From contig NZ_QVFV01000001.1 of NCBI RefSeq assembly GCF_004212215.1, positions 1,188,814-1,252,813 on the forward strand: 64,000 bases of DNA. The letters are read 5' to 3'. Below are positions 1-64,000 of the stretch, piece after piece. Both the position numbers and the translations under genes were made by a program. The stretch is from Leptolyngbya iicbica LK. Lineage in GTDB: Bacteria; Cyanobacteriota; Cyanobacteriia; Phormidesmidales; Phormidesmidaceae. Position 1 is the stretch's first letter; the number at the start of each line of letters is the position of its first letter. The notes beneath the pieces are model-generated. The model searched no databases, was not told the DNA's origin, and saw only the letters and a program-made list of their open reading frames with translations.

Positions 1-115
1 ACGCGGTGCCCCGAAAGATCTTATCGAGGCCGCCGACCTCGTCACCGAAATGTCTTTGGTCAAACATCCCTTCCGCGAACAAGGCGTCAAAGCCCAACCC
101 GGCATCGAATTTTGA
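1..115 (+). CDS. cobO: Corrinoid (cob(I)alamin) adenosyltransferase, 3' end only
   Basis: Only the last 37 codons are in the window, read from base 2 and ending in TGA at 113-115. The residues run [17 protein letters not shown], then a KHPF motif, and end KAQPGIEF. This tail is characteristic of the CobO/BtuR family, which transfers the adenosyl group of ATP to the cobalt of cob(I)yrinic acid diamide or cob(I)alamin in cobalamin synthesis. The catalytic P-loop lies upstream of the window, so it cannot be checked here. A MITE-like element lies just downstream and no coding sequence follows before convergent argF. Confidence 0.85.
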
Positions 116-181
116 AGCTCATTCAGTTCCAAATGTGGAGTTTTGACCTTTGGACCTCACCGCCTGCGGCACCTCTCCTTG

Positions 182-337
182 GGTATCTGTTTAGCGTCAA
201 CACGCTCATTCAGAACTGAATCCCCTCCTGGGAGGGGCAAAGGGGTGGGTCGGCCCTGTACTCAAGGGGGTAAACCCACCCCGCCCTGCGGGCACCCCTC
301 CAGTGGAGGGGATGTTGCGGAACGCTAAACAGATACC
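182..337. repeat. MITE-like palindromic element with 15-bp terminal inverted repeats
   Basis: The outer arms are perfect 15-base inverted copies: GGTATCTGTTTAGCG at 182-196 and CGCTAAACAGATACC at 323-337. Between them is an imperfect palindrome: TCCCCTCCTGGGAGGGG (221-237) with AAAGGGGTGGGT after it, mirrored by ACCCACCCCGCCC and CCCCTCCAGTGGAGGGG on the right side. It has no coding capacity. Overall size (156 bp) and design fit a non-autonomous miniature transposable element or a cyanobacterial palindromic repeat. No clear target duplication was found. A genome-wide copy count would settle its class. Confidence 0.6.
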
Positions 338-372
338 TCTTTGGCAAGAAGAGGTTTAGTAAGCTTCCGGTC

Positions 373-394
373 CCTCTCCTTGCTTAAGGAGAGG
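373..394. terminator. Perfect hairpin between cobO and argF
   Basis: CCTCTCCTT (373-381), loop GCTT, AAGGAGAGG (386-394): a perfect 9-bp stem. It lies 51 bases past the argF stop and could act as a bidirectional terminator. No T-run follows on either strand, so it may instead be part of the neighbouring repeat. Confidence 0.35.
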
Positions 395-445
395 TTAGGT
401 GAGGTTGCCGACTTCCATCACCTCAATTGTCAACTGAGATGTGCT

Positions 446-1366
446 TTAACCCAGTAGTTTCGCAAGCAATGCCTGTTGCGCGTGCATCCGGTTTTCCGCT
501 TCTTGCCACACCCGCGATTGCGGCCCCTCAATCACCGAGTCGGTAATCTCTTCGCCTCGGTGGGCAGGCAAGCAGTGCAGCACGATCGCATCCTTAGCGG
601 CGATCGCCAACAGCTCATCATTGATCTGATACGGCTGAAAGATGGGAATCCGGCTCTCGGCCAAGTCTTCTTGCCCCATGCTGGCCCACACGTCGGTGTA
701 GAGCACATTAGCGCCTTCGACGGCGGCCTTCGGGTCGGTGGTGAGGGTGATGGTCGCGCGATCGCCCGCCAGTTCTTTGGCCTGCGCCACGATCCCCGCA
801 TCCGGCTGATAGTCTGCCGGGGTCGCGACACACACATTCATCCCCACCAGCGCACAGCCCAAAATGAGGGAATGGGCCACATTGTTGCCATCCCCCAAAT
901 AGGTCATCGTCAGCCCTGCCAACTGCCCAGCAAACGCCTCTTGCACCGTTTTCAAATCGGCCAAAATTTGACAGGGATGCTCCAAATCCGTCAGGGCATT
1001 AATCACGGGAATGTCGGCATAGTCGGCAAATTCCTGCACCTCAGTTTGCTCAAAGGTGCGAATCGCCAAGACATCTAAGTAACCGCTAAGAATGCGGGCG
1101 GTATCTTTGATGGGCTCACCCCGGCTCACCTGCATCACGTTCAGGTTCAGATCAATCACCTGCCCCCCCAGTCGCCACATCGCGGATGAAAAGCTCACAC
1201 GAGTACGGGTCGAAGACTTGCGGAAAAATAGGCCCAAGATTTTGCCAAAGCAGTCAATTTTCTCCTGCCCCGCCTTCAGCTGGCCCGCTAGCGTCAGCAA
1301 CTCCAGCATTTCGGCCTCGGAAATGTCGGTAATGCGGAGAAAATCGCGCCCGTGTAACCCTGCCAT
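446..1366 (-). CDS. argF: Ornithine carbamoyltransferase
   Basis: Joins carbamoyl phosphate and ornithine to give citrulline in arginine synthesis (cytoplasmic, normally a trimer). The 306 residues are the usual length. The carbamoyl-phosphate motif S-T-R-T-R is at residues 51-55, HPCQ at 130-133, the ornithine-side motif DVWASMG at 225-231, and HCLPAHRGEE at 264-273 carries the catalytic cysteine. This last motif separates it from aspartate carbamoyltransferase. It is divergent from the methyltransferase starting near 1473, with about 80-100 bases for both promoters. No other arginine genes are adjacent, as is common in cyanobacteria. Confidence 0.97.
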   Translation of the reverse strand: MAGLHGRDFLRITDISEAEMLELLTLAGQLKAGQEKIDCFGKILGLFFRKSSTRTRVSFSSAMWRLGGQVIDLNLNVMQVSRGEPIKDTARILSGYLDVLAIRTFEQTEVQEFADYADIPVINALTDLEHPCQILADLKTVQEAFAGQLAGLTMTYLGDGNNVAHSLILGCALVGMNVCVATPADYQPDAGIVAQAKELAGDRATITLTTDPKAAVEGANVLYTDVWASMGQEDLAESRIPIFQPYQINDELLAIAAKDAIVLHCLPAHRGEEITDSVIEGPQSRVWQEAENRMHAQQALLAKLLG

Positions 1367-1472
1367 GTGTCCACCTGTCTGCCGTTGAGAAACTACAAAA
1401 CTATCAAATAATGGGTCAGCAAACGGGAGAATAATTGACGGTTGTGGTTTGTCGACAATGAGGGAACGCTCA

Positions 1473-2108
1473 ATGGGGATTTATGGACGCTGGATTTTGC
1501 CGCGACTGTTGGACTGGAGCATGTCGGGTGCCCCCTTTGCCCAATATCGCCAACAGTTGCTCGCTGAAGTGACCGGCGACGTACTCGAAATCGGCTTTGG
1601 CACCGGGCTCAATCTGGCCTACTATCCCGAAACCGTCACCTCGCTAACGGTGATTGAACCCAATCCAGGCATGGGTGCGATCGCCGCTCCTCGCCTAGCC
1701 CAAACCACCCTCCCCGTCACCAGTCGAACCCTCCGAGGCGAACAGTTGGACTTTCAGAGCGATCGCTTTGACGCCGTCGTCAGCACCTGGACTCTATGCA
1801 GCATCGCTGGCGTCGATCAAGCCCTGGCCGAAATCCATCGCGTGCTGAAACCCGGCGGCAAGTTCGTCTTTATCGAGCATGGCCTCAGCCCCGACCCCCA
1901 CCTCCAAACCTGGCAACATCGCCTCACCCCCCTACAAAAGCGCCTCGCCGACGGCTGTCACCTGGATCGAGCGATCGGCGAGCTCGTCGAAGCCCACTTT
2001 CCCAAGCTCACAATTAACACTTTCTACGCGACAAACCTCCCCAAAGTCGGCGGCTACTTCTACCAAGGCATTGCTGTCAAAGATAAGCAAGATCAGATCC
2101 TGCAATAA
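1473..2108 (+). CDS. Class I SAM-dependent methyltransferase (UbiE/PEMT-like)
   Basis: A small soluble Rossmann-fold methyltransferase. Motif I is GDVLEIGFGTGLN, a second acidic residue sits in VIEPNPGM, motif IV is FDAVVSTWTLCSI, and a post-motif LKPGGKFVFIEHG follows. The pattern resembles UbiE and small phosphatidylethanolamine or menaquinone methyltransferases, but the substrate is unknown. The reading frame opens with a TTG at 1449 and ATG at 1458. I prefer ATG at 1473, because AGGGA at 1461-1465 gives a well-spaced ribosome binding site. It is a stand-alone gene between argF and the glycan locus. Confidence 0.8.
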   Translation: MGIYGRWILPRLLDWSMSGAPFAQYRQQLLAEVTGDVLEIGFGTGLNLAYYPETVTSLTVIEPNPGMGAIAAPRLAQTTLPVTSRTLRGEQLDFQSDRFDAVVSTWTLCSIAGVDQALAEIHRVLKPGGKFVFIEHGLSPDPHLQTWQHRLTPLQKRLADGCHLDRAIGELVEAHFPKLTINTFYATNLPKVGGYFYQGIAVKDKQDQILQ

Positions 2109-2238
2109 GAAAGCTCACCCTCAAAAGTGATCCAGCAATTCCTACATACTTATTTTTGATATCGCGATCAAGCAATCGAAAAAGTACAAATATTCAGACT
2201 AGAGATTCGAAAATGACTTAAAGGAAATGAAAATATTT

Positions 2239-3126
2239 TCAAAGCTTAGGAGTCAAAATCACTGTGAAGCCTTTGATACAAAGCTCTTCCTCAGACAAAT
2301 GCTCAAATTCTTGCGAGAGTCTATTCACTTCAATTGGCAACTCTGACCAGCAACGAACATCTACTACTTCGGCAAGAAAGCCAGCCTCATCAAATAAAGA
2401 AAGCATTTCAGAATATCGAATACGATTTGTATAAAAGCCAGAGGAAGCCATAAATTCAGACTCCCATACCCGCTCCGAAAATCTAAGATTATTAAGAGAG
2501 CCGCCTAAATGATCTTTCAAATCAACTGTGTGCGAACATTTTCCATCATCTCGAATAATCCGTCTCAGCTCTTTCTGAGTCGATAAAAAGTCACGCTTTC
2601 GCACATGCTCCAAAACGGCTTGTGACCAAATAAAGTCTACCGAATTACTGGGGATAGATTTAAGAGAATCTAAACCTTGAGTCAAATAATGACAATTGTA
2701 TGCAGTCAAGAGCTTTTCAGGCAGAATATCCTCATCTGTCAACCCCCTCAGATACTCATCCCCCAATGGCAAACCAGCATCCCGCAAGAAACTCTCAGCA
2801 TTCTTGTAAATATCAGATTCAAAATTTGCAAAATATCCCGAATCCACCAAATAAGAACAGCTGCCTCCGAAAGCTTTACTCATAACTGCTGACAGTACTG
2901 AGTCACCAGGGCCAAGCTCCAAAGAGACAAAGCCTAGAGAGGGATTAACATTCTCCAGATGCTTCTTAAAGATTATGTAGGAATACTCCACAGATTCCAT
3001 GCGACCATGCTTAAATATACCTATTTTTTTCCACAAAGAGTATCTAATTGGCAATCGTTTAAGAATTATTTTAACAAGAATCTTAATTCTCCAAGACATC
3101 CAGACACTCCTTTTATACATCGACAT
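2239..3126 (-). CDS. SAM-dependent methyltransferase of the glycan locus
   Basis: 295 residues. A basic N-terminal stretch is followed by a class I methyltransferase core: motif I SLELGPGDSVLS near residue 67 and motif IV VDFIWSQAVLEHV near residue 160. The VLEHV signature is typical of Methyltransf_11/23 enzymes found in polysaccharide clusters. The gene is AT-rich compared with argF and lies divergent from the membrane protein at 3254. It is likely to act on a sugar or a biosynthetic intermediate; the exact substrate cannot be told. Confidence is high for the fold, low for the role. Confidence 0.75.
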   Translation of the reverse strand: MSMYKRSVWMSWRIKILVKIILKRLPIRYSLWKKIGIFKHGRMESVEYSYIIFKKHLENVNPSLGFVSLELGPGDSVLSAVMSKAFGGSCSYLVDSGYFANFESDIYKNAESFLRDAGLPLGDEYLRGLTDEDILPEKLLTAYNCHYLTQGLDSLKSIPSNSVDFIWSQAVLEHVRKRDFLSTQKELRRIIRDDGKCSHTVDLKDHLGGSLNNLRFSERVWESEFMASSGFYTNRIRYSEMLSLFDEAGFLAEVVDVRCWSELPIEVNRLSQEFEHLSEEELCIKGFTVILTPKL

Positions 3127-3253
3127 TCAATATATGAAAAACAGATTGACGTGCAATCTCACCCAATCATCACACATTCTAAGCCTGGATAATTTACATG
3201 ATTCTTCTAAAATATGAGATGATAATTGATTGAATAACTATTAAACAGAAACG

Positions 3254-4483
3254 ATGGCGGACTTTTGGGGTTGGCTCAGCACTGCTATGTGTGCATATAT
3301 GACGGCAAAACTCGCCAGGCATACAAGTCTGATCAAAATTCCCTTGTGGTCAGCATTTTTTATACGGCTGCTAACTGTATTAACAGACCGCTACATAATA
3401 GCGATACCAGAGTCCAACACTCCAGATTACATCGGCTTTGAGCAAACGGCTTGGCAGTGGGCTCAAGATGGCTTTTGGGGGACGTTCCAACACTTCGACA
3501 TTTATCAATCATACGTTTATAGTTTTGTACTGTCACTTCCTTACTCCCTATTAGGAAGAAGCCCGCTGATGGCTCAAATGCTCAATGTCAGCCTCGGCAT
3601 TTTGATCGTATATTCGGCTTATCAATTGACCAATATCTTGTGGAATAAAAAAGCCGCATATGTAGTCACTTGGTTGACTGCGTTGTTTCCAGCATCAATT
3701 TTATACTCCTCGATTACGGCACGTGAGGTTTGGATTATCTTACCGTTTATGGTTGGATTGATTGGCACAGCCAAATGGTTTGACAGTCGAGATTTTCGGT
3801 GTATTTTAATTGCTTTAACAGGCTTTTCTGGTAGTACTGTGTTTCACGGTGGAATGCTCTTAAGTGTTCTCATCGCTATACTTATATTCAGCATCCATGA
3901 AAGTAAGGCTTTATTTAAATGGTCAAGAAAAAAGATTCGCAACAAGCAAATATATTACTTGTTACTAGCAACCCTAGTCCTTATGGCCATTTTCATCAGC
4001 CCATACGTCATAGACTTCCTTATCTCTTTACCCCAAATTCGAATTTTATCTCAGCGAAGCTTTACAGAGGCTATTGAGCATTTATGGCAAGACCGAGCTA
4101 GCGGAGATGCTGCATATTTAATTGAATTTGAGCTGAACAATCTAGGAGACTTCTTATGGCTGTGCAGTTTGAGAACAATATACTTTCTATTCCTACCATT
4201 CCCTTGGATGATCAGATCACCAATCGACTTGCTAGGTATTTTAGATGCTTTATTCTATTGGCTTGCCTGCATCTTAATTACATTTAAACTCAAAATCATA
4301 TTCGGTGATAGCAAGAAGAGAAATGTTCTAATAATCATTTTTTCTATGATTGTGGTATTTGCTATTGGCACCAGCAACTACGGCACAGCATTAAGGCACC
4401 GAGCTAAATTTGCTCCCGCACTGTTTGCAATAGCAGGACCTGTAATAAAGCCAATGACAAATTTCAGATTCAAGTTAAGCTAG
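3254..4483 (+). CDS. Polytopic membrane protein, GT-C/polymerase-like
   Basis: 409 residues with roughly ten hydrophobic segments. The first loop carries TPDYIGFEQTAWQWAQDG, an acidic loop in the position where GT-C glycosyltransferases keep their catalytic Asp, and later there is FPASILYSSITAREVW, a stretch that recurs in GT39-like and polymerase-like membrane proteins of glycan loci. It may polymerise or transfer a lipid-linked sugar. It is the only plus-strand gene within the minus-strand locus and converges with the gene ending at 4491, leaving only 7 bases. AT-rich. A Wzy-type role is possible but is inference. Confidence 0.65.
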   Translation: MADFWGWLSTAMCAYMTAKLARHTSLIKIPLWSAFFIRLLTVLTDRYIIAIPESNTPDYIGFEQTAWQWAQDGFWGTFQHFDIYQSYVYSFVLSLPYSLLGRSPLMAQMLNVSLGILIVYSAYQLTNILWNKKAAYVVTWLTALFPASILYSSITAREVWIILPFMVGLIGTAKWFDSRDFRCILIALTGFSGSTVFHGGMLLSVLIAILIFSIHESKALFKWSRKKIRNKQIYYLLLATLVLMAIFISPYVIDFLISLPQIRILSQRSFTEAIEHLWQDRASGDAAYLIEFELNNLGDFLWLCSLRTIYFLFLPFPWMIRSPIDLLGILDALFYWLACILITFKLKIIFGDSKKRNVLIIIFSMIVVFAIGTSNYGTALRHRAKFAPALFAIAGPVIKPMTNFRFKLS

Positions 4484-4490
4484 CGCAGAT

Positions 4491-5294
4491 TCATAACTCG
4501 AGATCAAAGGCTTCAAGCCTCTTAGACTTTAATTTTCCTATGAGACCAACATATTTACCATTGAAATTAAAGACATTCCATTCATGAATCTGTCTTGTCT
4601 CAACGTAATCATAAAAGTATGAGTTGTCCTGAATATCATCCATCAAAATCAGCCCATTAGGACTAAGATTTGGAGTGACTAAGCTCACTGCAAAATCTCT
4701 ACCAGAATAACTTTTATCAGAGTCGTAGTGAAAAATGTCGATTGTTCCAACCTTATCTAATATTTGAGGAAGATTCACCTCATCTCCATCGAGATAAAGA
4801 TTCCAGTTCCCTCTAAGCTTCTCTTCGATAACGATGCCAATATATTTTTCGGGGTTAGGAATTCTAAAATAAGGAAAGTCACTACTATAAAGAGTTCCCT
4901 TTTTGTTTTCTTCAAGTGCAGCCAAAAAGGCATATGATGAAAAGCCGGTTGCAACACCTGTCTCAACCACAGTTAGAGGCTGAAGATAGCGCGTAATAAA
5001 ATAAAGAAATGGATATGCTCCTCCTCCTCCCAAGCTGTGTTCAATAGAATTTAGGACCGTATTGGCATGAACGTCAATTTTCTCGACGACTTCTAGAGTT
5101 TCTTCCCATAAGTCAGCATCCAGGCTTTTGGCTAAATCTTCAAAGTCCATACAGTGTTCTTCTAACCAGGCCAGGTTCTCCCTTGAAGAGTGTGCATTTT
5201 TCTTATCGAAAAAACGCTTCATGACTTTTTTGGTCATGACCAATAAGTTTTTGCGCTTCAATGACTGTCTCAAAATATTTGGAAGAGTATTCAT
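4491..5294 (-). CDS. Class I SAM methyltransferase (Methyltransf_24/CmcI-like)
   Basis: 267 residues. Motif I is VVETGVATGFSSYAFL, followed by an acidic strand end (LYSSDFPYF). The fold ends with IDIFHYDSDKSYSG and LILMDDIQDN, the D-x-D-K-x-Y and DD pattern of the Methyltransf_24 group that includes CmcI and many sugar O-methyltransferases. Its N-terminal 40 residues are basic. It is the last gene of the minus-strand series and lies 232 bases after the preceding GT4 gene. An acceptor hydroxyl on the glycan is the likely target (inference). Confidence 0.75.
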   Translation of the reverse strand: MNTLPNILRQSLKRKNLLVMTKKVMKRFFDKKNAHSSRENLAWLEEHCMDFEDLAKSLDADLWEETLEVVEKIDVHANTVLNSIEHSLGGGGAYPFLYFITRYLQPLTVVETGVATGFSSYAFLAALEENKKGTLYSSDFPYFRIPNPEKYIGIVIEEKLRGNWNLYLDGDEVNLPQILDKVGTIDIFHYDSDKSYSGRDFAVSLVTPNLSPNGLILMDDIQDNSYFYDYVETRQIHEWNVFNFNGKYVGLIGKLKSKRLEAFDLEL

Positions 5295-5526
5295 TCTTTA
5301 AACACACTGTTTTATATTTGAACAAAATTTTAAGACATGTAGACATCTCAGGCCACCAGAAAGAGTCAGATTCTTTAAGTTGATGTAGATATACAGAGTC
5401 TCTAGGGGAGAGAACAGTAGAGCGATGATTGTCGATATCCGTCAATGGATTTTCGTATACTTACCTGCAAATCAGCTGATACAAATCAGCGATCCCTAAT
5501 CGAACCACATCAAAGAGTATTCTCAA

Positions 5527-6699
5527 TCAATTTTCAGATGATAATGGCCATTCTTGATCATCAAGATTCAATTTAGAGCATTGCTGAAGATATAAATCCT
5601 GATATTGCTGAGTGATTTGCCTGATATCAAATAGTGTTTCTATTCTTTGCCTAGCCATTCTTCCTAATGTCATCCTTTCGCTTTCGCTCAAATTTAATAC
5701 GCTAAGAATTGCTTGCATTAGTTGCATTTCATCATTAGCATCTACTATTTTGCCGGTATTGGCCACAATATACGCAGAATCACCCACGTCAGTTACCACA
5801 CAAGGTACTGCACAGGCCATTGCTTCTCCAACAACATTAGGAAATGCTTCACCCTCTGATGAGGATAATACAAGCAAATCTAAAGATGCCATCAAGTCAG
5901 GTGTATCATCTCGTTCATCGAGTAAGTGAACGATAGCTTTAACCCCAGTTTCATGGATGTATGCCATGAGGCAGAGATTGCCAGAATTTATATTCTTCCC
6001 AGCTAGTAAGAGGTGAATTTTTGGAAGCTTGCAGTATACATGACTCATAGCCCTAAAAAAAGCTAAATGATTCTTTTGCGGATGAAAGCGACCGATCATC
6101 CCAACTAACATGTTTGAGGAAGAAAGATTTAGCTCTTGCCGTATACGTTTCCTAGCTTGAGGATTTGGATAGAAGCGCTGAAGATCGAACCCGTTAGGAA
6201 TTACGATGAATTTATCAGCATCATAGCCAAGTTCAATATGGATGTCGCGGGCATTAATTGAACAGCATTGAATGCAGTCGGGAATAAAATAAGACAGTTT
6301 TGTGCAAATTTGAATAACTAGTTTAGTAGTTAATTTAGTTTTCTGAGATGCAAAGTTACTATGCCGTATATTCCAAATTACAATAGGAACCTTAGCAAGC
6401 CGGGCGGCGAGACCACCAACTAAGTCGGCGTGATACATCCATGTATGGACGATATGAGGGCGCTTAGCCCTAAGCAAACGAACTAATTTAACCAGGGTGA
6501 TTAGCGTCGATATTCCAAGCTTCATATCAAGTGCTGTAACTGGTATACCTAACGCTTGAATAGAGTGACCTACTTTGCCAAAAGTGGTCAACGACACAAC
6601 CTCTGGAGAAAATTCTTGAGAGAGATTTTCTAAGATTTTGAGGAGCATCATCTCAGCTCCTCCGATTTCTAACCCAGTGATTACTAGTACTATTTTCAT
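5527..6699 (-). CDS. Glycosyltransferase family 4 (GT-B)
   Basis: 390 residues. The N-terminal half starts MKIVLVITGLEIGGAEMML, the loop typical of GT4 acceptor domains. HTWMYHADLVGG follows, then the donor domain with VGMIGRFHPQKNH and the E-x7-E motif region SSSEGEAFPNVVGEAMACAVP. These are hallmarks of retaining GT4 transferases using nucleotide-sugar donors in the cytoplasm. The start ATG overlaps the stop of the upstream GT4 gene by one base (TAATG), so the two are probably translationally coupled. Sugar specificity is not visible. Confidence 0.9.
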   Translation of the reverse strand: MKIVLVITGLEIGGAEMMLLKILENLSQEFSPEVVSLTTFGKVGHSIQALGIPVTALDMKLGISTLITLVKLVRLLRAKRPHIVHTWMYHADLVGGLAARLAKVPIVIWNIRHSNFASQKTKLTTKLVIQICTKLSYFIPDCIQCCSINARDIHIELGYDADKFIVIPNGFDLQRFYPNPQARKRIRQELNLSSSNMLVGMIGRFHPQKNHLAFFRAMSHVYCKLPKIHLLLAGKNINSGNLCLMAYIHETGVKAIVHLLDERDDTPDLMASLDLLVLSSSEGEAFPNVVGEAMACAVPCVVTDVGDSAYIVANTGKIVDANDEMQLMQAILSVLNLSESERMTLGRMARQRIETLFDIRQITQQYQDLYLQQCSKLNLDDQEWPLSSEN

Positions 6700-7820
6700 T
6701 ATTTGCTGTAGAAGCTATCTTCAGAAATATGCATCAGGTATTGTTGGGCAATTAACTCTACAGAAAAAAGTTGAGCTCTTTGGCTTCTTAAAGACTTTTG
6801 CTGGAAATCATCTGTCATCATTAAGGCAGATATTATTGCCGAGGCCAGGGCGTCAACATCATTTACTGGTACCAACGTGCCATATTCGCCGTACTCTAGG
6901 ATCTCTCTTGGCCCACCAGGGCAATCTGTGCTAACTACTGGGGTACCGCAGGCTAGTGCTTCCACTAAGACGTTGCCAAACCCTTCCCAAAGAGAGGTGA
7001 GGACAAAAAGATCGGCCTCTCGATAAAAAGGAAATGGGTTTGCTTGAAAGTCTAAAACATCGACATGATCTTGAAGTCCAAAAGCGTGAATTTGTTTATG
7101 AATATTCTCTTTTTCATCGCCTTCTCCCAAAATAACTAATCTAGCATTCTTGACGTGTGATATTACTCTTGAAAAAGCGTTGATTAGTAGAGCATGATTC
7201 TTTTGAGGATATAGACGTCCCACAGAAAGAACAACTTTCAGGGCTGAGGATACTAACCAAGGATGGTGACACTTTACAGAAATCAACTCTTCAACGTTAC
7301 TAGGCAGTACTGGGTTGTGTATGACTCGGATTTTACTACTAGAGGAAACAACCTTATATTTTTCCAGATCTGACTTAGTATCTTGAGAATTGCTAATTAC
7401 AACATCTGCCTTTAAATAGGCTATTTTCATCAGGGTTAAGTAGCATAGCCTCTTTAGCTGTGGCATTTTCAACACCGCATGCATTGTATTGGCTTCTCGA
7501 AAAATGAGTCGTGCTGACGAGTGAAACATATAGGTTAGACCCACCAAAATATTTGCATCTCGCGAGACTGACAAAATCACATCTGGCTTAATATCTTTAA
7601 GTGCGCGTCTAATTTTGAATAATGAATGTCGAATCCTATAGGTATTAAGATTAATAACCTCAATTTCTCGGACTACATCTTTACGGTATGGTCCTTCATC
7701 GGTACAAACTAAAAGAATAGTTTTGAAATCAAGTTTTGAATAATAGTTAGCTAAATTCAATGCGATTTTCTGTGCTCCACCTCCTCGAAATGACTCGACG
7801 ACAATACATAGCTTTTTCAT
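6699..7820 (-). CDS. Glycosyltransferase family 4 (GT-B)
   Basis: 373 residues. The N terminus has ESFRGGGAQKIALNLANYY, the glycine-rich loop of GT4 enzymes. The donor domain has VLSVGRLYPQKNH and TSLWEGFGNVLVEALACGTPVV (E-x7-E). The architecture resembles N-acetylgalactosamine and related sugar transferases of polysaccharide clusters. It is followed by another GT4 gene with a one-base overlap and preceded by a third at 7850 with a 29-base gap. It should act at the inner face of the membrane on a lipid-linked acceptor. The sugar is unknown. Confidence 0.9.
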   Translation of the reverse strand: MKKLCIVVESFRGGGAQKIALNLANYYSKLDFKTILLVCTDEGPYRKDVVREIEVINLNTYRIRHSLFKIRRALKDIKPDVILSVSRDANILVGLTYMFHSSARLIFREANTMHAVLKMPQLKRLCYLTLMKIAYLKADVVISNSQDTKSDLEKYKVVSSSSKIRVIHNPVLPSNVEELISVKCHHPWLVSSALKVVLSVGRLYPQKNHALLINAFSRVISHVKNARLVILGEGDEKENIHKQIHAFGLQDHVDVLDFQANPFPFYREADLFVLTSLWEGFGNVLVEALACGTPVVSTDCPGGPREILEYGEYGTLVPVNDVDALASAIISALMMTDDFQQKSLRSQRAQLFSVELIAQQYLMHISEDSFYSK

Positions 7821-7849
7821 GGCTACAAATAACTCATTAGTAGTGTATT

Positions 7850-9169
7850 CTAATCATCTCGTGTTAGTTTTATGGATTTACATAATATTGAGAAGTACTC
7901 TTGATCGATGGCCTGTGTTGAAGCGTATTGCAGAACTCTTTTCGAAGCTAATTTCATTGCATCTTGGGGTATTTGGGTAGCTAAGTATATTTTTTCCGCC
8001 CAGATATCAGGCTCTAGTGTGCACATATAACCGTTTTCACCATCGTTAATCCACTGATCAAAGACTCCAGGAATACGATTAGTGACAACTGGTATTCCAC
8101 AGGCCAATGCTTCTAATACTGGAGTACCGAGCCCCTCTTGCACTGATGGTAAGACAAAGACATCGGCATTACGAATAAAATTTTCGGGTTTATCAATAAA
8201 CTCTGGCTGTAACAGAACTCTGTCTCTAAGCCCTAGCGAGTTGATACTTTCTTGAATACTCTGAAAATAGGCCATATCTCGCTCCGAAAGTGGACCACTA
8301 CTAACTAATGGACCAGCAAGTATTAGTCGAAAATTATGGGGAAGTTTTGCTAACACATCAACCATAAATAGTTGATTCTTTCTCGGCATGAATTTGGCTA
8401 AGTGCAAAATGTGCTTAGGATCGCTACACTTACTACCAAATCCGAAGAATTCTTTTTCGCTCTGGCAAGCTGAAAAATTAAACTTACTCTCATCGATTGG
8501 ATTAGGTCGACACCAGATCTGACGCGGCGAATATCCACTATTTAAAGCCGCTTGTTCCAGTTGTCTTGAAATAGCAACAATTATTGCGTGAGACGGAAAT
8601 CCACGACCCAAGCAAAGGCTGATTCCAAAAGGCTCTAGATAGCGAGGGTGCTCATGAAAGTTAACCAACTCAATTAACAAGGGTTTTTTTGTAAGCTTTG
8701 CATATGTTATAGCTACGCTAGTTACATTGACATTACCAAATACATGAATAACGTCTATTGAGTTGTGATGAGCATATAAATATCGCAAGGTTGGAATTGC
8801 TTCAAGGCAGTAATTTGTTAGAATAATGATTCTTTTCCAGGCCGCTATAACTTTTTTATGTATTTTTCCTTGTTCTGTAAGACCAAGCAGTGAGACAGGA
8901 GTTCTCTTATTAGCAATACGTGTAACTTTAATGCCTTGCCATTCATACTTGCAGCATGTGTTCTCTGAGATAGAGCTGCTTAAAACTTCAAAGTTTATAT
9001 TGAACTTGCTTCTTAAACGCTTGTAAGTGTTATGTGCTCTGAGGCCAGAGCCTGAATACTCTGGAGGATATTTGCTGCTAACCACAAGGACATTCAGGGA
9101 AGATGTATCATCTTTTGATGATTTATTAGATCCAATAGCCATAATTTTTTCTTGAGAACTTTTCGACAT
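7850..9169 (-). CDS. Glycosyltransferase family 4 (GT-B)
   Basis: 439 residues. VLVVSSKYPPEYSGSGLRAH marks the GT4 N-terminal domain, ILHLAKFMPRKNQ the start of the donor domain, and LPSVQEGLGTPVLEALACGIPVV the donor-binding E-x7-E region. The 5' end overlaps the preceding FkbM gene by 44 bases from the first ATG at 9169. A second ATG at 9142 shortens this to 17 bases and drops only a low-complexity polar leader. It is the third consecutive GT4 gene, which fits stepwise assembly of an oligosaccharide. Confidence 0.88.
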   Translation of the reverse strand: MSKSSQEKIMAIGSNKSSKDDTSSLNVLVVSSKYPPEYSGSGLRAHNTYKRLRSKFNINFEVLSSSISENTCCKYEWQGIKVTRIANKRTPVSLLGLTEQGKIHKKVIAAWKRIIILTNYCLEAIPTLRYLYAHHNSIDVIHVFGNVNVTSVAITYAKLTKKPLLIELVNFHEHPRYLEPFGISLCLGRGFPSHAIIVAISRQLEQAALNSGYSPRQIWCRPNPIDESKFNFSACQSEKEFFGFGSKCSDPKHILHLAKFMPRKNQLFMVDVLAKLPHNFRLILAGPLVSSGPLSERDMAYFQSIQESINSLGLRDRVLLQPEFIDKPENFIRNADVFVLPSVQEGLGTPVLEALACGIPVVTNRIPGVFDQWINDGENGYMCTLEPDIWAEKIYLATQIPQDAMKLASKRVLQYASTQAIDQEYFSILCKSIKLTRDD

Positions 9170-10070
9170 CTGCGAAAGTTTTTTTTGTGAAAAAATGATT
9201 TTTCCAAATTGTGCGATCGCGTCTACCAGGAAATGGAAAAGTTAATGGTCGATCTTCTCGAACCAAGCCAGCATTAGTGATCAAAAAACCTTCATAGCCG
9301 AAGCTTTTCATCAAGTCAAAGATCTCGTACTTGTCACGATCATTAATCATAAGCTCAATGATGAAGTCAACATCATGGCGCTTGAGGGTTAAAGTAGCTG
9401 ATTTGAGTATCGGTAACTCATTGCCTTCACAGTCTAGTTTAATCAGAATACTGCCATCAGCCTCGCACTTTGAGGCAATTACTCGATCTAAAGTTTCAGT
9501 CATGATGTCAATGGTTTGATAAGGCAGATCTTTGAAAATTCCGTCAGTGCCACGAAACGAATTAATAATGGAGGCGCTAGCCGATAGTTGTGAGCTATTA
9601 ATGGCAGTTGGAAAATAAAACTTTTTTTGAAGGTCAGGATACTCATCCAAAGCTTTTTCAATGATAGTGAAATTTAGCTGATTATGCTCTTTTAGTTGTC
9701 TAAGATAATGAGCATTTGCCGGAAAAGGCTCGACGGCAAAAACGTGTGCTTCTTGTGGAAAATAGGCTTCTGCCAACACCGAGTAAAAACCAATATTTGC
9801 ACCAACGTCAAAAAAGTACTTAGGACAAGTGAAATGACTATAGTTTTTGACAAGTTGCGCGACTTCTGGCTCGTAAGATTCTATCCCACCTATGGCTATC
9901 TGTTGTAAAATATTGGACTTTTGTAAGTCATGAAACTCAATGAACTGACCACCAATTGAAAAGCTCTTAGTTTTCAGCAGCCCAAGTTTGATGCAGGATA
10001 TTGTGAAGAGTTGCAGGGCTTTCTGAGATATTCTTTGGCGTCTGGTCAATGAGCTTGAGGCGATGAACAT
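9126..10070 (-). CDS. FkbM-family methyltransferase
   Basis: 314 residues. Motif I is FFDVGANIGFYSVLAEAYFP, motif II AVEPFPANAHYL, and the later ILIKLDCEGNELPIL is the FkbM signature (KxDxEGxE). FkbM enzymes use SAM to methylate hydroxyls of polyketides, sugars or peptides. In glycan loci they generally cap or decorate a sugar. It lies 5 bases after the asparagine-synthetase-like gene and overlaps the GT4 gene downstream, so it is cotranscribed with both. Confidence 0.88.
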   Translation of the reverse strand: MFIASSSLTRRQRISQKALQLFTISCIKLGLLKTKSFSIGGQFIEFHDLQKSNILQQIAIGGIESYEPEVAQLVKNYSHFTCPKYFFDVGANIGFYSVLAEAYFPQEAHVFAVEPFPANAHYLRQLKEHNQLNFTIIEKALDEYPDLQKKFYFPTAINSSQLSASASIINSFRGTDGIFKDLPYQTIDIMTETLDRVIASKCEADGSILIKLDCEGNELPILKSATLTLKRHDVDFIIELMINDRDKYEIFDLMKSFGYEGFLITNAGLVREDRPLTFPFPGRRDRTIWKNHFFTKKTFADVEKFSRKNYGYWI

Positions 10071-10075
10071 TTGAG

Positions 10076-11704
10076 TTAAGAGGGGATTTGAATATCGTTT
10101 TCTTCACACCACAGCTTAGTGCCTAAAGCCACTAAGCCTCTTCCTTGGGGGGGTATGACTGCTGTTTTGATATTTTTGAGAAAGTAACGCAATCCATACA
10201 AAGCATACTGGTCGCTATAGTGACCCCAATAGCTGGCATATTTATACACTCGCTGTTGATCACCCAATAGAGCTCGCTCTAATTGATTGAGAATAATTGT
10301 GCCGGCCATTGCTCCCGGCCATCTTCGTGATTCAGACCGATAGTTTTGGAACAAATTGTGGTAGTTGAAATGCTCCAAATATTGAATATAAAGTGACTGC
10401 TCTAGTCGAAGATTCAGGGGAACTTGTGACCAAAACCGCACTAATTCAGTATCCCAGAGAGGTAGCTGCCAACCGAGCCCCAAAAACTCATAGATCCTTT
10501 GACCATTGACTACCAACTTGGATTGTCTTTCCTGCCACTCCCATTCTTCATAGAAAGCAGCAATCTCTGGCATAGTCATTTCTTGATGCTCTTCAAGGCC
10601 AAGTACACTCAAGATTCTTGATTTCGCAAACTCTACATTTTCTGGCGTTTTGAGGTGGTGCCAGAGAGAGTAATGTTTATAGATAACAAAATCAGTTAGT
10701 TGCTGAGCGGAGCAAGGCCCTATCAGCATTTTTAGGGGAATGTGCCCGCCGGAAGTAAAGTCGCCACTTTGACCATTGATAACCACCGCATTTTCTGAGA
10801 GTTGGCCGCTTTCTCGGAGTGAATGCAGTGCTTGGTAATCATTCATCACTGGGACAGCACTTAAGCTATCAGCGTATTCCCAATAAGCTCGACGTTGTGA
10901 TGAGTCAAAGATCTGTCGCGCTTTAGAAGCGTTAGGCTGAATAAATTGCCAAGGCACATTCAACGTTTTAGCCACGGCTTGGGCAGCTTTGGCTTCATAG
11001 TTTCCGCGTGGGCCATAGGAGAATGTATGCAGGTTGGAGCATCCAAGACTATGCAATTTAGCCAAAATCAACCTGGAATCCAGTCCACCACTAAGAGGCA
11101 ACCAAATAGGGGCATCACCCACAGCATTGAGTAACCGTTCAAAAGTGCGATCGGTCGCGTTTGCGAGTTCTTCAACATATTCACTAGCGGTGTGTTGAGT
11201 GTGAGATGAGGGATGGTAGCGAAAATATCTCTGAACAGTCAGTTGACATTTCATCTTGTCCCAAAGTAAATATTCTCCTGCCCGAAGTTGATACAGATTG
11301 TGATAAATAGTCTCCCGATTAGTAACGTAGCCCGCCATCATAAATTCTAAAAGGGCGGTCTGGTCGACTTGAGAAATTTGATACTTTTGTTTGAGCAAAT
11401 GCGCAGAATTGGAAATCGCCAGATTGTGGTGTTCGTCTGTGGCATAGAAAATCGGATAACTTCTAATGACATCAACAAAGGCAATAATTAGAGTTGATGT
11501 TTCAACAATGACGGCGAAATGTCCAATTAAAGAGTTGAGGTGTGTGTTGAGACGGACAAAATCATGATGATGTAGGCAAGCGCTTAGCTGCGGCAGTAGG
11601 CTGTCAACCGAATCACCAATGCTTAACACGGTTGTGCCATCATAAGCAGTTTGCCGATATTGCATATGAGCGTTCGAATCAACCAGAATAGAAGCAACAG
11701 CCAT
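10076..11704 (-). CDS. Asparagine-synthetase-like amidotransferase with degenerate glutaminase domain
   Basis: 542 residues, similar to AsnB in the C-terminal synthetase half: the ATP-pyrophosphatase loop LPLSGGLDSRL near residue 200 and the helix-rich domain after it are present. The N-terminal glutaminase domain is recognisable (YRQTAYDGTTVLSIGD and later YQLRAGEYLLW), but the protein starts MAVAS, with no cysteine at position 2. Glutamine hydrolysis as in AsnB therefore seems unlikely. AsnB-like proteins in glycan loci may amidate sugar acids or other intermediates. Using free ammonia or another nucleophile is inference. It sits 5 bases before the FkbM gene. Confidence 0.85.
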   Translation of the reverse strand: MAVASILVDSNAHMQYRQTAYDGTTVLSIGDSVDSLLPQLSACLHHHDFVRLNTHLNSLIGHFAVIVETSTLIIAFVDVIRSYPIFYATDEHHNLAISNSAHLLKQKYQISQVDQTALLEFMMAGYVTNRETIYHNLYQLRAGEYLLWDKMKCQLTVQRYFRYHPSSHTQHTASEYVEELANATDRTFERLLNAVGDAPIWLPLSGGLDSRLILAKLHSLGCSNLHTFSYGPRGNYEAKAAQAVAKTLNVPWQFIQPNASKARQIFDSSQRRAYWEYADSLSAVPVMNDYQALHSLRESGQLSENAVVINGQSGDFTSGGHIPLKMLIGPCSAQQLTDFVIYKHYSLWHHLKTPENVEFAKSRILSVLGLEEHQEMTMPEIAAFYEEWEWQERQSKLVVNGQRIYEFLGLGWQLPLWDTELVRFWSQVPLNLRLEQSLYIQYLEHFNYHNLFQNYRSESRRWPGAMAGTIILNQLERALLGDQQRVYKYASYWGHYSDQYALYGLRYFLKNIKTAVIPPQGRGLVALGTKLWCEENDIQIPS

Positions 11705-11718
11705 GAAACCGTATCGAC

Positions 11719-12576
11719 TTAATTAGAGGAGGAAGTGTGTTCGCAAAGTAAGAACCAATGGTAAGGATGATGAGGATTATGAAAATCTTCAATCACATCG
11801 AGACCGGCTTGGCTAACTAGGCGTTTTATTTTTTGTTTCGGGTATGATTTTCTGCCAACTTCCCAATAATGTGGCCCATGTTTATCGGTACGTTTGAGTA
11901 ATTCAGCTTCGTTCTGATCTTGCAATGGAAAGGAAGGAAAAGATGAGAAGAAGTTGAAATTGATCGGAAAACGCCGCAATCCTCGCTCTCGAAACCGCAG
12001 TGAAAAATTGAAATGAAGGCTGGAACGTTGGCAAGGCAAACTGATATATACGTAACGCCGTGACACACGGGTGAGCTCTTTCAAGGCGCTGAGCGTTTTG
12101 AAACTGGGTAAATGTTCTAAAACCTCGAAGCAACAGACGCAATCAAAAGTTTTATCTGGCCAAGGCAAGGAAAGAATATCACCAATCACATCGGGTTGAT
12201 AGCGAGCTTCGACATCTAATGTGGTAACGGTGTAGTCGTAGCACTCAAGGAGCGCTTCTAATAAACCAATCCCTTTGCCGACCTCAAGAATCTCTGAGAC
12301 TCGACTTTTCGGCAACTCTAAAACTTTCTTGAGCTGATGCCAAACGCTCAGAAAGTTGCCCTGCTGCATATAGTGAGCATGAAAATAGGCTTGCCTAAAA
12401 ATGGTGTCATATAGACCATCACTAATTTCTGCTGGTTGAACTTCTTGTAAATCAAACAAAAATTTTGGCCCACGAACTTGAGCTTTCGTGTCGATCCATT
12501 CTCGATACTCAGGAAAGTTTCTATGCAGTTCTTCGAAACCTTTTTGAGTGAATATGGCAAATCCAACGCTGCTCAT
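11719..12576 (-). CDS. Class I SAM methyltransferase (Methyltransf_11-like)
   Basis: 285 residues. Core motifs are ILEVGKGIGLLEALL, VTTLDVEA, DILSLPWPDKTFDCVCCFEVLEHL and YVYISLPCQ. The N-terminal 90 residues form a conserved-looking cap (IFTQKGFEELHRNFPEY). It lies 14 bases before the asparagine-synthetase-like gene in the same transcript direction. The domain arrangement fits small-molecule or sugar methyltransferases; the acceptor is unknown. Confidence 0.78.
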   Translation of the reverse strand: MSSVGFAIFTQKGFEELHRNFPEYREWIDTKAQVRGPKFLFDLQEVQPAEISDGLYDTIFRQAYFHAHYMQQGNFLSVWHQLKKVLELPKSRVSEILEVGKGIGLLEALLECYDYTVTTLDVEARYQPDVIGDILSLPWPDKTFDCVCCFEVLEHLPSFKTLSALKELTRVSRRYVYISLPCQRSSLHFNFSLRFRERGLRRFPINFNFFSSFPSFPLQDQNEAELLKRTDKHGPHYWEVGRKSYPKQKIKRLVSQAGLDVIEDFHNPHHPYHWFLLCEHTSSSN

Positions 12577-12642
12577 AGTGTTTTGAAATCGTTATTCATT
12601 CTCGACTGGATAGATTAGTTGTGCGGCTACTTATTACTAAAC

Positions 12643-14223
12643 TTAGAACGCATATTGATAAACCACTTCATGATTGACGGAGTGAGGCGATGCGGCGATC
12701 GCTCCCATCAGTTCATGGTCACTAAAAGTAAACTCGTCGTCATCGTCGGTTTCTAATTGAACCATACAACAGCGCTTAGCAACCGCGTCGAATGCTAGCG
12801 GATACCAAGATACGGAGGTGTGGTTCATCAGGACAAGGGGAGTCTGCGTCAGCATGGCATAGCCAAAAGTGCTGGTGTAAGGGTGGGTGAACACAACGCA
12901 ATCAGCCATTTGATGGGAGTCTTCGAACGGTTGAGTGATGATTTCATCCACATACGAATCCATCACACCAGCAATCTCAGTTAAGCGATTGGGATGAGCT
13001 TTATAGAGCGTGGTAAATCCGTTGGCTTTGAGGCACTTTAGAATACCGATTTCTAGTCGGAGGATTGATAAAGCATGGTAATTGGGCATCGAGGGGTAAA
13101 GGACCTGATTCATGGGGAAGCCCAGCAGCATGACACTTTTGACAGAGCTCCTGGTCTGATGCTTGGGCAAGCAGTCAAATATTTCTCGGTATGGGCTGCT
13201 TTGTAGCGGAGCAACCTCAGCCATCTGTAACCCTCGGGAGCAAGTTTTTGCTAGCTCTTGCAAGAGTTGGTCTTCTCCTGGTGCACCGGAGTAATACCGA
13301 TCGACCAAAGATAAACCATCGGCATCAACATACCCCCGGTTAAACGCTGCGGTGGCATAGCTGTTACCGTGGGAGAAGCCGATCGCTTCACCACCTGCAA
13401 GTTGCCAAGCCGATACAAACGCTCGATGCAGCGGATAGCCTAATCCCGCCGCAACCAAAGTGTGATTAGTTTGCGCAATTTTCTGCTTGAGTGGCGTCAG
13501 GTTGCGAACGATGAAGTCATGAGTTTGGTTAATGGCAAAGTGACTACTTTGCTGGATAAACGAAGCCCAGGGAATATCGCTATCGACCAATTGATAAGTT
13601 TTTATGATGTCACTGTGATACTGCTCAATCAAGGCAGAGAGTGACGGGTTATGCAGCCGTGACTCTTGAGAGCGTCGGGTGTGGGCATAGGGATTGAGGT
13701 AAGTCAGGCGTCGTTGGGTTTGCTGACAAAACAGCTGAGCTGGGTGACTCAGTGACCCAATAGCTAAATAAGAACTGATTTTGCCCGAGGGGAGGCCTTG
13801 CCCCAGTGAATACAGGTTTTTGAGCCGACGTCGAAAGTTATACGTGCGCAAATTGCTGGGTTGAAAGGCATATCTTTGCAGCGCTTGCTTGGGAAAAGAC
13901 AGCCAGTCAAATTTTGCCAGTGGTTCGGCTTGCTGACCAGCGACATGGGTATATTGATCTGCCTTAAGTTGGGCACAGCACTGCGAGCGAAAAATGGCAT
14001 AGGCCAGAATCGTGTTGATGCCGATGCCCGCAACTCCAACCTTGTAGATAATTTCGTCGGATGATTGAGCGCAAAAAAGAGCGATATAGCGAGTAATTAG
14101 ATCTTCGTATATGGCTTGATAGACCTCATGCTTGACCGGAGTATATCGGTAGTCTAACCACGTTGCTGGTCCTTGCCATTTCACGCCGTCAATATTGATT
14201 GCATAAGTTTGATGTGTGCCCAC
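12643..14223 (-). CDS. Predicted GT-B-type surface glycan transferase
   Basis: 526 residues with no membrane segments. The second half holds IGFSHGNSY near residue 285, TLYKAHPNRLTE near residue 415, and FTHPYTSTFGYAML near residue 450. These spaced His/Ser/Thr motifs resemble the donor-binding part of KpsS/LipB-like capsule transferases and other GT-B enzymes that use CMP-activated acid sugars. The gene follows pseI by 17 bases, so it is a good candidate for a pseudaminic-acid transferase. That assignment is inference; a hypothetical polysaccharide protein is the cautious reading. Confidence 0.6.
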   Translation of the reverse strand: MGTHQTYAINIDGVKWQGPATWLDYRYTPVKHEVYQAIYEDLITRYIALFCAQSSDEIIYKVGVAGIGINTILAYAIFRSQCCAQLKADQYTHVAGQQAEPLAKFDWLSFPKQALQRYAFQPSNLRTYNFRRRLKNLYSLGQGLPSGKISSYLAIGSLSHPAQLFCQQTQRRLTYLNPYAHTRRSQESRLHNPSLSALIEQYHSDIIKTYQLVDSDIPWASFIQQSSHFAINQTHDFIVRNLTPLKQKIAQTNHTLVAAGLGYPLHRAFVSAWQLAGGEAIGFSHGNSYATAAFNRGYVDADGLSLVDRYYSGAPGEDQLLQELAKTCSRGLQMAEVAPLQSSPYREIFDCLPKHQTRSSVKSVMLLGFPMNQVLYPSMPNYHALSILRLEIGILKCLKANGFTTLYKAHPNRLTEIAGVMDSYVDEIITQPFEDSHQMADCVVFTHPYTSTFGYAMLTQTPLVLMNHTSVSWYPLAFDAVAKRCCMVQLETDDDDEFTFSDHELMGAIAASPHSVNHEVVYQYAF

Positions 14224-14240
14224 TCGCCGTTGCCCTGCAT

Positions 14241-15293
14241 TTAGCCAATCATATCTTGCCGCAATGGCGTGCCTTTAGGGGCAGCGGTGTTGATTCGACG
14301 ACCTAAGAATCGCTCATAGTATTTGGGCGGTAGTCCGTAGCCGGGGCGAATAGCGCGTAAGTTGTCGGGGGTGAAAACATCGCCAGCTTGCATATCTTGG
14401 GCGATGTATAGGCTCCGACGAAAAACTTTAGATCCCTGTTCAGCGTCCGCTGTGCCATATTGAATGCGCCCGATCGCTTGCCAAGCGCGTTCAGATTCGG
14501 TCACGAGTTGAGTGATTTCTTCGGGCTCCATGGAAAATGTAGAATCGACACCACCATCGGCTCGTCTGAGGGTGAAATGCTTTTCGATAAAGGTCGCTCC
14601 AAACGCAACACTGGCAACGGCGGCCCCAATACCCATCGTGTGGTCTGACAGACCCACTTGAACGTTGAAGAGATCGCGCAAGTGAGGAATCGTTTGCAAA
14701 TTGGTGTTCTCTGGGGTGGCGGGATAGGTACTGGTGCATTTCAAGAGAATCAGGTCATGGCAACCTGCTTCCCGAGCGGTACGAACAGTTTCGTCGAGTT
14801 CGGCGATGGTGGCCATGCCCGTCGAAATGATCATGGGCTTACCTGTGCTGGCGACCTTGCGAATCAAAGGCAGGTCTGTATTTTCGAACGACGCAATTTT
14901 GTAACAGGGCACGTCTAGAGTTTCTAAAAAATCGACTGCTGTCGTGTCAAAGGGCGTACTAAAGCCGATGATGCCGAATTCGCGGCAACGTTCAAAAATT
15001 GGTTGATGCCACTCCCAAGGGGTATGAGCTTTTTCGTAGAGTTCGTAGAGAGAGTGACCATGCCAAAGGCTCTTAGGATCGTCAATAAAAAATTCCCCTG
15101 CAGCCAAATCCAGGGTCATGGTGTCGGCAGTGTAGGTTTGCAGTTTCAGAGCATGGGCTCCAGCCTTGGCGGCAGCCTCAACAATCTCTAAGGCGCGGTC
15201 GAGGGATTGATTGTGATTGCCAGACATCTCGGCAACGACAAAGGGTGGATGACTGCGACCAACTGGGCGACCTTGAATGCTAATCACTTCCAT
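14241..15293 (-). CDS. pseI: Pseudaminic acid synthase
   Basis: 350 residues, the usual NeuB/PseI length. PseI condenses 6-deoxy-AltdiNAc with phosphoenolpyruvate to give pseudaminic acid. The TIM-barrel part begins with PFVVAEMSGNHNQSLDRA and ALKLQTYTADTMTL, and continues with MIISTGMATIAELDET, LLKCTSTYPA, GLSDHTMGIGAAVASVAFGA and FIEKHFTLRR. The last 60 residues form the SAF/antifreeze-like domain (LRAIRPGYGLPPKYYERFLGR). The EMSGNHNQ and DHTMG motifs favour PseI over sialic acid synthase. It lies 3' of the other pse genes, separated from them by the SDR-ATP-grasp module. Confidence 0.93.
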   Translation of the reverse strand: MEVISIQGRPVGRSHPPFVVAEMSGNHNQSLDRALEIVEAAAKAGAHALKLQTYTADTMTLDLAAGEFFIDDPKSLWHGHSLYELYEKAHTPWEWHQPIFERCREFGIIGFSTPFDTTAVDFLETLDVPCYKIASFENTDLPLIRKVASTGKPMIISTGMATIAELDETVRTAREAGCHDLILLKCTSTYPATPENTNLQTIPHLRDLFNVQVGLSDHTMGIGAAVASVAFGATFIEKHFTLRRADGGVDSTFSMEPEEITQLVTESERAWQAIGRIQYGTADAEQGSKVFRRSLYIAQDMQAGDVFTPDNLRAIRPGYGLPPKYYERFLGRRINTAAPKGTPLRQDMIG

Positions 15294-15382
15294 CAGACCT
15301 TGTACCTAATTACTCACTAAACTTTTGTTGCTTGGGTAATCCCATCAGTCAAGGCAAATCCTCCGCCATGCTGAAAGCCTTG

Positions 15383-16338
15383 CTATGGGAGATCGCTTAA
15401 CTCAGGATAGTAACTCGCGACGATCGCATTTTCAGCGCGCAGGCAAGGGATACCTGAAATGATGGGGTACACACATAAGGCTTCCGGGCTAAACAACACC
15501 TCACCAAATTGTTGCAGCGTTGCCCCAGTCTTGGGACAAGCCAACACGCTCTCTACGTCCTTCTCCGATTCCGATATAGGTGTTTTTTGAATAACTGTAA
15601 TAGCAGTAGGGTTGAGTGGGTTGGCCGTTAACGGAAATAACTCATGCTTAATCACGGAATAACCGAGATTTTCGGCAGTCTTGACTAAGTTTTTGCAATA
15701 ACGGTGAGAATCCATCCGAGCCTTTGCCGCTGCACTAGCCAGTTCATATCCGGGCTCTAATAAAATGAGATATTTTTTTGCTACCCGGTATAGTTCTTGC
15801 AGAATGGGTTGTTCGAACCCACCATTTGGCTCGATAGAGTGAGACGTATAAACGACGTCAATCGAATTAGTGCTAAAAGGAATTTGAAATAGGCTACCAG
15901 TACATAACGTAGTGTCTGCAATCTTATTTTTATCTAGCCAAAGCTTACCGTAGGCCAATCTAGACCAACACAAGTCAAAACCGTAGGCCTTGGTCTCGCT
16001 CGGTAAATTCTTAACGACTTCGGCGAGCGTCGTGGCTTCACCAACGCCAGCTTCCAAAATTGAGGTTGGATGGCATCGAGTCAGCATTTCTTGAGCGATC
16101 GCTGCACCATAATTCTGCTTGTGCTCAGCTATTGATGGCTCACTCAAAGCGGAGACGTAGCTGCCAGCTTGCAAATCATAAGAGACTTCAATAATCTCTT
16201 CGGTGTTGCCGTTCGTAGTAGCATTTTTCCTTAAGAGGGCCATGATATTTTGGCCTTGCAGATACAACTCCTTAAGCTCTCTAGGATTCGGCTGACTCAT
16301 TATCAATTTTCCCGACGAAGAAGGTTTTAGAGATTTCA
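15383..16338 (-). CDS. SAM methyltransferase with C-terminal Trm112-like zinc-ribbon remnant
   Basis: The methyltransferase core has SILEAGVGEATTLAEVV, AYGFDLCWSRL and IDVVYTSHSIEPNGG. The last 60 residues (VLACPKTGATLQQFGEVLFSPEALCVYPIISGIPCL) resemble a Trm112-type domain with some cysteines lost. The open frame starts with TTG at 16354. ATG at 16338 or ATG at 16300 (preceded by GGGA) are better starts, and I use 16338. A 186-base AT-rich gap lies upstream, so this gene may have its own promoter. Role in the pse locus unknown. Confidence 0.72.
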
Positions 16339-16540
16339 TAAGAGACAATGCCAATCTCTACACTCAAGCTACCATCAAAAAGGTAGGCTTAATACGAAAA
16401 ACGGCTAAGCCTTTTATACAGAAACAGAAGTGTTTTTTGAATAGACCACAAATAAACAATTCCAGCCAAGCAAAAAACAATCAAATATATTTATTTATTA
16501 AAAATAAAATAGAAACAACATAATCACTACATAGATGCTT

Positions 16541-17503
16541 TTAATTCGTTAGAAGAAGCTCTTCAGCAACCTTATACATCCTTGTATTTTCTTCAGGCGG
16601 AGTATACGGATCTATTGTATAACCGAACTTATCTTGAAGGCTCCAAACAACATCACAGAAACCCAGGAGATGGCGAAACCTTACTGTGCTTGAGAACCTA
16701 GGGTTAACTTCAAAAATAACGGGTCCCCGCTCTGTCAAACGCAACTGTACATTAATGCTTCCAGATAGTTGGAGACTTTTCGCGAGTTCAACTAATAAAT
16801 CAGAAATAGATGTATCAACTATGACCTGCGCAGATCCCGTTAATCCTCCTACTAGCTTTCGCCTCAAAACGATTTGTCGTACTTCACCTGACTTAGAACT
16901 AAATAATCCACAAGTATATTCCTGATTATTTGGTCCAAGGAGCTCTTGCCATATCCAATCTTGATGTTTCTCACCGAAGAAAGCAACATCACTTAAATGA
17001 TTTATTTGATAAATGTGCTTACTGCCTTGACTACAAGCCTTTTTAAGAATGCATGGAATTTCTCTTGGACTGCCTTCGCTCACAGGGACACTCCAAGGAA
17101 AAGGTAAGCCCTGAGATTGCAAATATCTAGCAGTCTTAAGCTTGTCTTTGCCAATTTCAATTGATTTCGAATTAGCCATGAGAATATACTGCTGACTGAA
17201 AAGAAAGGCAAACTCAGAGCCAGAGCACCTTAAAGCATCAAATTCATAAATCTCACTTTCGCTGGTTGGAATAATGACATTAACAGCGTAAGTTTCAACT
17301 ACCTCAGCGATTTTCCTGAAGTAATCTGAATCTGACGCTTTTGGCAATACTAGACACTTATCATATAAAAGCTGACCAGGATGGTCATCATGTATATCTG
17401 ATCCAAAGATTCGAGATAGGGGAGCGACTTCTCTCAAGATCCTCAAAATGCTGATCGCAATATCACCAGCACAGCCTGTAATTAACACATTTCCAAGCTT
17501 CAT
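16541..17503 (-). CDS. ATP-grasp ligase-like protein (CPSase large-subunit-like)
   Basis: About 320 residues. The N-terminal pre-ATP-grasp Rossmann half starts MKLGNVLITGCAGDIAISIL. The ATP-grasp half includes PCILKKACSQGSKHIYQI, DWIWQELLGPNNQEYTCG and the metal-binding ending GPVIFEVNPRFSSTVRFR. Such enzymes make an acyl-phosphate and join it to an amine or thiol. The frame is open to an ATG at 17536, but ATG at 17503 gives a 4-base ATGA overlap with the phosphoesterase gene and a proper hydrophobic start. It is AT-rich. The substrate is unknown; ligating an amino acid or carboxylate to a sugar intermediate is conceivable. Confidence 0.8.
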   Translation of the reverse strand: MKLGNVLITGCAGDIAISILRILREVAPLSRIFGSDIHDDHPGQLLYDKCLVLPKASDSDYFRKIAEVVETYAVNVIIPTSESEIYEFDALRCSGSEFAFLFSQQYILMANSKSIEIGKDKLKTARYLQSQGLPFPWSVPVSEGSPREIPCILKKACSQGSKHIYQINHLSDVAFFGEKHQDWIWQELLGPNNQEYTCGLFSSKSGEVRQIVLRRKLVGGLTGSAQVIVDTSISDLLVELAKSLQLSGSINVQLRLTERGPVIFEVNPRFSSTVRFRHLLGFCDVVWSLQDKFGYTIDPYTPPEENTRMYKVAEELLLTN

Positions 17504-18213
17504 ACTGAATACCAACCTCGTTGTAAAACCTCCCATAGGTAAGGGAGATGTGGATCTCTTGACTTGGCTTCATCAATTATTACTCGTGGATCAAATAGAG
17601 TTCTTTTCATTGAAATAGTTTTTGAATTTGTATTTACGAGACACCAGCTAGCAAGATTGCCAACATCACGCGGCTGCCCTACGGATCCTGGATTCAGCAG
17701 AACGGTGCCATTCTTAGAGGCATATACAAATGGGTGATGAGTATGACCCATCAATACAAAATCAGCGTTAAATGATGCTATTTTATCTAATTCAGTTTTT
17801 GGAGAGTCAGGATATATATATCTATCAGCATCTTGAGGCGAACCATGACTCAGCAAAAAGTTTAGGTCATCGATACTGCACATCAAGCTAGCAGGCAGTT
17901 TTTTTAAGATATGAATCTGCTCTCTCGTGAGCTCATCAAAAGCTATTGACAGCCCACTGCCATACTTTCGATGTATCTCGTCTCGCAAACATTGACCTGC
18001 CTCAAAATCCAATAAAAATCTTTCATGATTCCCCTGAATCATATCTTTTGGCCAGTCTTCAAGTAACCTGAACACCTCAGCAGGTTGATAGTAATAACCA
18101 ACATAGTCACCAAGCAATAGTAGCCTCTCGACATTTGCTTGCCTGATTTCTTTAAGAACGGCATTCAACGCAATATGATTGCCATGAATATCAGAAAGAA
18201 TCGCAATGTTCAT
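17500..18213 (-). CDS. Calcineurin-like metallophosphoesterase (YfcE/MJ0936-like)
   Basis: 237 residues. All metal-binding motifs are visible: ILSDIHGNHIAL (D-x-H), LLGDYVGYY (GD-x-VGY), IQGNHERFLLD (GNHE), LLSHGSP and VLMGHTHHPFVY (GH-x-H). Proteins of this small type hydrolyse phosphodiesters or phosphomonoesters. Both ends overlap neighbours by 4 bases (ATGA), so SDR, phosphoesterase and ATP-grasp are translationally linked. Within the locus it may remove phosphate from a sugar intermediate; this is inference. Confidence 0.88.
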   Translation of the reverse strand: MNIAILSDIHGNHIALNAVLKEIRQANVERLLLLGDYVGYYYQPAEVFRLLEDWPKDMIQGNHERFLLDFEAGQCLRDEIHRKYGSGLSIAFDELTREQIHILKKLPASLMCSIDDLNFLLSHGSPQDADRYIYPDSPKTELDKIASFNADFVLMGHTHHPFVYASKNGTVLLNPGSVGQPRDVGNLASWCLVNTNSKTISMKRTLFDPRVIIDEAKSRDPHLPYLWEVLQRGWYSV

Positions 18214-18893
18214 AGGAGGTCATATTGCATCAATAAGTCACGAGCCACATCGTTAGGATCCTTAAGCTCTCCTCTTGCTTGTAAATCAGTAAAGTACTCA
18301 TACATTGGGAAAGAAGGATCGTAGTTATTGCGAATTTCTTGTTGCATCCGAGTATCCATGACGCCAGGATCAACGGAGCAAGCCTCTACGCCTTCTTCAA
18401 AAGCGACTTTGTAGAACATATCAATCGCGCTCTTGCTAGAGCAATATAAGCTTAAACCAGCGATCGCACGATGGGCTGCTCCAGTCCCAATATGGATTAT
18501 CTTAAACTGACAAGACAGTTGACGAGCAGTCCGCATCAACTCATTAGAAATGAGCATAGGAGAAATCACATTGATATTGAAAGTTCTAAGAATAGACTCC
18601 TGAGTAAGGGTGCCAATGTCTCCAAGCTGACCAACAACGGCAGCATTATTGATAAAGCATATTTCACTCGTCTCGCCAGGCAAGATTTCCAAGATTTCAA
18701 GAAATTTACATTGTTCAATCAGCGCATGTGGTTTAGAGAGATCATGAATAATGAAAGACACATTACTCATATCCACTTGCTCTGCAATAGTTTTTCTAGA
18801 AATTGCAATAACATGATTTCTAGTACCGTGTAGAGCTTCAAGCAAGGCTCTTCCTAAGCCTCGTGTCGTTCCGGTAATAACTACAACTCTCAT
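18210..18893 (-). CDS. Short-chain dehydrogenase/reductase
   Basis: 227 residues. The NAD(P)-binding loop is VVITGTTRGLGRALLEAL, the NNAA motif is in CFINNAAVVGQLG, and the active site Y-x3-K is LYCSSKSA. The residue 13 before the tyrosine, usually serine, is threonine here (HIGTGAAHRAI). The family resembles sepiapterin/benzil-type reductases. It ends with an ATGA overlap into the phosphoesterase gene. In the glycan locus it may reduce a keto-sugar or a side-chain intermediate. Substrate unknown. Confidence 0.85.
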   Translation of the reverse strand: MRVVVITGTTRGLGRALLEALHGTRNHVIAISRKTIAEQVDMSNVSFIIHDLSKPHALIEQCKFLEILEILPGETSEICFINNAAVVGQLGDIGTLTQESILRTFNINVISPMLISNELMRTARQLSCQFKIIHIGTGAAHRAIAGLSLYCSSKSAIDMFYKVAFEEGVEACSVDPGVMDTRMQQEIRNNYDPSFPMYEYFTDLQARGELKDPNDVARDLLMQYDLL

Positions 18894-18936
18894 CGATCAG
18901 TTATCTAACCTTTAAATCAACATCATCGCCAAAGAG

Positions 18937-19830
18937 TCAAGAACCAACTTGCAAAAATGCCGTTAGGCTTCTACCTAGGCCAAGCTTTGCTAGCGCTGAA
19001 TACATAATGTTAGCCGTTTCAGGAGACTGGGAATGCATCAAATTTTCAATTTCGACCCTCACCTTATGGGCTTCTTTACCCACAGTTAAATCACTAACGT
19101 AATTTGCTTTTGAATGAAGAAGAAACCAGTCAATAGGAAAGTCTGCCAGTATCTCTTTACAAATCCAGCCCGTAAATTCAACCGTAGCTAGTAAACTTTC
19201 ATAATTAAAATAGGCGAGGTGCTCAGGAGGCCTAACCCAGAACATTTCACTAATATATTTTTCGTTAATAGCCTTTTCTTGCACAACAGAAAAATCGTTA
19301 GGAACGGTGACAACTAGGAGTCCATCTGGCGCCACCAAGTGTCGAAGCGATTTCAATAAATTGACAGGATCAATGACATGCTCCAAAACGTTTTGCAACC
19401 AGACTAGTTCATACTGACGATTACTTTTAACCTCCTCTTCTAGTGACTCAAATATATCTCCAGTCACTAAGTAAGGTTCACATTCTGGATTTTGAGTTTG
19501 AATTCCATGAGCACTGTAATCAAGTCCTCGCACTTGCCACCCTAAAGACAAAAAGTAGGAGAGGGCGAATCCCTCTCCACATCCCACATCTAGAAACTTC
19601 CCAACTTGGTTCGTGCCTAGCAGCTGTTGAGCCAAATTCCAACGTTGAGATAGCTTTGCCAAAAAATACGCTATCTCTTCAGCAGAATATTCGGCTGCAT
19701 AATGCCCCTTTGAATCTTGATAGTATTTTTTGGCGTAATGTTCACCTAAGGTTTCAGGACTAGGTTTTGGGAATATTTCCCAGAAACCCAGTGGGTTTTG
19801 CATTAATCTAGGGTCTTGTGGAAAGTTCAT
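18937..19830 (-). CDS. Class I SAM methyltransferase (Methyltransf_23-like)
   Basis: 297 residues. The N-terminal region has FPKPSPETLGEHYAKKYYQ, then motif I KFLDVGCGEGFALSYFLSLG, motif II VRGLDYSA, motif IV YELVWLQNVLEHVIDP, and LLVVTVPNDFSVVQEKA. This layout is frequent in C-methyl or O-methyl sugar enzymes. The start overlaps the pseG stop by 4 bases (ATGA), so it is coupled to pseG. The acceptor could be the nonulosonate itself or a linked sugar. Confidence 0.82.
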   Translation of the reverse strand: MNFPQDPRLMQNPLGFWEIFPKPSPETLGEHYAKKYYQDSKGHYAAEYSAEEIAYFLAKLSQRWNLAQQLLGTNQVGKFLDVGCGEGFALSYFLSLGWQVRGLDYSAHGIQTQNPECEPYLVTGDIFESLEEEVKSNRQYELVWLQNVLEHVIDPVNLLKSLRHLVAPDGLLVVTVPNDFSVVQEKAINEKYISEMFWVRPPEHLAYFNYESLLATVEFTGWICKEILADFPIDWFLLHSKANYVSDLTVGKEAHKVRVEIENLMHSQSPETANIMYSALAKLGLGRSLTAFLQVGS

Positions 19831-20924
19831 AATTTAGCTTTTTCACTCCTAGCTCTTGAATTTAGGTGATTTCCAAATAGACAAGATGCTGTTTCATGTG
19901 CTCCAAATCCACTAACTACACTGGAGTTTTTTCGGCTTTGGAATTCCCTGGGATCCTGTGAACTGCATAGCTCAATCAACACAGATGCTATTTGCTTTGG
20001 ATTTAAATAATCATGCCAGCCAAGATTATGAAGCGCCTGATTTTCTTGCAGCCTCTTGACCAGTTGAAGTTGATTATCTGCCGTTATGATACTCACGACT
20101 GGTAAGCCCATGAAAAAAGCTTCCCAGCAGATACTCCCGCCGCTAATGATGCCAACATCAGCCCAAGCCATCAGCTCCGGCATATTGCTGACATTCCGAC
20201 ACAGGTCAAACTTTATCGATGCAGTATCAGCAGCAGCTTGCAAAGTCTCAAAGTGAGGATTGCTGCCCCCAACGACCACCACGACTTCGAGGTCTGGCAC
20301 TGTCACCTGCTGTAAGGCTTGCATCACTTTTAACGTGACATTATCAGGGTCACCGCCCCCCAGCGTGACCAATATTTTGCGGGCCACTGGGGCAATCTGC
20401 CGTTGCCAGCCTCGCCAGGGCCAAAATTCTTTACGCAACAGCGCAAACCGGGTACCCAGTAAGAGTTGCGTGTAGGGTTCACGGTGGGAATATAACTCTG
20501 GATGGGCATGAATATTTTGGTTCAGCACCCAATCGGCAGCATAGTAGTCAGCATGGCCATTATCGTCAATGAAAAGCACCTTCAGACCGGCGGCCTTTAA
20601 CTGCTGCTGATAAGCCGCCCCAAAGTGATAGCCATCCACAACCACCCTCTCAGTACCCAAGGTTTGAGCGACGGCCACGGTGTGAATACTATCTGCGGCA
20701 CTCCCATCAGGATGCGGATGGTGGATCACTGAAAAGCCTTCCGCCTTGATCCGAGCTGCCAACGCTGGCGCAGCATCAGCCATCAAAAAAGTCACCATGC
20801 CACCTTCGCTTTGCCACGCCTGAGCGAGTGCAAGACATCGCATGATGTGACCTGTCCCAATTGCGGCTGCCGCATCGGCACGGATGAGCAGCCTTAAGGA
20901 GTCGTCTTTTCTAGCAGAAACCAT
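19827..20924 (-). CDS. pseG: UDP-2,4-diacetamido-2,4,6-trideoxy-beta-L-altropyranose hydrolase
   Basis: 365 residues. PseG removes UDP from UDP-6-deoxy-AltdiNAc to give the free sugar used by PseI. The signature RADAAAAIGTGHIMRCLALAQ near residues 14-35 is diagnostic, followed by VVVDGYHFGAAYQ, KILVTLGGGDPDN and the donor loop IISGGSICWEAFFMGLPVV. It is a GT28-like GT-B fold. Compared with Campylobacter PseG (about 274 residues) it is longer at the C terminus, but the extra part does not look like an acetyltransferase. The 5' end overlaps the methylase gene by 31 bases. Confidence 0.93.
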   Translation of the reverse strand: MVSARKDDSLRLLIRADAAAAIGTGHIMRCLALAQAWQSEGGMVTFLMADAAPALAARIKAEGFSVIHHPHPDGSAADSIHTVAVAQTLGTERVVVDGYHFGAAYQQQLKAAGLKVLFIDDNGHADYYAADWVLNQNIHAHPELYSHREPYTQLLLGTRFALLRKEFWPWRGWQRQIAPVARKILVTLGGGDPDNVTLKVMQALQQVTVPDLEVVVVVGGSNPHFETLQAAADTASIKFDLCRNVSNMPELMAWADVGIISGGSICWEAFFMGLPVVSIITADNQLQLVKRLQENQALHNLGWHDYLNPKQIASVLIELCSSQDPREFQSRKNSSVVSGFGAHETASCLFGNHLNSRARSEKAKL

Positions 20925-21547
20925 GTTGTATCATCCTGAGGAAAATTCGAATCGCGATGATAAACAAAGCCATAATCGATCAACTTCAAATCTGAATATT
21001 TGTCGAGCATTTCTCCAGCGAAGTCGCGTTTAAAGAGCTTATTGTGATGGCCTCGATATACAATCTCAACTGGCGAGGGATTGTAATACTCTGCGATACA
21101 AATATAGCGACGACTACTGTTAAATAATTTTTCGTAAACTTGGCCTAAGTGCTCGGGATTAATGTGAATTAAAACGCCTTTAATCAATACAAAGTCGGCA
21201 TTCAAAGGCGGTAATTCCTTGTCTAAAATTGAATTGTGATAGACGTTCACTCGACCGTTCAATAATTGCTGTAGTTTTTGAACGGCATTTTGGTTGATTT
21301 CAACCGCAGATAATTCTGATGAGGGTAACAACTGAGCGATCGCCTGCAAGTTCAGTCCAGCATTCGCCCCAAATTCTAAAACCGAACTCACAGCAGTTGT
21401 TTTAGACAAAATCCTGGCAAATAGAGCGATGTTGCTGGCCAGATAAGTCTCTGATACATTTCTGCCAATGTAGTTATTGCCAAATTCGCCAGCCCAAAAC
21501 GCCTCTTGCTCTGTGGCATACGCTTGATTAATGTCATTGCTTTGCAT
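20894..21547 (-). CDS. Pseudaminic-acid-biosynthesis-associated methylase
   Basis: 217 residues. The N terminus EQEAFWAGEFGNNYIGRN is the hallmark of the methylase family that accompanies pse genes. The core has SVLEFGANAGLNLQAI, LSAVEINQNA, ADFVLIKGVLIHINPE and YICIAEYYNPSPVEIVYRG. Its exact reaction has not been settled in the literature known to me. It sits between pseF (2-base gap) and pseG (31-base overlap), so it is firmly within the pathway operon. Confidence 0.88.
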   Translation of the reverse strand: MQSNDINQAYATEQEAFWAGEFGNNYIGRNVSETYLASNIALFARILSKTTAVSSVLEFGANAGLNLQAIAQLLPSSELSAVEINQNAVQKLQQLLNGRVNVYHNSILDKELPPLNADFVLIKGVLIHINPEHLGQVYEKLFNSSRRYICIAEYYNPSPVEIVYRGHHNKLFKRDFAGEMLDKYSDLKLIDYGFVYHRDSNFPQDDTTWFLLEKTTP

Positions 21548-21549
21548 GC

Positions 21550-22322
21550 TTATTCTCCATACTTTTTTTGCTCAACATGAGCATTGATTAGACGCCACTC
21601 GGGATTTTGCTCTAAAAGATTTAAACAGTCTGCCAGGGTGAACTTTGGACAATGAGGGTAGAGGGCTACCAATATTTTTTGGATGAGGGCAAAATCTTCA
21701 GGCGTATCCACAGTCCAGCGATGCTGACTCTGGTCATCGTCATATGAGACTGTGGTCATCGCAAATCTTTCGGGCTGCTGGTGAATAAAAGGAGTGACAT
21801 GCTCTCGATCAGGTTGCGCCGTAGCCTCCTGATGTGCCGCCGTCAGGGCTGACATGGAAAACACTTCTGTATCCATGCCTCGAGGGAGCGATCGCCTGAG
21901 GGTATTGGCGGCGTAGTCAGCGGCTGGCTGCTGGTCAAAATAATGCTGAATGACCGTATCAATAATCTGTGGATCAATGAGCGGACAATCAGAAGTCACT
22001 CGCACAATGACATCAGCACCGTAAGTGCGGGCAGCTTCGTAATAGCGACTCAAGACATCGGCCTCATCCCCCCGATACACAGCTACGCCCAGGCGATCGC
22101 ATAAATCGACAATCGGTTGATCGGTCGGGTTAACTGTCGTCGCAATGATCACTTTGTCGGCTAAAGTCACCCGTTGTAATCGCTCGATTTGATACTCCAA
22201 CAGCGGTTTGCCCAAGACAGGGAGTAAAACCTTGCCAGGTAAACGGGTCGAGGTCATGCGTGCCTGCACGATGATGACCGTTTTCATCGCTGCTGTTGAG
22301 TCTGAAAGTTGAAAATCGTTGC

Positions 22323-22329
<7 letters not shown>
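21550..22329 (-). CDS. pseF: Pseudaminic acid cytidylyltransferase (SpsF-type)
   Basis: 259 residues. The nucleotide-binding loop QARMTSTRLPGKVLLPVLGKP and VRVTSDCPLIDP mark the SpsF/CMP-sugar synthetase family that activates an acid sugar with CTP to CMP-Pse. The first ATG (22329) overlaps the end of pseC by 7 bases. Another ATG 14 codons on (22287) starts at MKTVIIVQARM, which matches the usual family start. SpsF-type proteins are more divergent than Campylobacter PseF, so specificity for Pse comes from context. Confidence 0.85.
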
Positions 22330-24508
<2,179 letters not shown>

Positions 24509-24598
24509 TTATTATTCGCGCAACCCTTCACGGCGTTACGGGCTAAACTGAGGCCCTAAAGCGTTGATTTTGAGGCAGCCCTTCAAGGGACTTTCCGC

Positions 24599-26440
24599 CT
24601 ACTGATAGGGCAACTCCTCTAGGGCCAAACGTTTGAACGTAGGAGAAGTCTCGAGAAGTTCTTGATAAGTGCCACTTGCCACTAAACGCCCTTGGTGCAA
24701 TTCAAAAATAACATCACAACGTTCCACCGTACTCAACCGATGCGCAATGAGAATAATGGTTAATTTATGACTGAGTTCGTGGATGGCTTGCATGACTTCT
24801 TGCTCAGTCACATTATCCAAGGCACTCGTGGCTTCATCAAAGATGACGACCGAGGCATTACGGTACATGGCCCGAGCGATACCGACCCGCTGGCGTTGTC
24901 CTCCACTCAGACGAATACCTCTTTCGCCCACTGTCGTCTCATACTGATCCGGTAAGGACTCAATAAACTCATCGATTTTTGCTAACTTAGCCGATCGGCA
25001 AACTTGATGATAGTCGATCAAATTTTTAGGCACACCAAAGGCAATATTTTCGGCCAGTGTCGCATCACTTAAAAAGATACTTTGTGGCACATGAGAGATA
25101 CTATTTTGCCATGTCTTCACAAGCTCTCCTTCTAAGGGATGACCATCAATTTTAATTTGACCTTTCTGAGGCTGTAACAATCCAAGGATCAAATCAACTG
25201 TAGTACTTTTGCCGCTACCGGTGCTGCCGACAAACCCGACCGTTGACCGAGCTGAAATGTGCAAGCTCAAGTCTTGCAAGATCCAGTGCTCATGAGCGTC
25301 TAATTGATAGCTAAACCAAACGCGCTGAAACGTGATGGCCTGTTGCAGCGATAGTGAATCATAGGCGGTTGCAGAGATTGAAGCAGCAATCGGTAATTGC
25401 AACCCTGCCACCACTCGCTCTAGCGAGGCTCTCGCTCCCTGAAGAGTGGCCAGGGCTGCAAAAGATTGCTGTAAGGCGGGTAAGAGCCGGTTAGCTCCTA
25501 AGGCAAAGCCACCTAGGGTCGGGACAGCAGTGCTGAAATCACCTTCCCGGCCTAGGAGTAGCGCCAGCAGAGCGATCGCCAACATCGCCAGGGCTTCAAT
25601 CAAATAACGGGGGGCTGCACTAATGACCTGATTAGCCGCGATCGCATGGCGTAATGAGTAGTCAGCTTGCTGATATTCATGCTGAAAGAAACTTTGATTG
25701 TTAGTCAGTAGCACATCTCGAATACCGCCTAAACTTTCCTGCACAATCTTGATTTGTGATTGTCCGCTTTGTACTCGTATTTGACTATTTTGAGCGAGCA
25801 ACCGACGTCTGACGTGATAAAGAATCGTATAAGCACTCCCGAGAAAAAAGGCTGAAATCAAAGCCAGCTGGGCATCGATCAAACATAAACCAATGACGAG
25901 TGAAACGGCGAGTAAGCTATTAGTGATCACCGCCAAGATAGACATTAAGGCACTAGTCAGCACGGCTGTATCACTCGTGACTGACTGAATTAAGTCGCTG
26001 CTATTGCGAGCAATGTGGAAACGATAGGGTTGTAACAGGGTGCGGTGAAAAATCTGACAACTCAGAGCACTGGCAATATCGGCGGCTAGATGGGTCTGTT
26101 TACTCAGGGTCACAATTCTTAGGGCATTCGCCACGATGACTGCACAAATAAATGAGAATGCCAGTACGGTAACAAGCTGGTAAGAAGTTTCAATTTGCAA
26201 TAGGCGCAGCAGCGGCTGGATGCGTGAACTGTTGAACAGGGCATCAATATCGCTGAGTGCGCTTAAGAAAGGTAAAACCAGCCCTAAGCTGACCACTTCG
26301 CTAATAGACGAGCAGATCATCAATACTGCCAGCAACAACAGTTGTACACGGTGTGGCCGTGTAATAAACGGATACAGTTTTGCAATTACTGCCGACAGAC
26401 TGGCTTCTTTACGAGTGTTTGGAGGCTGTTGACGCATCAT
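24599..26440 (-). CDS. ABC exporter, fused membrane and ATPase domains (MsbA/PglK-like)
   Basis: 613 residues: six transmembrane segments in the first 330 residues, then an ATPase with Walker A GSTGSGKSTT, signature LSGGQRQRVGIARA and Walker B VVIFDEATSALD followed by the switch His in LIAHRLSTV. Half-transporters of this size homodimerise. Campylobacter PglK, which flips a lipid-linked oligosaccharide, has the same plan. As no Wzx-type flippase was seen in the window, this is the likely flippase for the locus product (inference). It is the 5'-most gene of the minus-strand series. Confidence 0.88.
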   Translation of the reverse strand: MMRQQPPNTRKEASLSAVIAKLYPFITRPHRVQLLLLAVLMICSSISEVVSLGLVLPFLSALSDIDALFNSSRIQPLLRLLQIETSYQLVTVLAFSFICAVIVANALRIVTLSKQTHLAADIASALSCQIFHRTLLQPYRFHIARNSSDLIQSVTSDTAVLTSALMSILAVITNSLLAVSLVIGLCLIDAQLALISAFFLGSAYTILYHVRRRLLAQNSQIRVQSGQSQIKIVQESLGGIRDVLLTNNQSFFQHEYQQADYSLRHAIAANQVISAAPRYLIEALAMLAIALLALLLGREGDFSTAVPTLGGFALGANRLLPALQQSFAALATLQGARASLERVVAGLQLPIAASISATAYDSLSLQQAITFQRVWFSYQLDAHEHWILQDLSLHISARSTVGFVGSTGSGKSTTVDLILGLLQPQKGQIKIDGHPLEGELVKTWQNSISHVPQSIFLSDATLAENIAFGVPKNLIDYHQVCRSAKLAKIDEFIESLPDQYETTVGERGIRLSGGQRQRVGIARAMYRNASVVIFDEATSALDNVTEQEVMQAIHELSHKLTIILIAHRLSTVERCDVIFELHQGRLVASGTYQELLETSPTFKRLALEELPYQ

Positions 26441-27150
26441 TGTGCAGCATTGATTTGACTCTTCTGCGTGGGTGTAATGGGTTTGCGACTGGTCAGCGAT
26501 CGCCCAAAAGACTTCAGATATCGACGTCTTAAGCGAAGAAGACCAAAACAGTACGAGAGCTGCTGAGCGACTTAGATCCCCGGAACATCAACCCAAGCAA
26601 ACCATTATCACAGGATATTGCTTCCTGCGTCAGCAACTGAGCCCATTCGAACTGTGGCGATCGCACCTGTCGGATGCCTCTAGGCATAAAGCGAACACGT
26701 CGCATCCCTCAGGTTCTTAGCATTTGAGGCTGAGCATTTGACTGATAAGCAGCAATCGCCATAGGCAATTGGCAGCTTTCTCATCTGCTGCTGTCCTTTT
26801 AATGGCCTTCTGGTCAGCTCTGGAACTCCAGTGCCGCGAGCCATCGTCGAATAGTCATGCGCCCGCAAGTTACCGTCCTCGATTAACCCGCCGCTGACTA
26901 TGTCAGCACGACATGGCGGCTGAGAGCTGATATTGAGAGATATCGACAGAAATCTCAGCATCAGAAATCAGACAGCATTATTGATGGTTAAGGTCTGTAC
27001 ATGGACAACTTCTACAGCAAATAGGGGAGGCGATGCTCTATTGTTGCTTAAGAAGTGCTGAAGCTGATGGCTTGAGGACTTTCTTCGTGATAAGACACGT
27101 TCCTGGCCTGGCAGGTTGGGAAAAGTTTTTGAGATGCCCTAGATTCACTT
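26441..27150. other. Divergent intergenic region without credible genes
   Basis: This 710-base gap separates the ABC exporter (minus) from the FlaA1-type dehydratase (plus). Short open frames at 26680-26961 (minus) and 27033-27248 (plus) have no recognisable protein features. Promoters for both glycan transcription units must lie here, but no single clear -35/-10 pair stands out. Confidence 0.5.
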
Positions 27151-29055
27151 ATGTCTCGTTTGCCATCTATTTATCGTCTTGCGCAGGTCGCTTTGGACGC
27201 GATCGTGGCCATTCTCGCACTATTTTTGGCCTTTTTTGTGCGCTTTGAAGGCACTTTGCCAGCTCAATATTGGCCCTTGGTAGAAGGCATCTTACTCGTA
27301 GGAATACCCGCTCGCCTCCTGATTAATTGGGCCTTTGGGGTTTATCGCCAGATTTGGCGGCTATTCAGCCTACGAGACTTTTGGGCACTATTTCAAGCTG
27401 GGAGTTTTTACTCTTTATCGCTAATTTTATTAGCCCGCCTCCTGTTGCCAAAAGTCATTGCACTCCCTGTGCTACCGCTAGGAGTAGCCGTGATGGACTG
27501 GGGATTCTGTCTGGCTGGCATGACCTGCATTCGATTTTTACGCTCGTGGCAAACCCCATCAACTAAAGGCAAGCATCGCCTATCCACGGCTCAGACCAAA
27601 CGACTTTTACTCCTGGGGGCAGGGCGAGCCGGAGCCCAAATCGTGCGCGAAACTCGCCAGAACGATCGCTTCAATTTTCAGGTCGTGGGCTTCTTGGATG
27701 ATGACCGCAGCAAGCTCGGACGCCAGGTCGAAGGCATTCAAGTCCTAGACAAAATCAGCCAGCTAGTGAGTTGGACCAACCGCTTAGCGGTCGATGAGGT
27801 TTTGATTACCATGCCCTCAGCCCCCAGCGATCGCATTCAGCGAGCCGTCAACCTGGCCAAACTCGAGGGCATTCCCATTAAAATTGTGCCGCCTATGCAA
27901 GAACTGCTGAGCGATCGCAGTCTCACCCGGCAAATTCGTGACATTCGCCTAGAAGATCTGCTCGGGCGCCCGGAAGTTCTGCTGGACTTTAATCAAAAAC
28001 TCTCCAATGACTTTCCTTCCGCAACCGAACAAATTCAAGACCACGTTGTGCTCGTCACAGGAGCCGGCGGCACCATCGGCTCAGAACTCTGTCGCCAACT
28101 AGCCCGACTCCAACCCAGGCAACTGATTCTGGTGGGGCGCGGTGAAAACAGCATCTTTCATATCGATCGCGAACTCCGACAAACTTTCCCAAATTTAGAA
28201 GTTGTCCCCGTCATTGCCGACGTCCGCGACACTGCCCGCATTCAGAAGATCTTGCGTCATTTTCAGCCACAGGTGATTTTTCACGCAGCGGCCCATAAAC
28301 ATGTACCGCTCATGGAGCAAAATCCCACAGAAGCCATTGAAAACAACACCATTGCCTCCGCCAAACTTGCTTTATTAGCTGACCAGATGGGTGTGCAGAC
28401 CTTTGTACTGATCTCCACCGACAAGGCCGTTGCCCCCACCAGTTTTATGGGCCTGAGTAAACGCCTCGCCGAACTTTTGGTTAGCGGCGTTGCGCGGCAA
28501 AGCCAAACACGCTTTTTGTCGGTGCGCTTCGGGAATGTGCTCGGTAGCCGAGGCAGCGTGGTGCTTATTTTTCAAGAACAAATTGCGCGCGGTGGTCCAG
28601 TGACGGTTACTGATCCCACCATGACTCGCTTCTTCATGACGACACCAGAAGCCACTCGTCTCGTCCTACAAAGCTTAGCCGTCGGCAAAACCGGACAAAT
28701 ACTGGTGCTGGATATGGGAGAACCCATGCGGATTTATACCTTGGCAGAGCAACTCATTCGCTTAGAAGGCTACGTTCCAGAAAGAGATATCAAAATCCAG
28801 ACCACCGGCATTCGTCCCGGCGAAAAACTCCATGAAGCGCTCGTCGATGAGGATGAAGAGCTGTGCAGCACTCCTCATCCTCGCCTGAATTGTCTCAACA
28901 AGAAGCAATTACACTACCTACCCGTAGACTTCACCCTGGAACAAATTGAAACCATTCTCAAGTCTGAACAACTAGAGTGTCTTTGGCAGTTATTATCTCC
29001 TAATTTTTCATCCATTGCCCCACACGAAAGAGCCGTGGATAACACCTTAAACTAA
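27151..29055 (+). CDS. Polysaccharide biosynthesis nucleotide-sugar dehydratase (CapD/WbpM/FlaA1 long form)
   Basis: 634 residues. Four N-terminal transmembrane helices (residues about 10-130) anchor it. A first Rossmann part has LLLGAGRAGAQIVRET; the catalytic SDR domain has VLVTGAGGTIGSELCRQL near residue 296. The active site reads STDKAVAPTSFMGLSK, with Met in place of the usual Tyr, the known feature of long FlaA1-like 4,6-dehydratases acting on UDP-GlcNAc or UDP-GalNAc. It may feed bacillosamine-, FucNAc- or QuiNAc-type sugars into the same surface glycan as the pse genes. Confidence 0.92.
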   Translation: MSRLPSIYRLAQVALDAIVAILALFLAFFVRFEGTLPAQYWPLVEGILLVGIPARLLINWAFGVYRQIWRLFSLRDFWALFQAGSFYSLSLILLARLLLPKVIALPVLPLGVAVMDWGFCLAGMTCIRFLRSWQTPSTKGKHRLSTAQTKRLLLLGAGRAGAQIVRETRQNDRFNFQVVGFLDDDRSKLGRQVEGIQVLDKISQLVSWTNRLAVDEVLITMPSAPSDRIQRAVNLAKLEGIPIKIVPPMQELLSDRSLTRQIRDIRLEDLLGRPEVLLDFNQKLSNDFPSATEQIQDHVVLVTGAGGTIGSELCRQLARLQPRQLILVGRGENSIFHIDRELRQTFPNLEVVPVIADVRDTARIQKILRHFQPQVIFHAAAHKHVPLMEQNPTEAIENNTIASAKLALLADQMGVQTFVLISTDKAVAPTSFMGLSKRLAELLVSGVARQSQTRFLSVRFGNVLGSRGSVVLIFQEQIARGGPVTVTDPTMTRFFMTTPEATRLVLQSLAVGKTGQILVLDMGEPMRIYTLAEQLIRLEGYVPERDIKIQTTGIRPGEKLHEALVDEDEELCSTPHPRLNCLNKKQLHYLPVDFTLEQIETILKSEQLECLWQLLSPNFSSIAPHERAVDNTLN

Positions 29056-29109
29056 TCAAAACCAACCGTTCAATACTCTTAAGCTGAAGCAGTAAAACTG
29101 CATTAAATC

Positions 29110-31038
29110 ATGCTTCTTTTTCATCCCTCACATTTATTCCTCACCCTGAAATTGCTTTTCTTCATGCTGCATATGATGGGGATCGTATGGGGCATGAGCC
29201 ACTTCATTCAAAAGCGGTATCCCTTCCCTATATTTACAATTGCCTTTTCCCCTTTCTTCTTGATCTATAAGTTGGGCACAGCCTTAGGCAAAGGTTCCTT
29301 ATTAGATGAGGCATATACTGTCCTGGTTTTGCTGAGCTGCCTGACCATTGCAATCTTCTTTTTCCGAAAAAAGCAACGACTGTCGACAAGTTTGACCCTG
29401 TTAAAGCGATCGCTGCGGCAACATCAGCTAATCATTATTTTTCTTGCTGGAATTTTTACATTTTTCTTCATTCGAGGGCTGTATCTAGAATATCCAGGGG
29501 ATGGAATTGAGTACTTCATCCGCATTGGCCAAGCTAATCAAGATAGTCCGAGCAATATCCAATCGCTTTGGCGCTACACATCTTCAGATACTTTTTTTAG
29601 TAGTTGGCAAAGTTGGTTGGTTGGCACGGAGTATACGATGCGGTTTAACCTTCGGCCAGTTGCAGCATTAAGTGCCTGTTTCCTTGCTATCGCTAGCTAT
29701 CGACTGACCTTATGGAGCACGCGGCATACCATGAGTGCAGTGCTCTCCGTACTGCTCTTTCTAGGCTTTTACGGCAACTTACAGATCAGCTTTTTTCTAT
29801 ACAAGATTTTGCAGGGAGCTACCCTCGCAATGATTGTTTATTTGGAAGTGATCCCGATCGTTTACGAACTCTTGCAAGCATCAAAGTTCAAACGATATTT
29901 CACTCATCAAAGACTGTTAGATATTAGTTTCTTAGTCACTGCTCTTTGGATCTGCCGCGATTGTCATCAAGAAAAAGTCCTCTATATTTTCGCCATTGTT
30001 TTGTCATATACGTTTTTGTCTATTGTCAAAGCGATCGCTGAGCGAGAGCGACCGATAATGCTATCAATCGTCGTCTTCTCGCTCACACTAGTCCCCTTAT
30101 TAGTCATCACTTTGACTAAAGCCGCCCCCAAGTCGGTTGATCCTTTTCTGGTTAAACAATGGTTTGCCATTGGCAACTATGCATTGTTTAGCTACTGGCC
30201 AACCGCCCCTAATTCAGGAGTCTTATTGTTGGATATGGTGGTGATTGGCTTAGCCATTATTGTTTTGAGTTGTTACAAGCAAGCTTCCAAAGAATTTTTT
30301 ATGGCCGCGATCGCGATCGCCGCTTTCCTATTATTTCTCAACCCTATTTTCGCCACGGCTCTACTGAAGTTCACACACGGCATCAACATTTATCGAGTCA
30401 TGATTGCTGGCTTACCGTGGACTTTTTTACCGCTCGCCTGTCACGCCTTAAAACGCGACAAATTCATTAATCTGCATTACTTGCCGATCGTCTTTATTTG
30501 CTTCGGATTTCTTGCGTACTCCCCAATGTATGGCAAGTTTTCCCACATGCTGACTGCCGTGCCCCCCTACGCTGACGGTCGCGACCTGATGCCCATAGTT
30601 CAACATTTGCTCGCAGAGGCTGATCACGCTAACCAACCACCACTCAATGTCATGGCTCCGCCTTATGCTGGCAGCTACCTAGCCGCTTGGCCCAACCTGA
30701 AATCTGCAGCGAGTAATCGTTGGATTGATAATCGTATTTTTTCAGCCCGCGCTGAGCTGAGTTATCTGTATGGTTCAGAGATTACGGACTCTGAAATTAC
30801 GGAAAAACTGACTAGCGGCAATTATGACGTGATCATCCTCGATCGCCGCGACGGCCTCACTTACCAAAGCTGGCTCGGACGGATGACCCAACATTGGGCG
30901 CCTGATTTGATTGCTAGCCAACAAGCGTTATTAGCGGGCCAATCACTCCGTCGCTATTTAGAAAATCAACCCCAACCTGTGTTTGAAAAAACTTTAGAGC
31001 AAGATGGCTTTGAGGTTTATCAACGACGCGCTGGCTAA
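29110..31038 (+). CDS. Large polytopic membrane protein, GT-C-like
   Basis: 642 residues with about eleven hydrophobic segments up to residue 480, then a soluble C-terminal region (residues about 490-642) including NVMAPPYAGSYLAAW and DVIILDRRDGLTYQSW. An early extracytoplasmic loop has YLEYPGDGIEYFIRIGQ, with the Asp/Glu pair expected for GT-C transferases. It is 54 bases downstream of the dehydratase gene and probably cotranscribed. Family not recognised with certainty; a lipid-linked sugar transferase is the best guess. Confidence 0.6.
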   Translation: MLLFHPSHLFLTLKLLFFMLHMMGIVWGMSHFIQKRYPFPIFTIAFSPFFLIYKLGTALGKGSLLDEAYTVLVLLSCLTIAIFFFRKKQRLSTSLTLLKRSLRQHQLIIIFLAGIFTFFFIRGLYLEYPGDGIEYFIRIGQANQDSPSNIQSLWRYTSSDTFFSSWQSWLVGTEYTMRFNLRPVAALSACFLAIASYRLTLWSTRHTMSAVLSVLLFLGFYGNLQISFFLYKILQGATLAMIVYLEVIPIVYELLQASKFKRYFTHQRLLDISFLVTALWICRDCHQEKVLYIFAIVLSYTFLSIVKAIAERERPIMLSIVVFSLTLVPLLVITLTKAAPKSVDPFLVKQWFAIGNYALFSYWPTAPNSGVLLLDMVVIGLAIIVLSCYKQASKEFFMAAIAIAAFLLFLNPIFATALLKFTHGINIYRVMIAGLPWTFLPLACHALKRDKFINLHYLPIVFICFGFLAYSPMYGKFSHMLTAVPPYADGRDLMPIVQHLLAEADHANQPPLNVMAPPYAGSYLAAWPNLKSAASNRWIDNRIFSARAELSYLYGSEITDSEITEKLTSGNYDVIILDRRDGLTYQSWLGRMTQHWAPDLIASQQALLAGQSLRRYLENQPQPVFEKTLEQDGFEVYQRRAG

Positions 31039-31076
31039 CCGATGCTAGTCGCGTTTAGCCCGCTGACTTAGGAATT

Positions 31077-31172
31077 AGGATTTTATAAAATTCAAGTTTT
31101 GGTGTGCAGACATCTTCTGCACTTGGACAGCCGAGACGGCTGTCCACACATAATTAAATCCCCATTCCTTAG
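31077..31172. repeat. Dispersed double-hairpin repeat, copy 1
   Basis: Starts AGGATTTTATAAA and ends CCCATTCCTTAG. It holds two perfect hairpins: GTGCAGA-CATCT-TCTGCAC (31104-31122) and GGACAGCCG-AGA-CGGCTGTCC (31125-31145). A second copy lies at 50763-50863 with compensated changes in both stems. The right end overlaps the gcvP stop codon (31169-31171). It could also terminate the transcripts of the genes on both sides. Confidence 0.7.
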
Positions 31173-34114
31173 TCGCGATAAGCATCCATCGGCAGGCAAG
31201 CGCACATGAGGTTGCGATCGCCATACGCCTGGTCAATTCGGTTAACAGCAGGCCAGAACTTGTTTTCCTGAGTCCAACGGGTGGGGAAGATAGCCTGACG
31301 GCGATCGTAGGGTCGCTGCCAAGCGGCGACCAGATCTTCAGCCGTGTGTGGAGCCAACTTCAGGGGATTTTGCTCAGCGTCAATTTGCCCGGTCGCGATC
31401 GCCTCAATTTCCCCTCGAATGGCAATCATGGCGTCACAAAAACGGTCTAGTTCTGCTTGCGATTCGCTCTCTGTCGGCTCAATCATCAAAGTCCCCGCCA
31501 CTGGCCAGGACATCGTTGGGGGATGAAAACCGTAGTCAATCAAGCGTTTGGCCACATCTTCCACCGTGACCCCAGCCGACTTGCGGAAAGGCCGTAAATC
31601 AATAATGCATTCGTGCGCAATCAAGCCGTGCTTGCCGGTATAGAGAATGTCGTAATGCTCAGCCAGCCGATGGGCAATGTAATTAGCGTTCAAAATGGCC
31701 ACTTCTGTCGCGTGTTGCAGACCAGCGGCCCCCATCATGGCAATGTACATCCAAGAAATCGGCAAGATGCTGGCACTGCCCCAAGGGGCAGCGGTAACGG
31801 CACCAATCGCCTGTTGTCCCGCCCCGGTCTCCACGAGGCTATGGCCCGGCAGATACGGCACCAGATGGGCTTGAACGCCAATGGGACCTACTCCTGGGCC
31901 GCCGCCGCCATGGGGAATGCAGAAGGTTTTGTGTAGATTTAGGTGACAGACGTCAGCGCCAAAGTCTGCGGGACGGCAGAGACCGACCTGAGCATTCATG
32001 TTGGCCCCATCCATGTAGACTTGGCCGCCGTGCGTATGCACGATGTCACAAATTTCGCGGATGCCTTCTTCAAAGACGCCGTGGGTCGAGGGATAGGTGA
32101 CCATGAGGGCAGCGAGTTGGGCGCTGTGCTTCTCAGCCTTCGTCCGCAAATCGACGAGATCAACGTTGCCCTGGCTGTCACATTTCACGCCGACGACTTT
32201 CATCCCCGCCATGACAGCGCTGGCCGGATTGGTGCCATGGGCAGATTCGGGGATAAGGCAAACGGTGCGATCGCTCTGTCCCCGTTGTTGATGATATTCC
32301 CGAATCACCAAGAGGCCCGCATACTCCCCCTGGGCTCCCGCATTGGGCTGCAAAGAAATACCCGAAAATCCGGTAATTTCACATAGCCAAGCTTCTAGCT
32401 GTTGAAATAGCTGCAGATAGCCCTGCGCTTGCGCTAAGGGGGCAAACGGATGGATCTGCCCGAATTCGGGCCAGGTGATGGGCACCATTTCCGCTGTCGC
32501 GTTGAGCTTCATCGTGCAAGAGCCCAGGGGAATCATCGCCGCCGTAAGCGACAAATCGCGGGATTGCAGACGATGCATATACCGCAGCATCTCTGTCTCA
32601 GAGTGGTACGTGTTGAACACGGGATGGGTCAAAAAGGCACTGGTGCGTTGCAACGGGTGATCAACTAAGGGCGAAACGACTGCTGGCGGCAGCGTCGTTT
32701 GCTCTGTAAATACGGCAATCAGGTCCCGCACATCGGCCGCTGTCGTGGTTTCATCGAGGGCAATAACGAGAGTTTCAGCGTCCAGTTGACGAAGATTAAT
32801 GTGCTGACTGGCGGCGCGGGTGAGGATATCGGCTTGGCGATCGCCCACATGCACTCGCAGGGTATCGAAATAGGGCTCTGTCCCTAGCTCGAACCCAGAT
32901 TGCTGCAAGGCGGTTGCCAGCGTCACGGTGTGCTGATGAATCCGGGTGGCGATCGCCTGCAAGCCCTGCGGCCCGTGATAGACCGCATACATCCCCGCAA
33001 TCACCGCTAAGAGCACCTGCGCGGTACAGATATTACTCGTCGCGGCATCCCGCCGAATATGTTGCTCGCGGGTTTGCAGCGCTAATCGCAGTGCGGGCTT
33101 GTCGTACTGATCTTTAGAAACCCCAACGAGCCGCCCTGGGAGTTTGCGGGCGTACTGGTTCAGGGTGGCGAAATAGGCCGCATGGGGACCGCCAAACCCT
33201 AAGGGCACGCCAAAGCGCTGGGTATTGCCCACCGCAATATCGGCCCCCATTTCCCCGGGTGATTTGAGTAGCGTCAGGCTCAGCAGATCCGCCGCGACGG
33301 TCACCAACGCGCGTTGGGCATGAACCTGTTCAATGAAATCGGTGTAGTCGTAAACCGCGCCATCCGTGGCGGGATAAGACACCAGGGCACCAAAAACGGG
33401 CGTCGCGCCGTCAAAGTTGCGATGGTCGCCGACGACGACTTCAATGCCCAAGGGCAAAGCGCGGGTTTGCACCACGGCAATGGTTTGGGGATGACAGTCA
33501 GCGGAGACCCAAAACGTTTTGACCGCTTTTTGCTTACGAACGTTGAAGCTCAGGGTCATGGCTTCAGCCGCAGCGGTGCCTTCGTCCAGCAGGGAGGCGT
33601 TCGCAATTTCCAACCCGGTCAGATCGGTCACCATGGTCTGATAATTCAGCAGGGCTTCTAACCGCCCCTGAGAAATTTCGGGCTGATAAGGGGTGTACTG
33701 GGTATACCACCCGGGATTTTCCAACACGTTGCGCTGAATCATCGGAGGCGTGATGGTGTTGGCGTAGCCCAAACCCAGGTAAGACCGCCACACTTGATTT
33801 TGGTTAGCGATCGCCCGCAACTTGGCCAACGCTTCAGTTTCCGAGAGGCCCGCTTCTAAACTCAGGCCCTGCGTCAAGCGAATGCTCTCAGGCACGGTGG
33901 CCCTCATCAGGTCAGCCAGTGAGTCATACCCCAACGCTGCCAACATCGCCTGAATATTTGCGGGTCGTGGCCCCACATGGCGCGCCACAAACTCACTCAT
34001 GGCGGTTGTCGCCGATTCGACTGGGGAGGCAGCTGTCGCAGCAGAGCGCGCGATCGCGGCGGTATCTGCCGTATTTTCAGGGGATACAGGAGTCGGGGTT
34101 TGGCTAGGCAACAA
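31169..34114 (-). CDS. gcvP: Glycine dehydrogenase (decarboxylating), P protein
   Basis: 981 residues, the full-length single-chain P protein. With PLP it decarboxylates glycine and passes the aminomethyl group to lipoyl-GcvH; in cyanobacteria it serves photorespiratory glycine. The N-terminal half begins [17 protein letters not shown] after a 40-residue Ala/Thr-rich leader. The PLP lysine is in [19 protein letters not shown], and glycine-rich loops such as [14 protein letters not shown] are intact. GcvT and GcvH genes are not nearby. No glycine riboswitch was recognisable upstream. Confidence 0.97.
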
Positions 34115-34316
34115 CTTCGGACACTCTCCTCAGCGCTTCACATCAATATCTATAGCAGTGTTTGCAGCCTGCCTGTCATTTAGTAGGCCAGCTCATCACA
34201 CCCAATATATTGTGTAGCAAACGCTAACGACTTGTCAGAGTTCTGTCTGTTACCGATCAGGCAAAAAGACGCCTCCACCGCTCCTCCTGCCCTCTCGACC
34301 GCCCGTGGATTCACTG

Positions 34317-35183
34317 TTACATCGCTGCTGTAGCGGTCGAAAATTCCGCTAAAACGGTGCCTGCCGCATTCAACAGCGTGAGCTGATTACCAACGATTTC
34401 ATACTCTGACACGTCTGCCAGCAGCGCTAAAAAGTCTTGTTCCTGAGTCATGGTGCCCTCCGGCACCTGGCAAAGACGGCGCGTGCTGGCAGCTGGCCCA
34501 ATCTGTAACGTCTCAGTAGTGGCCTCAAAGTGCGCCCGATAGGTGTTACACCCCGCCGTTCCGCTCACTAACCCCGCATCATCAAAGGTCGCGGTAATTG
34601 TCGTGTCCAGCAATGGCGTTACCAATCCACCCCGGCCATTGTTGTAGCTGGTCAACATCCAGTCAGTTTGGGTCAATGAGGCCGCGACTTGTGGAGCCAA
34701 AGTGAACACAACATCGCCTGCACTATCGAGCAAACGTAGCTCGTCTGCGACGACCTCATAACTGGCCACTGTCGCCATTCCGGCCAAAATCGCCGATTCT
34801 TGCTGGGCCAACGCTTCCGGGAAACAGGCCATAAGGGTGCTGCCGCCCGGCGCGATCGCCAGCTCACTGCCCGCCAGGGTGTAAGCACTAAAAAAGCGAT
34901 TGCAGCCCGTGGTGCCCGTCACTTGCCCCGCTTCAAATTGCATCGTCGCGGCACTATCGACCCACGCCATGACCGTCTCACCAGTCGCATCGCGATAACT
35001 CACCAACTGCCAAACTTGTTGTTCTAGGGGATGGGGCATCATCATGCTGACCGTTAACGGTGAAATGGGCAAAACCGGCAGAGACTGCGCCGCGCCAGGG
35101 AGCGCGATCGCCGAGACACTACTCCCCAACATGAGGGCTAACGCCATCGAACGCCCCCAACCAGATTTCACTAAACCTTTCAT
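34317..35183 (-). CDS. Secreted protein with two META domains
   Basis: 288 residues from ATG at 35183. An N-terminal signal peptide (MALALMLGSSVSAIALPGAAQS) is followed by two META repeats: VWQLVSYRDATGETVMAW with GTTGCNRFFSAYTL, and WMLTSYNNGRGG with GTAGCNTYRAHFE. Each repeat has the G-C-N and later C-F/C-Q cysteines typical of META (HslJ-like) domains, which are periplasmic or outer-membrane. The frame is open to 35234, but GTGAGGAG ten bases before 35183 fixes the start. This binding site lies in a hairpin (see 35194-35222). Confidence 0.85.
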   Translation of the reverse strand: MKGLVKSGWGRSMALALMLGSSVSAIALPGAAQSLPVLPISPLTVSMMMPHPLEQQVWQLVSYRDATGETVMAWVDSAATMQFEAGQVTGTTGCNRFFSAYTLAGSELAIAPGGSTLMACFPEALAQQESAILAGMATVASYEVVADELRLLDSAGDVVFTLAPQVAASLTQTDWMLTSYNNGRGGLVTPLLDTTITATFDDAGLVSGTAGCNTYRAHFEATTETLQIGPAASTRRLCQVPEGTMTQEQDFLALLADVSEYEIVGNQLTLLNAAGTVLAEFSTATAAM

Positions 35184-35193
35184 CTCGATCAAA

Positions 35194-35222
35194 CTCCTCA
35201 CAAACCGATGAAGTGTGAGGAG
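35194..35222 (-). promoter_or_regulatory. Hairpin that sequesters the ribosome binding site of the META gene
   Basis: On the minus strand the order is CTCCTCACA, an 11-base loop, TGTGAGGAG, then ten bases and the ATG. The stem is a perfect 9 bp and the right arm contains the AGGAG ribosome binding site. Folded, it would hide the site; this suggests translational control such as temperature or small-RNA opening. Confidence 0.5.
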
Positions 35223-35604
35223 AGAATTCAGCAATTGTGGAAACTGAAATCCCTCCGAATTTCAATCATAGGGAGCCCACGTCAGGCCACCGGTACGGTT
35301 ACCAAAATCGATACCAGAGCGATCGCGACCACTGGCGATCGCCGCCTAATCCCCAGACGTCTTCACCAGATCACAGCCCCACATTTGGCAGATAGCAGCC
35401 ATCAGCCCAGTTCAACAGCATTTTTAATGCCAAACATAAGCAGTCAAACATTTGCTCAGAACGAGTGTCGAGAAAAGCCTGTATTGTTCAGCATTACCAA
35501 CCCTGCAAGCCATTTCTGACAGACCGATAAGCCCACAAGAGTGCGGCTTTACCGAGGGGGAGTCCATCTTCTATGCTCACAACATCCCCTTTTGAGCAGG
35601 TAGC
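35223..35604. other. Intergenic region between META and PsiE genes
   Basis: About 380 bases between divergent genes. Several GCGATCGC-like sites are present (35320-35345). No gene or RNA is recognisable; promoters for both flanking genes are expected here. Confidence 0.4.
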
Positions 35605-36066
35605 ATGGCACGGCAATCCCCCTCATGGTTTCGCAAGCTTCTGCGCAACTGGGAAGACGAAACCTTCCTCAAGCGCTTAAGCCAGGTTGAAGGCATTGTT
35701 TCGAAAGTGTTGTCAATCGCGATGGTGATCGTCATCCTCGTAACGGTCACTGATTTGGCGATCGTGCTCTACCAATCGCTCATGGTCACCGACAGCGCTG
35801 GCTTTTTTACCACGACCCTGACAGAAATTTTCGGGCTCTTTCTCAGTGTTTTGATTGCCCTAGAGATCCTAGAAAACATCACCGCTTACATTCGACGACA
35901 CGTTGTACAAGTCGAACTCGTGATCGCCACCGCCCTCACCGCCGTTGGCCGGAAGCTCATAATTTTAGATTTAGAAAAAGTGCCCGGCGTCAGCCTAATT
36001 GGACTCGCTCTCGCCTTAATTGCCCTTTCTATCAGCTACTACATTGTCCGCGTTGTTCACCGTTAA
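35605..36066 (+). CDS. PsiE-like inner membrane protein
   Basis: 153 residues. After a charged N terminus (about 35 residues) there are four hydrophobic segments: VLSIAMVIVILVTVTDLAIV, a second in IFGLFLSVLIALEIL, a third around VELVIATALTAV and a fourth GLALALIALSISYYIV. The IALEILENITAY block and the following HVVQVELVIATALTAVGRKLIILD are characteristic of the phosphate-starvation-inducible PsiE family. Its molecular function is unknown. Confidence 0.8.
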   Translation: MARQSPSWFRKLLRNWEDETFLKRLSQVEGIVSKVLSIAMVIVILVTVTDLAIVLYQSLMVTDSAGFFTTTLTEIFGLFLSVLIALEILENITAYIRRHVVQVELVIATALTAVGRKLIILDLEKVPGVSLIGLALALIALSISYYIVRVVHR

Positions 36067-36192
36067 ATTCCACATTGCCAAACTCATAACAGGGCCTGAA
36101 ATCTCTCGATAATTGCCCTTATCACTTGTCATTATGGCCAACATCGGGTAAATTCACAGAAATTTACATTTTGTGTGAGGCAGTTGAATCTC

Positions 36193-36885
36193 ATGAATAT
36201 TCAGTCATTTTCCGCAAAGACGTTAGCACTAGCGGGTGTTTTAGGCCTCGGCTTTGTGGCTCCGGCCTTGGCCGACAATCACACCATGATGGAAATGGAA
36301 GCCGAAGAAGCGGTTGAAGAAATGCTGCCGACAGCCAGCATTGTTGACATCGTCAGCAGCGTTGACGAGTTCAGCACCTTGGGCGCAGCTCTAGAAGCAG
36401 CAGAGCTGACTGAAGCCCTCATGGGAGATGGCCCATTTACCGTATTTGCTCCCCCCAACGAAGCCTTTGATGCACTGCCTGATGGCATCCTCGACGTGTT
36501 GTTGATGCCCGAAAACCAGGACATCTTGACCGACATTCTGACTTACCACGTTGTGCCTGGCGCAGTCATGTCTTCTGACCTTGAAACTGGCCTGGTAGAA
36601 ACGTTGGAAGGAACTGAACTCCCCGTTGTCATCGAAGACGACATGGTAACCGTTGGCGATATTCCCGTCGTCGCAGTCGATATTCCCGCGACCAATGGCG
36701 TCATTCATGTCATTGACGGCGTTTTGGCTCCCGCCGCCACCGTCGCTGAGCTGGAAGCTATCTTGGCAGAAATGGCTGAAGAAGAAGTCGTCGAAGAAGA
36801 AGTGATCATCGAAGAAGAGGTCGTTGTCGAGGAAGAGGTGATCGTCGAGGAAGAGACTGTCGAGCCTGTTCCTGGCCTTTGGTAA
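36193..36885 (+). CDS. Fasciclin (FAS1) domain secreted protein with acidic tail
   Basis: 230 residues from ATG at 36193 (a GTG at 36175 is also in frame). Signal peptide: LALAGVLGLGFVAPALA. One FAS1 domain follows (residues about 45-180) with DGPFTVFAPPNEAFDALP (H1 block) and TDILTYHVVPG (H2 block). The last 50 residues are a low-complexity run of Glu and Val/Ile (EEEVVEEEVIIEEE and similar), ending VEPVPGLW. FAS1 proteins mediate adhesion at the cell surface. The acidic tail could bind calcium or cell-wall polymers (inference). Confidence 0.9.
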   Translation: MNIQSFSAKTLALAGVLGLGFVAPALADNHTMMEMEAEEAVEEMLPTASIVDIVSSVDEFSTLGAALEAAELTEALMGDGPFTVFAPPNEAFDALPDGILDVLLMPENQDILTDILTYHVVPGAVMSSDLETGLVETLEGTELPVVIEDDMVTVGDIPVVAVDIPATNGVIHVIDGVLAPAATVAELEAILAEMAEEEVVEEEVIIEEEVVVEEEVIVEEETVEPVPGLW

Positions 36886-36954
36886 GATCGTCGTAACAGC
36901 CTTTGGAGTTGTGGCGTTCTATTTCGTTAATGGACAGGGAGAAAGCGTGCAGCG

Positions 36955-37554
36955 ATGATTCAACGTCAGCATCGGTGGTATTGGGCAACTGTTATGTTGT
37001 TGGCTACTGCCGTCGTCGCCCCGAGCGCTCAAGCAGAAGTTCTGACAGCTTCGCTTGACCCTGTTCATTTAGATCTTGACTACACCACTGAGCGCACCCC
37101 CATCGCTGCCGGTACCGAGTATGCTCTCGGTCGCCGTGATGACCATTTGCCAGCCTACATTCCCAAAGCAGACCGCATCATTTTGAAGCTGGGTGAACGG
37201 CGAGTATATGTGTACGATGGCGATCGCGTCCTTGACAGTTATCCTGTCGCCATTGGGGCTCCGGGGACACCGACCCCAACGGGACAGTTTGAAATTTTCC
37301 AGATGATTGAAAATCCGGTTTGGCAGAGCCCCTGGACAGGAGAAGTCTTTGCCCCTGGTGCCAATAGTGCATTAGGTCTCCGCTGGATTGGCTTTGCCGA
37401 AATGTCGAACGGCATTATTGGTTTTCACGGTACGCCAACCGTTTCTTCCATTGGTCGTGCCGCTTCTAACGGCTGCGTACGACTGCGCAACGAAGACGTC
37501 TTGGCGCTCTACAGCCACGTGCGCATGGGCATGACTGTAGTCGTTGAGCCATAG
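36955..37554 (+). CDS. L,D-transpeptidase (YkuD), first of a tandem pair
   Basis: 199 residues. An N-terminal signal (ATVMLLATAVVAPSAQA) precedes a YkuD domain: IILKLGERRVYVYDGDRV, PVAIGAPGTPTPTGQF and the active site HGTPTVSSIGRAASNGCVRLRN with the catalytic His and Cys. These enzymes form 3-3 cross-links or attach proteins to peptidoglycan in the periplasm. The gene is followed two bases later by a related copy, so the pair is a local duplication in one operon. Confidence 0.93.
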   Translation: MIQRQHRWYWATVMLLATAVVAPSAQAEVLTASLDPVHLDLDYTTERTPIAAGTEYALGRRDDHLPAYIPKADRIILKLGERRVYVYDGDRVLDSYPVAIGAPGTPTPTGQFEIFQMIENPVWQSPWTGEVFAPGANSALGLRWIGFAEMSNGIIGFHGTPTVSSIGRAASNGCVRLRNEDVLALYSHVRMGMTVVVEP

Positions 37555-37556
37555 CC

Positions 37557-38180
37557 ATGGCAATCCAGAGAGCGAGTATTCACCCAGCCATGATGGCCGC
37601 TAATGCGCGACCATCATGGCTTTATCTTGGGATGGGTATCATTAGCACCCTCGTCAGTAGTAGCGGTGCAGCCTGGGCAACGGCACAACCGCTGAATTTG
37701 CCCGATACGGCTGCGCCGATGGTGCTGTCTTCGGTCGCTGTGCCTGCAGCCATTGATGACCCTAGTCTGTTTTTACCCACGCCCAGTGAGCGCCTGACAT
37801 TACTGGTGCTCAAGCTCTCAGAACGACGACTCTATGGATATCAGGGCGATCGCCAAGTCGTGAGCTACCCAGTAGCGGTTGGGCGAGCCGACTGGGAAAC
37901 CCCTACGGGTAATTTCACCGTGTTGCAACGACAACAACATCCCACCTGGCAACATCCTTTCACCCGAGAGCTAGTCCCCCCCGGGCCAGATAACCCCCTC
38001 GGCGCCCGCTGGATTGGCTTTTGGACCGATGGCAATAATGCGATCGGGTTTCACGGCACCCCCGATGAGCATCTCATCGGCCAAGCCGTCTCCCATGGCT
38101 GCGTCCGCATGCGCAATGCCGATGTCATTGCGCTGTATGACCGCATTCGCATTGGTACGCGAGTCATCGTTCAACCGTAA
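37557..38180 (+). CDS. L,D-transpeptidase (YkuD), second of a tandem pair
   Basis: 207 residues. A signal-like segment (IISTLVSSSGAAWA) precedes the YkuD domain: LLVLKLSERRLYGYQGDRQ, PVAVGRADWETPTGNF, and HGTPDEHLIGQAVSHGCVRMRN with catalytic His and Cys. It is clearly related to the preceding gene, with the same order of motifs and similar spacing, but with diverged linkers. The start at 37557 leaves only 2 bases after the previous stop; ATG codons at 37590-37593 are alternatives. Confidence 0.93.
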   Translation: MAIQRASIHPAMMAANARPSWLYLGMGIISTLVSSSGAAWATAQPLNLPDTAAPMVLSSVAVPAAIDDPSLFLPTPSERLTLLVLKLSERRLYGYQGDRQVVSYPVAVGRADWETPTGNFTVLQRQQHPTWQHPFTRELVPPGPDNPLGARWIGFWTDGNNAIGFHGTPDEHLIGQAVSHGCVRMRNADVIALYDRIRIGTRVIVQP

Positions 38181-38907
38181 CTTAGAGCGCTGCCCACAAC
38201 CTGGCATCATCAGAGTCCGCCGCAGACTTAGCTCGCCTCAACAACCCCAGCATCACACAACAATTAAGACTAAAACATTGCCGCTGGCTTACCCTAGGTT
38301 GATGTCGCGCAACCAAGCGGGTATTGGGTAGCATCCATTGACCGCAATCTACAACATACGGTCATTTCAATCTATTTTCTTAGATAAGCAAACCTTTCAA
38401 CAATTTCGCTCCAACAAGGGTGTGTTTTTTACGCGTAAATTGCGATACGGCCACCAAATCTACTGCGAGAAAAGTTCAGTAGACTACTTGGTGTCAATCA
38501 ATAGCCTCAAAAGAAAAGTTGATACAAGCTTACCTCTCCAAATGCTCCGAGATTGCGCAGCGTTGTGATCTATTCAGGCGGTTCAATTACGGCAGCTCAT
38601 TTTTTTTGATTGAATAATGACGCCAACTCAGACCCTTGCTGTAACAGGCGCTACATCAAGTCTCTCCGCACCAATCTCGCTCGGCTCATCAATCAGCGAT
38701 CGCCCCGCCAGTCATAGCAAACAGGCTTCTATAAAGAGAATGTGTTAATTGAGTGAAGATATCGTGAACACAATAAATCGCCCCACGATCGCAAGTCTCG
38801 TCCGTATAAACTCGGATTCATTACTTCCTGATTTTTATCGTGATCACAGATAGATACTCTCAAGAAAGTAGCTGCTGTGCGTCCGCAAAGTCACACTGAG
38901 AGAATAT
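38181..38907 (+). other. Long intergenic region upstream of MBOAT gene
   Basis: This 727-base gap holds no convincing gene; a 76-residue open frame at 38338-38568 lacks recognisable features. The palindrome GTGATCAC at 38840-38847 is near the region that should carry the MBOAT promoter, but it is too short to call a regulator site. HIP1-type sites lie around 38695. Confidence 0.4.
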
Positions 38908-40500
38908 ATGCTGTTTAACTCTCCAATATTCATATTCTTCTTTCTACCCGCCGTTCTCAGTGTCTTTCTACTGCTTAAGTCATTATCAGCAAGAAGCGAC
39001 CATCATCTTCAGAAAAGATTGCCCATCATTTGGTTGATCTTTGCCTCGCTGTTTTTCTACGGATGGTGGTATCCCGGCAACTTAGCCATTATTCTGACAT
39101 CAATAACCCTCAACTATGGTTTGGGCATACTTCTTAACCGTAATGGCTTTAGCGCCATCGTCAGAAAACTCTTACTGGTTGTCGGCATTGGCGGCAATTT
39201 ACTGGCGATCGCTTACTACAAATATGCTGTTTTTTTAGTCGAAAACGCCAATATATTGCTGGGGCAGAACTTTCAAGTCCCAAGTATAGTTCTACCGATT
39301 GCAATCTCTTTTTTCACCTTTCAGCAAATTGCTTACTTGGTTGACGCTTATGCAGTGAGAACTGAGGAAAGGAACTTCATCAATTACGTCTTTTTCATTA
39401 CATTTTTTCCTCAATTAATTGCAGGGCCTATTGTTCACCACAGTGATGTTTTACCCCAGCTTTCCCAAACTCGCTGGAAGGTTGCGATCCCAGAAGTCAT
39501 GATCGGGATCACTATTTTCATCATGGGCCTCTTCAAAAAAGTCGTTTTTGCCGATAGCATCGCAGAGTATGCTACGCCTGTTTTCAATGCAGCTTCAGAG
39601 AACATCATTCCAACTTTTTCAGAAGCTTGGGTCGGCGCGCTGGCTTATACCTTTCAACTATATTTTGATTTTTCAGGCTATTCCGATATGGCAATCGGCC
39701 TAGCGTTTATGTTTGGCATACGTTTACCCATCAACTTTTTCTCGCCTTATCAAGCCATTAGCATCACTGATTTTTGGAGAAGGTGGCATATCACCCTCTC
39801 TAACTTCCTACGAGATTATCTTTACATTCCACTTGGGGGAAACCGCAAGGGCAACATCCGACAGGGACTCAACTTGATGACTACCATGTTGTTAGGAGGT
39901 CTGTGGCATGGAGCGGGTTGGACATTTATTTTTTGGGGTGGATTGCATGGTTTGGCCCTCGTCATCAACCACCAATACCGCACCATTCGAAAACGATTAG
40001 GGCATCAGATTGACCGCGACTCTGCCCTTCTCAAGCTAATGGGTTGGAGCATGACGTTTATATTCGTTGTCATTGCCTGGGTTTATTTCAGGGCCGAAAA
40101 TTTTACAACTGCCAACATCATCCTGGCCTCAATGTTTGGCTTCAATGGGATTGAACTGCCCTCAACCTTTCAGCCACTTTTAGGCTCTTTCAGTAACTCT
40201 GGCATCGGCTTTTCAGGTTTTACAGCCGCGATCGGACTCCGGGAAAAACGAGCACTTTTTTGGCTTTTCTGTCTCGGCATGACAGCCTTCATCATGCCCA
40301 ACACCCAAGAATGGATGGGACGATATACCCCTGTCCTAAAAATGCCCACCCAGATGGGTAGCCTACTCACCAAAAGATCATGGTTTGAGCTGTTGCGCTG
40401 GCATCCCAATAAAGTTTGGTCGATAACTATAGGTTTTGCTGCCGGTATTTGTTTCCTGGCCCTCAACCGCATTAGTGAGTTCTTGTACTTTCAATTCTAG
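38908..40500 (+). CDS. MBOAT-family O-acyltransferase (AlgI-like)
   Basis: 530 residues with about ten membrane helices. Family motifs: ISFFTFQQIAYLVDAY, FFPQLIAGPIVHH, YFDFSGYSDMAIGLAFMFGI, FWRRWHITLSNFLRDYLYIPLGGNRKG and LLGGLWHGAGWTFIFWGGLHG, with the catalytic His near residue 333. AlgI-type proteins move acetyl groups across the membrane onto exported polysaccharides, with an SGNH partner finishing the transfer. The gene at 40570 fits that partner. Confidence 0.95.
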   Translation: MLFNSPIFIFFFLPAVLSVFLLLKSLSARSDHHLQKRLPIIWLIFASLFFYGWWYPGNLAIILTSITLNYGLGILLNRNGFSAIVRKLLLVVGIGGNLLAIAYYKYAVFLVENANILLGQNFQVPSIVLPIAISFFTFQQIAYLVDAYAVRTEERNFINYVFFITFFPQLIAGPIVHHSDVLPQLSQTRWKVAIPEVMIGITIFIMGLFKKVVFADSIAEYATPVFNAASENIIPTFSEAWVGALAYTFQLYFDFSGYSDMAIGLAFMFGIRLPINFFSPYQAISITDFWRRWHITLSNFLRDYLYIPLGGNRKGNIRQGLNLMTTMLLGGLWHGAGWTFIFWGGLHGLALVINHQYRTIRKRLGHQIDRDSALLKLMGWSMTFIFVVIAWVYFRAENFTTANIILASMFGFNGIELPSTFQPLLGSFSNSGIGFSGFTAAIGLREKRALFWLFCLGMTAFIMPNTQEWMGRYTPVLKMPTQMGSLLTKRSWFELLRWHPNKVWSITIGFAAGICFLALNRISEFLYFQF

Positions 40501-40569
40501 ATTTCGCTGTAATCGATATTTTGACTGGCATGTCTTTATGATTCGTCCATAGATCGGGAGCATTTAGCA

Positions 40570-41706
40570 ATGTTTTTGAGATACTCAAACCTACAGGCCG
40601 CCAAACTGATTTTCGCTAAGAATTTTCAGAAGCTCCTTCAAAGATCTCAATCAAGCAGCTCGGACCTTGGCTCAGCCCCGAATGTACCAGAGTCAGGCTT
40701 TACATTACAGAATCTAGGATTTTTGGGCTTTTCAGCGCTCTTGTTGATGACAGTTGTCGGCGGAATTAATTGGGCTGTCGATCCACTCTGGTTTGGTCGT
40801 GGCAATAAAATCACTCGTTATAATTTTGACTTTCCTGACGAAAGAATCCTTAAAACTAATTTATTCTTGAACACAAAAGAGCAAGCAGAATATGATTGTT
40901 TGATTTTTGGCAGTTCTCGCACAAATGCTCTGCGGCCCTCGGCCTTTGAAAATGAGCATTGTTTCAATTACTCTTTCAAGTCAGGCCATATCGAGGAGTT
41001 TGCCGACTATGCAGAATTTGTAAAGCGACAGGGCGTGAATCCCCAGACAATTTATGTTGGCGTAGATGAATTCAATTTCTTAGAAGAATATGATTATCAA
41101 AGTCAACGCATTGAAGAGATGGCTACCAGCTCCCTATTCAGTGCTTACTTTGTCAACGGAGCACTCCTATTTTCTATCAAGACTTTATTGGGTATGTCAC
41201 CGAATGATGCCACTTACTATGATAAAAACTTTGAGATGCAACGGATTGAAAATCCGCGTACATACATTCCTAATTTAGATGATCCAGTACCTGACAGTTT
41301 TGTCACGTGTAACTTATCGAAAGTGCAGTTATATAAGGAACTTCGAGCTCAGTTTCCTAATGCCAAGGTGGTAGCATATGTACCACCGCGTTCCGCCTGG
41401 AAAGTTGTGTCAGAAACTTATCAGCCGGGATTTTTAGATTGTGTCCTCGAAGGTTTTCACGCTGTAGCTCAGTCGTATGATGCATTTTATGACTTCACAA
41501 TTCCTTCAGCAATTACGACTGATCCTCAATATACGTACGACGGAAGCCATTATTACCCAGAAATCACCGATGAAATCGCAACTTTTTTACAGGGGCAACC
41601 TTTAGAGTTTGGGGTTGAGGTGTCAGGGTTAAGCATCGAGGAATACTCGGCCATCTATAAGCAAGCAGTACAGGATTTTATTGCCCGAGAAACAGCAAAA
41701 GAGTAA
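40570..41706 (+). CDS. SGNH-like partner of the MBOAT acyltransferase
   Basis: 378 residues. One transmembrane helix (LGFLGFSALLLMTVVGGINW, residues about 50-69) would leave the rest outside the cytoplasm. YDCLIFGSSRTNALRPS holds the block I serine (GSSR, residues about 113-116). YDGSHYYPEI near residue 323 carries the D-x-x-H pair of SGNH-hydrolase-like acyltransferases. With the MBOAT gene 69 bases upstream, it is likely to complete O-acetylation of an exported glycan. No recognised family name by sequence alone. Confidence 0.72.
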   Translation: MFLRYSNLQAAKLIFAKNFQKLLQRSQSSSSDLGSAPNVPESGFTLQNLGFLGFSALLLMTVVGGINWAVDPLWFGRGNKITRYNFDFPDERILKTNLFLNTKEQAEYDCLIFGSSRTNALRPSAFENEHCFNYSFKSGHIEEFADYAEFVKRQGVNPQTIYVGVDEFNFLEEYDYQSQRIEEMATSSLFSAYFVNGALLFSIKTLLGMSPNDATYYDKNFEMQRIENPRTYIPNLDDPVPDSFVTCNLSKVQLYKELRAQFPNAKVVAYVPPRSAWKVVSETYQPGFLDCVLEGFHAVAQSYDAFYDFTIPSAITTDPQYTYDGSHYYPEITDEIATFLQGQPLEFGVEVSGLSIEEYSAIYKQAVQDFIARETAKE

Positions 41707-42560
41707 TTTCCATTGTTAATAGCCTCACCAGCGGTGCTTGATGAAGCCCTCTCAAATCGGCGAAGGTTCCATACGATGGGATATTAGGGAAATTAGTATC
41801 GGTACTCCGAGCAACACCAGCTTTGCTAAGTCACAGACATCAAGGGGTTAGCCGCGATCGCATCAGTTAAATAACATGCAGTCCGTTCTCTTATGGACTG
41901 TCAACATCCTTAACACTGCCCCTAGGACAGATTAAACACTCCAGGATGCGGAGCTTCATTGCAGATAAGTCTGAGGTGCTTATTTATGAAGCGTTGGTCT
42001 GCAAAGATGCTGCAAAACTCTTATGAAGTTGTGGTGAACTTTGGTCGTCAGCATACTGTTCATCAGTTGAGTCCGTATAAACTCGTAGCAATCTGTCAGG
42101 ATGCCCAGGTCTGCTGCTTATATCTAGTAGTCATCTGACTTCGGCATTCTAGCTGAGGACGTATTTGCCGGTTTTCAGCACTGATTTGCTTGATGAATCC
42201 TGCAATTCATCTGAGGAAACAGAGATATCAGCCTTTTGATGCTGCTGAGGCTGCACCAACGAGTCACTCATTGAGCTCAAGCATCCTTATCAAACTAGGT
42301 GAGTAGATCGCCCTAAATATTTGATATTTGTTGCTTGCATAGACGGGTTAGCTCAGCGCGTGCATACGGGCTATAGGGTTTGGGCCTTGCCCAAACTTGC
42401 GTAGAGGCAAGTTTACTTAGGGCTACATAAAAGCCACCTGGTGTACACCTATGGTAAGTATTGACCAACACAGGTTGACCGCGAAGGGATGGTATCCTCT
42501 AGTGCTATAAGTCAACTCGGTAATTTTTACTCAGTAATAATCACGAACTAAATTATTTTC
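41707..42560 (+). other. Long intergenic region before GT2-GtrA
   Basis: 854 bases without a credible gene. A short open frame of about 50 codons from 41986 has no recognisable features. Two overlapping hairpins at 42378-42414 are the only clear structure. The end of the region must hold the GT2 promoter and leader. Confidence 0.5.
42378..42414 (+). promoter_or_regulatory. Two mutually exclusive hairpins upstream of GT2-GtrA
   Basis: Hairpin A: GTTTGGGC-CTT-GCCCAAAC (42378-42396), perfect 8 bp. Hairpin B: AAACTTGC-GTAGAG-GCAAGTTT (42393-42414), perfect 8 bp. They share AAAC (42393-42396), so full A and full B cannot form at once. Such switching is typical of leader control. No ligand motif is recognised. 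Confidence 0.4.
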
Positions 42561-43871
42561 ATGACTTATTCTAAATCGGTGGAAATAGAATCACAGCAGC
42601 GATTGGTCGAGACACCATCTGGCAAGCTCATTGTGCCATCAGCCCTCGTAACAACGACGTCGGCTGATGGCATAGTTTTGGATGTAGGTCAGGGGACCAC
42701 TAGTCACAACCGCACTACCCAAAAGGTCTTGTTTTCACTGGTGATTCCCACCTTCAACGAGCGCGACAACCTACAAACATTGGTTGCGCAATTAACTTCT
42801 ATTTTGGATACAACTGTGCCCGGTCAGTACGAACTGATTGTGGTTGATGACGATAGTCCTGATGAGACTTGGCAAATTGGTTTAGAACTGGCTCAGACCT
42901 ATCCTCAGGTCAGAGTAATGCGCCGGGTCGGGGAAAAAGGGTTGTCTTCGGCGGTGATTCGAGGTTGGCAAGTAGCTCAAGGAGAAATTCTTGGCGTCAT
43001 TGATGCAGATTTGCAGCATCCTCCGCAAGTGCTATTGGACTTGATTGCCAAGGTACGTAATGGCGCTGATTTAGCTGTCGGTAGCCGTCATGTTGAAGGG
43101 GGCGGAGTTAGTGAATGGAGCATTGTTCGGCGATTTTTGTCTCGGGGGGCACAAGTCCTGGGCCTATTGATTTTGCCTAACGTGGTGGGTCGGGTGAGTG
43201 ATCCCATGAGTGGTTACTTTGTCTGCCGCCGCGCTGCGATCGCCGATACTGAATTAAATCCAAGGGGATATAAGATCCTGCTGGAAGTCATTGGCCGCGG
43301 GAATTTTGAGGTCATTGACGAGGCAGGATATGTCTTCCAGGAACGGACTGCTGGTGCCAGTAAGGTCACGTGGAAGCAGTACGTCGATTACATTCATCAT
43401 TTACTACGTTTGCGATCTCGAGGTCGCATTGGCAAAATTCGCCGCAACTTTCCGACCAAAGCCTTTTTCCGGTTTGCTCTGGTTGGCTTGAGTGGTGTCT
43501 TTATTGATATGGCAGTGTTGTATCTGTTGCACACGGGATTAGGTTTACCTCTCACCAGAAGTAAAATTCTGGCAGCAGAAGTCGCGATTTTGAACAACTT
43601 CGTTTGGAATGATTTATGGACTTTTGCGACAATTAGCCGTGGTCAAAAGGGCTGGGGCGCAAGGCTTAAGCGCTTCTTAAAATTCAACATGATTTGCTTG
43701 GCAGGCTTGGTGCTTAACGTATTGGTCTTAAACCTGATCTACAACCTGATCTTTGGTCAAAGATGGGCTTATGTCGCCAATTTAATTGCGATTGGTTTAG
43801 TCACTGTCTGGAACTTCTGGCTGAACTTGAAACTGAGCTGGCGCGTGACCCAGGTTGACCGCCAACAATAA
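42561..43871 (+). CDS. Glycosyltransferase family 2 fused to GtrA membrane domain
   Basis: 436 residues. After a 55-residue leader the GT2 part runs from FSLVIPTFNERDNLQTL, through VVDDDSPDETWQ and IDADLQHPPQV (D-x-D type), to about residue 280. This resembles dolichyl/polyprenyl-phosphate mannosyl- or glucosyltransferases. The C-terminal four-helix GtrA domain (FFRFALVGLSGVFIDMAVLYLL onwards) may flip the lipid-linked sugar. The GT39 enzyme at 44057 could use the product. The leader has no known motif. Confidence 0.93.
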   Translation: MTYSKSVEIESQQRLVETPSGKLIVPSALVTTTSADGIVLDVGQGTTSHNRTTQKVLFSLVIPTFNERDNLQTLVAQLTSILDTTVPGQYELIVVDDDSPDETWQIGLELAQTYPQVRVMRRVGEKGLSSAVIRGWQVAQGEILGVIDADLQHPPQVLLDLIAKVRNGADLAVGSRHVEGGGVSEWSIVRRFLSRGAQVLGLLILPNVVGRVSDPMSGYFVCRRAAIADTELNPRGYKILLEVIGRGNFEVIDEAGYVFQERTAGASKVTWKQYVDYIHHLLRLRSRGRIGKIRRNFPTKAFFRFALVGLSGVFIDMAVLYLLHTGLGLPLTRSKILAAEVAILNNFVWNDLWTFATISRGQKGWGARLKRFLKFNMICLAGLVLNVLVLNLIYNLIFGQRWAYVANLIAIGLVTVWNFWLNLKLSWRVTQVDRQQ

Positions 43872-44056
43872 AGCGATCGCAACCATGTGGTTTCGAAAAT
43901 TATCTACTGCCAGGAGCCATGATCTAAAGTTCATCTTGCTTCCTGCACCAAAGTACGATGTTCTATAGTTCATCGTCAAATGTCGTAGGACTCTAAATCA
44001 GCCTTTTTACGCTTTTAGCCTAATGACATTTACTCATAGAGCTCTCCTTATTCATC

Positions 44057-45679
44057 ATGGAAAAATCAAGCGTTTTTTCACGGAAAAGCACGCTGACTAA
44101 AATTGGCAAGTACATCATAGGTATTATTTTAGTCATCGGCATTTTTCTTCGATTTCACAATCTAGATGGCAAAATATACTGGCGAGATGAAGTATTCACG
44201 TCATTACAAATATCGGGACAGTTGCTTGATATCGCTGATCATAGTGAACTGTTCACATCAGAACTCGTAACTCAAGATGATATTGCAGAATATCAGTACA
44301 TTAATGACAGTAATGGCTATGTTGATACCATCAACGGCCTCAAAGAGTTTGAGCCCCAATTAACCCCCTTTTACTTCGTATTAGCTCGCGGCTGGAATGG
44401 CTTATTAGGCAACTCGACTTTCATTAATCGACTGTTGACAGCATTGATTAGTTTGCTATGTTTGCCATTCGTTTACTGGCTGAGCCTGCAGCTTTTTGAA
44501 AAGCCAGCCATCAGCTGGATGACGACCGCCTTAATCGCCGTCTCCCCATTCCAAATTTTGTATGCGCAAGAAGCCCGGCCTTACAGTCTCTGGGTGCTGA
44601 TGACTCTAATCTCAAGTGTTTCACTATTGAGAGCTCAGAAGCAGGCAACTGTTAAAAACTGGATTCTCTATTGCATTACAGTCGTGGCCAGCCTTTATAC
44701 ATTCTTATTTGCGATCACGACTTTATTTGCACATGGACTATATATCCTGATATCTGAACGCGATAAACTTAGCCGCGTCGTATTGAGGTTTACAGCGTCA
44801 GCAATAGCAAGTTTGATCGCCTTTGCTCCCTGGATACTGATACTCGTTAATGATCCGCCTAGCAATTATGCAGCAGTGCCCCACGGAAGCTTTTTGGCTT
44901 ATCCCAAGGGTTGGCTGAGAAACCTGAGTTTACCTTTTGCTGACTTTGGCATTAATGACGCGAGTTCTAAGGCGACACTGCTCGCTTTCCTCGTTTACTT
45001 GCTATTGCTAATTGTGGCGATCGCTTATTCTTATTTCTATCTACAAAGATTCGCATCTAGAAAAACATTTTGGTTTTTAACTTGTTTGCTTGCTGTGCCT
45101 TTTATGATGCTTTTAGTTTATGACTTTGGCAAAGGCGGGCAATTAACAACTCGCGGAAGTTATTTAATTCCATCGCTCTTAAGCTTACAAATCACTTTTG
45201 GCTACTTAATGGCAAGTCAATGTTTACAGCGGAAGCAATTTTGGCTTGTGGCATTTCTGTTTTTCCTATCAGTTTCGACCGCATCTTCATTAGTCCTGGC
45301 AAATTCGGACACTTGGTGGCACAAGGCGGATGAAAATATTCACCATGAAGTTGCCGCTACAATCAATCAAGCAGATAGTCCCCTAGTCATTAGCGATGTG
45401 GAATTTAGTTTGCCGATATCTTTAAGCCATTCTTTAAAGGCAAATACAGAGTTTATTCTGCTACCGCCACCTGACATCGACGAAAACTGGCAGCTCCCGG
45501 ACATTCCTGCAGAAAACTTCTCTGATATTTTTCTGTACCGTCCTTCCGAACAGCTACAAACTGAGTTGAGCCAAGTCTCTGGTATAAGGCTAGAAACGTT
45601 GATTGAACAAACAGAAAACTATTGCAACTGCACCCCCCAGGTATTGGTCAAAGTTTCTCAAATCACCCCCAATAGTTAA
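44057..45679 (+). CDS. Glycosyltransferase family 39-type membrane transferase
   Basis: 540 residues with about eleven helices. The first extracytoplasmic loop has IYWRDEVFTSLQISG, the Asp-Glu pair of GT39 catalytic loops. The following FYFVLARGWNGLLGNSTF, the INRLLTALISLLC helix and YAQEARPYSLW are the typical sequence path of PMT/ArnT-like enzymes using polyprenyl-phosphate sugars. The last 100 residues are soluble. It lies 185 bases downstream of GT2-GtrA, which may supply its donor. Confidence 0.88.
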   Translation: MEKSSVFSRKSTLTKIGKYIIGIILVIGIFLRFHNLDGKIYWRDEVFTSLQISGQLLDIADHSELFTSELVTQDDIAEYQYINDSNGYVDTINGLKEFEPQLTPFYFVLARGWNGLLGNSTFINRLLTALISLLCLPFVYWLSLQLFEKPAISWMTTALIAVSPFQILYAQEARPYSLWVLMTLISSVSLLRAQKQATVKNWILYCITVVASLYTFLFAITTLFAHGLYILISERDKLSRVVLRFTASAIASLIAFAPWILILVNDPPSNYAAVPHGSFLAYPKGWLRNLSLPFADFGINDASSKATLLAFLVYLLLLIVAIAYSYFYLQRFASRKTFWFLTCLLAVPFMMLLVYDFGKGGQLTTRGSYLIPSLLSLQITFGYLMASQCLQRKQFWLVAFLFFLSVSTASSLVLANSDTWWHKADENIHHEVAATINQADSPLVISDVEFSLPISLSHSLKANTEFILLPPPDIDENWQLPDIPAENFSDIFLYRPSEQLQTELSQVSGIRLETLIEQTENYCNCTPQVLVKVSQITPNS

Positions 45680-45831
45680 CCATGTGATGAGAAAAGCGCT
45701 GGACTGTCAGGGCTACTTCTAATTGTGTTTAAAGCAGACTCGGACGTCAGTCACAGAGACCTGGTGGTGCATTCAAAAAGTAATGCGTTTAGGGCAAGCC
45801 GCAGTTGGGCCTGTCATTGGAGAAGGTTGAT

Positions 45832-46317
45832 CTACAGTTCGCAGCGATCGCTAGCATGACATCCCTGCAACCGAGCTTGTCGCTCAGCCACAAGGGTCGG
45901 CAGGCTCGGGCGACCTGTAACTTGCAGCCGCAAATCAGCCCAAAAGTCATACAGCTTATCAACCAAAGGACCGATCACTGGCCAACGGGTGGGAGCATAA
46001 ATCCAGCCGATGCCTAAAATGCTGTAAATACGTCGGAAAACTTCAACATTTCTAATCACAGTGCCATCAGCCAACACAGCATGAATGCGTCCCATCGCCG
46101 TCTCAAAATCGACTCCGCCGTGCTGAGCCGGATCGTAGGCATCATCAGCAATATCGACAAACTGCACCAGACCGCGACCCGCATCTTTTTTTTGCAAAAA
46201 GTTGACTTCTCGCAGACAAAGCGGACAGTCGCCGTCGTACAGCAACTTGATTTGCCAGTTTTGGGAGGGTTGATCAACTGGGGTCGGGGTGCGATCGCTC
46301 GAAGCAACAGTAGTCAT
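45832..46317 (-). CDS. DCC-family thiol-disulfide oxidoreductase-like protein (DUF393)
   Basis: 161 residues. KLLYDGDCPLCLREVNFL near residue 28 carries the D-x-x-C-P-x-C motif of DUF393, followed by DIADDAYDPAQHGG and YAPTRWPVIGPLVDKLYDFWA. Proteins of this family are predicted redox proteins; the two cysteines form a thioredoxin-like active site. It is divergent from the phosphatase gene at 46504. Function in the cell is not known. Confidence 0.9.
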   Translation of the reverse strand: MTTVASSDRTPTPVDQPSQNWQIKLLYDGDCPLCLREVNFLQKKDAGRGLVQFVDIADDAYDPAQHGGVDFETAMGRIHAVLADGTVIRNVEVFRRIYSILGIGWIYAPTRWPVIGPLVDKLYDFWADLRLQVTGRPSLPTLVAERQARLQGCHASDRCEL

Positions 46318-46503
46318 GGGAAGTTGACACTCTAAAAGGCAGTAGGTTGAAGGACCTCTCCCACATTTTAAGAAATATTGCGGTCAAGGGGACAAGATCA
46401 CGCTCATTGCCTGCCAAGTTAAACGCCATGATTAATCCAAGTCATCTCTACTGCTGCCACCGCGTGGCACACTAGCACTGTTGCTTAGTGGACGACCAAG
46501 CCC

Positions 46504-47373
46504 ATGGTGACTGCCGCAGAAAACGAAGCCATTCTCAAGACGCTGTTGCAAGGTGGGCAACAAGCACGTCAGGCAGCCTTAGAAACTTTTGAAGTCTTTG
46601 AAAAAGGCCGTGAAGATTACGTCACGACGGTCGATCAGGCATTAGACCAGTTTTTGTCTGCAGCATTTGCTCGTCATTTCCCGACTGACGGCATTGTTAC
46701 CGAAGAAAATCAAACCTCAGCCACCGCTTTTAGCGGCCACCATCGCCGCATATGGTTTATCGACCCCATCGACGGCACCGAAGACTTTATCCACCGTGGC
46801 GAACATTACTCCATCATGGTAGGGCTGTTGCAAAATCACCAACCGCGGGCAGGGTGGGTATATGCCCCGGCGCAGAGTCGTCTGTATTGGGGGGGCGCTG
46901 ATTGGGGCTTGTTTCAACAAGACGATCAGGGCAAATCTCTACCTTTAGAGCCTAATCCTCAAGTATTGGGAGACAGTGCCACATTACTGCTGGGCGATCG
47001 CGACCAGCGCAGATTTGGCGACATGATTGGAGCGCAACTGCCAGAGTTAACCTTCGACTCCATTGGCAGCTTTGGCCTCAAAGTACTGGAAGTCATTAAA
47101 GGAGAAGCCGGACTTTACGTCTATCTGAACGGACGGGTAAAACTTTGGGATACCACCGGACCCCTGGCTTTGGCACAGGCTGCAGGCCTCATTTGCTGTG
47201 ATTTAGATGGTCATCCTATCCGCTTTGACGTGAACAGCATTTATCCGCAAAGCCTCATTCATCGTCAGCCCATCGTCATTGGCTGGCCGGATTATGTCAC
47301 AGCATACTTGCCCGCATTGCGCCAGGCAGTCTTAGCCGTGCGCCAACAAGAACTCGCGTTAAATGCGCCATAA
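46504..47373 (+). CDS. Inositol monophosphatase-family phosphatase (CysQ-like)
   Basis: 289 residues. TEENQTSATA supplies the Glu metal ligand; IWFIDPIDGTEDFIHRG is the D-x-I-D-G-T signature (residues about 88-104); KLWDTTGPLALAQAAG is the second signature near the C terminus. Family members hydrolyse 3'-phosphoadenosine 5'-phosphate, inositol monophosphate or fructose bisphosphate with Mg. The full-length motif set suggests activity. The specific substrate cannot be told; CysQ-like is the closest. Confidence 0.88.
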   Translation: MVTAAENEAILKTLLQGGQQARQAALETFEVFEKGREDYVTTVDQALDQFLSAAFARHFPTDGIVTEENQTSATAFSGHHRRIWFIDPIDGTEDFIHRGEHYSIMVGLLQNHQPRAGWVYAPAQSRLYWGGADWGLFQQDDQGKSLPLEPNPQVLGDSATLLLGDRDQRRFGDMIGAQLPELTFDSIGSFGLKVLEVIKGEAGLYVYLNGRVKLWDTTGPLALAQAAGLICCDLDGHPIRFDVNSIYPQSLIHRQPIVIGWPDYVTAYLPALRQAVLAVRQQELALNAP

Positions 47374-47595
47374 ACGCAATCCCATGGCGGTCAATGTCAC
47401 CATCTTCTCAACCTAGCTTCATCAATTAATATATTCACCGGGTAATCGCCTTCATTTATCCCGCAAGGATGGATATTGCTAAAGGTTTGTGGGTAGTATG
47501 AGGGCAGATTTTGCTCTGTCCCGTGGCGATCGCAGCGACCGTAAACGGCAGTCATCATGTCTCTCTGTTCGTATAGCCCCACTACCTAAACTCCC

Positions 47596-48279
47596 ATGCA
47601 GCCAGAAGCCTTTAGTGAGCTTTTCCCTCTCTTTGAAAGTGCGAGTCCTGAAACTGTCGAATGGCTCGTATCGGTATCCACTCAGCATGAATATCCCGCC
47701 GATCGTGCGGTGCTCATGGAAGACGCCTGGGGCAATGCCGTTTACTTTATTGAATCGGGGTGGGTAAAGGTGCGCCGCCACGCTGGCGATAGTGCAGTGA
47801 CGCTAGCCGTTTTGGGCCCAGGAGACTTTTTTGGCGAGATGGCGATCTTAGATGAGTCCCCTCGTTCTACTGATGTGGTGGCCTTGGCCCCCGTTAAGTT
47901 GCTCAGCGTATCGGCCCAGCGGTTCATTCAAACACTCTTTAAAGACTCACAGTTGCACCACCGCATGCTGCAACTCATGGTGCAGCGATTGCGGTTGACC
48001 AATTTTCGCTTTCAACTGCGGCACCAACCCCCGGCGGTAAAACTGGCCAATACCTTAGCCACCCTGAGCGAGGCCTATGGTCAGCCTGTGGACGGTGGCG
48101 TCACGATATTCAATATTCCTATCGCTGATTTGGCTGACGTGACTGACATTTCAGAAGAAGAGACCAGCAAAATTATGGAAAAACTGGTCGAAAAAGGCTG
48201 GCTCAAAGTTGACGAGGCCAACGAGACCCTGGTGCTCAGTAACGTGAAACAACTTAGCCAGTTAGCGGGCAAGGGATAG
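47596..48279 (+). CDS. Crp/Fnr-family transcription regulator
   Basis: 227 residues. The N-terminal cyclic-nucleotide-binding-like beta-roll includes YFIESGWVKVRRHAGDSAVTLAVLGPGDFFGEMAILDESPRSTDVVAL, in pieces. It has GEMAILDESPRS in the position of the phosphate-binding cassette, where cAMP-binding Crp has an R-S/T pair, so nucleotide binding is possible. The helix-turn-helix is in IADLADVTDISEEETSKIMEKLVEKGWL. It is single-standing; its targets are unknown, and it could control the TerB-like gene downstream. Confidence 0.9.
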   Translation: MQPEAFSELFPLFESASPETVEWLVSVSTQHEYPADRAVLMEDAWGNAVYFIESGWVKVRRHAGDSAVTLAVLGPGDFFGEMAILDESPRSTDVVALAPVKLLSVSAQRFIQTLFKDSQLHHRMLQLMVQRLRLTNFRFQLRHQPPAVKLANTLATLSEAYGQPVDGGVTIFNIPIADLADVTDISEEETSKIMEKLVEKGWLKVDEANETLVLSNVKQLSQLAGKG

Positions 48280-48601
48280 AGATCAAAAATAACCCTGGCT
48301 GCCCTGATCGGTAATGCAGACATTTGTAACAGCCTCTGTAGCGATCGGTTACAGCCCGGTCAACTCCTCAGGGTGCCCATGCTACGGTGAAGCCAATTCA
48401 CCCTGGTTTGGTTGCGGCGATCGCGCATGACCGCCCGGTTTTCACGCGACAATTCTCAGTGCTTTATTCTGGCGTTTGCCTGTCAAAAGCGATGCCAGCA
48501 TCACCCTCATTTAAGTGATGAGGGCAGGTTTAAACCGCTGAACAACGTCGAGACGCTAGTAACCAATTGGGCGTGGGTTGTTGCAATTTCAGGAGTTTGC
48601 G
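48280..48601 (+). other. Leader region of TerB-like gene with a hairpin
   Basis: 322 bases without a gene. It contains a perfect 7-bp hairpin, CCCTCAT-TTAAGTG-ATGAGGG (48504-48524), about 80 bases before the TerB-like start. It may form part of a 5' leader. CAGGAG before 48602 is the ribosome binding site. Confidence 0.4.
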
Positions 48602-49087
48602 ATGGCTCTCCAAGTTCCACCCCCACCTTCGATTTCTCCGCGTCAATTGACTTTGCTGCGCGTTGTGGCATCCATGGCGTGGAGTGATGGCAACCTCGCC
48701 CAGGAAGAGGTTGACCTGATGCTCAAGCGATTCAGCAGTTTGTTTGCCCACAATTCTGAACAGCAAGCCGATTTGCAAAAAGAATTGCGTGACTATCTCA
48801 TGCAAAATATTCCCTTAGAAGAGTCGGTCCCCCATTTGCAGTCTCAAGCAGAGCGGGAATTTGTGCTGCGGCTGGGCTACGAAGTGATCAGCAGTAGCGC
48901 CCGCACCCCCGAAGAAGACCTCATCAACTCCGAAGAGGCCGATGCCTACAATCGCCTCGTTGCCCTGCTCAACCTATCGCCCGAACGGGTAGCGGCCCTA
49001 GAAAGCGAAGCCCAAACTGCCGATAACACCGACTCGCTGATTGAAAATATGACGCAACAGCTACAGCAATTTTTTGGGCAGAGCTAG
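48602..49087 (+). CDS. TerB-like tellurite-resistance/DUF533-type protein
   Basis: 161 residues from ATG at 48602, which has CAGGAG upstream; an earlier ATG at 48578 is in frame. The helical TerB-like fold is marked by LLRVVASMAWSDGNLAQEEVDLML and by FVLRLGYEVISSSARTPEEDLINSEEADAYNRL, the paired acidic loops (D-G-x-x-x-x-E-E) that bind metal in TerB. The same domain type occurs at the start of the dynamin-like protein at 57719. Function unknown. Confidence 0.82.
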   Translation: MALQVPPPPSISPRQLTLLRVVASMAWSDGNLAQEEVDLMLKRFSSLFAHNSEQQADLQKELRDYLMQNIPLEESVPHLQSQAEREFVLRLGYEVISSSARTPEEDLINSEEADAYNRLVALLNLSPERVAALESEAQTADNTDSLIENMTQQLQQFFGQS

Positions 49088-49110
49088 CGTTTAGCAACAA
49101 TCCGTTCACC

Positions 49111-49149
49111 AGCGATCGCAGCCAGAGCTTCTGGTTGCGATCGCTTTTT
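49111..49149 (+). terminator. Rho-independent terminator of TerB-like gene
   Basis: AGCGATCGCAGCCAGA, loop GCT, TCTGGTTGCGATCGCT: a 16-bp stem with one G-T pair, followed by TTTTT at 49145-49149. The stem re-uses the HIP1-like core GCGATCGC in both arms. Confidence 0.9.
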
Positions 49150-49728
49150 GGTGCCTCGATTTATCGCCCCATTACCCTACATTCAGAGCACTTGACCACT
49201 CGCAACATCCATCCACCCAAATCAGATGCACTTAAGACGCGGCATTGTTGCGATCGCCGACGCCCCTCAATATCAAGCGCAGCACTTTTATGAAGTTGAG
49301 GTAAAGGCTGCTGATCAGCCATTTTGCTACGGCATTGTAAAGTTTCACCCCATGATCATTGAGTCAAGTGGCACTTCATGGCCTCAAACAACGTGGATTC
49401 ATCCCAAAAGTCATTATCCAAGACAACATCTGAATCACAACCTACGTAAATATACGCATTTATAAGCATCTGAATATAAAGAGTTCGTCAATTTTGCTGG
49501 TGTCCACTGACGCGCAAGGATTCGATGGGGTACAAATCAATGTACGTCGTGAAGTCACTAAGACCTATATTTTTCAAGACTAGTGCTCTCTGCACCTGGG
49601 CTTGCAGAGGAGCAGTGAGTCGGTAAAGCTAACCTAATTGCGACTCGGTGATGCTTTGTCACTGTAATTTTCAGAACATCTGGTGGCTCTTTTGCTGCCC
49701 ACCATTTAAGAGATCTAGGGGAAATCAC
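49150..49728 (+). other. Intergenic region before WecG-type gene
   Basis: About 580 bases with no convincing gene. A 79-residue open frame (49226-49465) shows no family features. The sequence just before 49729 (AGGGGAAATCAC) supplies a ribosome binding site for the next gene. Confidence 0.5.
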
Positions 49729-50598
49729 ATGGATAACCAAAAAGCATCTCCACTCCGTGAATCTTTTCAGAAAGCTGTCCTGACTTCTCAAGCCAGACAA
49801 CTGCTGAATTATGAAAAGGGGGCGTTATCAAAACGCATTGAGATCTTAAATGTCGGCATCGATAACCTAGCAGTCGATGAGTTTCTCAACAACTTAAACC
49901 GGGGCGTTGTTTTCACCCCTAATGTTGACCACCTGATGCGTCTGCGAGAAGACCAGGAATTCGTCAAGGCTTACGATGTTGCCGACTACCGAGTTTGCGA
50001 CAGCCAGATTTTAATGTACGCCTCCAAGTTTTTGGGCACACCAATCAAGGCCAAAATCTCTGGTTCTGACTTATTCCCGATGTTTTGCGAGCATCATCGC
50101 CATAATCCCAAAATCAAAATTTTCTTGCTCGGCGGAGCTGAGGGCGTGCCCCAACGAGCCCAAAAGCATATCAATCAGCGCATTGGGCGCGAGATTGTAG
50201 TCGAGGCTCATTCACCGACCTTTGGATTTGAGAAAGATGAGGCTGAATGCCAACGAATTATCGAGATGATCCGCAACTCGTCCGCTAACGTTCTGATCGT
50301 TGGTGTCGGTGCGCCCAAGCAAGAAAAGTGGATTGCCAAATATCAACATCAACTGCCCAATATTGACATCTTTATGGGAGTTGGAGCGGCCATTGATTTT
50401 GAAGCTGGCAACAAGCTCCGCTCACCTCGATGGATGAGTGAAGTGGGCCTGGAATGGCTGTACCGCCTACTCTCAGAACCGAAGCGTTTATGGAAGCGTT
50501 ATCTGTTCCAAGATTTGCCCTTCTTGTGGCTATTGCTCAAAGAAAAGCTGAAGTACACGTTTCAGCAGCCGGTTAACAGCTCTTTGAAAGCTCGATAA
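49729..50598 (+). CDS. WecG/TagA/CpsF-family glycosyltransferase (GT26)
   Basis: 289 residues from ATG at 49729, supported by AGGGG upstream; the frame is open earlier. Family motifs: NVGIDNLAVDEFLNNL, VFTPNVDHLMRLR, KISGSDLFPMFCEHH, IKIFLLGGAEGVPQ, LIVGVGAPKQEKWIAKY and MGVGAAIDFEAGNKLRSP. The last 35 residues (LYRLLSEPKRLWKRYLFQD) are an amphipathic membrane-associating tail. GT26 enzymes add N-acetylmannosamine-type or other sugars to undecaprenyl-linked acceptors. Confidence 0.93.
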   Translation: MDNQKASPLRESFQKAVLTSQARQLLNYEKGALSKRIEILNVGIDNLAVDEFLNNLNRGVVFTPNVDHLMRLREDQEFVKAYDVADYRVCDSQILMYASKFLGTPIKAKISGSDLFPMFCEHHRHNPKIKIFLLGGAEGVPQRAQKHINQRIGREIVVEAHSPTFGFEKDEAECQRIIEMIRNSSANVLIVGVGAPKQEKWIAKYQHQLPNIDIFMGVGAAIDFEAGNKLRSPRWMSEVGLEWLYRLLSEPKRLWKRYLFQDLPFLWLLLKEKLKYTFQQPVNSSLKAR

Positions 50599-51154
50599 TC
50601 AACCGCGCTTGAACAGATCCAGAGTGAATGCAGGTCGACCAGCAACTGATTGGCGTGGGCTTGCGTTAATCGGTTGACAGTGTTTCCCCATCTGCGGGGT
50701 TGCAAGCAGCAACGTCTTTCCTATAGCGATTCTTTGGCCAAAAATCGAGGGGCTGAGGAAGCAGGATTGGATAAACTCCAAGTTTCGTTAGCCAGCAGGC
50801 ATCTTGCCTGCTCTTGAACAGCCGAGACGGCTGTTCACACTTAATTTAATTCCAATTCCTTAGGTGAAATTCCCATTCTTTAAACCTTTGGGCTCTCGGA
50901 ACCTGACTGCGGATTGCTATAAACCAGTTCTGAGAGACCAAGAACTCTGGGTACATGCTGCCGAGGACGTTAAGGGTAAGCGCTAAACAGGGGTGCACGT
51001 AGTCACTCCTAAGGGGAGAAATGCACCTAACCGCATGAACTCATGAACTCATGGACAATTCAATGATTTCTATGCAGAGGCATCAGTGAGCCTTGCCAAA
51101 GCTGGATCCCTCCGTTGTTAACCACCGGACTTTGGTTTGTTTGCCGTGCTTTGA
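50599..51154. other. Intergenic region with dispersed repeat
   Basis: 556 bases between WecG-type gene (plus) and the CNNM/CBS gene (minus), with convergent ends. It holds the second copy of the double-hairpin repeat (50763-50863). No gene is credible. Confidence 0.6.
50763..50863. repeat. Dispersed double-hairpin repeat, copy 2
   Basis: Begins AGGATTGGATAAA and ends CCAATTCCTTAG, matching copy 1 at 31077-31172. Stems: GCAGGCA-TCT-TGCCTGC (50795-50811) and GAACAGCCG-AGA-CGGCTGTTC (50816-50836). Both stems differ from copy 1 by compensating changes, so pairing is preserved. Confidence 0.7.
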
Positions 51155-52216
51155 TTACTTCTGCTTGGAGGAAGGTAAATCACCAAAGCCCTGAGATTGC
51201 AGCAATCGCTTGCGGCGCTGTCGGGCTAAGGCTTGCAAATCGACGTTGACATCGGTTTCATCAACGATCTCTCCGGTCAGTTCTTCAAGGATGTCTTCGA
51301 GTGTGACCACGCCGGAAACGCCACCAAATTCATCCACGACCACGGCAATGTGTTCTCGGTTGGTTTGAAACTCTTGCAAGAGTTTGTCGGCCCGTTCGCT
51401 TTCGGCAATGAACCGAACTTTGCGTTTGAGGATATGGGCGGGCTGGCCGCCCTGATTTTCGATGAGCGCTGTGAGAAGGTCATCTTTGAGGGCCACACCT
51501 TGAATGTGATCCACGTCTTCTTCAATGAGCAAAATCCGGCTGTGGGGGGAGGCGAGGATGTCGTCTTTGAGGTCAGCGATCGCCACATCTCCCGGAAGAT
51601 AAGTTAACTCGACTCGCGGGGTCATGATGTGAGCGGCCTGAATATCATTGAGGCGAAACACCCGGCGAATCATTTCGGCTTCATCTTCTTCGATAATGCC
51701 TTCCTGATAGCCGATGGAAGCGAGCAGCTTGATTTCCGTTTCATTCGTGGTGGGCAAGCGGCGATTGCGAGTAAAGGGCGCGGTAATGCGCTCTAGCATG
51801 ACGACAAAAGGGGTCATTACCCACGTCACTGCTTTCACCGGAATCGCCATAGTCAAGGCAATGCTTTGGGCATGTTGCTCAGCTAACGTTTTGGGCAAAA
51901 TTTCAGCGAAGACGATGACCAAAAAGGTCAACATGCCGGAGAAGATGCCCAGTAATGTATCGCCAAACACACTCGCAGCCATGCCGCCGATGACAATACT
52001 GCCGACAATATTGAACAGGTTATTGAGAATCACAATGGTGGCGATCGGTCGATTCACCTTTTGACGAATCGATAACAGAGCCAATGCCTGAGGCTTTTGT
52101 GATTGGGCCAATTGTCGCGCTTTCAAAATCGGTACGGAGAGCAGGGCCGTTTCGGTACCGGAGCAGATGGCTGAGCCGATCAGCATGACAAGCACGGCGA
52201 TCGCAAGTTTGAACAT
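51155..52216 (-). CDS. CNNM/CorC-type membrane protein with CBS pair (DUF21)
   Basis: 353 residues. Three or four membrane helices begin MFKLAIAVLVMLIGSAICSGTETALLSV, the DUF21 core (residues about 1-150). A CBS pair follows (MTPRVELTYLP, ILLIEEDVDHIQG, HIAVVVDEFGGVSGVVTLEDILEELTGEI). The C-terminal CorC/HlyC domain seen in longer relatives is absent. Related proteins handle Mg2+/Co2+ or Na+. It converges with the preceding gene and is divergent from the ABC ATPase gene. Confidence 0.88.
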   Translation of the reverse strand: MFKLAIAVLVMLIGSAICSGTETALLSVPILKARQLAQSQKPQALALLSIRQKVNRPIATIVILNNLFNIVGSIVIGGMAASVFGDTLLGIFSGMLTFLVIVFAEILPKTLAEQHAQSIALTMAIPVKAVTWVMTPFVVMLERITAPFTRNRRLPTTNETEIKLLASIGYQEGIIEEDEAEMIRRVFRLNDIQAAHIMTPRVELTYLPGDVAIADLKDDILASPHSRILLIEEDVDHIQGVALKDDLLTALIENQGGQPAHILKRKVRFIAESERADKLLQEFQTNREHIAVVVDEFGGVSGVVTLEDILEELTGEIVDETDVNVDLQALARQRRKRLLQSQGFGDLPSSKQK

Positions 52217-52305
52217 CCTGTTTTCGGGAAACCGTTTTCTAGGTAATACCGCTGTTATGATCCAGCTAATCCAACTGTACGCTGTCAGCGCCTGTGTTTG
52301 ATCCC

Positions 52306-54207
52306 ATGACTGTTCCTGTATTGGATGTTCGCCACCTGTCTGTGCAATTCAAAACCGAGAGTGGTCTGATTCAGGCCGTGCGGGATATTTCATTTCAAGT
52401 GCCTCGGGGTCAGACACTGGGGATTGTGGGCGAGTCTGGCTCGGGCAAGTCAGTGACAGCACTCTCCGTAATGGATTTGATTCCGCATCCGCCGGGGGAA
52501 ATCACCGGGGGGGAAATCTTTTTTCAAGCCGACACCGACACGCCCGCGGTGGATTTGCGATCGCTTGCACCGGAAACCATGCAAAAGCTACGGGGCGATC
52601 AGGTTTCCATGATCTTTCAGGAACCGATGAGTTCGTTGAATCCGGTTTACACCTGCGGGTTTCAGCTGACGGAAGCGATTTTGCAACATCAGGAGTTGTC
52701 GCAAGAGCAAGCGGTTAAGCAGGCGATCGCCCTGCTCCAAGAAGTCAAACTCTTAGACCAGGACGATGAGTTAGCGACCACCCTAACGGCAGAAAATCCC
52801 GGCTGGCAGCCCTCCCAAGTGTCAGACGCGGTGCAGCAGCGCCAGCAAGAACTGCTCAACCGCTATCCTCACGAATTGTCAGGTGGGCAATTGCAGCGGG
52901 TAATGATTGCGATGGCGATCGCCTGCGACCCCACCTTGCTGATTGCCGACGAACCCACCACCGCCCTGGATGTGACCGTACAGGCCCGTATTTTGGATTT
53001 GCTGCGAGAATTGCGCGATCGCCGGGGCATGGGCATGATTTTTATTACCCATGACTTAGGCATCATCGCCGAAATCGCCGACCAGGTAGCGGTCATGTAT
53101 CAGGGCGAGATCGTTGAGTACGGCTCTATCTGGGAGATTTTCTCTAATCCCCAACACCCTTACACCAAGGGGTTACTGGCCTGCCGCCCCACGCCGCACC
53201 AACGGCTACAGCAACTGCCGACCGTCTCAGACTTTATGGAAGTGGTGCCGGATGCTGAAGGTGCGCTGCAAATTCGCGAAAAACCTCAAGATACGGCGAC
53301 TATTCAGGCTTATCAAACCGTAGTGACAGCAGAGGAATCGGCCGCTCGGTTGGCGGCCATCACTCAACAAGGCCCACTGCTAAAGGTCGAGAATCTGCAA
53401 GTGGGATACCCTGTGCGCGGCGTGCTTGGCAATACCCGGCGCTACGTGATGGCGGTCAACAACGTCTCATTTGAGGTCTTTCAGGGCGAAACTTTTGGCC
53501 TAGTGGGGGAATCGGGCTGCGGCAAAACGACCCTGGCGCGATCGCTGTTGCGGCTAGCTCCCGCCATGGGGGGGCATGTGTGGTTTAACGGCCAAGATGC
53601 GCTGAGAGCAAAAGGGGCGAACTTAAAAAAGCTCCGGCGCGAGATGCAGTATATCTTTCAGGATCCGTTTAGTGCGCTGGACCCTCGCATGAGCGTGGGA
53701 GCCGCGATCGCGGAACCGCTGAAAATTCACAAAGTCGCCCGCAGTCGTCGCAATCGCCAAGAGCGGGTGGCCTACCTTTTGGAGCGAGTAGGCCTGGAGC
53801 CTGACTGCATCAATCGCTTTCCCCATGAGTTTTCGGGGGGCCAACGCCAGCGCATCTGCATTGCGCGCGCCCTGGCGCTCAATCCTCAGTTCATCATCTG
53901 CGACGAGTCTGTATCGGCCCTGGACGTGTCTGTGCAAGCCCAGGTGTTGAATTTGTTGAAGGAACTGCAAGCAGAATTCAAATTAACTTACATCTTTATC
54001 TCCCACGACCTGGCGGTGGTGAAATTTATGAGCGATCGCATCATGGTCATGAACCAAGGCAAACTCGAAGAACTCGGCCCCGCTGACCGCATCTACTTTG
54101 AACCGCAGCAAGAATATACTCAGCGCTTGATTCAGGCCATCCCTGTCGGCAATTTAGAGCGCATTCAAGAACTCCAGTCCGCCCGCCAAAATAAGCTTGC
54201 CAGTTAA
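52306..54207 (+). CDS. Fused dipeptide/oligopeptide ABC transporter ATPase (DppD-DppF type)
   Basis: 633 residues from ATG at 52306 (GTG at 52294 is an alternative). Two ATPase cassettes: first with [23 protein letters not shown] and [16 protein letters not shown]; second with [23 protein letters not shown] and [16 protein letters not shown]. Each has the oligopeptide-type C-terminal tail ([12 protein letters not shown]). Such proteins drive permease pairs for peptides, nickel or glutathione. Permease genes are not in the window, so the substrate is unknown. Confidence 0.93.
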
Positions 54208-54805
54208 CGCCACCGACCTCCAAACCATTCAGTGACAGCCGCCCCGGATGAGTGCGGTTTATTGGGAGCATGTCTGCTTTGCTGTGGAAAACCATTGACC
54301 CAGCTCTACACCCATCGTCAAAACGGTTCAAGCTCAGACCATTAACGTGCCACATTAATTTAGTGATTGAAACTAGAGATTCGCTCAGAAAATCGCCTAG
54401 CCGCCGCGATCGCGCCCTGACTGAACGTACCGAAAAATTCGTTTCACCGATCAAAAAAAATCTTAAATAACCAATTAAATTGAACCCAATCAATTATTAA
54501 TCCAAAGCACAAAAGTCCGGAAATCCAGAAAATACTGCGTAAATAGAAGATTTTCCTCAAGAAAAAAGACGTCTCACTTTGAGGTTTCAGCAGCGCAAAC
54601 CATTGATACAGCGTTTTAGGATTGTCAAGCAAGCAAGGACAGTTATTTTATTGACCTACTTTAGCAAGGAGATTTTCTCCAACCAAGACTACAGAAAACT
54701 TCCTGAAATCTATTCCTCAAAAATCTGGAATTCCTTTTTGAACAGTGATGAATAAACCGTGAGTGAACAACTCATTCATTTGTTTTCACTAGAGGAATGC
54801 CCCCT
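54208..54805 (+). other. Intergenic region before haloperoxidase gene
   Basis: About 600 bases, strongly AT-rich from 54440 on. No gene is credible; a 72-residue plus-strand frame at 54252-54470 has no features. AGAGGA at 54791-54796 is the ribosome binding site of the haloperoxidase. Confidence 0.5.
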
Positions 54806-56665
54806 ATGGAATCACGTCGTACACAAGCTCGAAATATTCGTATCGAAGCGGCTCATGTCGCCTTTAATCGTGCTCCTGTCGTCCATGAATCGAATGGCGA
54901 GGAACTACAGTATCGATTTGGCCCTACAGAAAACAACGCGCCCCCCGAAGATGTGGTGCGCAGCGGTCAGCCTTCACATTTGACCAGCTACACCAAAGGG
55001 TTGCCTCACCGCGAAGACGATGGTCTAATCGCTCACCCCACAGATTTTCAAACGTTTGTGCGGGGCATTGACTCCGGCGATGTCCGCGACTTTCGCGATA
55101 CGCCTCTCGGCCCCCTGCAGCGCAGCGGTGGACAAGTTATTGGGCGTGGGGCACAGCCCGGTCAAGCCATTGACTGGAGTTCCGCATTCACTAAGTCTTG
55201 TGCGGTACGCGATCGCAAAGGCGGTGCCGTACCTGTCCGAGCTTGGGAAAGTCAGGGCGCGGGCAACACCTTTGACCTGGAAGGGCCGGATGCCCAAGCG
55301 GTGACCATGCCCCCCGCGCCCGTCGCCGATAGCCCAGAACTCATTGCCGAAATGGCCGAAGTCTACGAAATGGCCTTGCTGCGAGACGTGCCCTTTGCCA
55401 AGTTTGAGCACGATGGTGATGTGCAAGCGGCGATCGCTCGCCTCAATCAACTGGAATGGTTTAACGGTAGCGAGATCGTTGGTCTGTCGGCGGCGGCTCA
55501 GGCCCGTCGTCGTGGCGCAGTCACCATCGCCAATGCCTTCCGAGGAACAACCTTTGGCGATTGCGTCGGCCCTTACCTATCCCAGTTTTTGTGCGCGGGC
55601 ACGCCTGAGTTGGGCAGCGGTGGCCAAACTGCCGAGAGCGCCACGGCGGGCTTCGTACGTTACGGCGCCATGGTGTTCCAAAACAAGGTGCGCTTTGCCA
55701 CCCCCTACCGGGACTACATGACCACGTGGGAATGGTGGCTTGATGTGCAAAACGGCGCTGACTTGCGCGGCACGGAAACCTATGAAGGCGACTGTGCTAG
55801 CGATCGCTATCGGTTTATTGCCAACCCCCGTGACTTGGCCACCTACGTCCACTATGACGCGCTGTACCAGGCATACCTGAATGCCTGCCTGTCGATGCTG
55901 GCCCTGGGGATTCCGTTTGATCCGGGCATTCCCTTCCAAGGGGCGGACGTGATGGATCGCCAGCAGGGCTTTGCCCACTTTGGTGGCCCGCACATTTTGT
56001 CCCTGGTGACTGAGGTGGCGACCCGTGCGCTGAAGGCCGTACGCTTCCAGAAATTCAACGTGCATCGGCGGTTGCGTCCCGAAGCAGTCGGTGGTCGGCT
56101 GCACCGGATGAAGAATTCTCCCGGCAATCCGACCTTTGCACCGTTTGAGCCGATGTGCGATCGCCTCACCGAGATTGGTTTACTCGAAGCCGTGCGCGGG
56201 CATAACGCTCGCCAAAACACCATCCACGATGGCCGCCAGTGCGACCAAGAGCGGGATACCAGCTACTTGCTGCCCATGGCGTTTCCCGAAGGCTCGCCGA
56301 TGCACCCCGCCTATGGCGCGGGTCATGCCACCGTGGCAGGCGCTTGCGTCACCATTCTCAAAGCCTTCTTTGACCATCGCTATGTGTTGCCGGGGCCGTA
56401 CGTGTATCCGGCACCCTGTGGCACCAAGCTCGAAATTGCGGCAGGCACTCCGGCTTTAACCGTTGAAGGCGAACTGAACAAGCTAGCCTCCAATATCTCC
56501 ATTGGCCGCAACTGGGCCGGGGTTCACTATTGCACCGATTATTCGGAGTCAGTGCGCCTGGGCGAAGCCATCGCGATCGGCATTCTCGAAGAGCAAAAGC
56601 TGACCTACGGCGAAAATTTCTCGATGTCCCTGCCCCGCTTTGATGGCACCACCATCCGCATCTAG
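54806..56665 (+). CDS. Vanadium-dependent haloperoxidase
   Basis: 619 residues from ATG at 54806 (AGAGGA nine bases before). The family oxidises halide with hydrogen peroxide and a vanadate cofactor. Vanadate-site residues: Lys416 and Arg424 in KFNVHRRLRPEA, His500 in HPAYGAGHATVAGACV with Gly506 and His507, Arg568 and His574 (the vanadate-linking His) in GRNWAGVHYCTDYSES. Spacing matches algal bromoperoxidases (Arg eight after Lys). The serine that follows the spacing in algal enzymes is Ala505 here. No signal peptide is obvious. It stands alone, with a terminator after it. Confidence 0.93.
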   Translation: MESRRTQARNIRIEAAHVAFNRAPVVHESNGEELQYRFGPTENNAPPEDVVRSGQPSHLTSYTKGLPHREDDGLIAHPTDFQTFVRGIDSGDVRDFRDTPLGPLQRSGGQVIGRGAQPGQAIDWSSAFTKSCAVRDRKGGAVPVRAWESQGAGNTFDLEGPDAQAVTMPPAPVADSPELIAEMAEVYEMALLRDVPFAKFEHDGDVQAAIARLNQLEWFNGSEIVGLSAAAQARRRGAVTIANAFRGTTFGDCVGPYLSQFLCAGTPELGSGGQTAESATAGFVRYGAMVFQNKVRFATPYRDYMTTWEWWLDVQNGADLRGTETYEGDCASDRYRFIANPRDLATYVHYDALYQAYLNACLSMLALGIPFDPGIPFQGADVMDRQQGFAHFGGPHILSLVTEVATRALKAVRFQKFNVHRRLRPEAVGGRLHRMKNSPGNPTFAPFEPMCDRLTEIGLLEAVRGHNARQNTIHDGRQCDQERDTSYLLPMAFPEGSPMHPAYGAGHATVAGACVTILKAFFDHRYVLPGPYVYPAPCGTKLEIAAGTPALTVEGELNKLASNISIGRNWAGVHYCTDYSESVRLGEAIAIGILEEQKLTYGENFSMSLPRFDGTTIRI

Positions 56666-56710
56666 TCTCACTGTTGAGTTAGTGCAGTAACCGCTTTGTT
56701 TCCTCGTGTG

Positions 56711-56738
56711 CCGGGCAGGCTTAGGTTTGCCCGGTTTT
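56711..56738 (+). terminator. Rho-independent terminator after the haloperoxidase
   Basis: CCGGGCA (56711-56717), a 10-base loop, TGCCCGG (56728-56734), then TTTT. Perfect 7-bp GC-rich stem. Confidence 0.8.
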
Positions 56739-56873
56739 CTCCTATGGACCAAAACGAGGCTGGAAGAACTGGCAGCACCCGCGAGAACACTAAGTCTTGG
56801 AAAATATCTGTGGCTGTACGCTGCAATCGTGGATCGTAATAACAGCGATCGCCATACTTAATACCACGCTTAA

Positions 56874-57311
56874 TTAAGAGGCACCGTTCGTATCAGTCGA
56901 ACTCGATTTCAGCGCGTCCATCACTTGCGCGTGCAAGGTGGCAATCTTGGGATAATTATCGACCGCGCGTTGATACCGCACTGCTGCCTCGCTGGCTTCA
57001 TCCGACTGCAGCGGCAGGATGTCATACGCCTCTTCGAGCAAGCCATGAATCACATTCGGCGAGACGGGTTCTTTTGAGGCAATAGATTCATCAATGCGGG
57101 CAATGAACCCTGAGATCGGACGTAGCCAGTCAAACCATTCATCGCTAATGACCAGCTGAAACAGCTCCATTTTGGAAGTGATCGGGCCGTGCACCCGCTC
57201 GTAGCTATCTTGTTCAGCTTCTAGAAGCGCTTTGTGCAGCCTCAACATCAGCGGTCGCAGCGTCTTGAGCTTTTCGTAGGCAGGCACGGAGGTAGAGGAA
57301 GAATCAGTCAT
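56874..57311 (-). CDS. Conserved hypothetical helical protein
   Basis: 145 residues from ATG at 57311 (an upstream ATG at 57344 is in frame but reads an unlikely leader). Predicted all-alpha and soluble: LKTLRPLMLRLHKALLEAEQDSYERVHGPI, then KMELFQLVISDEWFDWLRPISGFIARIDE, then a long acidic/polar end with Ser/Thr. No enzyme motif and no family were recognised. The gene ends convergent to the haloperoxidase, with 200 bases between. Confidence 0.6.
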   Translation of the reverse strand: MTDSSSTSVPAYEKLKTLRPLMLRLHKALLEAEQDSYERVHGPITSKMELFQLVISDEWFDWLRPISGFIARIDESIASKEPVSPNVIHGLLEEAYDILPLQSDEASEAAVRYQRAVDNYPKIATLHAQVMDALKSSSTDTNGAS

Positions 57312-57344
57312 GCAATCAGGCAGGCGATCGACGGTCTGTATCAT

Positions 57345-57718
57345 CTTGTCATATCCTGCCGAGATGATTCAGCCAATTCGTAGTGGGAGAAGGGCCGGAA
57401 AGTAACATTGAATGGACAGTGGAGACAGTCGCAGCAACATAACTAAATATCTCAAATTCAGAACGGTAAAACTGTAAAGCCACGTAAATGTTACAGGAAC
57501 TAGATGAAGTTGCTGTTTATCCTGACTTGTTCATGGGGAAGATTTGGTATATCCGGTGATCAGGCAAGCATAGTATCGACTGCTGAGCAATCTTTAGAAA
57601 CCTCTGCGACTGCGGATCTTTCGCTGAAGATTGCAAATCATCTAGTTGGCTCAACAAATTGTGATTCATCACGTGGGCTTCTATATCACTTCATTTCTAT
57701 CAGCCGAAGGTAATCCTC
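57345..57718 (+). other. Intergenic region before dynamin-like gene
   Basis: 374 bases between divergent genes. A short open frame (57504-57713) is not convincing. GAAGGTAA before 57719 supplies the ribosome binding site of the GTPase. Confidence 0.45.
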
Positions 57719-60322
57719 ATGACTACAAGAGCATCTGCTCAACAAGAGCTTGCTGATCTCCTCTCCCAAATCACTCAGCAAGACATCCGAGCAGGCCACA
57801 TAAGCCATCGACTTATTTTTATCACTGCGCTAGTCACTCTATTGGCGGGTGTCATGTATGCAGACAAAGAAGTTACCGAAGAAGAAAAACAGAAAATCAA
57901 ATCTTCAATTCGGCATTTTATTTTGCCTAGCAGCAATATTGGACAACTCATCAAGCCGATTTTCTCAGGAATTAAGCGCCAGAGGATCTATAAGAATTAC
58001 GGCGTCATTGAGCAATCCTCTGAAAAACTATCAGATCCTGAGAAAATCTTGATACTAGCCTTTTGTTCCAAGATGGCTGCTGCTGATGGTTCTATCGCAC
58101 TTGAAGAAAAGCAGTATATCAGTAAAGCAGCAGAGTTATTCAAATTTTCTGAGCAATATTTAGATCTAATTTTAAATGATTTTAGACGGCAGGATGAGAA
58201 TAAGGAAACTGCCATAGAAATCCTCTCACTTCTAGATCCGCATCATTTCAAAGATTTAGATCCGGCTTTCATGAAAGCCGCTGATTCAATCAGGAATCAG
58301 CTTTCTCCTGTCGCCTCGAGTACTGCTTTAAGAAGCCATTCGGACACGATCAAGTACGAAAAACTGAAACAATTTCAGCAGTCAAAAGCTCAACTCACCA
58401 AAATTGCTAACGAGCTGTTAGAAATCATTCAAAAATGTCATGAGCAAGAAATCCTAAGAAAAGACCTAGAGGATGAAGTGAGGCTAGTTTTAGAAAAAGC
58501 CAAATCTCAAAAGTTCAGGGTGGCAGTTGTTGGTGAATTCAGCCAAGGTAAGTCCACACTTTTGAATGCCTTGTTAGGGGAAGAAGTCCAACCAACAAGA
58601 GCTATTCCCTGTAGTGGAATAGTAACGGTCTTAAAGCATGGTAATCGGCAAAAGGTTATCTGTCGGTATAAAGATGGAGAAGAGGACGAAGTTCCTGTTG
58701 AAAAGTATCAAGAGCTAGCCGCCATCTCCGAAGAAGCTGCACTATATAATATTGCCGAAGAACTGACCAAATCCACGATCAAGGAGATTATTTTTGAGCA
58801 TCCAGGATTAGAGTTATGCCGTCATCAAGTAGAAATTGTTGATTCTCCAGGTCTGAATGAGCATCCCGAAAGGACAACTATTACTCATCAACTACTACAG
58901 AATACTGATGCCGTAATTTTTCTGGCAAACGCCTCTCGTCCTTTTACACAGGGCGAAATGGAACTGTTGAAGTCGTTACGGCAGCAATTACAAGGAAGTG
59001 ATTCTAATCAACCAGTAGAAAACCTTTTCGTGCTGGTTAACTTCATGGATCTACTGCGACGTGATAAAGATAGAGAACATGTCAAACAGCGAGCGAATAA
59101 TTTCTTGCAAGGCGAAAGTCCTATCATCTCAGGGAAGAACAGACTGCATTTCATCTCTGCACAGGCTGCCTTAGACGCCATGCTAGAAAATCGAGATGAT
59201 GAATATTTACAGAGTTTTAGTGAGTTTTCTACTGCTATTCAAATATTTTTAACAGAAGAGCGTGGCTGGTTAACCATGCGTCAAACGATAGCCAGTTTGG
59301 AGAAACTTGTTCAAGAAGCTCGCGCTGGTTTGCAGCAAACTATGGGCTTACTGGAGGGGCAGATTAGTTTCTCTGCATCCGAGCAATGTCAAATAGTAGA
59401 CCAGATGGGAGCAGCTAGTGGACGAGAGGTTAAACTGCGGCTTTTACGTGATGAAATTGTGGATGCGGCTTTAGAAGCTATTAGTGAGGCTTGGGAACAG
59501 TGGCTTGAAGGAATAGAAGAACGAATTTCGGAAAAGAGTACTGACTGGTCATCGACAGAAGAAGAGAAGGAAAAAATTCTTCGAGACTTTGCCAACCAGT
59601 TCTTACATGATCTCTCAGCTGACTTAGATTCTTGGCTGGAGAAAACCGTGAAAGGCGAGATTTTGCTTCCAGAACTCAGTAAATTTGAGCAAGAAATTTC
59701 TAAGAACTTGAACTTGATCTATGAAAACTTAAGATCGATTGACTTGATTTCGGGCTCCAATTTAAGCGAACAGTTTAATCTCTCTTTATCCCATTTTGGG
59801 ATTAATATCAAATTTGATTCCGCGCTTGATCCAAGCTCAATTGATGATGAAGATGGAATCTTTGGATTGTTTAAGGTGATGGGAGGTGGAGGAATTCTAG
59901 GCGGCGGTATTAGTGGAGGTCTTGCATTTTTAGGTGTCAGCTTTTTGCCATTATTGTTGGCTGGACTAGCAACTGGAGCAGTGGTGGGTTGGTTGTTTGG
60001 TTCTGATCCAGGCAAAATTATTTTGCAGATGAAACAAGAGGTCTATGATAAGGGCTTTGAAAAATTTAGTGATTCTGTAGAAGAGCTTGGAATTAAGATT
60101 GGAGAGGGAGCAATTCAGGCCATTGACTCTAGGTACGAAAAAGCGGCCAAGGCAATTCAATGCTCGATTGGTATTCTCAATGAGATTTTGCTCAAACATG
60201 AAAAAATCCATCAAGAAACTGTAAGCTGCCACAATTCCAAGAAGGAATTGATTCAACTAAAAGTGCTGGAACTAGCGAATATTGAGTCTAGTCTTCAGTC
60301 TTTATTGCTTACTGCTAATTGA
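57719..60322 (+). CDS. Dynamin-like GTPase with N-terminal TerB-like domain
   Basis: 867 residues. Residues about 20-160 are TerB-like, with paired acidic loops YADKEVTEEE and AADGSIALEE. A coiled coil follows (about 210-265), then a dynamin GTPase: G1 GEFSQGKST (about 272-280), G3 EIVDSPGLNEH (about 372-382) and a weak G4 VNFMDLL (about 440). A long helical middle follows. Near residues 715-765 is a glycine/hydrophobic stretch (GGGGILGGG... FLPLLLAGLATGAVVGWLF) that could insert into membrane, as in bacterial dynamins. The C terminus is helical. The partner gene starts 52 bases later. Confidence 0.88.
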   Translation: MTTRASAQQELADLLSQITQQDIRAGHISHRLIFITALVTLLAGVMYADKEVTEEEKQKIKSSIRHFILPSSNIGQLIKPIFSGIKRQRIYKNYGVIEQSSEKLSDPEKILILAFCSKMAAADGSIALEEKQYISKAAELFKFSEQYLDLILNDFRRQDENKETAIEILSLLDPHHFKDLDPAFMKAADSIRNQLSPVASSTALRSHSDTIKYEKLKQFQQSKAQLTKIANELLEIIQKCHEQEILRKDLEDEVRLVLEKAKSQKFRVAVVGEFSQGKSTLLNALLGEEVQPTRAIPCSGIVTVLKHGNRQKVICRYKDGEEDEVPVEKYQELAAISEEAALYNIAEELTKSTIKEIIFEHPGLELCRHQVEIVDSPGLNEHPERTTITHQLLQNTDAVIFLANASRPFTQGEMELLKSLRQQLQGSDSNQPVENLFVLVNFMDLLRRDKDREHVKQRANNFLQGESPIISGKNRLHFISAQAALDAMLENRDDEYLQSFSEFSTAIQIFLTEERGWLTMRQTIASLEKLVQEARAGLQQTMGLLEGQISFSASEQCQIVDQMGAASGREVKLRLLRDEIVDAALEAISEAWEQWLEGIEERISEKSTDWSSTEEEKEKILRDFANQFLHDLSADLDSWLEKTVKGEILLPELSKFEQEISKNLNLIYENLRSIDLISGSNLSEQFNLSLSHFGINIKFDSALDPSSIDDEDGIFGLFKVMGGGGILGGGISGGLAFLGVSFLPLLLAGLATGAVVGWLFGSDPGKIILQMKQEVYDKGFEKFSDSVEELGIKIGEGAIQAIDSRYEKAAKAIQCSIGILNEILLKHEKIHQETVSCHNSKKELIQLKVLELANIESSLQSLLLTAN

Positions 60323-60373
60323 TAATTGAGTGTGCTGTTTGGGCTGAAAATTATTATCTGGAATGAATTTCTG

Positions 60374-61711
60374 ATGCTGTATCAATTTTCTCCTCTCATC
60401 CAAGCTGGAATAGAAGCTGGAAAATACGTACCAGTATTTTCGGAAACCGGTATTCCCCTTAGTATGGTTCGCCATGCTGCTGGCCCCCATGGCGGACAGT
60501 TTGCTGCTCACGCAATAGGTTTGGCTAGTAATAATGCCGGTATGGCAGCAATGGGGCTAAATCCTTTAACTGCTGCTCCACAACTGGCCATGAGCGCTGG
60601 GCAGCTTTATCAAGGACAAATGACCTTGAATGCGGTCAAGGCTCTTTCTACATCAGTGGCAACGTTGCAGGCGACAACCGCTGTCATTGGCGTTGGAGTT
60701 GCAGTGACAGGTGCGCTTGTCGCCGTTAACCTCTGGCAAACTCTCAAGATCCGGAAAGACGTTAAGCAGATGAGGTTAGAGGTACAAGAAGGCTTTCTGA
60801 ATCTTCATGAAGCCCTGGCAGACCAGGGAGAAGAGCTTCTCCAACACATTGATCTGGTGGCAAAAGATGTTGAGTTTAGAGCCCATCGTACGATTCTTGT
60901 ACAAGCCTACGGGAAGTTCAACAAGGCTTTAAATCGATTGCAGACGGCTTCAACCCTAAAAGACATAGGCAGACGGAACGACGAAATCACAGCGGCCAGA
61001 GACATGCTCTTTGATGCGCTGGCCGACTACGACAACCATCAGTTAATGGAGGTAATGGAGAGCATCTCTCCACCCGCATATCTTCGTCGTCGCGAGTGTG
61101 TTTGGGCAATTGAGCAGGCCATTGCGATGACGTATCAAATGCAAGGCGAGTTTTCGGCAGTGAGCGATCGCCTTGTAGCTCTGGACAAAGCGATCCGCCA
61201 TGATGCGGTGAAGGTTGTTTCTGATATAGAAGAGCCCGAAGAGCTTGACTTCTTTTTTCCTGAAATCTTGCGTATTCATAATCATGACTTGGCTGCAATT
61301 AATGCCTGGCAAGCACATGCAGACTGGTATCAGAGTCTTGACAAGAAAGATTTGCAACAGCTTCAAGAGTTGCCTATTATTCAACCAGACGCGGAAGCTG
61401 GTGTTGCTTTGGACGCTGATCTGGAAAAGCCACCTGAGTATACCTATTACGAAACTGCGCAAGAGCAGTCTCATGCCAGGGCAATTCGAGATAGCTTGCT
61501 GATTTTGATGGACTCTAATACCAGGGCGGAATCTCAAGAGTACGTGGCTGAGAGAGCTATTCAGGAGGGCTTAAACAGCCTGACTGAGAAAAACTTAGCC
61601 GTAGCAACTCCCCTGACTATTGCTAATTTGGAATATTACTTTATTTGCCGTGATGAATCTTTCGAGGAAGAAGCCGAGGAAGCCGAAGCTCTAGAGACTT
61701 CAAACCACTAA
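60374..61711 (+). CDS. Partner protein of the dynamin-like GTPase (hypothetical)
   Basis: 445 residues from ATG at 60374; a TTG at 60326 and earlier codons are in frame, but GGAA precedes the ATG. The N-terminal half is small-residue-rich (GMAAMGLNPLTAAPQLAM), then a membrane helix (TTAVIGVGVAVTGALVAVNLW, in part) followed by a charged coiled coil (KIRKDVKQMRLEVQEGF, NLHEALADQGEELL). The rest is helical and acidic, ending in a Glu-rich tail. No family recognised. The pairing with a dynamin suggests it anchors or loads the GTPase at membranes. Confidence 0.75.
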   Translation: MLYQFSPLIQAGIEAGKYVPVFSETGIPLSMVRHAAGPHGGQFAAHAIGLASNNAGMAAMGLNPLTAAPQLAMSAGQLYQGQMTLNAVKALSTSVATLQATTAVIGVGVAVTGALVAVNLWQTLKIRKDVKQMRLEVQEGFLNLHEALADQGEELLQHIDLVAKDVEFRAHRTILVQAYGKFNKALNRLQTASTLKDIGRRNDEITAARDMLFDALADYDNHQLMEVMESISPPAYLRRRECVWAIEQAIAMTYQMQGEFSAVSDRLVALDKAIRHDAVKVVSDIEEPEELDFFFPEILRIHNHDLAAINAWQAHADWYQSLDKKDLQQLQELPIIQPDAEAGVALDADLEKPPEYTYYETAQEQSHARAIRDSLLILMDSNTRAESQEYVAERAIQEGLNSLTEKNLAVATPLTIANLEYYFICRDESFEEEAEEAEALETSNH

Positions 61712-61933
61712 AGGGGAACACAGAAATATTCAAAAAGATCTTCGACTTAAACGGCGTCTGTTGCCCCCCGCCACTCATAACTGAGTCATAGTAGGCGATC
61801 ACAATTGGGCAGACGATATCTTCCCAAACGCCACGGAGCTAAAAATCTTTAATCGGGTCGATTGCTACTACGAGCATTCCCCAGACTCCAATTCTGAGTC
61901 GATAAGATAGCCTTTAACTCCTCTTAGCCAGCT

Positions 61934-62167
61934 ATGACAACCTTCACCGTTTCTCTGCCCGCAGCCCTAACCGCCTACTTACAAGCCCGCATCGACTCTG
62001 GGGAATTCAACACTGCTGACGACTATATCCAGGCACTGATTCAACAAGACAAAGCTCGCCAAGAACATCTGGAACCGCTCCTGCTAGAAGGGCTTGACTC
62101 CGGTGAGGCAACACCCATGACTGCCGCTAATTGGGACACTATTCGCGCCGCCGTTCGCCACAATTAA
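61934..62167 (+). CDS. ParD-family antitoxin without an adjacent ParE toxin
   Basis: 77 residues. The N-terminal ribbon-helix-helix reads TTFTVSLPAALTAYLQARIDSG, then EFNTADDYIQALIQQDKARQEHLEPLLLEGLDSGEATPMTAANWDTIR, the ParD tail that wraps the toxin. Normally parE follows at once; here only 186 non-coding bases follow before the MerR-like gene, and no ParE-like frame was found on either side. It may be an orphan antitoxin or relic, or work with a distant toxin. Confidence 0.85.
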   Translation: MTTFTVSLPAALTAYLQARIDSGEFNTADDYIQALIQQDKARQEHLEPLLLEGLDSGEATPMTAANWDTIRAAVRHN

Positions 62168-62205
62168 GCTGACCATGCCCAGCATAGTAGAAGTTTTATA
62201 AACTC

Positions 62206-62224
62206 TCTGGTCTTGGCGACCAGA
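62206..62224 (+). terminator. Weak hairpin after parD-like gene
   Basis: TCTGGTC-TTGGC-GACCAGA, a perfect 7-bp stem with ATCTTT after it. Possible terminator for the antitoxin gene. Confidence 0.4.
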
Positions 62225-62250
62225 ATCTTTCCGCTGCTACATCTAAGCCA

Positions 62251-62285
62251 TGATTGGGAATCGGCAGTTTGCCGATTCCCAATCA
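62251..62285. repeat. Perfect 16-bp hairpin without T-run
   Basis: TGATTGGGAATCGGCA (62251-62266), loop GTT, TGCCGATTCCCAATCA (62270-62285). It lies 69 bases before the MerR-like gene. The absence of a T-run makes a simple terminator less likely; a REP-like element or operator is possible. Confidence 0.6.
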
Positions 62286-62353
62286 CAAGGCAACAAATAT
62301 TTCATGCAAGATTGTCATTGACATTGCTTGTTGTCACTGACTAGAATGGCGGC

Positions 62354-63028
62354 ATGGATACGTTGCAACAATTAGCGCAGCAGCAGCCAGAGTTCGCCTT
62401 AGATCGCTTCGTTGAAGTGGTCAATCAGCTTCTGCCCCAGTTTTTGCCGGAAGCGGTGGGCAGTCGGGGTCAAGAATCGGTGAATCCCCGGCTGGTGCGG
62501 CACTACACCACCCAAAGGTTGCTCGACAAACCGCTCAAACAAGGGCGGGAAGTGCGGTATACCTATCGGCATCTACTGCAGTTGCTGGTGCTGCGTCGCC
62601 TGCTGGCGGAGGGGTATAGCGTGAGTTCGATGCATCAACTCATCGGCGGCCAGCCCAACGCTACCTTGGAGAATCTTCTGCAAGGGGGCGCACAGCTCAC
62701 CGTCGAAACCGCCAACCCCGCCCTCGCCTTTTTGGCGCAGGTCCGCGATCGCTCAGCGCCACCAACGGCCCAACGTGCGGCCCCAGCTCCCGCCCCTGCG
62801 GCTAATTCCCGTGCCGCGGCGAAAAGTCGCCCTCAATCGTTTGGGGCCGCATCACCCGCACCCCCCTCAACCTCCAACTGGACCCGTCTCGAACTTTTAG
62901 ACGGACTGGAGTTACACGTCCGTGACACCTTTGCCTTGCCCGCTTCTGCCCACGAACGCGAACGTCTACTGCAACTGATTGCCCAATCTCTCACTCAACT
63001 CAACTCATCCCGGAGACACCCACCATGA
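62354..63028 (+). CDS. MerR-like transcription regulator
   Basis: 224 residues. A winged helix of MerR type spans residues about 35-95: NPRLVRHYTTQRLLDKPLKQGREVRYTYRHLLQLLVLRRLLAEGYSVSSMHQLI. An Ala/Pro-rich linker follows (residues about 135-175), and a C-terminal helix with ELLDGLELHVRDTFALPASAHERERLLQLI. The stop overlaps the start of the VWA gene by 4 bases (ATGA), so both are made together. The regulator may control its own operon; ligand unknown. Confidence 0.82.
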   Translation: MDTLQQLAQQQPEFALDRFVEVVNQLLPQFLPEAVGSRGQESVNPRLVRHYTTQRLLDKPLKQGREVRYTYRHLLQLLVLRRLLAEGYSVSSMHQLIGGQPNATLENLLQGGAQLTVETANPALAFLAQVRDRSAPPTAQRAAPAPAPAANSRAAAKSRPQSFGAASPAPPSTSNWTRLELLDGLELHVRDTFALPASAHERERLLQLIAQSLTQLNSSRRHPP

Positions 63029-64000
63029 CCCGACAAGCCTCTCTGCCCCAACCCACCTTGGAACTCATTCCCCTGCATGGAGCCGTCGTGGCCCAGCAGC
63101 CGATGACACTCGATGTCCTGATTCGCATCACCCCACCGACGTTACCCGCAACAACGGAGCGAGCCGCCCTCAATCTCAGTTTGGTGATCGATCACTCTGG
63201 CTCTATGAACGGCCCGAAAATTCAACAGGCTCGTGAAGCGGCTTGTTTTGCAGTGGAAAATCTGTTGCCGAGCGATCGCCTCAGTGTAGTGCTCTTCGAC
63301 GATCGCATTACGACCCTGGTTCCCAGCACCCTGGCAACGGATAAACAGGCGTTACTGGCCCAGATTCGCCAAATTCGTGCTAGAGGTTCCACCGCTTTGC
63401 ACGACGGCTGGGTGGAAGGCGGCACCCAAGTGAGTCAGTATCTGCACCCCCATCAGCTCAATCGCGTCATTTTGTTTTCGGATGGACAGGCCAATGTGGG
63501 CGAAACTCGCCCAGATGCGATCGCCAACGATGTTCACGGCCTCGCACAACGGGGCGTCAGCACCAGCACCTTAGGCATTGGTCAGGGCTACAACGAAGAT
63601 CTGCTGGCGGCGATGGCCGCGAGTGGCGATGGCAACTTCTTCCATATCGAATCCGCTGACCAACTGGCAGACATTTTTGAAACCGAACTGTCGGGTTTGG
63701 CCGCCACGGTGGGGCAGCGGGTCAGTTTGGGCATTGAACCCCAAAACGGCATCAAGGTGCTGGATGTGCTCAACGACTTTGAATTGACCAACACCCAGCG
63801 ATACAAGCTGCCGAACTTAGCAGTGGGCTCCCCGATTAACGTAGTGGTGCGGTTACAAATTCCGGCGTTGTCGCAAGCGACGGAACTGTTTACCATACGC
63901 TTGGCCTGGGACGATCGCCACCAAGCGGGACGACAGACCCTGCGGGCCGGACTCGAACTCCCCACGGTCAGCCCCGAACAGTTCAGCGACTTCCCCGCCG
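63025..64000 (+). CDS. Von Willebrand factor A domain protein, 5' part
   Basis: Open from ATG at 63025 to the end of the window (325 codons seen, no stop). A leading beta-region (TLELIPLHGAVVAQQPMTLDVLIRIT) precedes a VWA domain: MIDAS motif SLVIDHSGSMNGPKI, Thr in GSTALHDGW and Asp in VILFSDGQANVGE, so metal binding is intact. A following beta-rich part runs to the window end. No signal peptide is visible, so it is likely cytoplasmic. It overlaps the MerR-like gene by 4 bases. Such VWA-MerR pairs occur in cyanobacteria; the function is unknown. Confidence 0.9.
   Translation, partial: MTRQASLPQPTLELIPLHGAVVAQQPMTLDVLIRITPPTLPATTERAALNLSLVIDHSGSMNGPKIQQAREAACFAVENLLPSDRLSVVLFDDRITTLVPSTLATDKQALLAQIRQIRARGSTALHDGWVEGGTQVSQYLHPHQLNRVILFSDGQANVGETRPDAIANDVHGLAQRGVSTSTLGIGQGYNEDLLAAMAASGDGNFFHIESADQLADIFETELSGLAATVGQRVSLGIEPQNGIKVLDVLNDFELTNTQRYKLPNLAVGSPINVVVRLQIPALSQATELFTIRLAWDDRHQAGRQTLRAGLELPTVSPEQFSDFPA

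Follow-up and report, generated by a model that had tools for sequence, protein, structure and literature searches.

The locus examined here raises the question of what a bacterial dynamin does beside a gene whose product belongs to no recognised family, and whether the two genes belong together at all. Both genes, P0001 and P0002, lie in a 64,000-nucleotide stretch of the Leptolyngbya iicbica LK genome, hereafter the window, and a preliminary description had taken them for a two-gene membrane-remodelling or defence module without a standard name. The features on which the answer depends are the following:

57398-61792, no strand: exchanged slot, at both edges of which the DNA homology with the congener G295 ends; G295 carries a NACHT-HEAT gene here
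57719-60322, forward strand: P0001, 867 residues, with a TerB-like domain, a BDLP/mitofusin-type dynamin GTPase and a helical stalk with a Gly-rich hydrophobic paddle (Pfam, phmmer, Foldseek)
57827-58159, forward strand: TerB-like domain of P0001, residues 37-147 (Pfam TerB, E 1.4e-13)
58520-58984, forward strand: Dynamin_N GTPase domain of P0001, residues 268-422, with the P-loop GEFSQGKS (Pfam, E 3.1e-27)
59195-60313, forward strand: stalk region of P0001, residues 493-865, to which the headless partners correspond over their full length (hhalign probability 99.7, E 1.8e-25)
59891-60001, forward strand: Gly-rich hydrophobic paddle of P0001, residues 725-761 (hydropathy)
60374-61711, forward strand: P0002, 445 residues, with a JukB-superfamily-like N-terminal part and a family-specific helical C-terminal part (hhalign)
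60665-60739, forward strand: hydrophobic segment of P0002, residues 98-122, a likely membrane helix (hydropathy; at least one such segment in 29 of 32 homologues)
61815-61892, forward strand: 26 codons left of the NACHT-HEAT C-terminus (tblastn over the whole window, 69% identity, E 2.7e-6)

The domain composition originally read from P0001, a TerB-like domain, a dynamin G domain and a Gly-rich hydrophobic stretch, was borne out, and at the sequence level the dynamin domain is strongly supported. The protein matches the BDLP structure 2j68 in phmmer (E 2.2e-25), and the GKS (G1), D-[ST]-P-G (G3) and N-x-x-D (G4-like) motifs are kept in 17/17 aligned homologues. Absent from three of these 17, the TerB part is optional and does not define the module. 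With the predicted structure, BDLP 2j69 ranked first in Foldseek (E 2.9e-11, 741 columns), yet the model itself is poor (pLDDT 54, TM 0.28/0.34).

For P0002 the ATG at 60374, which follows the P0001 stop by 51 nt, is the best start, since translation of L039, the closest relative (77% identity), starts from the corresponding residue. That the protein is unrecognised holds true, since on its own it found no family better than E 0.3 in Pfam, NCBIfam and PADLOC; a weak match to one PHROG of unknown function (E 0.013) was seen, and the best Foldseek hit, from a poor model (pLDDT 53), had an E-value of 0.58. From its proposed architecture of one membrane helix, a coiled coil and a Glu-rich tail, the hydrophobic segment stands, the coiled coil is reduced to a weak match of family profile positions 120-166 to the UspA1 coiled coil (E 0.002), and the tail is not conserved across the P0002 family.

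The two genes clearly form a unit. A dynamin-type neighbour is present in all 29 judgeable class I P0002 loci, full-length in 18 and headless in 11, and P0002 in turn adjoins 15 of the 16 strong P0001 homologues, a computed pairing that lies far above chance. P0002 is therefore not found mostly apart from its partner gene, yet 11 of the 29 partners are without the GTPase domain. Among 39 relatives both genes occur in the same three genomes, both are absent from all five congeners of the window's genome, and their presence overall is patchy (26 of 291 genomes); no P0002 was found in plasmids, phages or viral contigs. The genes are arranged in tandem in the clade of the window and head-to-head elsewhere, and hence do not always form an operon. 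No conserved third gene was found beside the class I pairs among 26 loci, where the largest neighbour-gene cluster, serine/threonine-kinase-like by eye and partly reflecting shared synteny, covers six. Two further candidates for components were rejected: P0003 (56874-57344, reverse strand) turned up in 13/13 relatives searched, irrespective of whether they carry the pair, and the pair loci from other genera yielded no homologue of it; the stand-alone TerB genes L109-L111, considered as a split dynamin, have crotonase-like and deaminase-like neighbours by eye and no GTPase.

The headless partners have lost the GTPase domain and kept the stalk, and nine of the ten tested have no hydrophobic paddle segment. 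As the stalk is what persists without the GTPase, P0002 probably works together with the dynamin stalk. On a repeated loss of the GTPase head the two trees disagree: that of the stalk is compatible with a single origin for nine of the ten headless proteins and sets L099 apart (AU p 0.29 when all ten are grouped), whereas that of P0002 spreads the headless-partner loci over four changes (AU p 0.046).

At the profile level P0002 falls, as a distant member, within the JukB superfamily. Its family aligns with 25 JukB-superfamily proteins in hhalign with a probability of 97.8 (E 8.2e-13), against no more than 0.7 for reversed decoys; a six-sequence alignment headed by P0002 reaches 95.2 against the A6 profile, and the solved JukB 9jht is the best PDB sequence for the JukB-superfamily profile (E 0.0016). 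The homology emerges at the profile-profile level only: the PADLOC JukB model does not match P0002 alone, single-sequence searches give no link between the two, and a sequence-profile search from class I did not separate class II, the remote P0002-like genes, from reversed decoys. The A3 profile had no match to 9jht at E<=1, the JukB model matches only three of 27 A3 members, presumably including the class II member L108, and it found nothing in the genome of the window.

The class II relatives do match the JukB model (E 5e-16 and 2.8e-11) and are more typical JukB-like proteins than P0002. Ten of these 11 genes lie in a three-gene operon of a dynamin, a middle protein and the JukB-like protein; one such operon is carried by a conjugative plasmid, next to DUF499/DUF1156 and ArdA genes, and the Hma defence genes HmaC and HmaA adjoin two of the ten loci, in a PADLOC scan that covered three of 60 usable neighbours, picked by eye. 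No dynamin neighbour was seen at the 14 fetched loci of other JukB-like genes. The JukB superfamily of P0002, the headless partners, this second dynamin-JukB-like operon type and the NACHT replacement were all absent from the preliminary description.

JukB, the pore-forming effector of Jumbo phage killer immunity, assembles tetrameric pores on the phage vesicle (PMC13282480). Juk (JukA-JukB) is likewise a small gene pair with a membrane effector, and P0002 and the class II proteins remotely share the JukB N-terminal region with the hydrophobic segment; however, the partner here is a dynamin or a dynamin stalk rather than JukA, and the C-terminal part of P0002 is different and longer. Neither P0001 nor P0003 matches JukA in PADLOC, the JukA model PDLC04112 has no match in the 21 pair-bearing genomes, and PDLC04111 matches weakly in 20 of them, elsewhere in the genome and never beside the pair. 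Nostoc BDLP1 and the cyanobacterial BDLP clades in the literature (KGK, HSR1, chaperone, Tandem A/B) belong to the same dynamin superfamily, but P0001 carries TerB and is paired with a protein that is no dynamin, and the clade contexts described in section 7 of PMC5827413 do not include this pair. As the preliminary description held, the pair is undescribed.

At the site itself, the pair took the place of the NACHT gene. The third-position GC content of the pair is low (0.37 and 0.45) against 0.62-0.65 in four neighbouring genes, and in another congener the slot holds neither the pair nor the NACHT-HEAT gene. Proximity to defence islands was not shown for the class I loci: PADLOC applied to the 125 nearest neighbours of 25 loci gave no clear signal, with no family above four of 125 and kinase-type PD-T4-6 models at the top, both among the first 25 of 101 families. 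These loci are chromosomal, and their neighbours are varied and largely ordinary. Between the proposed roles in membrane remodelling and defence, the latter is favoured, though unproven.

We consider it about an even call that a dynamin-family protein and a membrane effector of the JukB superfamily together make up an immune-type module, accessory and exchangeable, with the dynamin stalk as the part that recruits or gates the effector. In such a module, P0001 would bind or sense a disturbed or foreign membrane and self-assemble via its stalk, while TerB would supply an optional input. The stalk would then bind and concentrate P0002 and let its hydrophobic N-terminal segment insert and oligomerise, as a result of which the target membrane, whether that of a phage entry compartment or of the host itself, would be permeabilised. 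The computations show the pairing, the partners reduced to a stalk, the distant kinship with JukB and the exchange for a NACHT gene here, from which we infer the binding via the stalk, the membrane insertion, the pore formation and the phage as trigger.

Improbable, though to be taken seriously, is a role in membrane maintenance, in which the dynamin, like DynA or SynDLP, acts on stressed membranes (thylakoid or plasma) by repair or fusion, and P0002 serves as an anchor or regulator with no part in immunity. The closest solved relative of P0001 is indeed the Nostoc BDLP, both SynDLP (PMC10104851) and DynA (PMC8844932) have been proposed to stabilise or repair membranes, and the ordinary chromosomal neighbourhoods fit as well; the patchy presence, the replaced NACHT gene, the decayed copies, the distant kinship with JukB and the survival of pairs that lack a GTPase domain do not. 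DynA of B. subtilis also has an anti-phage effect (PMC8844932), but it needs no partner of the JukB kind and postpones lysis rather than attacking the phage stage. That soluble GTPase-less stalk proteins still adjoin P0002, and that every judgeable P0002 locus keeps a partner, would also suit a gated toxin, with P0002 damaging membranes unless held inactive by the bound stalk and freed upon a conformational change or the destruction of the dynamin, the headless partners being plain neutralisers. Truncated P0002 remnants without an intact partner persist (e.g. L097 and L104), albeit perhaps inert, and we regard this arrangement as unlikely.

The operon of E. coli RdcA (CrfC/YjdA) and RdcB (YjcZ) provides a precedent for a dynamin-like GTPase with an unrelated partner, as given in PMC6510439, and by analogy a soluble dynamin-like GTPase and its partner might control a third membrane protein in signalling. 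RdcB is, however, soluble, the system acts in c-di-GMP signalling and has neither TerB nor a JukB-like part, whereas P0002 has its own hydrophobic segment, the class I pairs have no conserved third gene, and GTP hydrolysis, without which RdcA does not act, cannot be a general requirement in view of the headless pairs; this reading is very unlikely. Least credible, to the point of being largely refuted, is a branch of the Eleos defence system, likewise a small unit with a dynamin-like GTPase that is filed as defence. P0001 matches its PADLOC models LeoA (E 4.6e-22) and LeoBC (E 1.1e-12), but the matches reflect general dynamin similarity, and Eleos has two dynamins instead of one with a JukB-like partner. 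P0002 is unrelated to dynamins (family against dynamin, hhalign probability 0.4), which also rejects a heterotypic dynamin pair such as Cj-DLP1/2.

Returning to the immune-type module, a fuller version can be put forward tentatively, at somewhat less than even chances: an immune system of cyanobacteria, so far undescribed, in which dynamins take the place of JukA as sensors or assemblers for JukB-superfamily pore effectors, in two-gene TerB-dynamin, GTPase-less headless and three-gene forms, and which is swapped with NACHT (NLR-like) genes at the same chromosomal site. The anti-phage role of bacterial dynamins is known mainly from DynA and Eleos. If true, the system would connect two strands of membrane-based immunity, bacterial dynamins and the JukB pore effectors, whose target is the membrane compartment of jumbo phages, and dynamins would gain a direct killing partner. 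The headless form would mean that a dynamin stalk suffices to work the effector without GTP hydrolysis. Natural GTPase-less mutants would let the role of the stalk be told apart from GTP hydrolysis, and NLR-like and dynamin-based modules would be seen to take each other's place at one site. Should the function turn out to be another, P0002 still gains a superfamily, and the headless dynamins remain an experiment repeated by nature on a motorless stalk.

P0001 and P0002 form a unit, and both open reading frames lie at the positions that the preliminary description had assigned to them:

57719-60322, forward strand: P0001, TerB domain and BDLP-type dynamin, 867 aa
60374-61711, forward strand: P0002, downstream partner, 445 aa, starting at the ATG at 60374

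In P0001, a TerB domain (aa 37-147, E 1.4e-13) precedes Dynamin_N (aa 268-422, E 3.1e-27). The best solved relative is the Nostoc BDLP 2j68 (E 2.2e-25, aa 216-550), and Foldseek with the AlphaFold model of P0001, itself poor (pLDDT 54), ranks BDLP 2j69 first (E 2.9e-11). The GKS, D-[ST]-P-G and N-x-x-D motifs are present in all 17 aligned homologues, and the TerB part is missing from three of them. Stand-alone TerB-like proteins of 198 aa, akin to the P0001 N-terminus, are found at L109-L111 in a conserved, unrelated neighbourhood. P0002 has a single hydrophobic segment (aa 98-122) and no match in curated families; its predicted model is poor (pLDDT 53), and a fold search with it gave no match (best E 0.58).

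Among 291 cyanobacterial genomes, P0002 is present in 26 and P0001 homologues at E < 1e-90 in 16; of these strong homologues 15 adjoin a P0002 homologue, while at the sixteenth (G030) both genes break off at contig ends. The linkage was also counted from 33 P0002-type proteins longer than 330 aa, with shorter remnants (e.g. L097, L103, L104, L107) left out. After setting aside L108, which belongs to a second class of operon, and L041, L076 and L088 at contig ends, a dynamin-type neighbour is found at all 29 remaining loci, full-length at 18 and at 11 "headless", that is, a dynamin-stalk protein without the GTPase domain. Two of the full-length genes (L082, L085) and one headless gene (L095) are split into two ORFs, and a dynamin C-terminal fragment still lies near the remnant L103. 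Gene order is tandem in the clade of the window (the window itself, L039, L040 and L042) and in G313; the remaining 14 full pairs and every one of the 11 headless pairs are arranged head to head. Among 39 relatives of the window's genome, both genes occur in the same three genomes, an additional P0002 match in G319 (E 5e-4) being discounted as weak; neither gene is found in any of five congeners.

The headless partners, about 340-406 aa in length, lack both TerB and the GTPase domain. An alignment of ten of them matches residues 493-865 of P0001 (hhalign probability 99.7, E 1.8e-25), and the eleventh, L099, has a BLAST match at E 3e-8. The hydrophobic paddle segment is absent from nine of the ten tested, L099 being the exception. 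A headless-profile search of the 291 genomes places all ten near-complete headless genes (nine intact, one split) beside a P0002 homologue; G288 carries a decayed pair, and G195 has just a 98-aa headless fragment, with no P0002 seen. Headless pairs are present, and a strong full-length dynamin of the P0001/P0002 type (class I) is absent, in G099, G131 and G253. On the simplest reading, the stalk and not the GTPase is what P0002 requires. In the stalk tree, nine headless proteins form one clade (100/100) with L099 placed apart; in the P0002 tree the headless rows are scattered (4 changes), a single clade being only just rejected (AU p 0.046). The stalk-only genes at L086, L087, L089, L092-L095 and L100-L102 encode proteins of about 340 aa and are oriented divergently to P0002 homologues, and the one scanned, L092, is unannotated by Pfam, NCBIfam and PADLOC. 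The headless pair at L087 (3197-6042) adjoins ORFs that by eye resemble Cas6, Cas4, Cas1 and Cas2.

Profile A3, which represents the P0002 family including L108, finds 11 remote P0002 relatives in other loci, L108 being one. Ten belong to tandem operons, here termed class II:

L108, L174-L181, L183: dynamin / middle protein (175-313 aa) / JukB-like (P0002-like) gene

Two of the ten, L174 and L179, have their dynamin split over two ORFs; the eleventh relative (G119, L182) is a fragmentary gene with no dynamin seen. Both class II P0002-like proteins that were scanned match the PADLOC model of JukB (E 5e-16, 2.8e-11), the pore-forming effector of Jumbo-phage-killer (Juk) immunity. On the conjugative Nostoc plasmid NZ_CP040300 the operon adjoins DUF499, DUF1156 and ArdA genes. 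A PADLOC scan of three hand-chosen proteins among 60 usable class II neighbours gave an HmaC match (E 1e-97) on a contig whose length, 111206, identifies it as this plasmid and an HmaA match at another locus (E 8e-202), which puts Hma genes beside two of the ten class II loci.

By profile comparison, P0002 itself is a predicted JukB-like protein, the proposed homology being remote and best supported over its N-terminal part and hydrophobic segment. A class I profile built from 32 proteins, L108 excluded, aligns with one of 25 JukB-superfamily proteins at probability 97.8 (E 8.2e-13, 265 columns) and with one restricted to the four most JukB-like proteins at 86.4 (E 4.6e-6); a six-sequence alignment headed by P0002 reaches 95.2. 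Controls in the same comparison stay at 0.7 or below for reversed decoys, 0.2 for the middle protein and 0.4 for dynamins. When the JukB-superfamily profile is run against all PDB sequences, the solved JukB, 9jht, is the best match (E 0.0016). The homology is judged remote because several direct searches come out against it: a sequence-profile search from class I fails to tell class II apart from reversed decoys, just 3 of 27 A3 members, presumably including L108, match a JukB model, A3 does not match 9jht at E<=1, and the JukB model has no match in the window's genome. The yardstick was a Pseudomonas luteola plasmid that carries JukA (E 2e-28) and JukB (E 4e-142) as a canonical pair; even this JukB matches 9jht at no better than E 0.24, and the superfamily is therefore very divergent.

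For JukA, the sensor of the Juk system, model PDLC04112 has no match in the 21 pair-bearing genomes, and all but one of the 21 have a weak PDLC04111 match (E 5.5e-4 to 3.5e-7; stronger in G243, 1.1e-20), in proteins of 229-297 aa, mostly 277-297 aa, encoded far from the pair. None of 14 fetched loci (of about 17) with JukB-like genes outside the dynamin operons has a dynamin neighbour. These stand-alone cyanobacterial genes (L218-L231) are immediately preceded in L227 and L229 by a conserved gene of 275-277 aa.

The genomic setting is compatible with an exchangeable accessory locus. The congener G295 has kept both flanks of the orthologous site (78-79% identity to 56901-57397 and 61793-62500 of the window), but in place of the 4.4 kb with the pair it has one gene of 1061 aa:

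L259 5223-8408: NACHT-HEAT gene in the congener's slot (NACHT E 1e-10, HEAT repeats E 9.5e-25)
window 61815-61892: remnant of the NACHT-HEAT C-terminus, 26 codons, directly behind P0002 (69% identity, E 2.7e-6)

Given this remnant, a NACHT gene was probably the earlier occupant of the site. NACHT proteins are known as bacterial immune proteins; PADLOC matches the G295 gene weakly (mad8 E 1.8e-7, HEAT-ARM_XIII E 1e-6). Congener G294 has the same flank gene with a different gene after it, neither the pair nor NACHT-HEAT, and three further congeners carry the orthologue of the flanking gene P0003 (56874-57344, reverse strand) in other surroundings. GC3 is lower in the pair (0.37, 0.45) than in four neighbouring genes (0.62-0.65). 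The site is thus variable: at L259 the slot is filled by the NACHT-HEAT gene, and at L262, from another congener, by nothing comparable. An ORF at 54797-56665 resembles by eye a vanadium-haloperoxidase/PAP2-type enzyme and has no match in the fetched G294 stretch; a small ORF beside the pair (61934-62167), antitoxin-like by eye, is conserved in G295 and lies outside the exchanged slot.

Among the 125 nearest neighbours of 25 class I loci, out of 258 usable within 6 kb, no PADLOC family occurs more than four times in the 25 of 101 families listed. No conserved third gene was found beside class I pairs, and searches of collections of plasmids, phages and viral sequences found no P0002 at the sensitivity applied. 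The literature search returned no description of the pair, including in excerpts of PMC6104087, PMC6510439, PMC12571901 and PMC12595487, and no paper joining JukA and a dynamin; the original Juk article, which lay outside its scope, may refer to a JukB linked to a dynamin. Section 7 of PMC5827413 gives KGK, HSR1, chaperone and tandem arrangements as cyanobacterial dynamin contexts, and the TerB-dynamin/P0002 pair is not among them in that section. A text search for TerB found no occurrence in PMC9950537 or PMC10104851.

In the Juk system, as excerpts of PMC13282480 describe it, JukA detects early phage proteins on the entry vesicle and brings in JukB, whose tetrameric pores form at that site, and the abstract of PMC8844932 presents B. 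subtilis DynA as a bacterial dynamin able to act late in phage infection. By analogy, the dynamin of the pair would take the place of JukA; it might recognise a membrane state, assemble via its stalk and deliver P0002, with the GTPase tuning assembly and the headless forms managing without it. P0002 would then be bound by the stalk and may form pores, possibly in response to a phage trigger.
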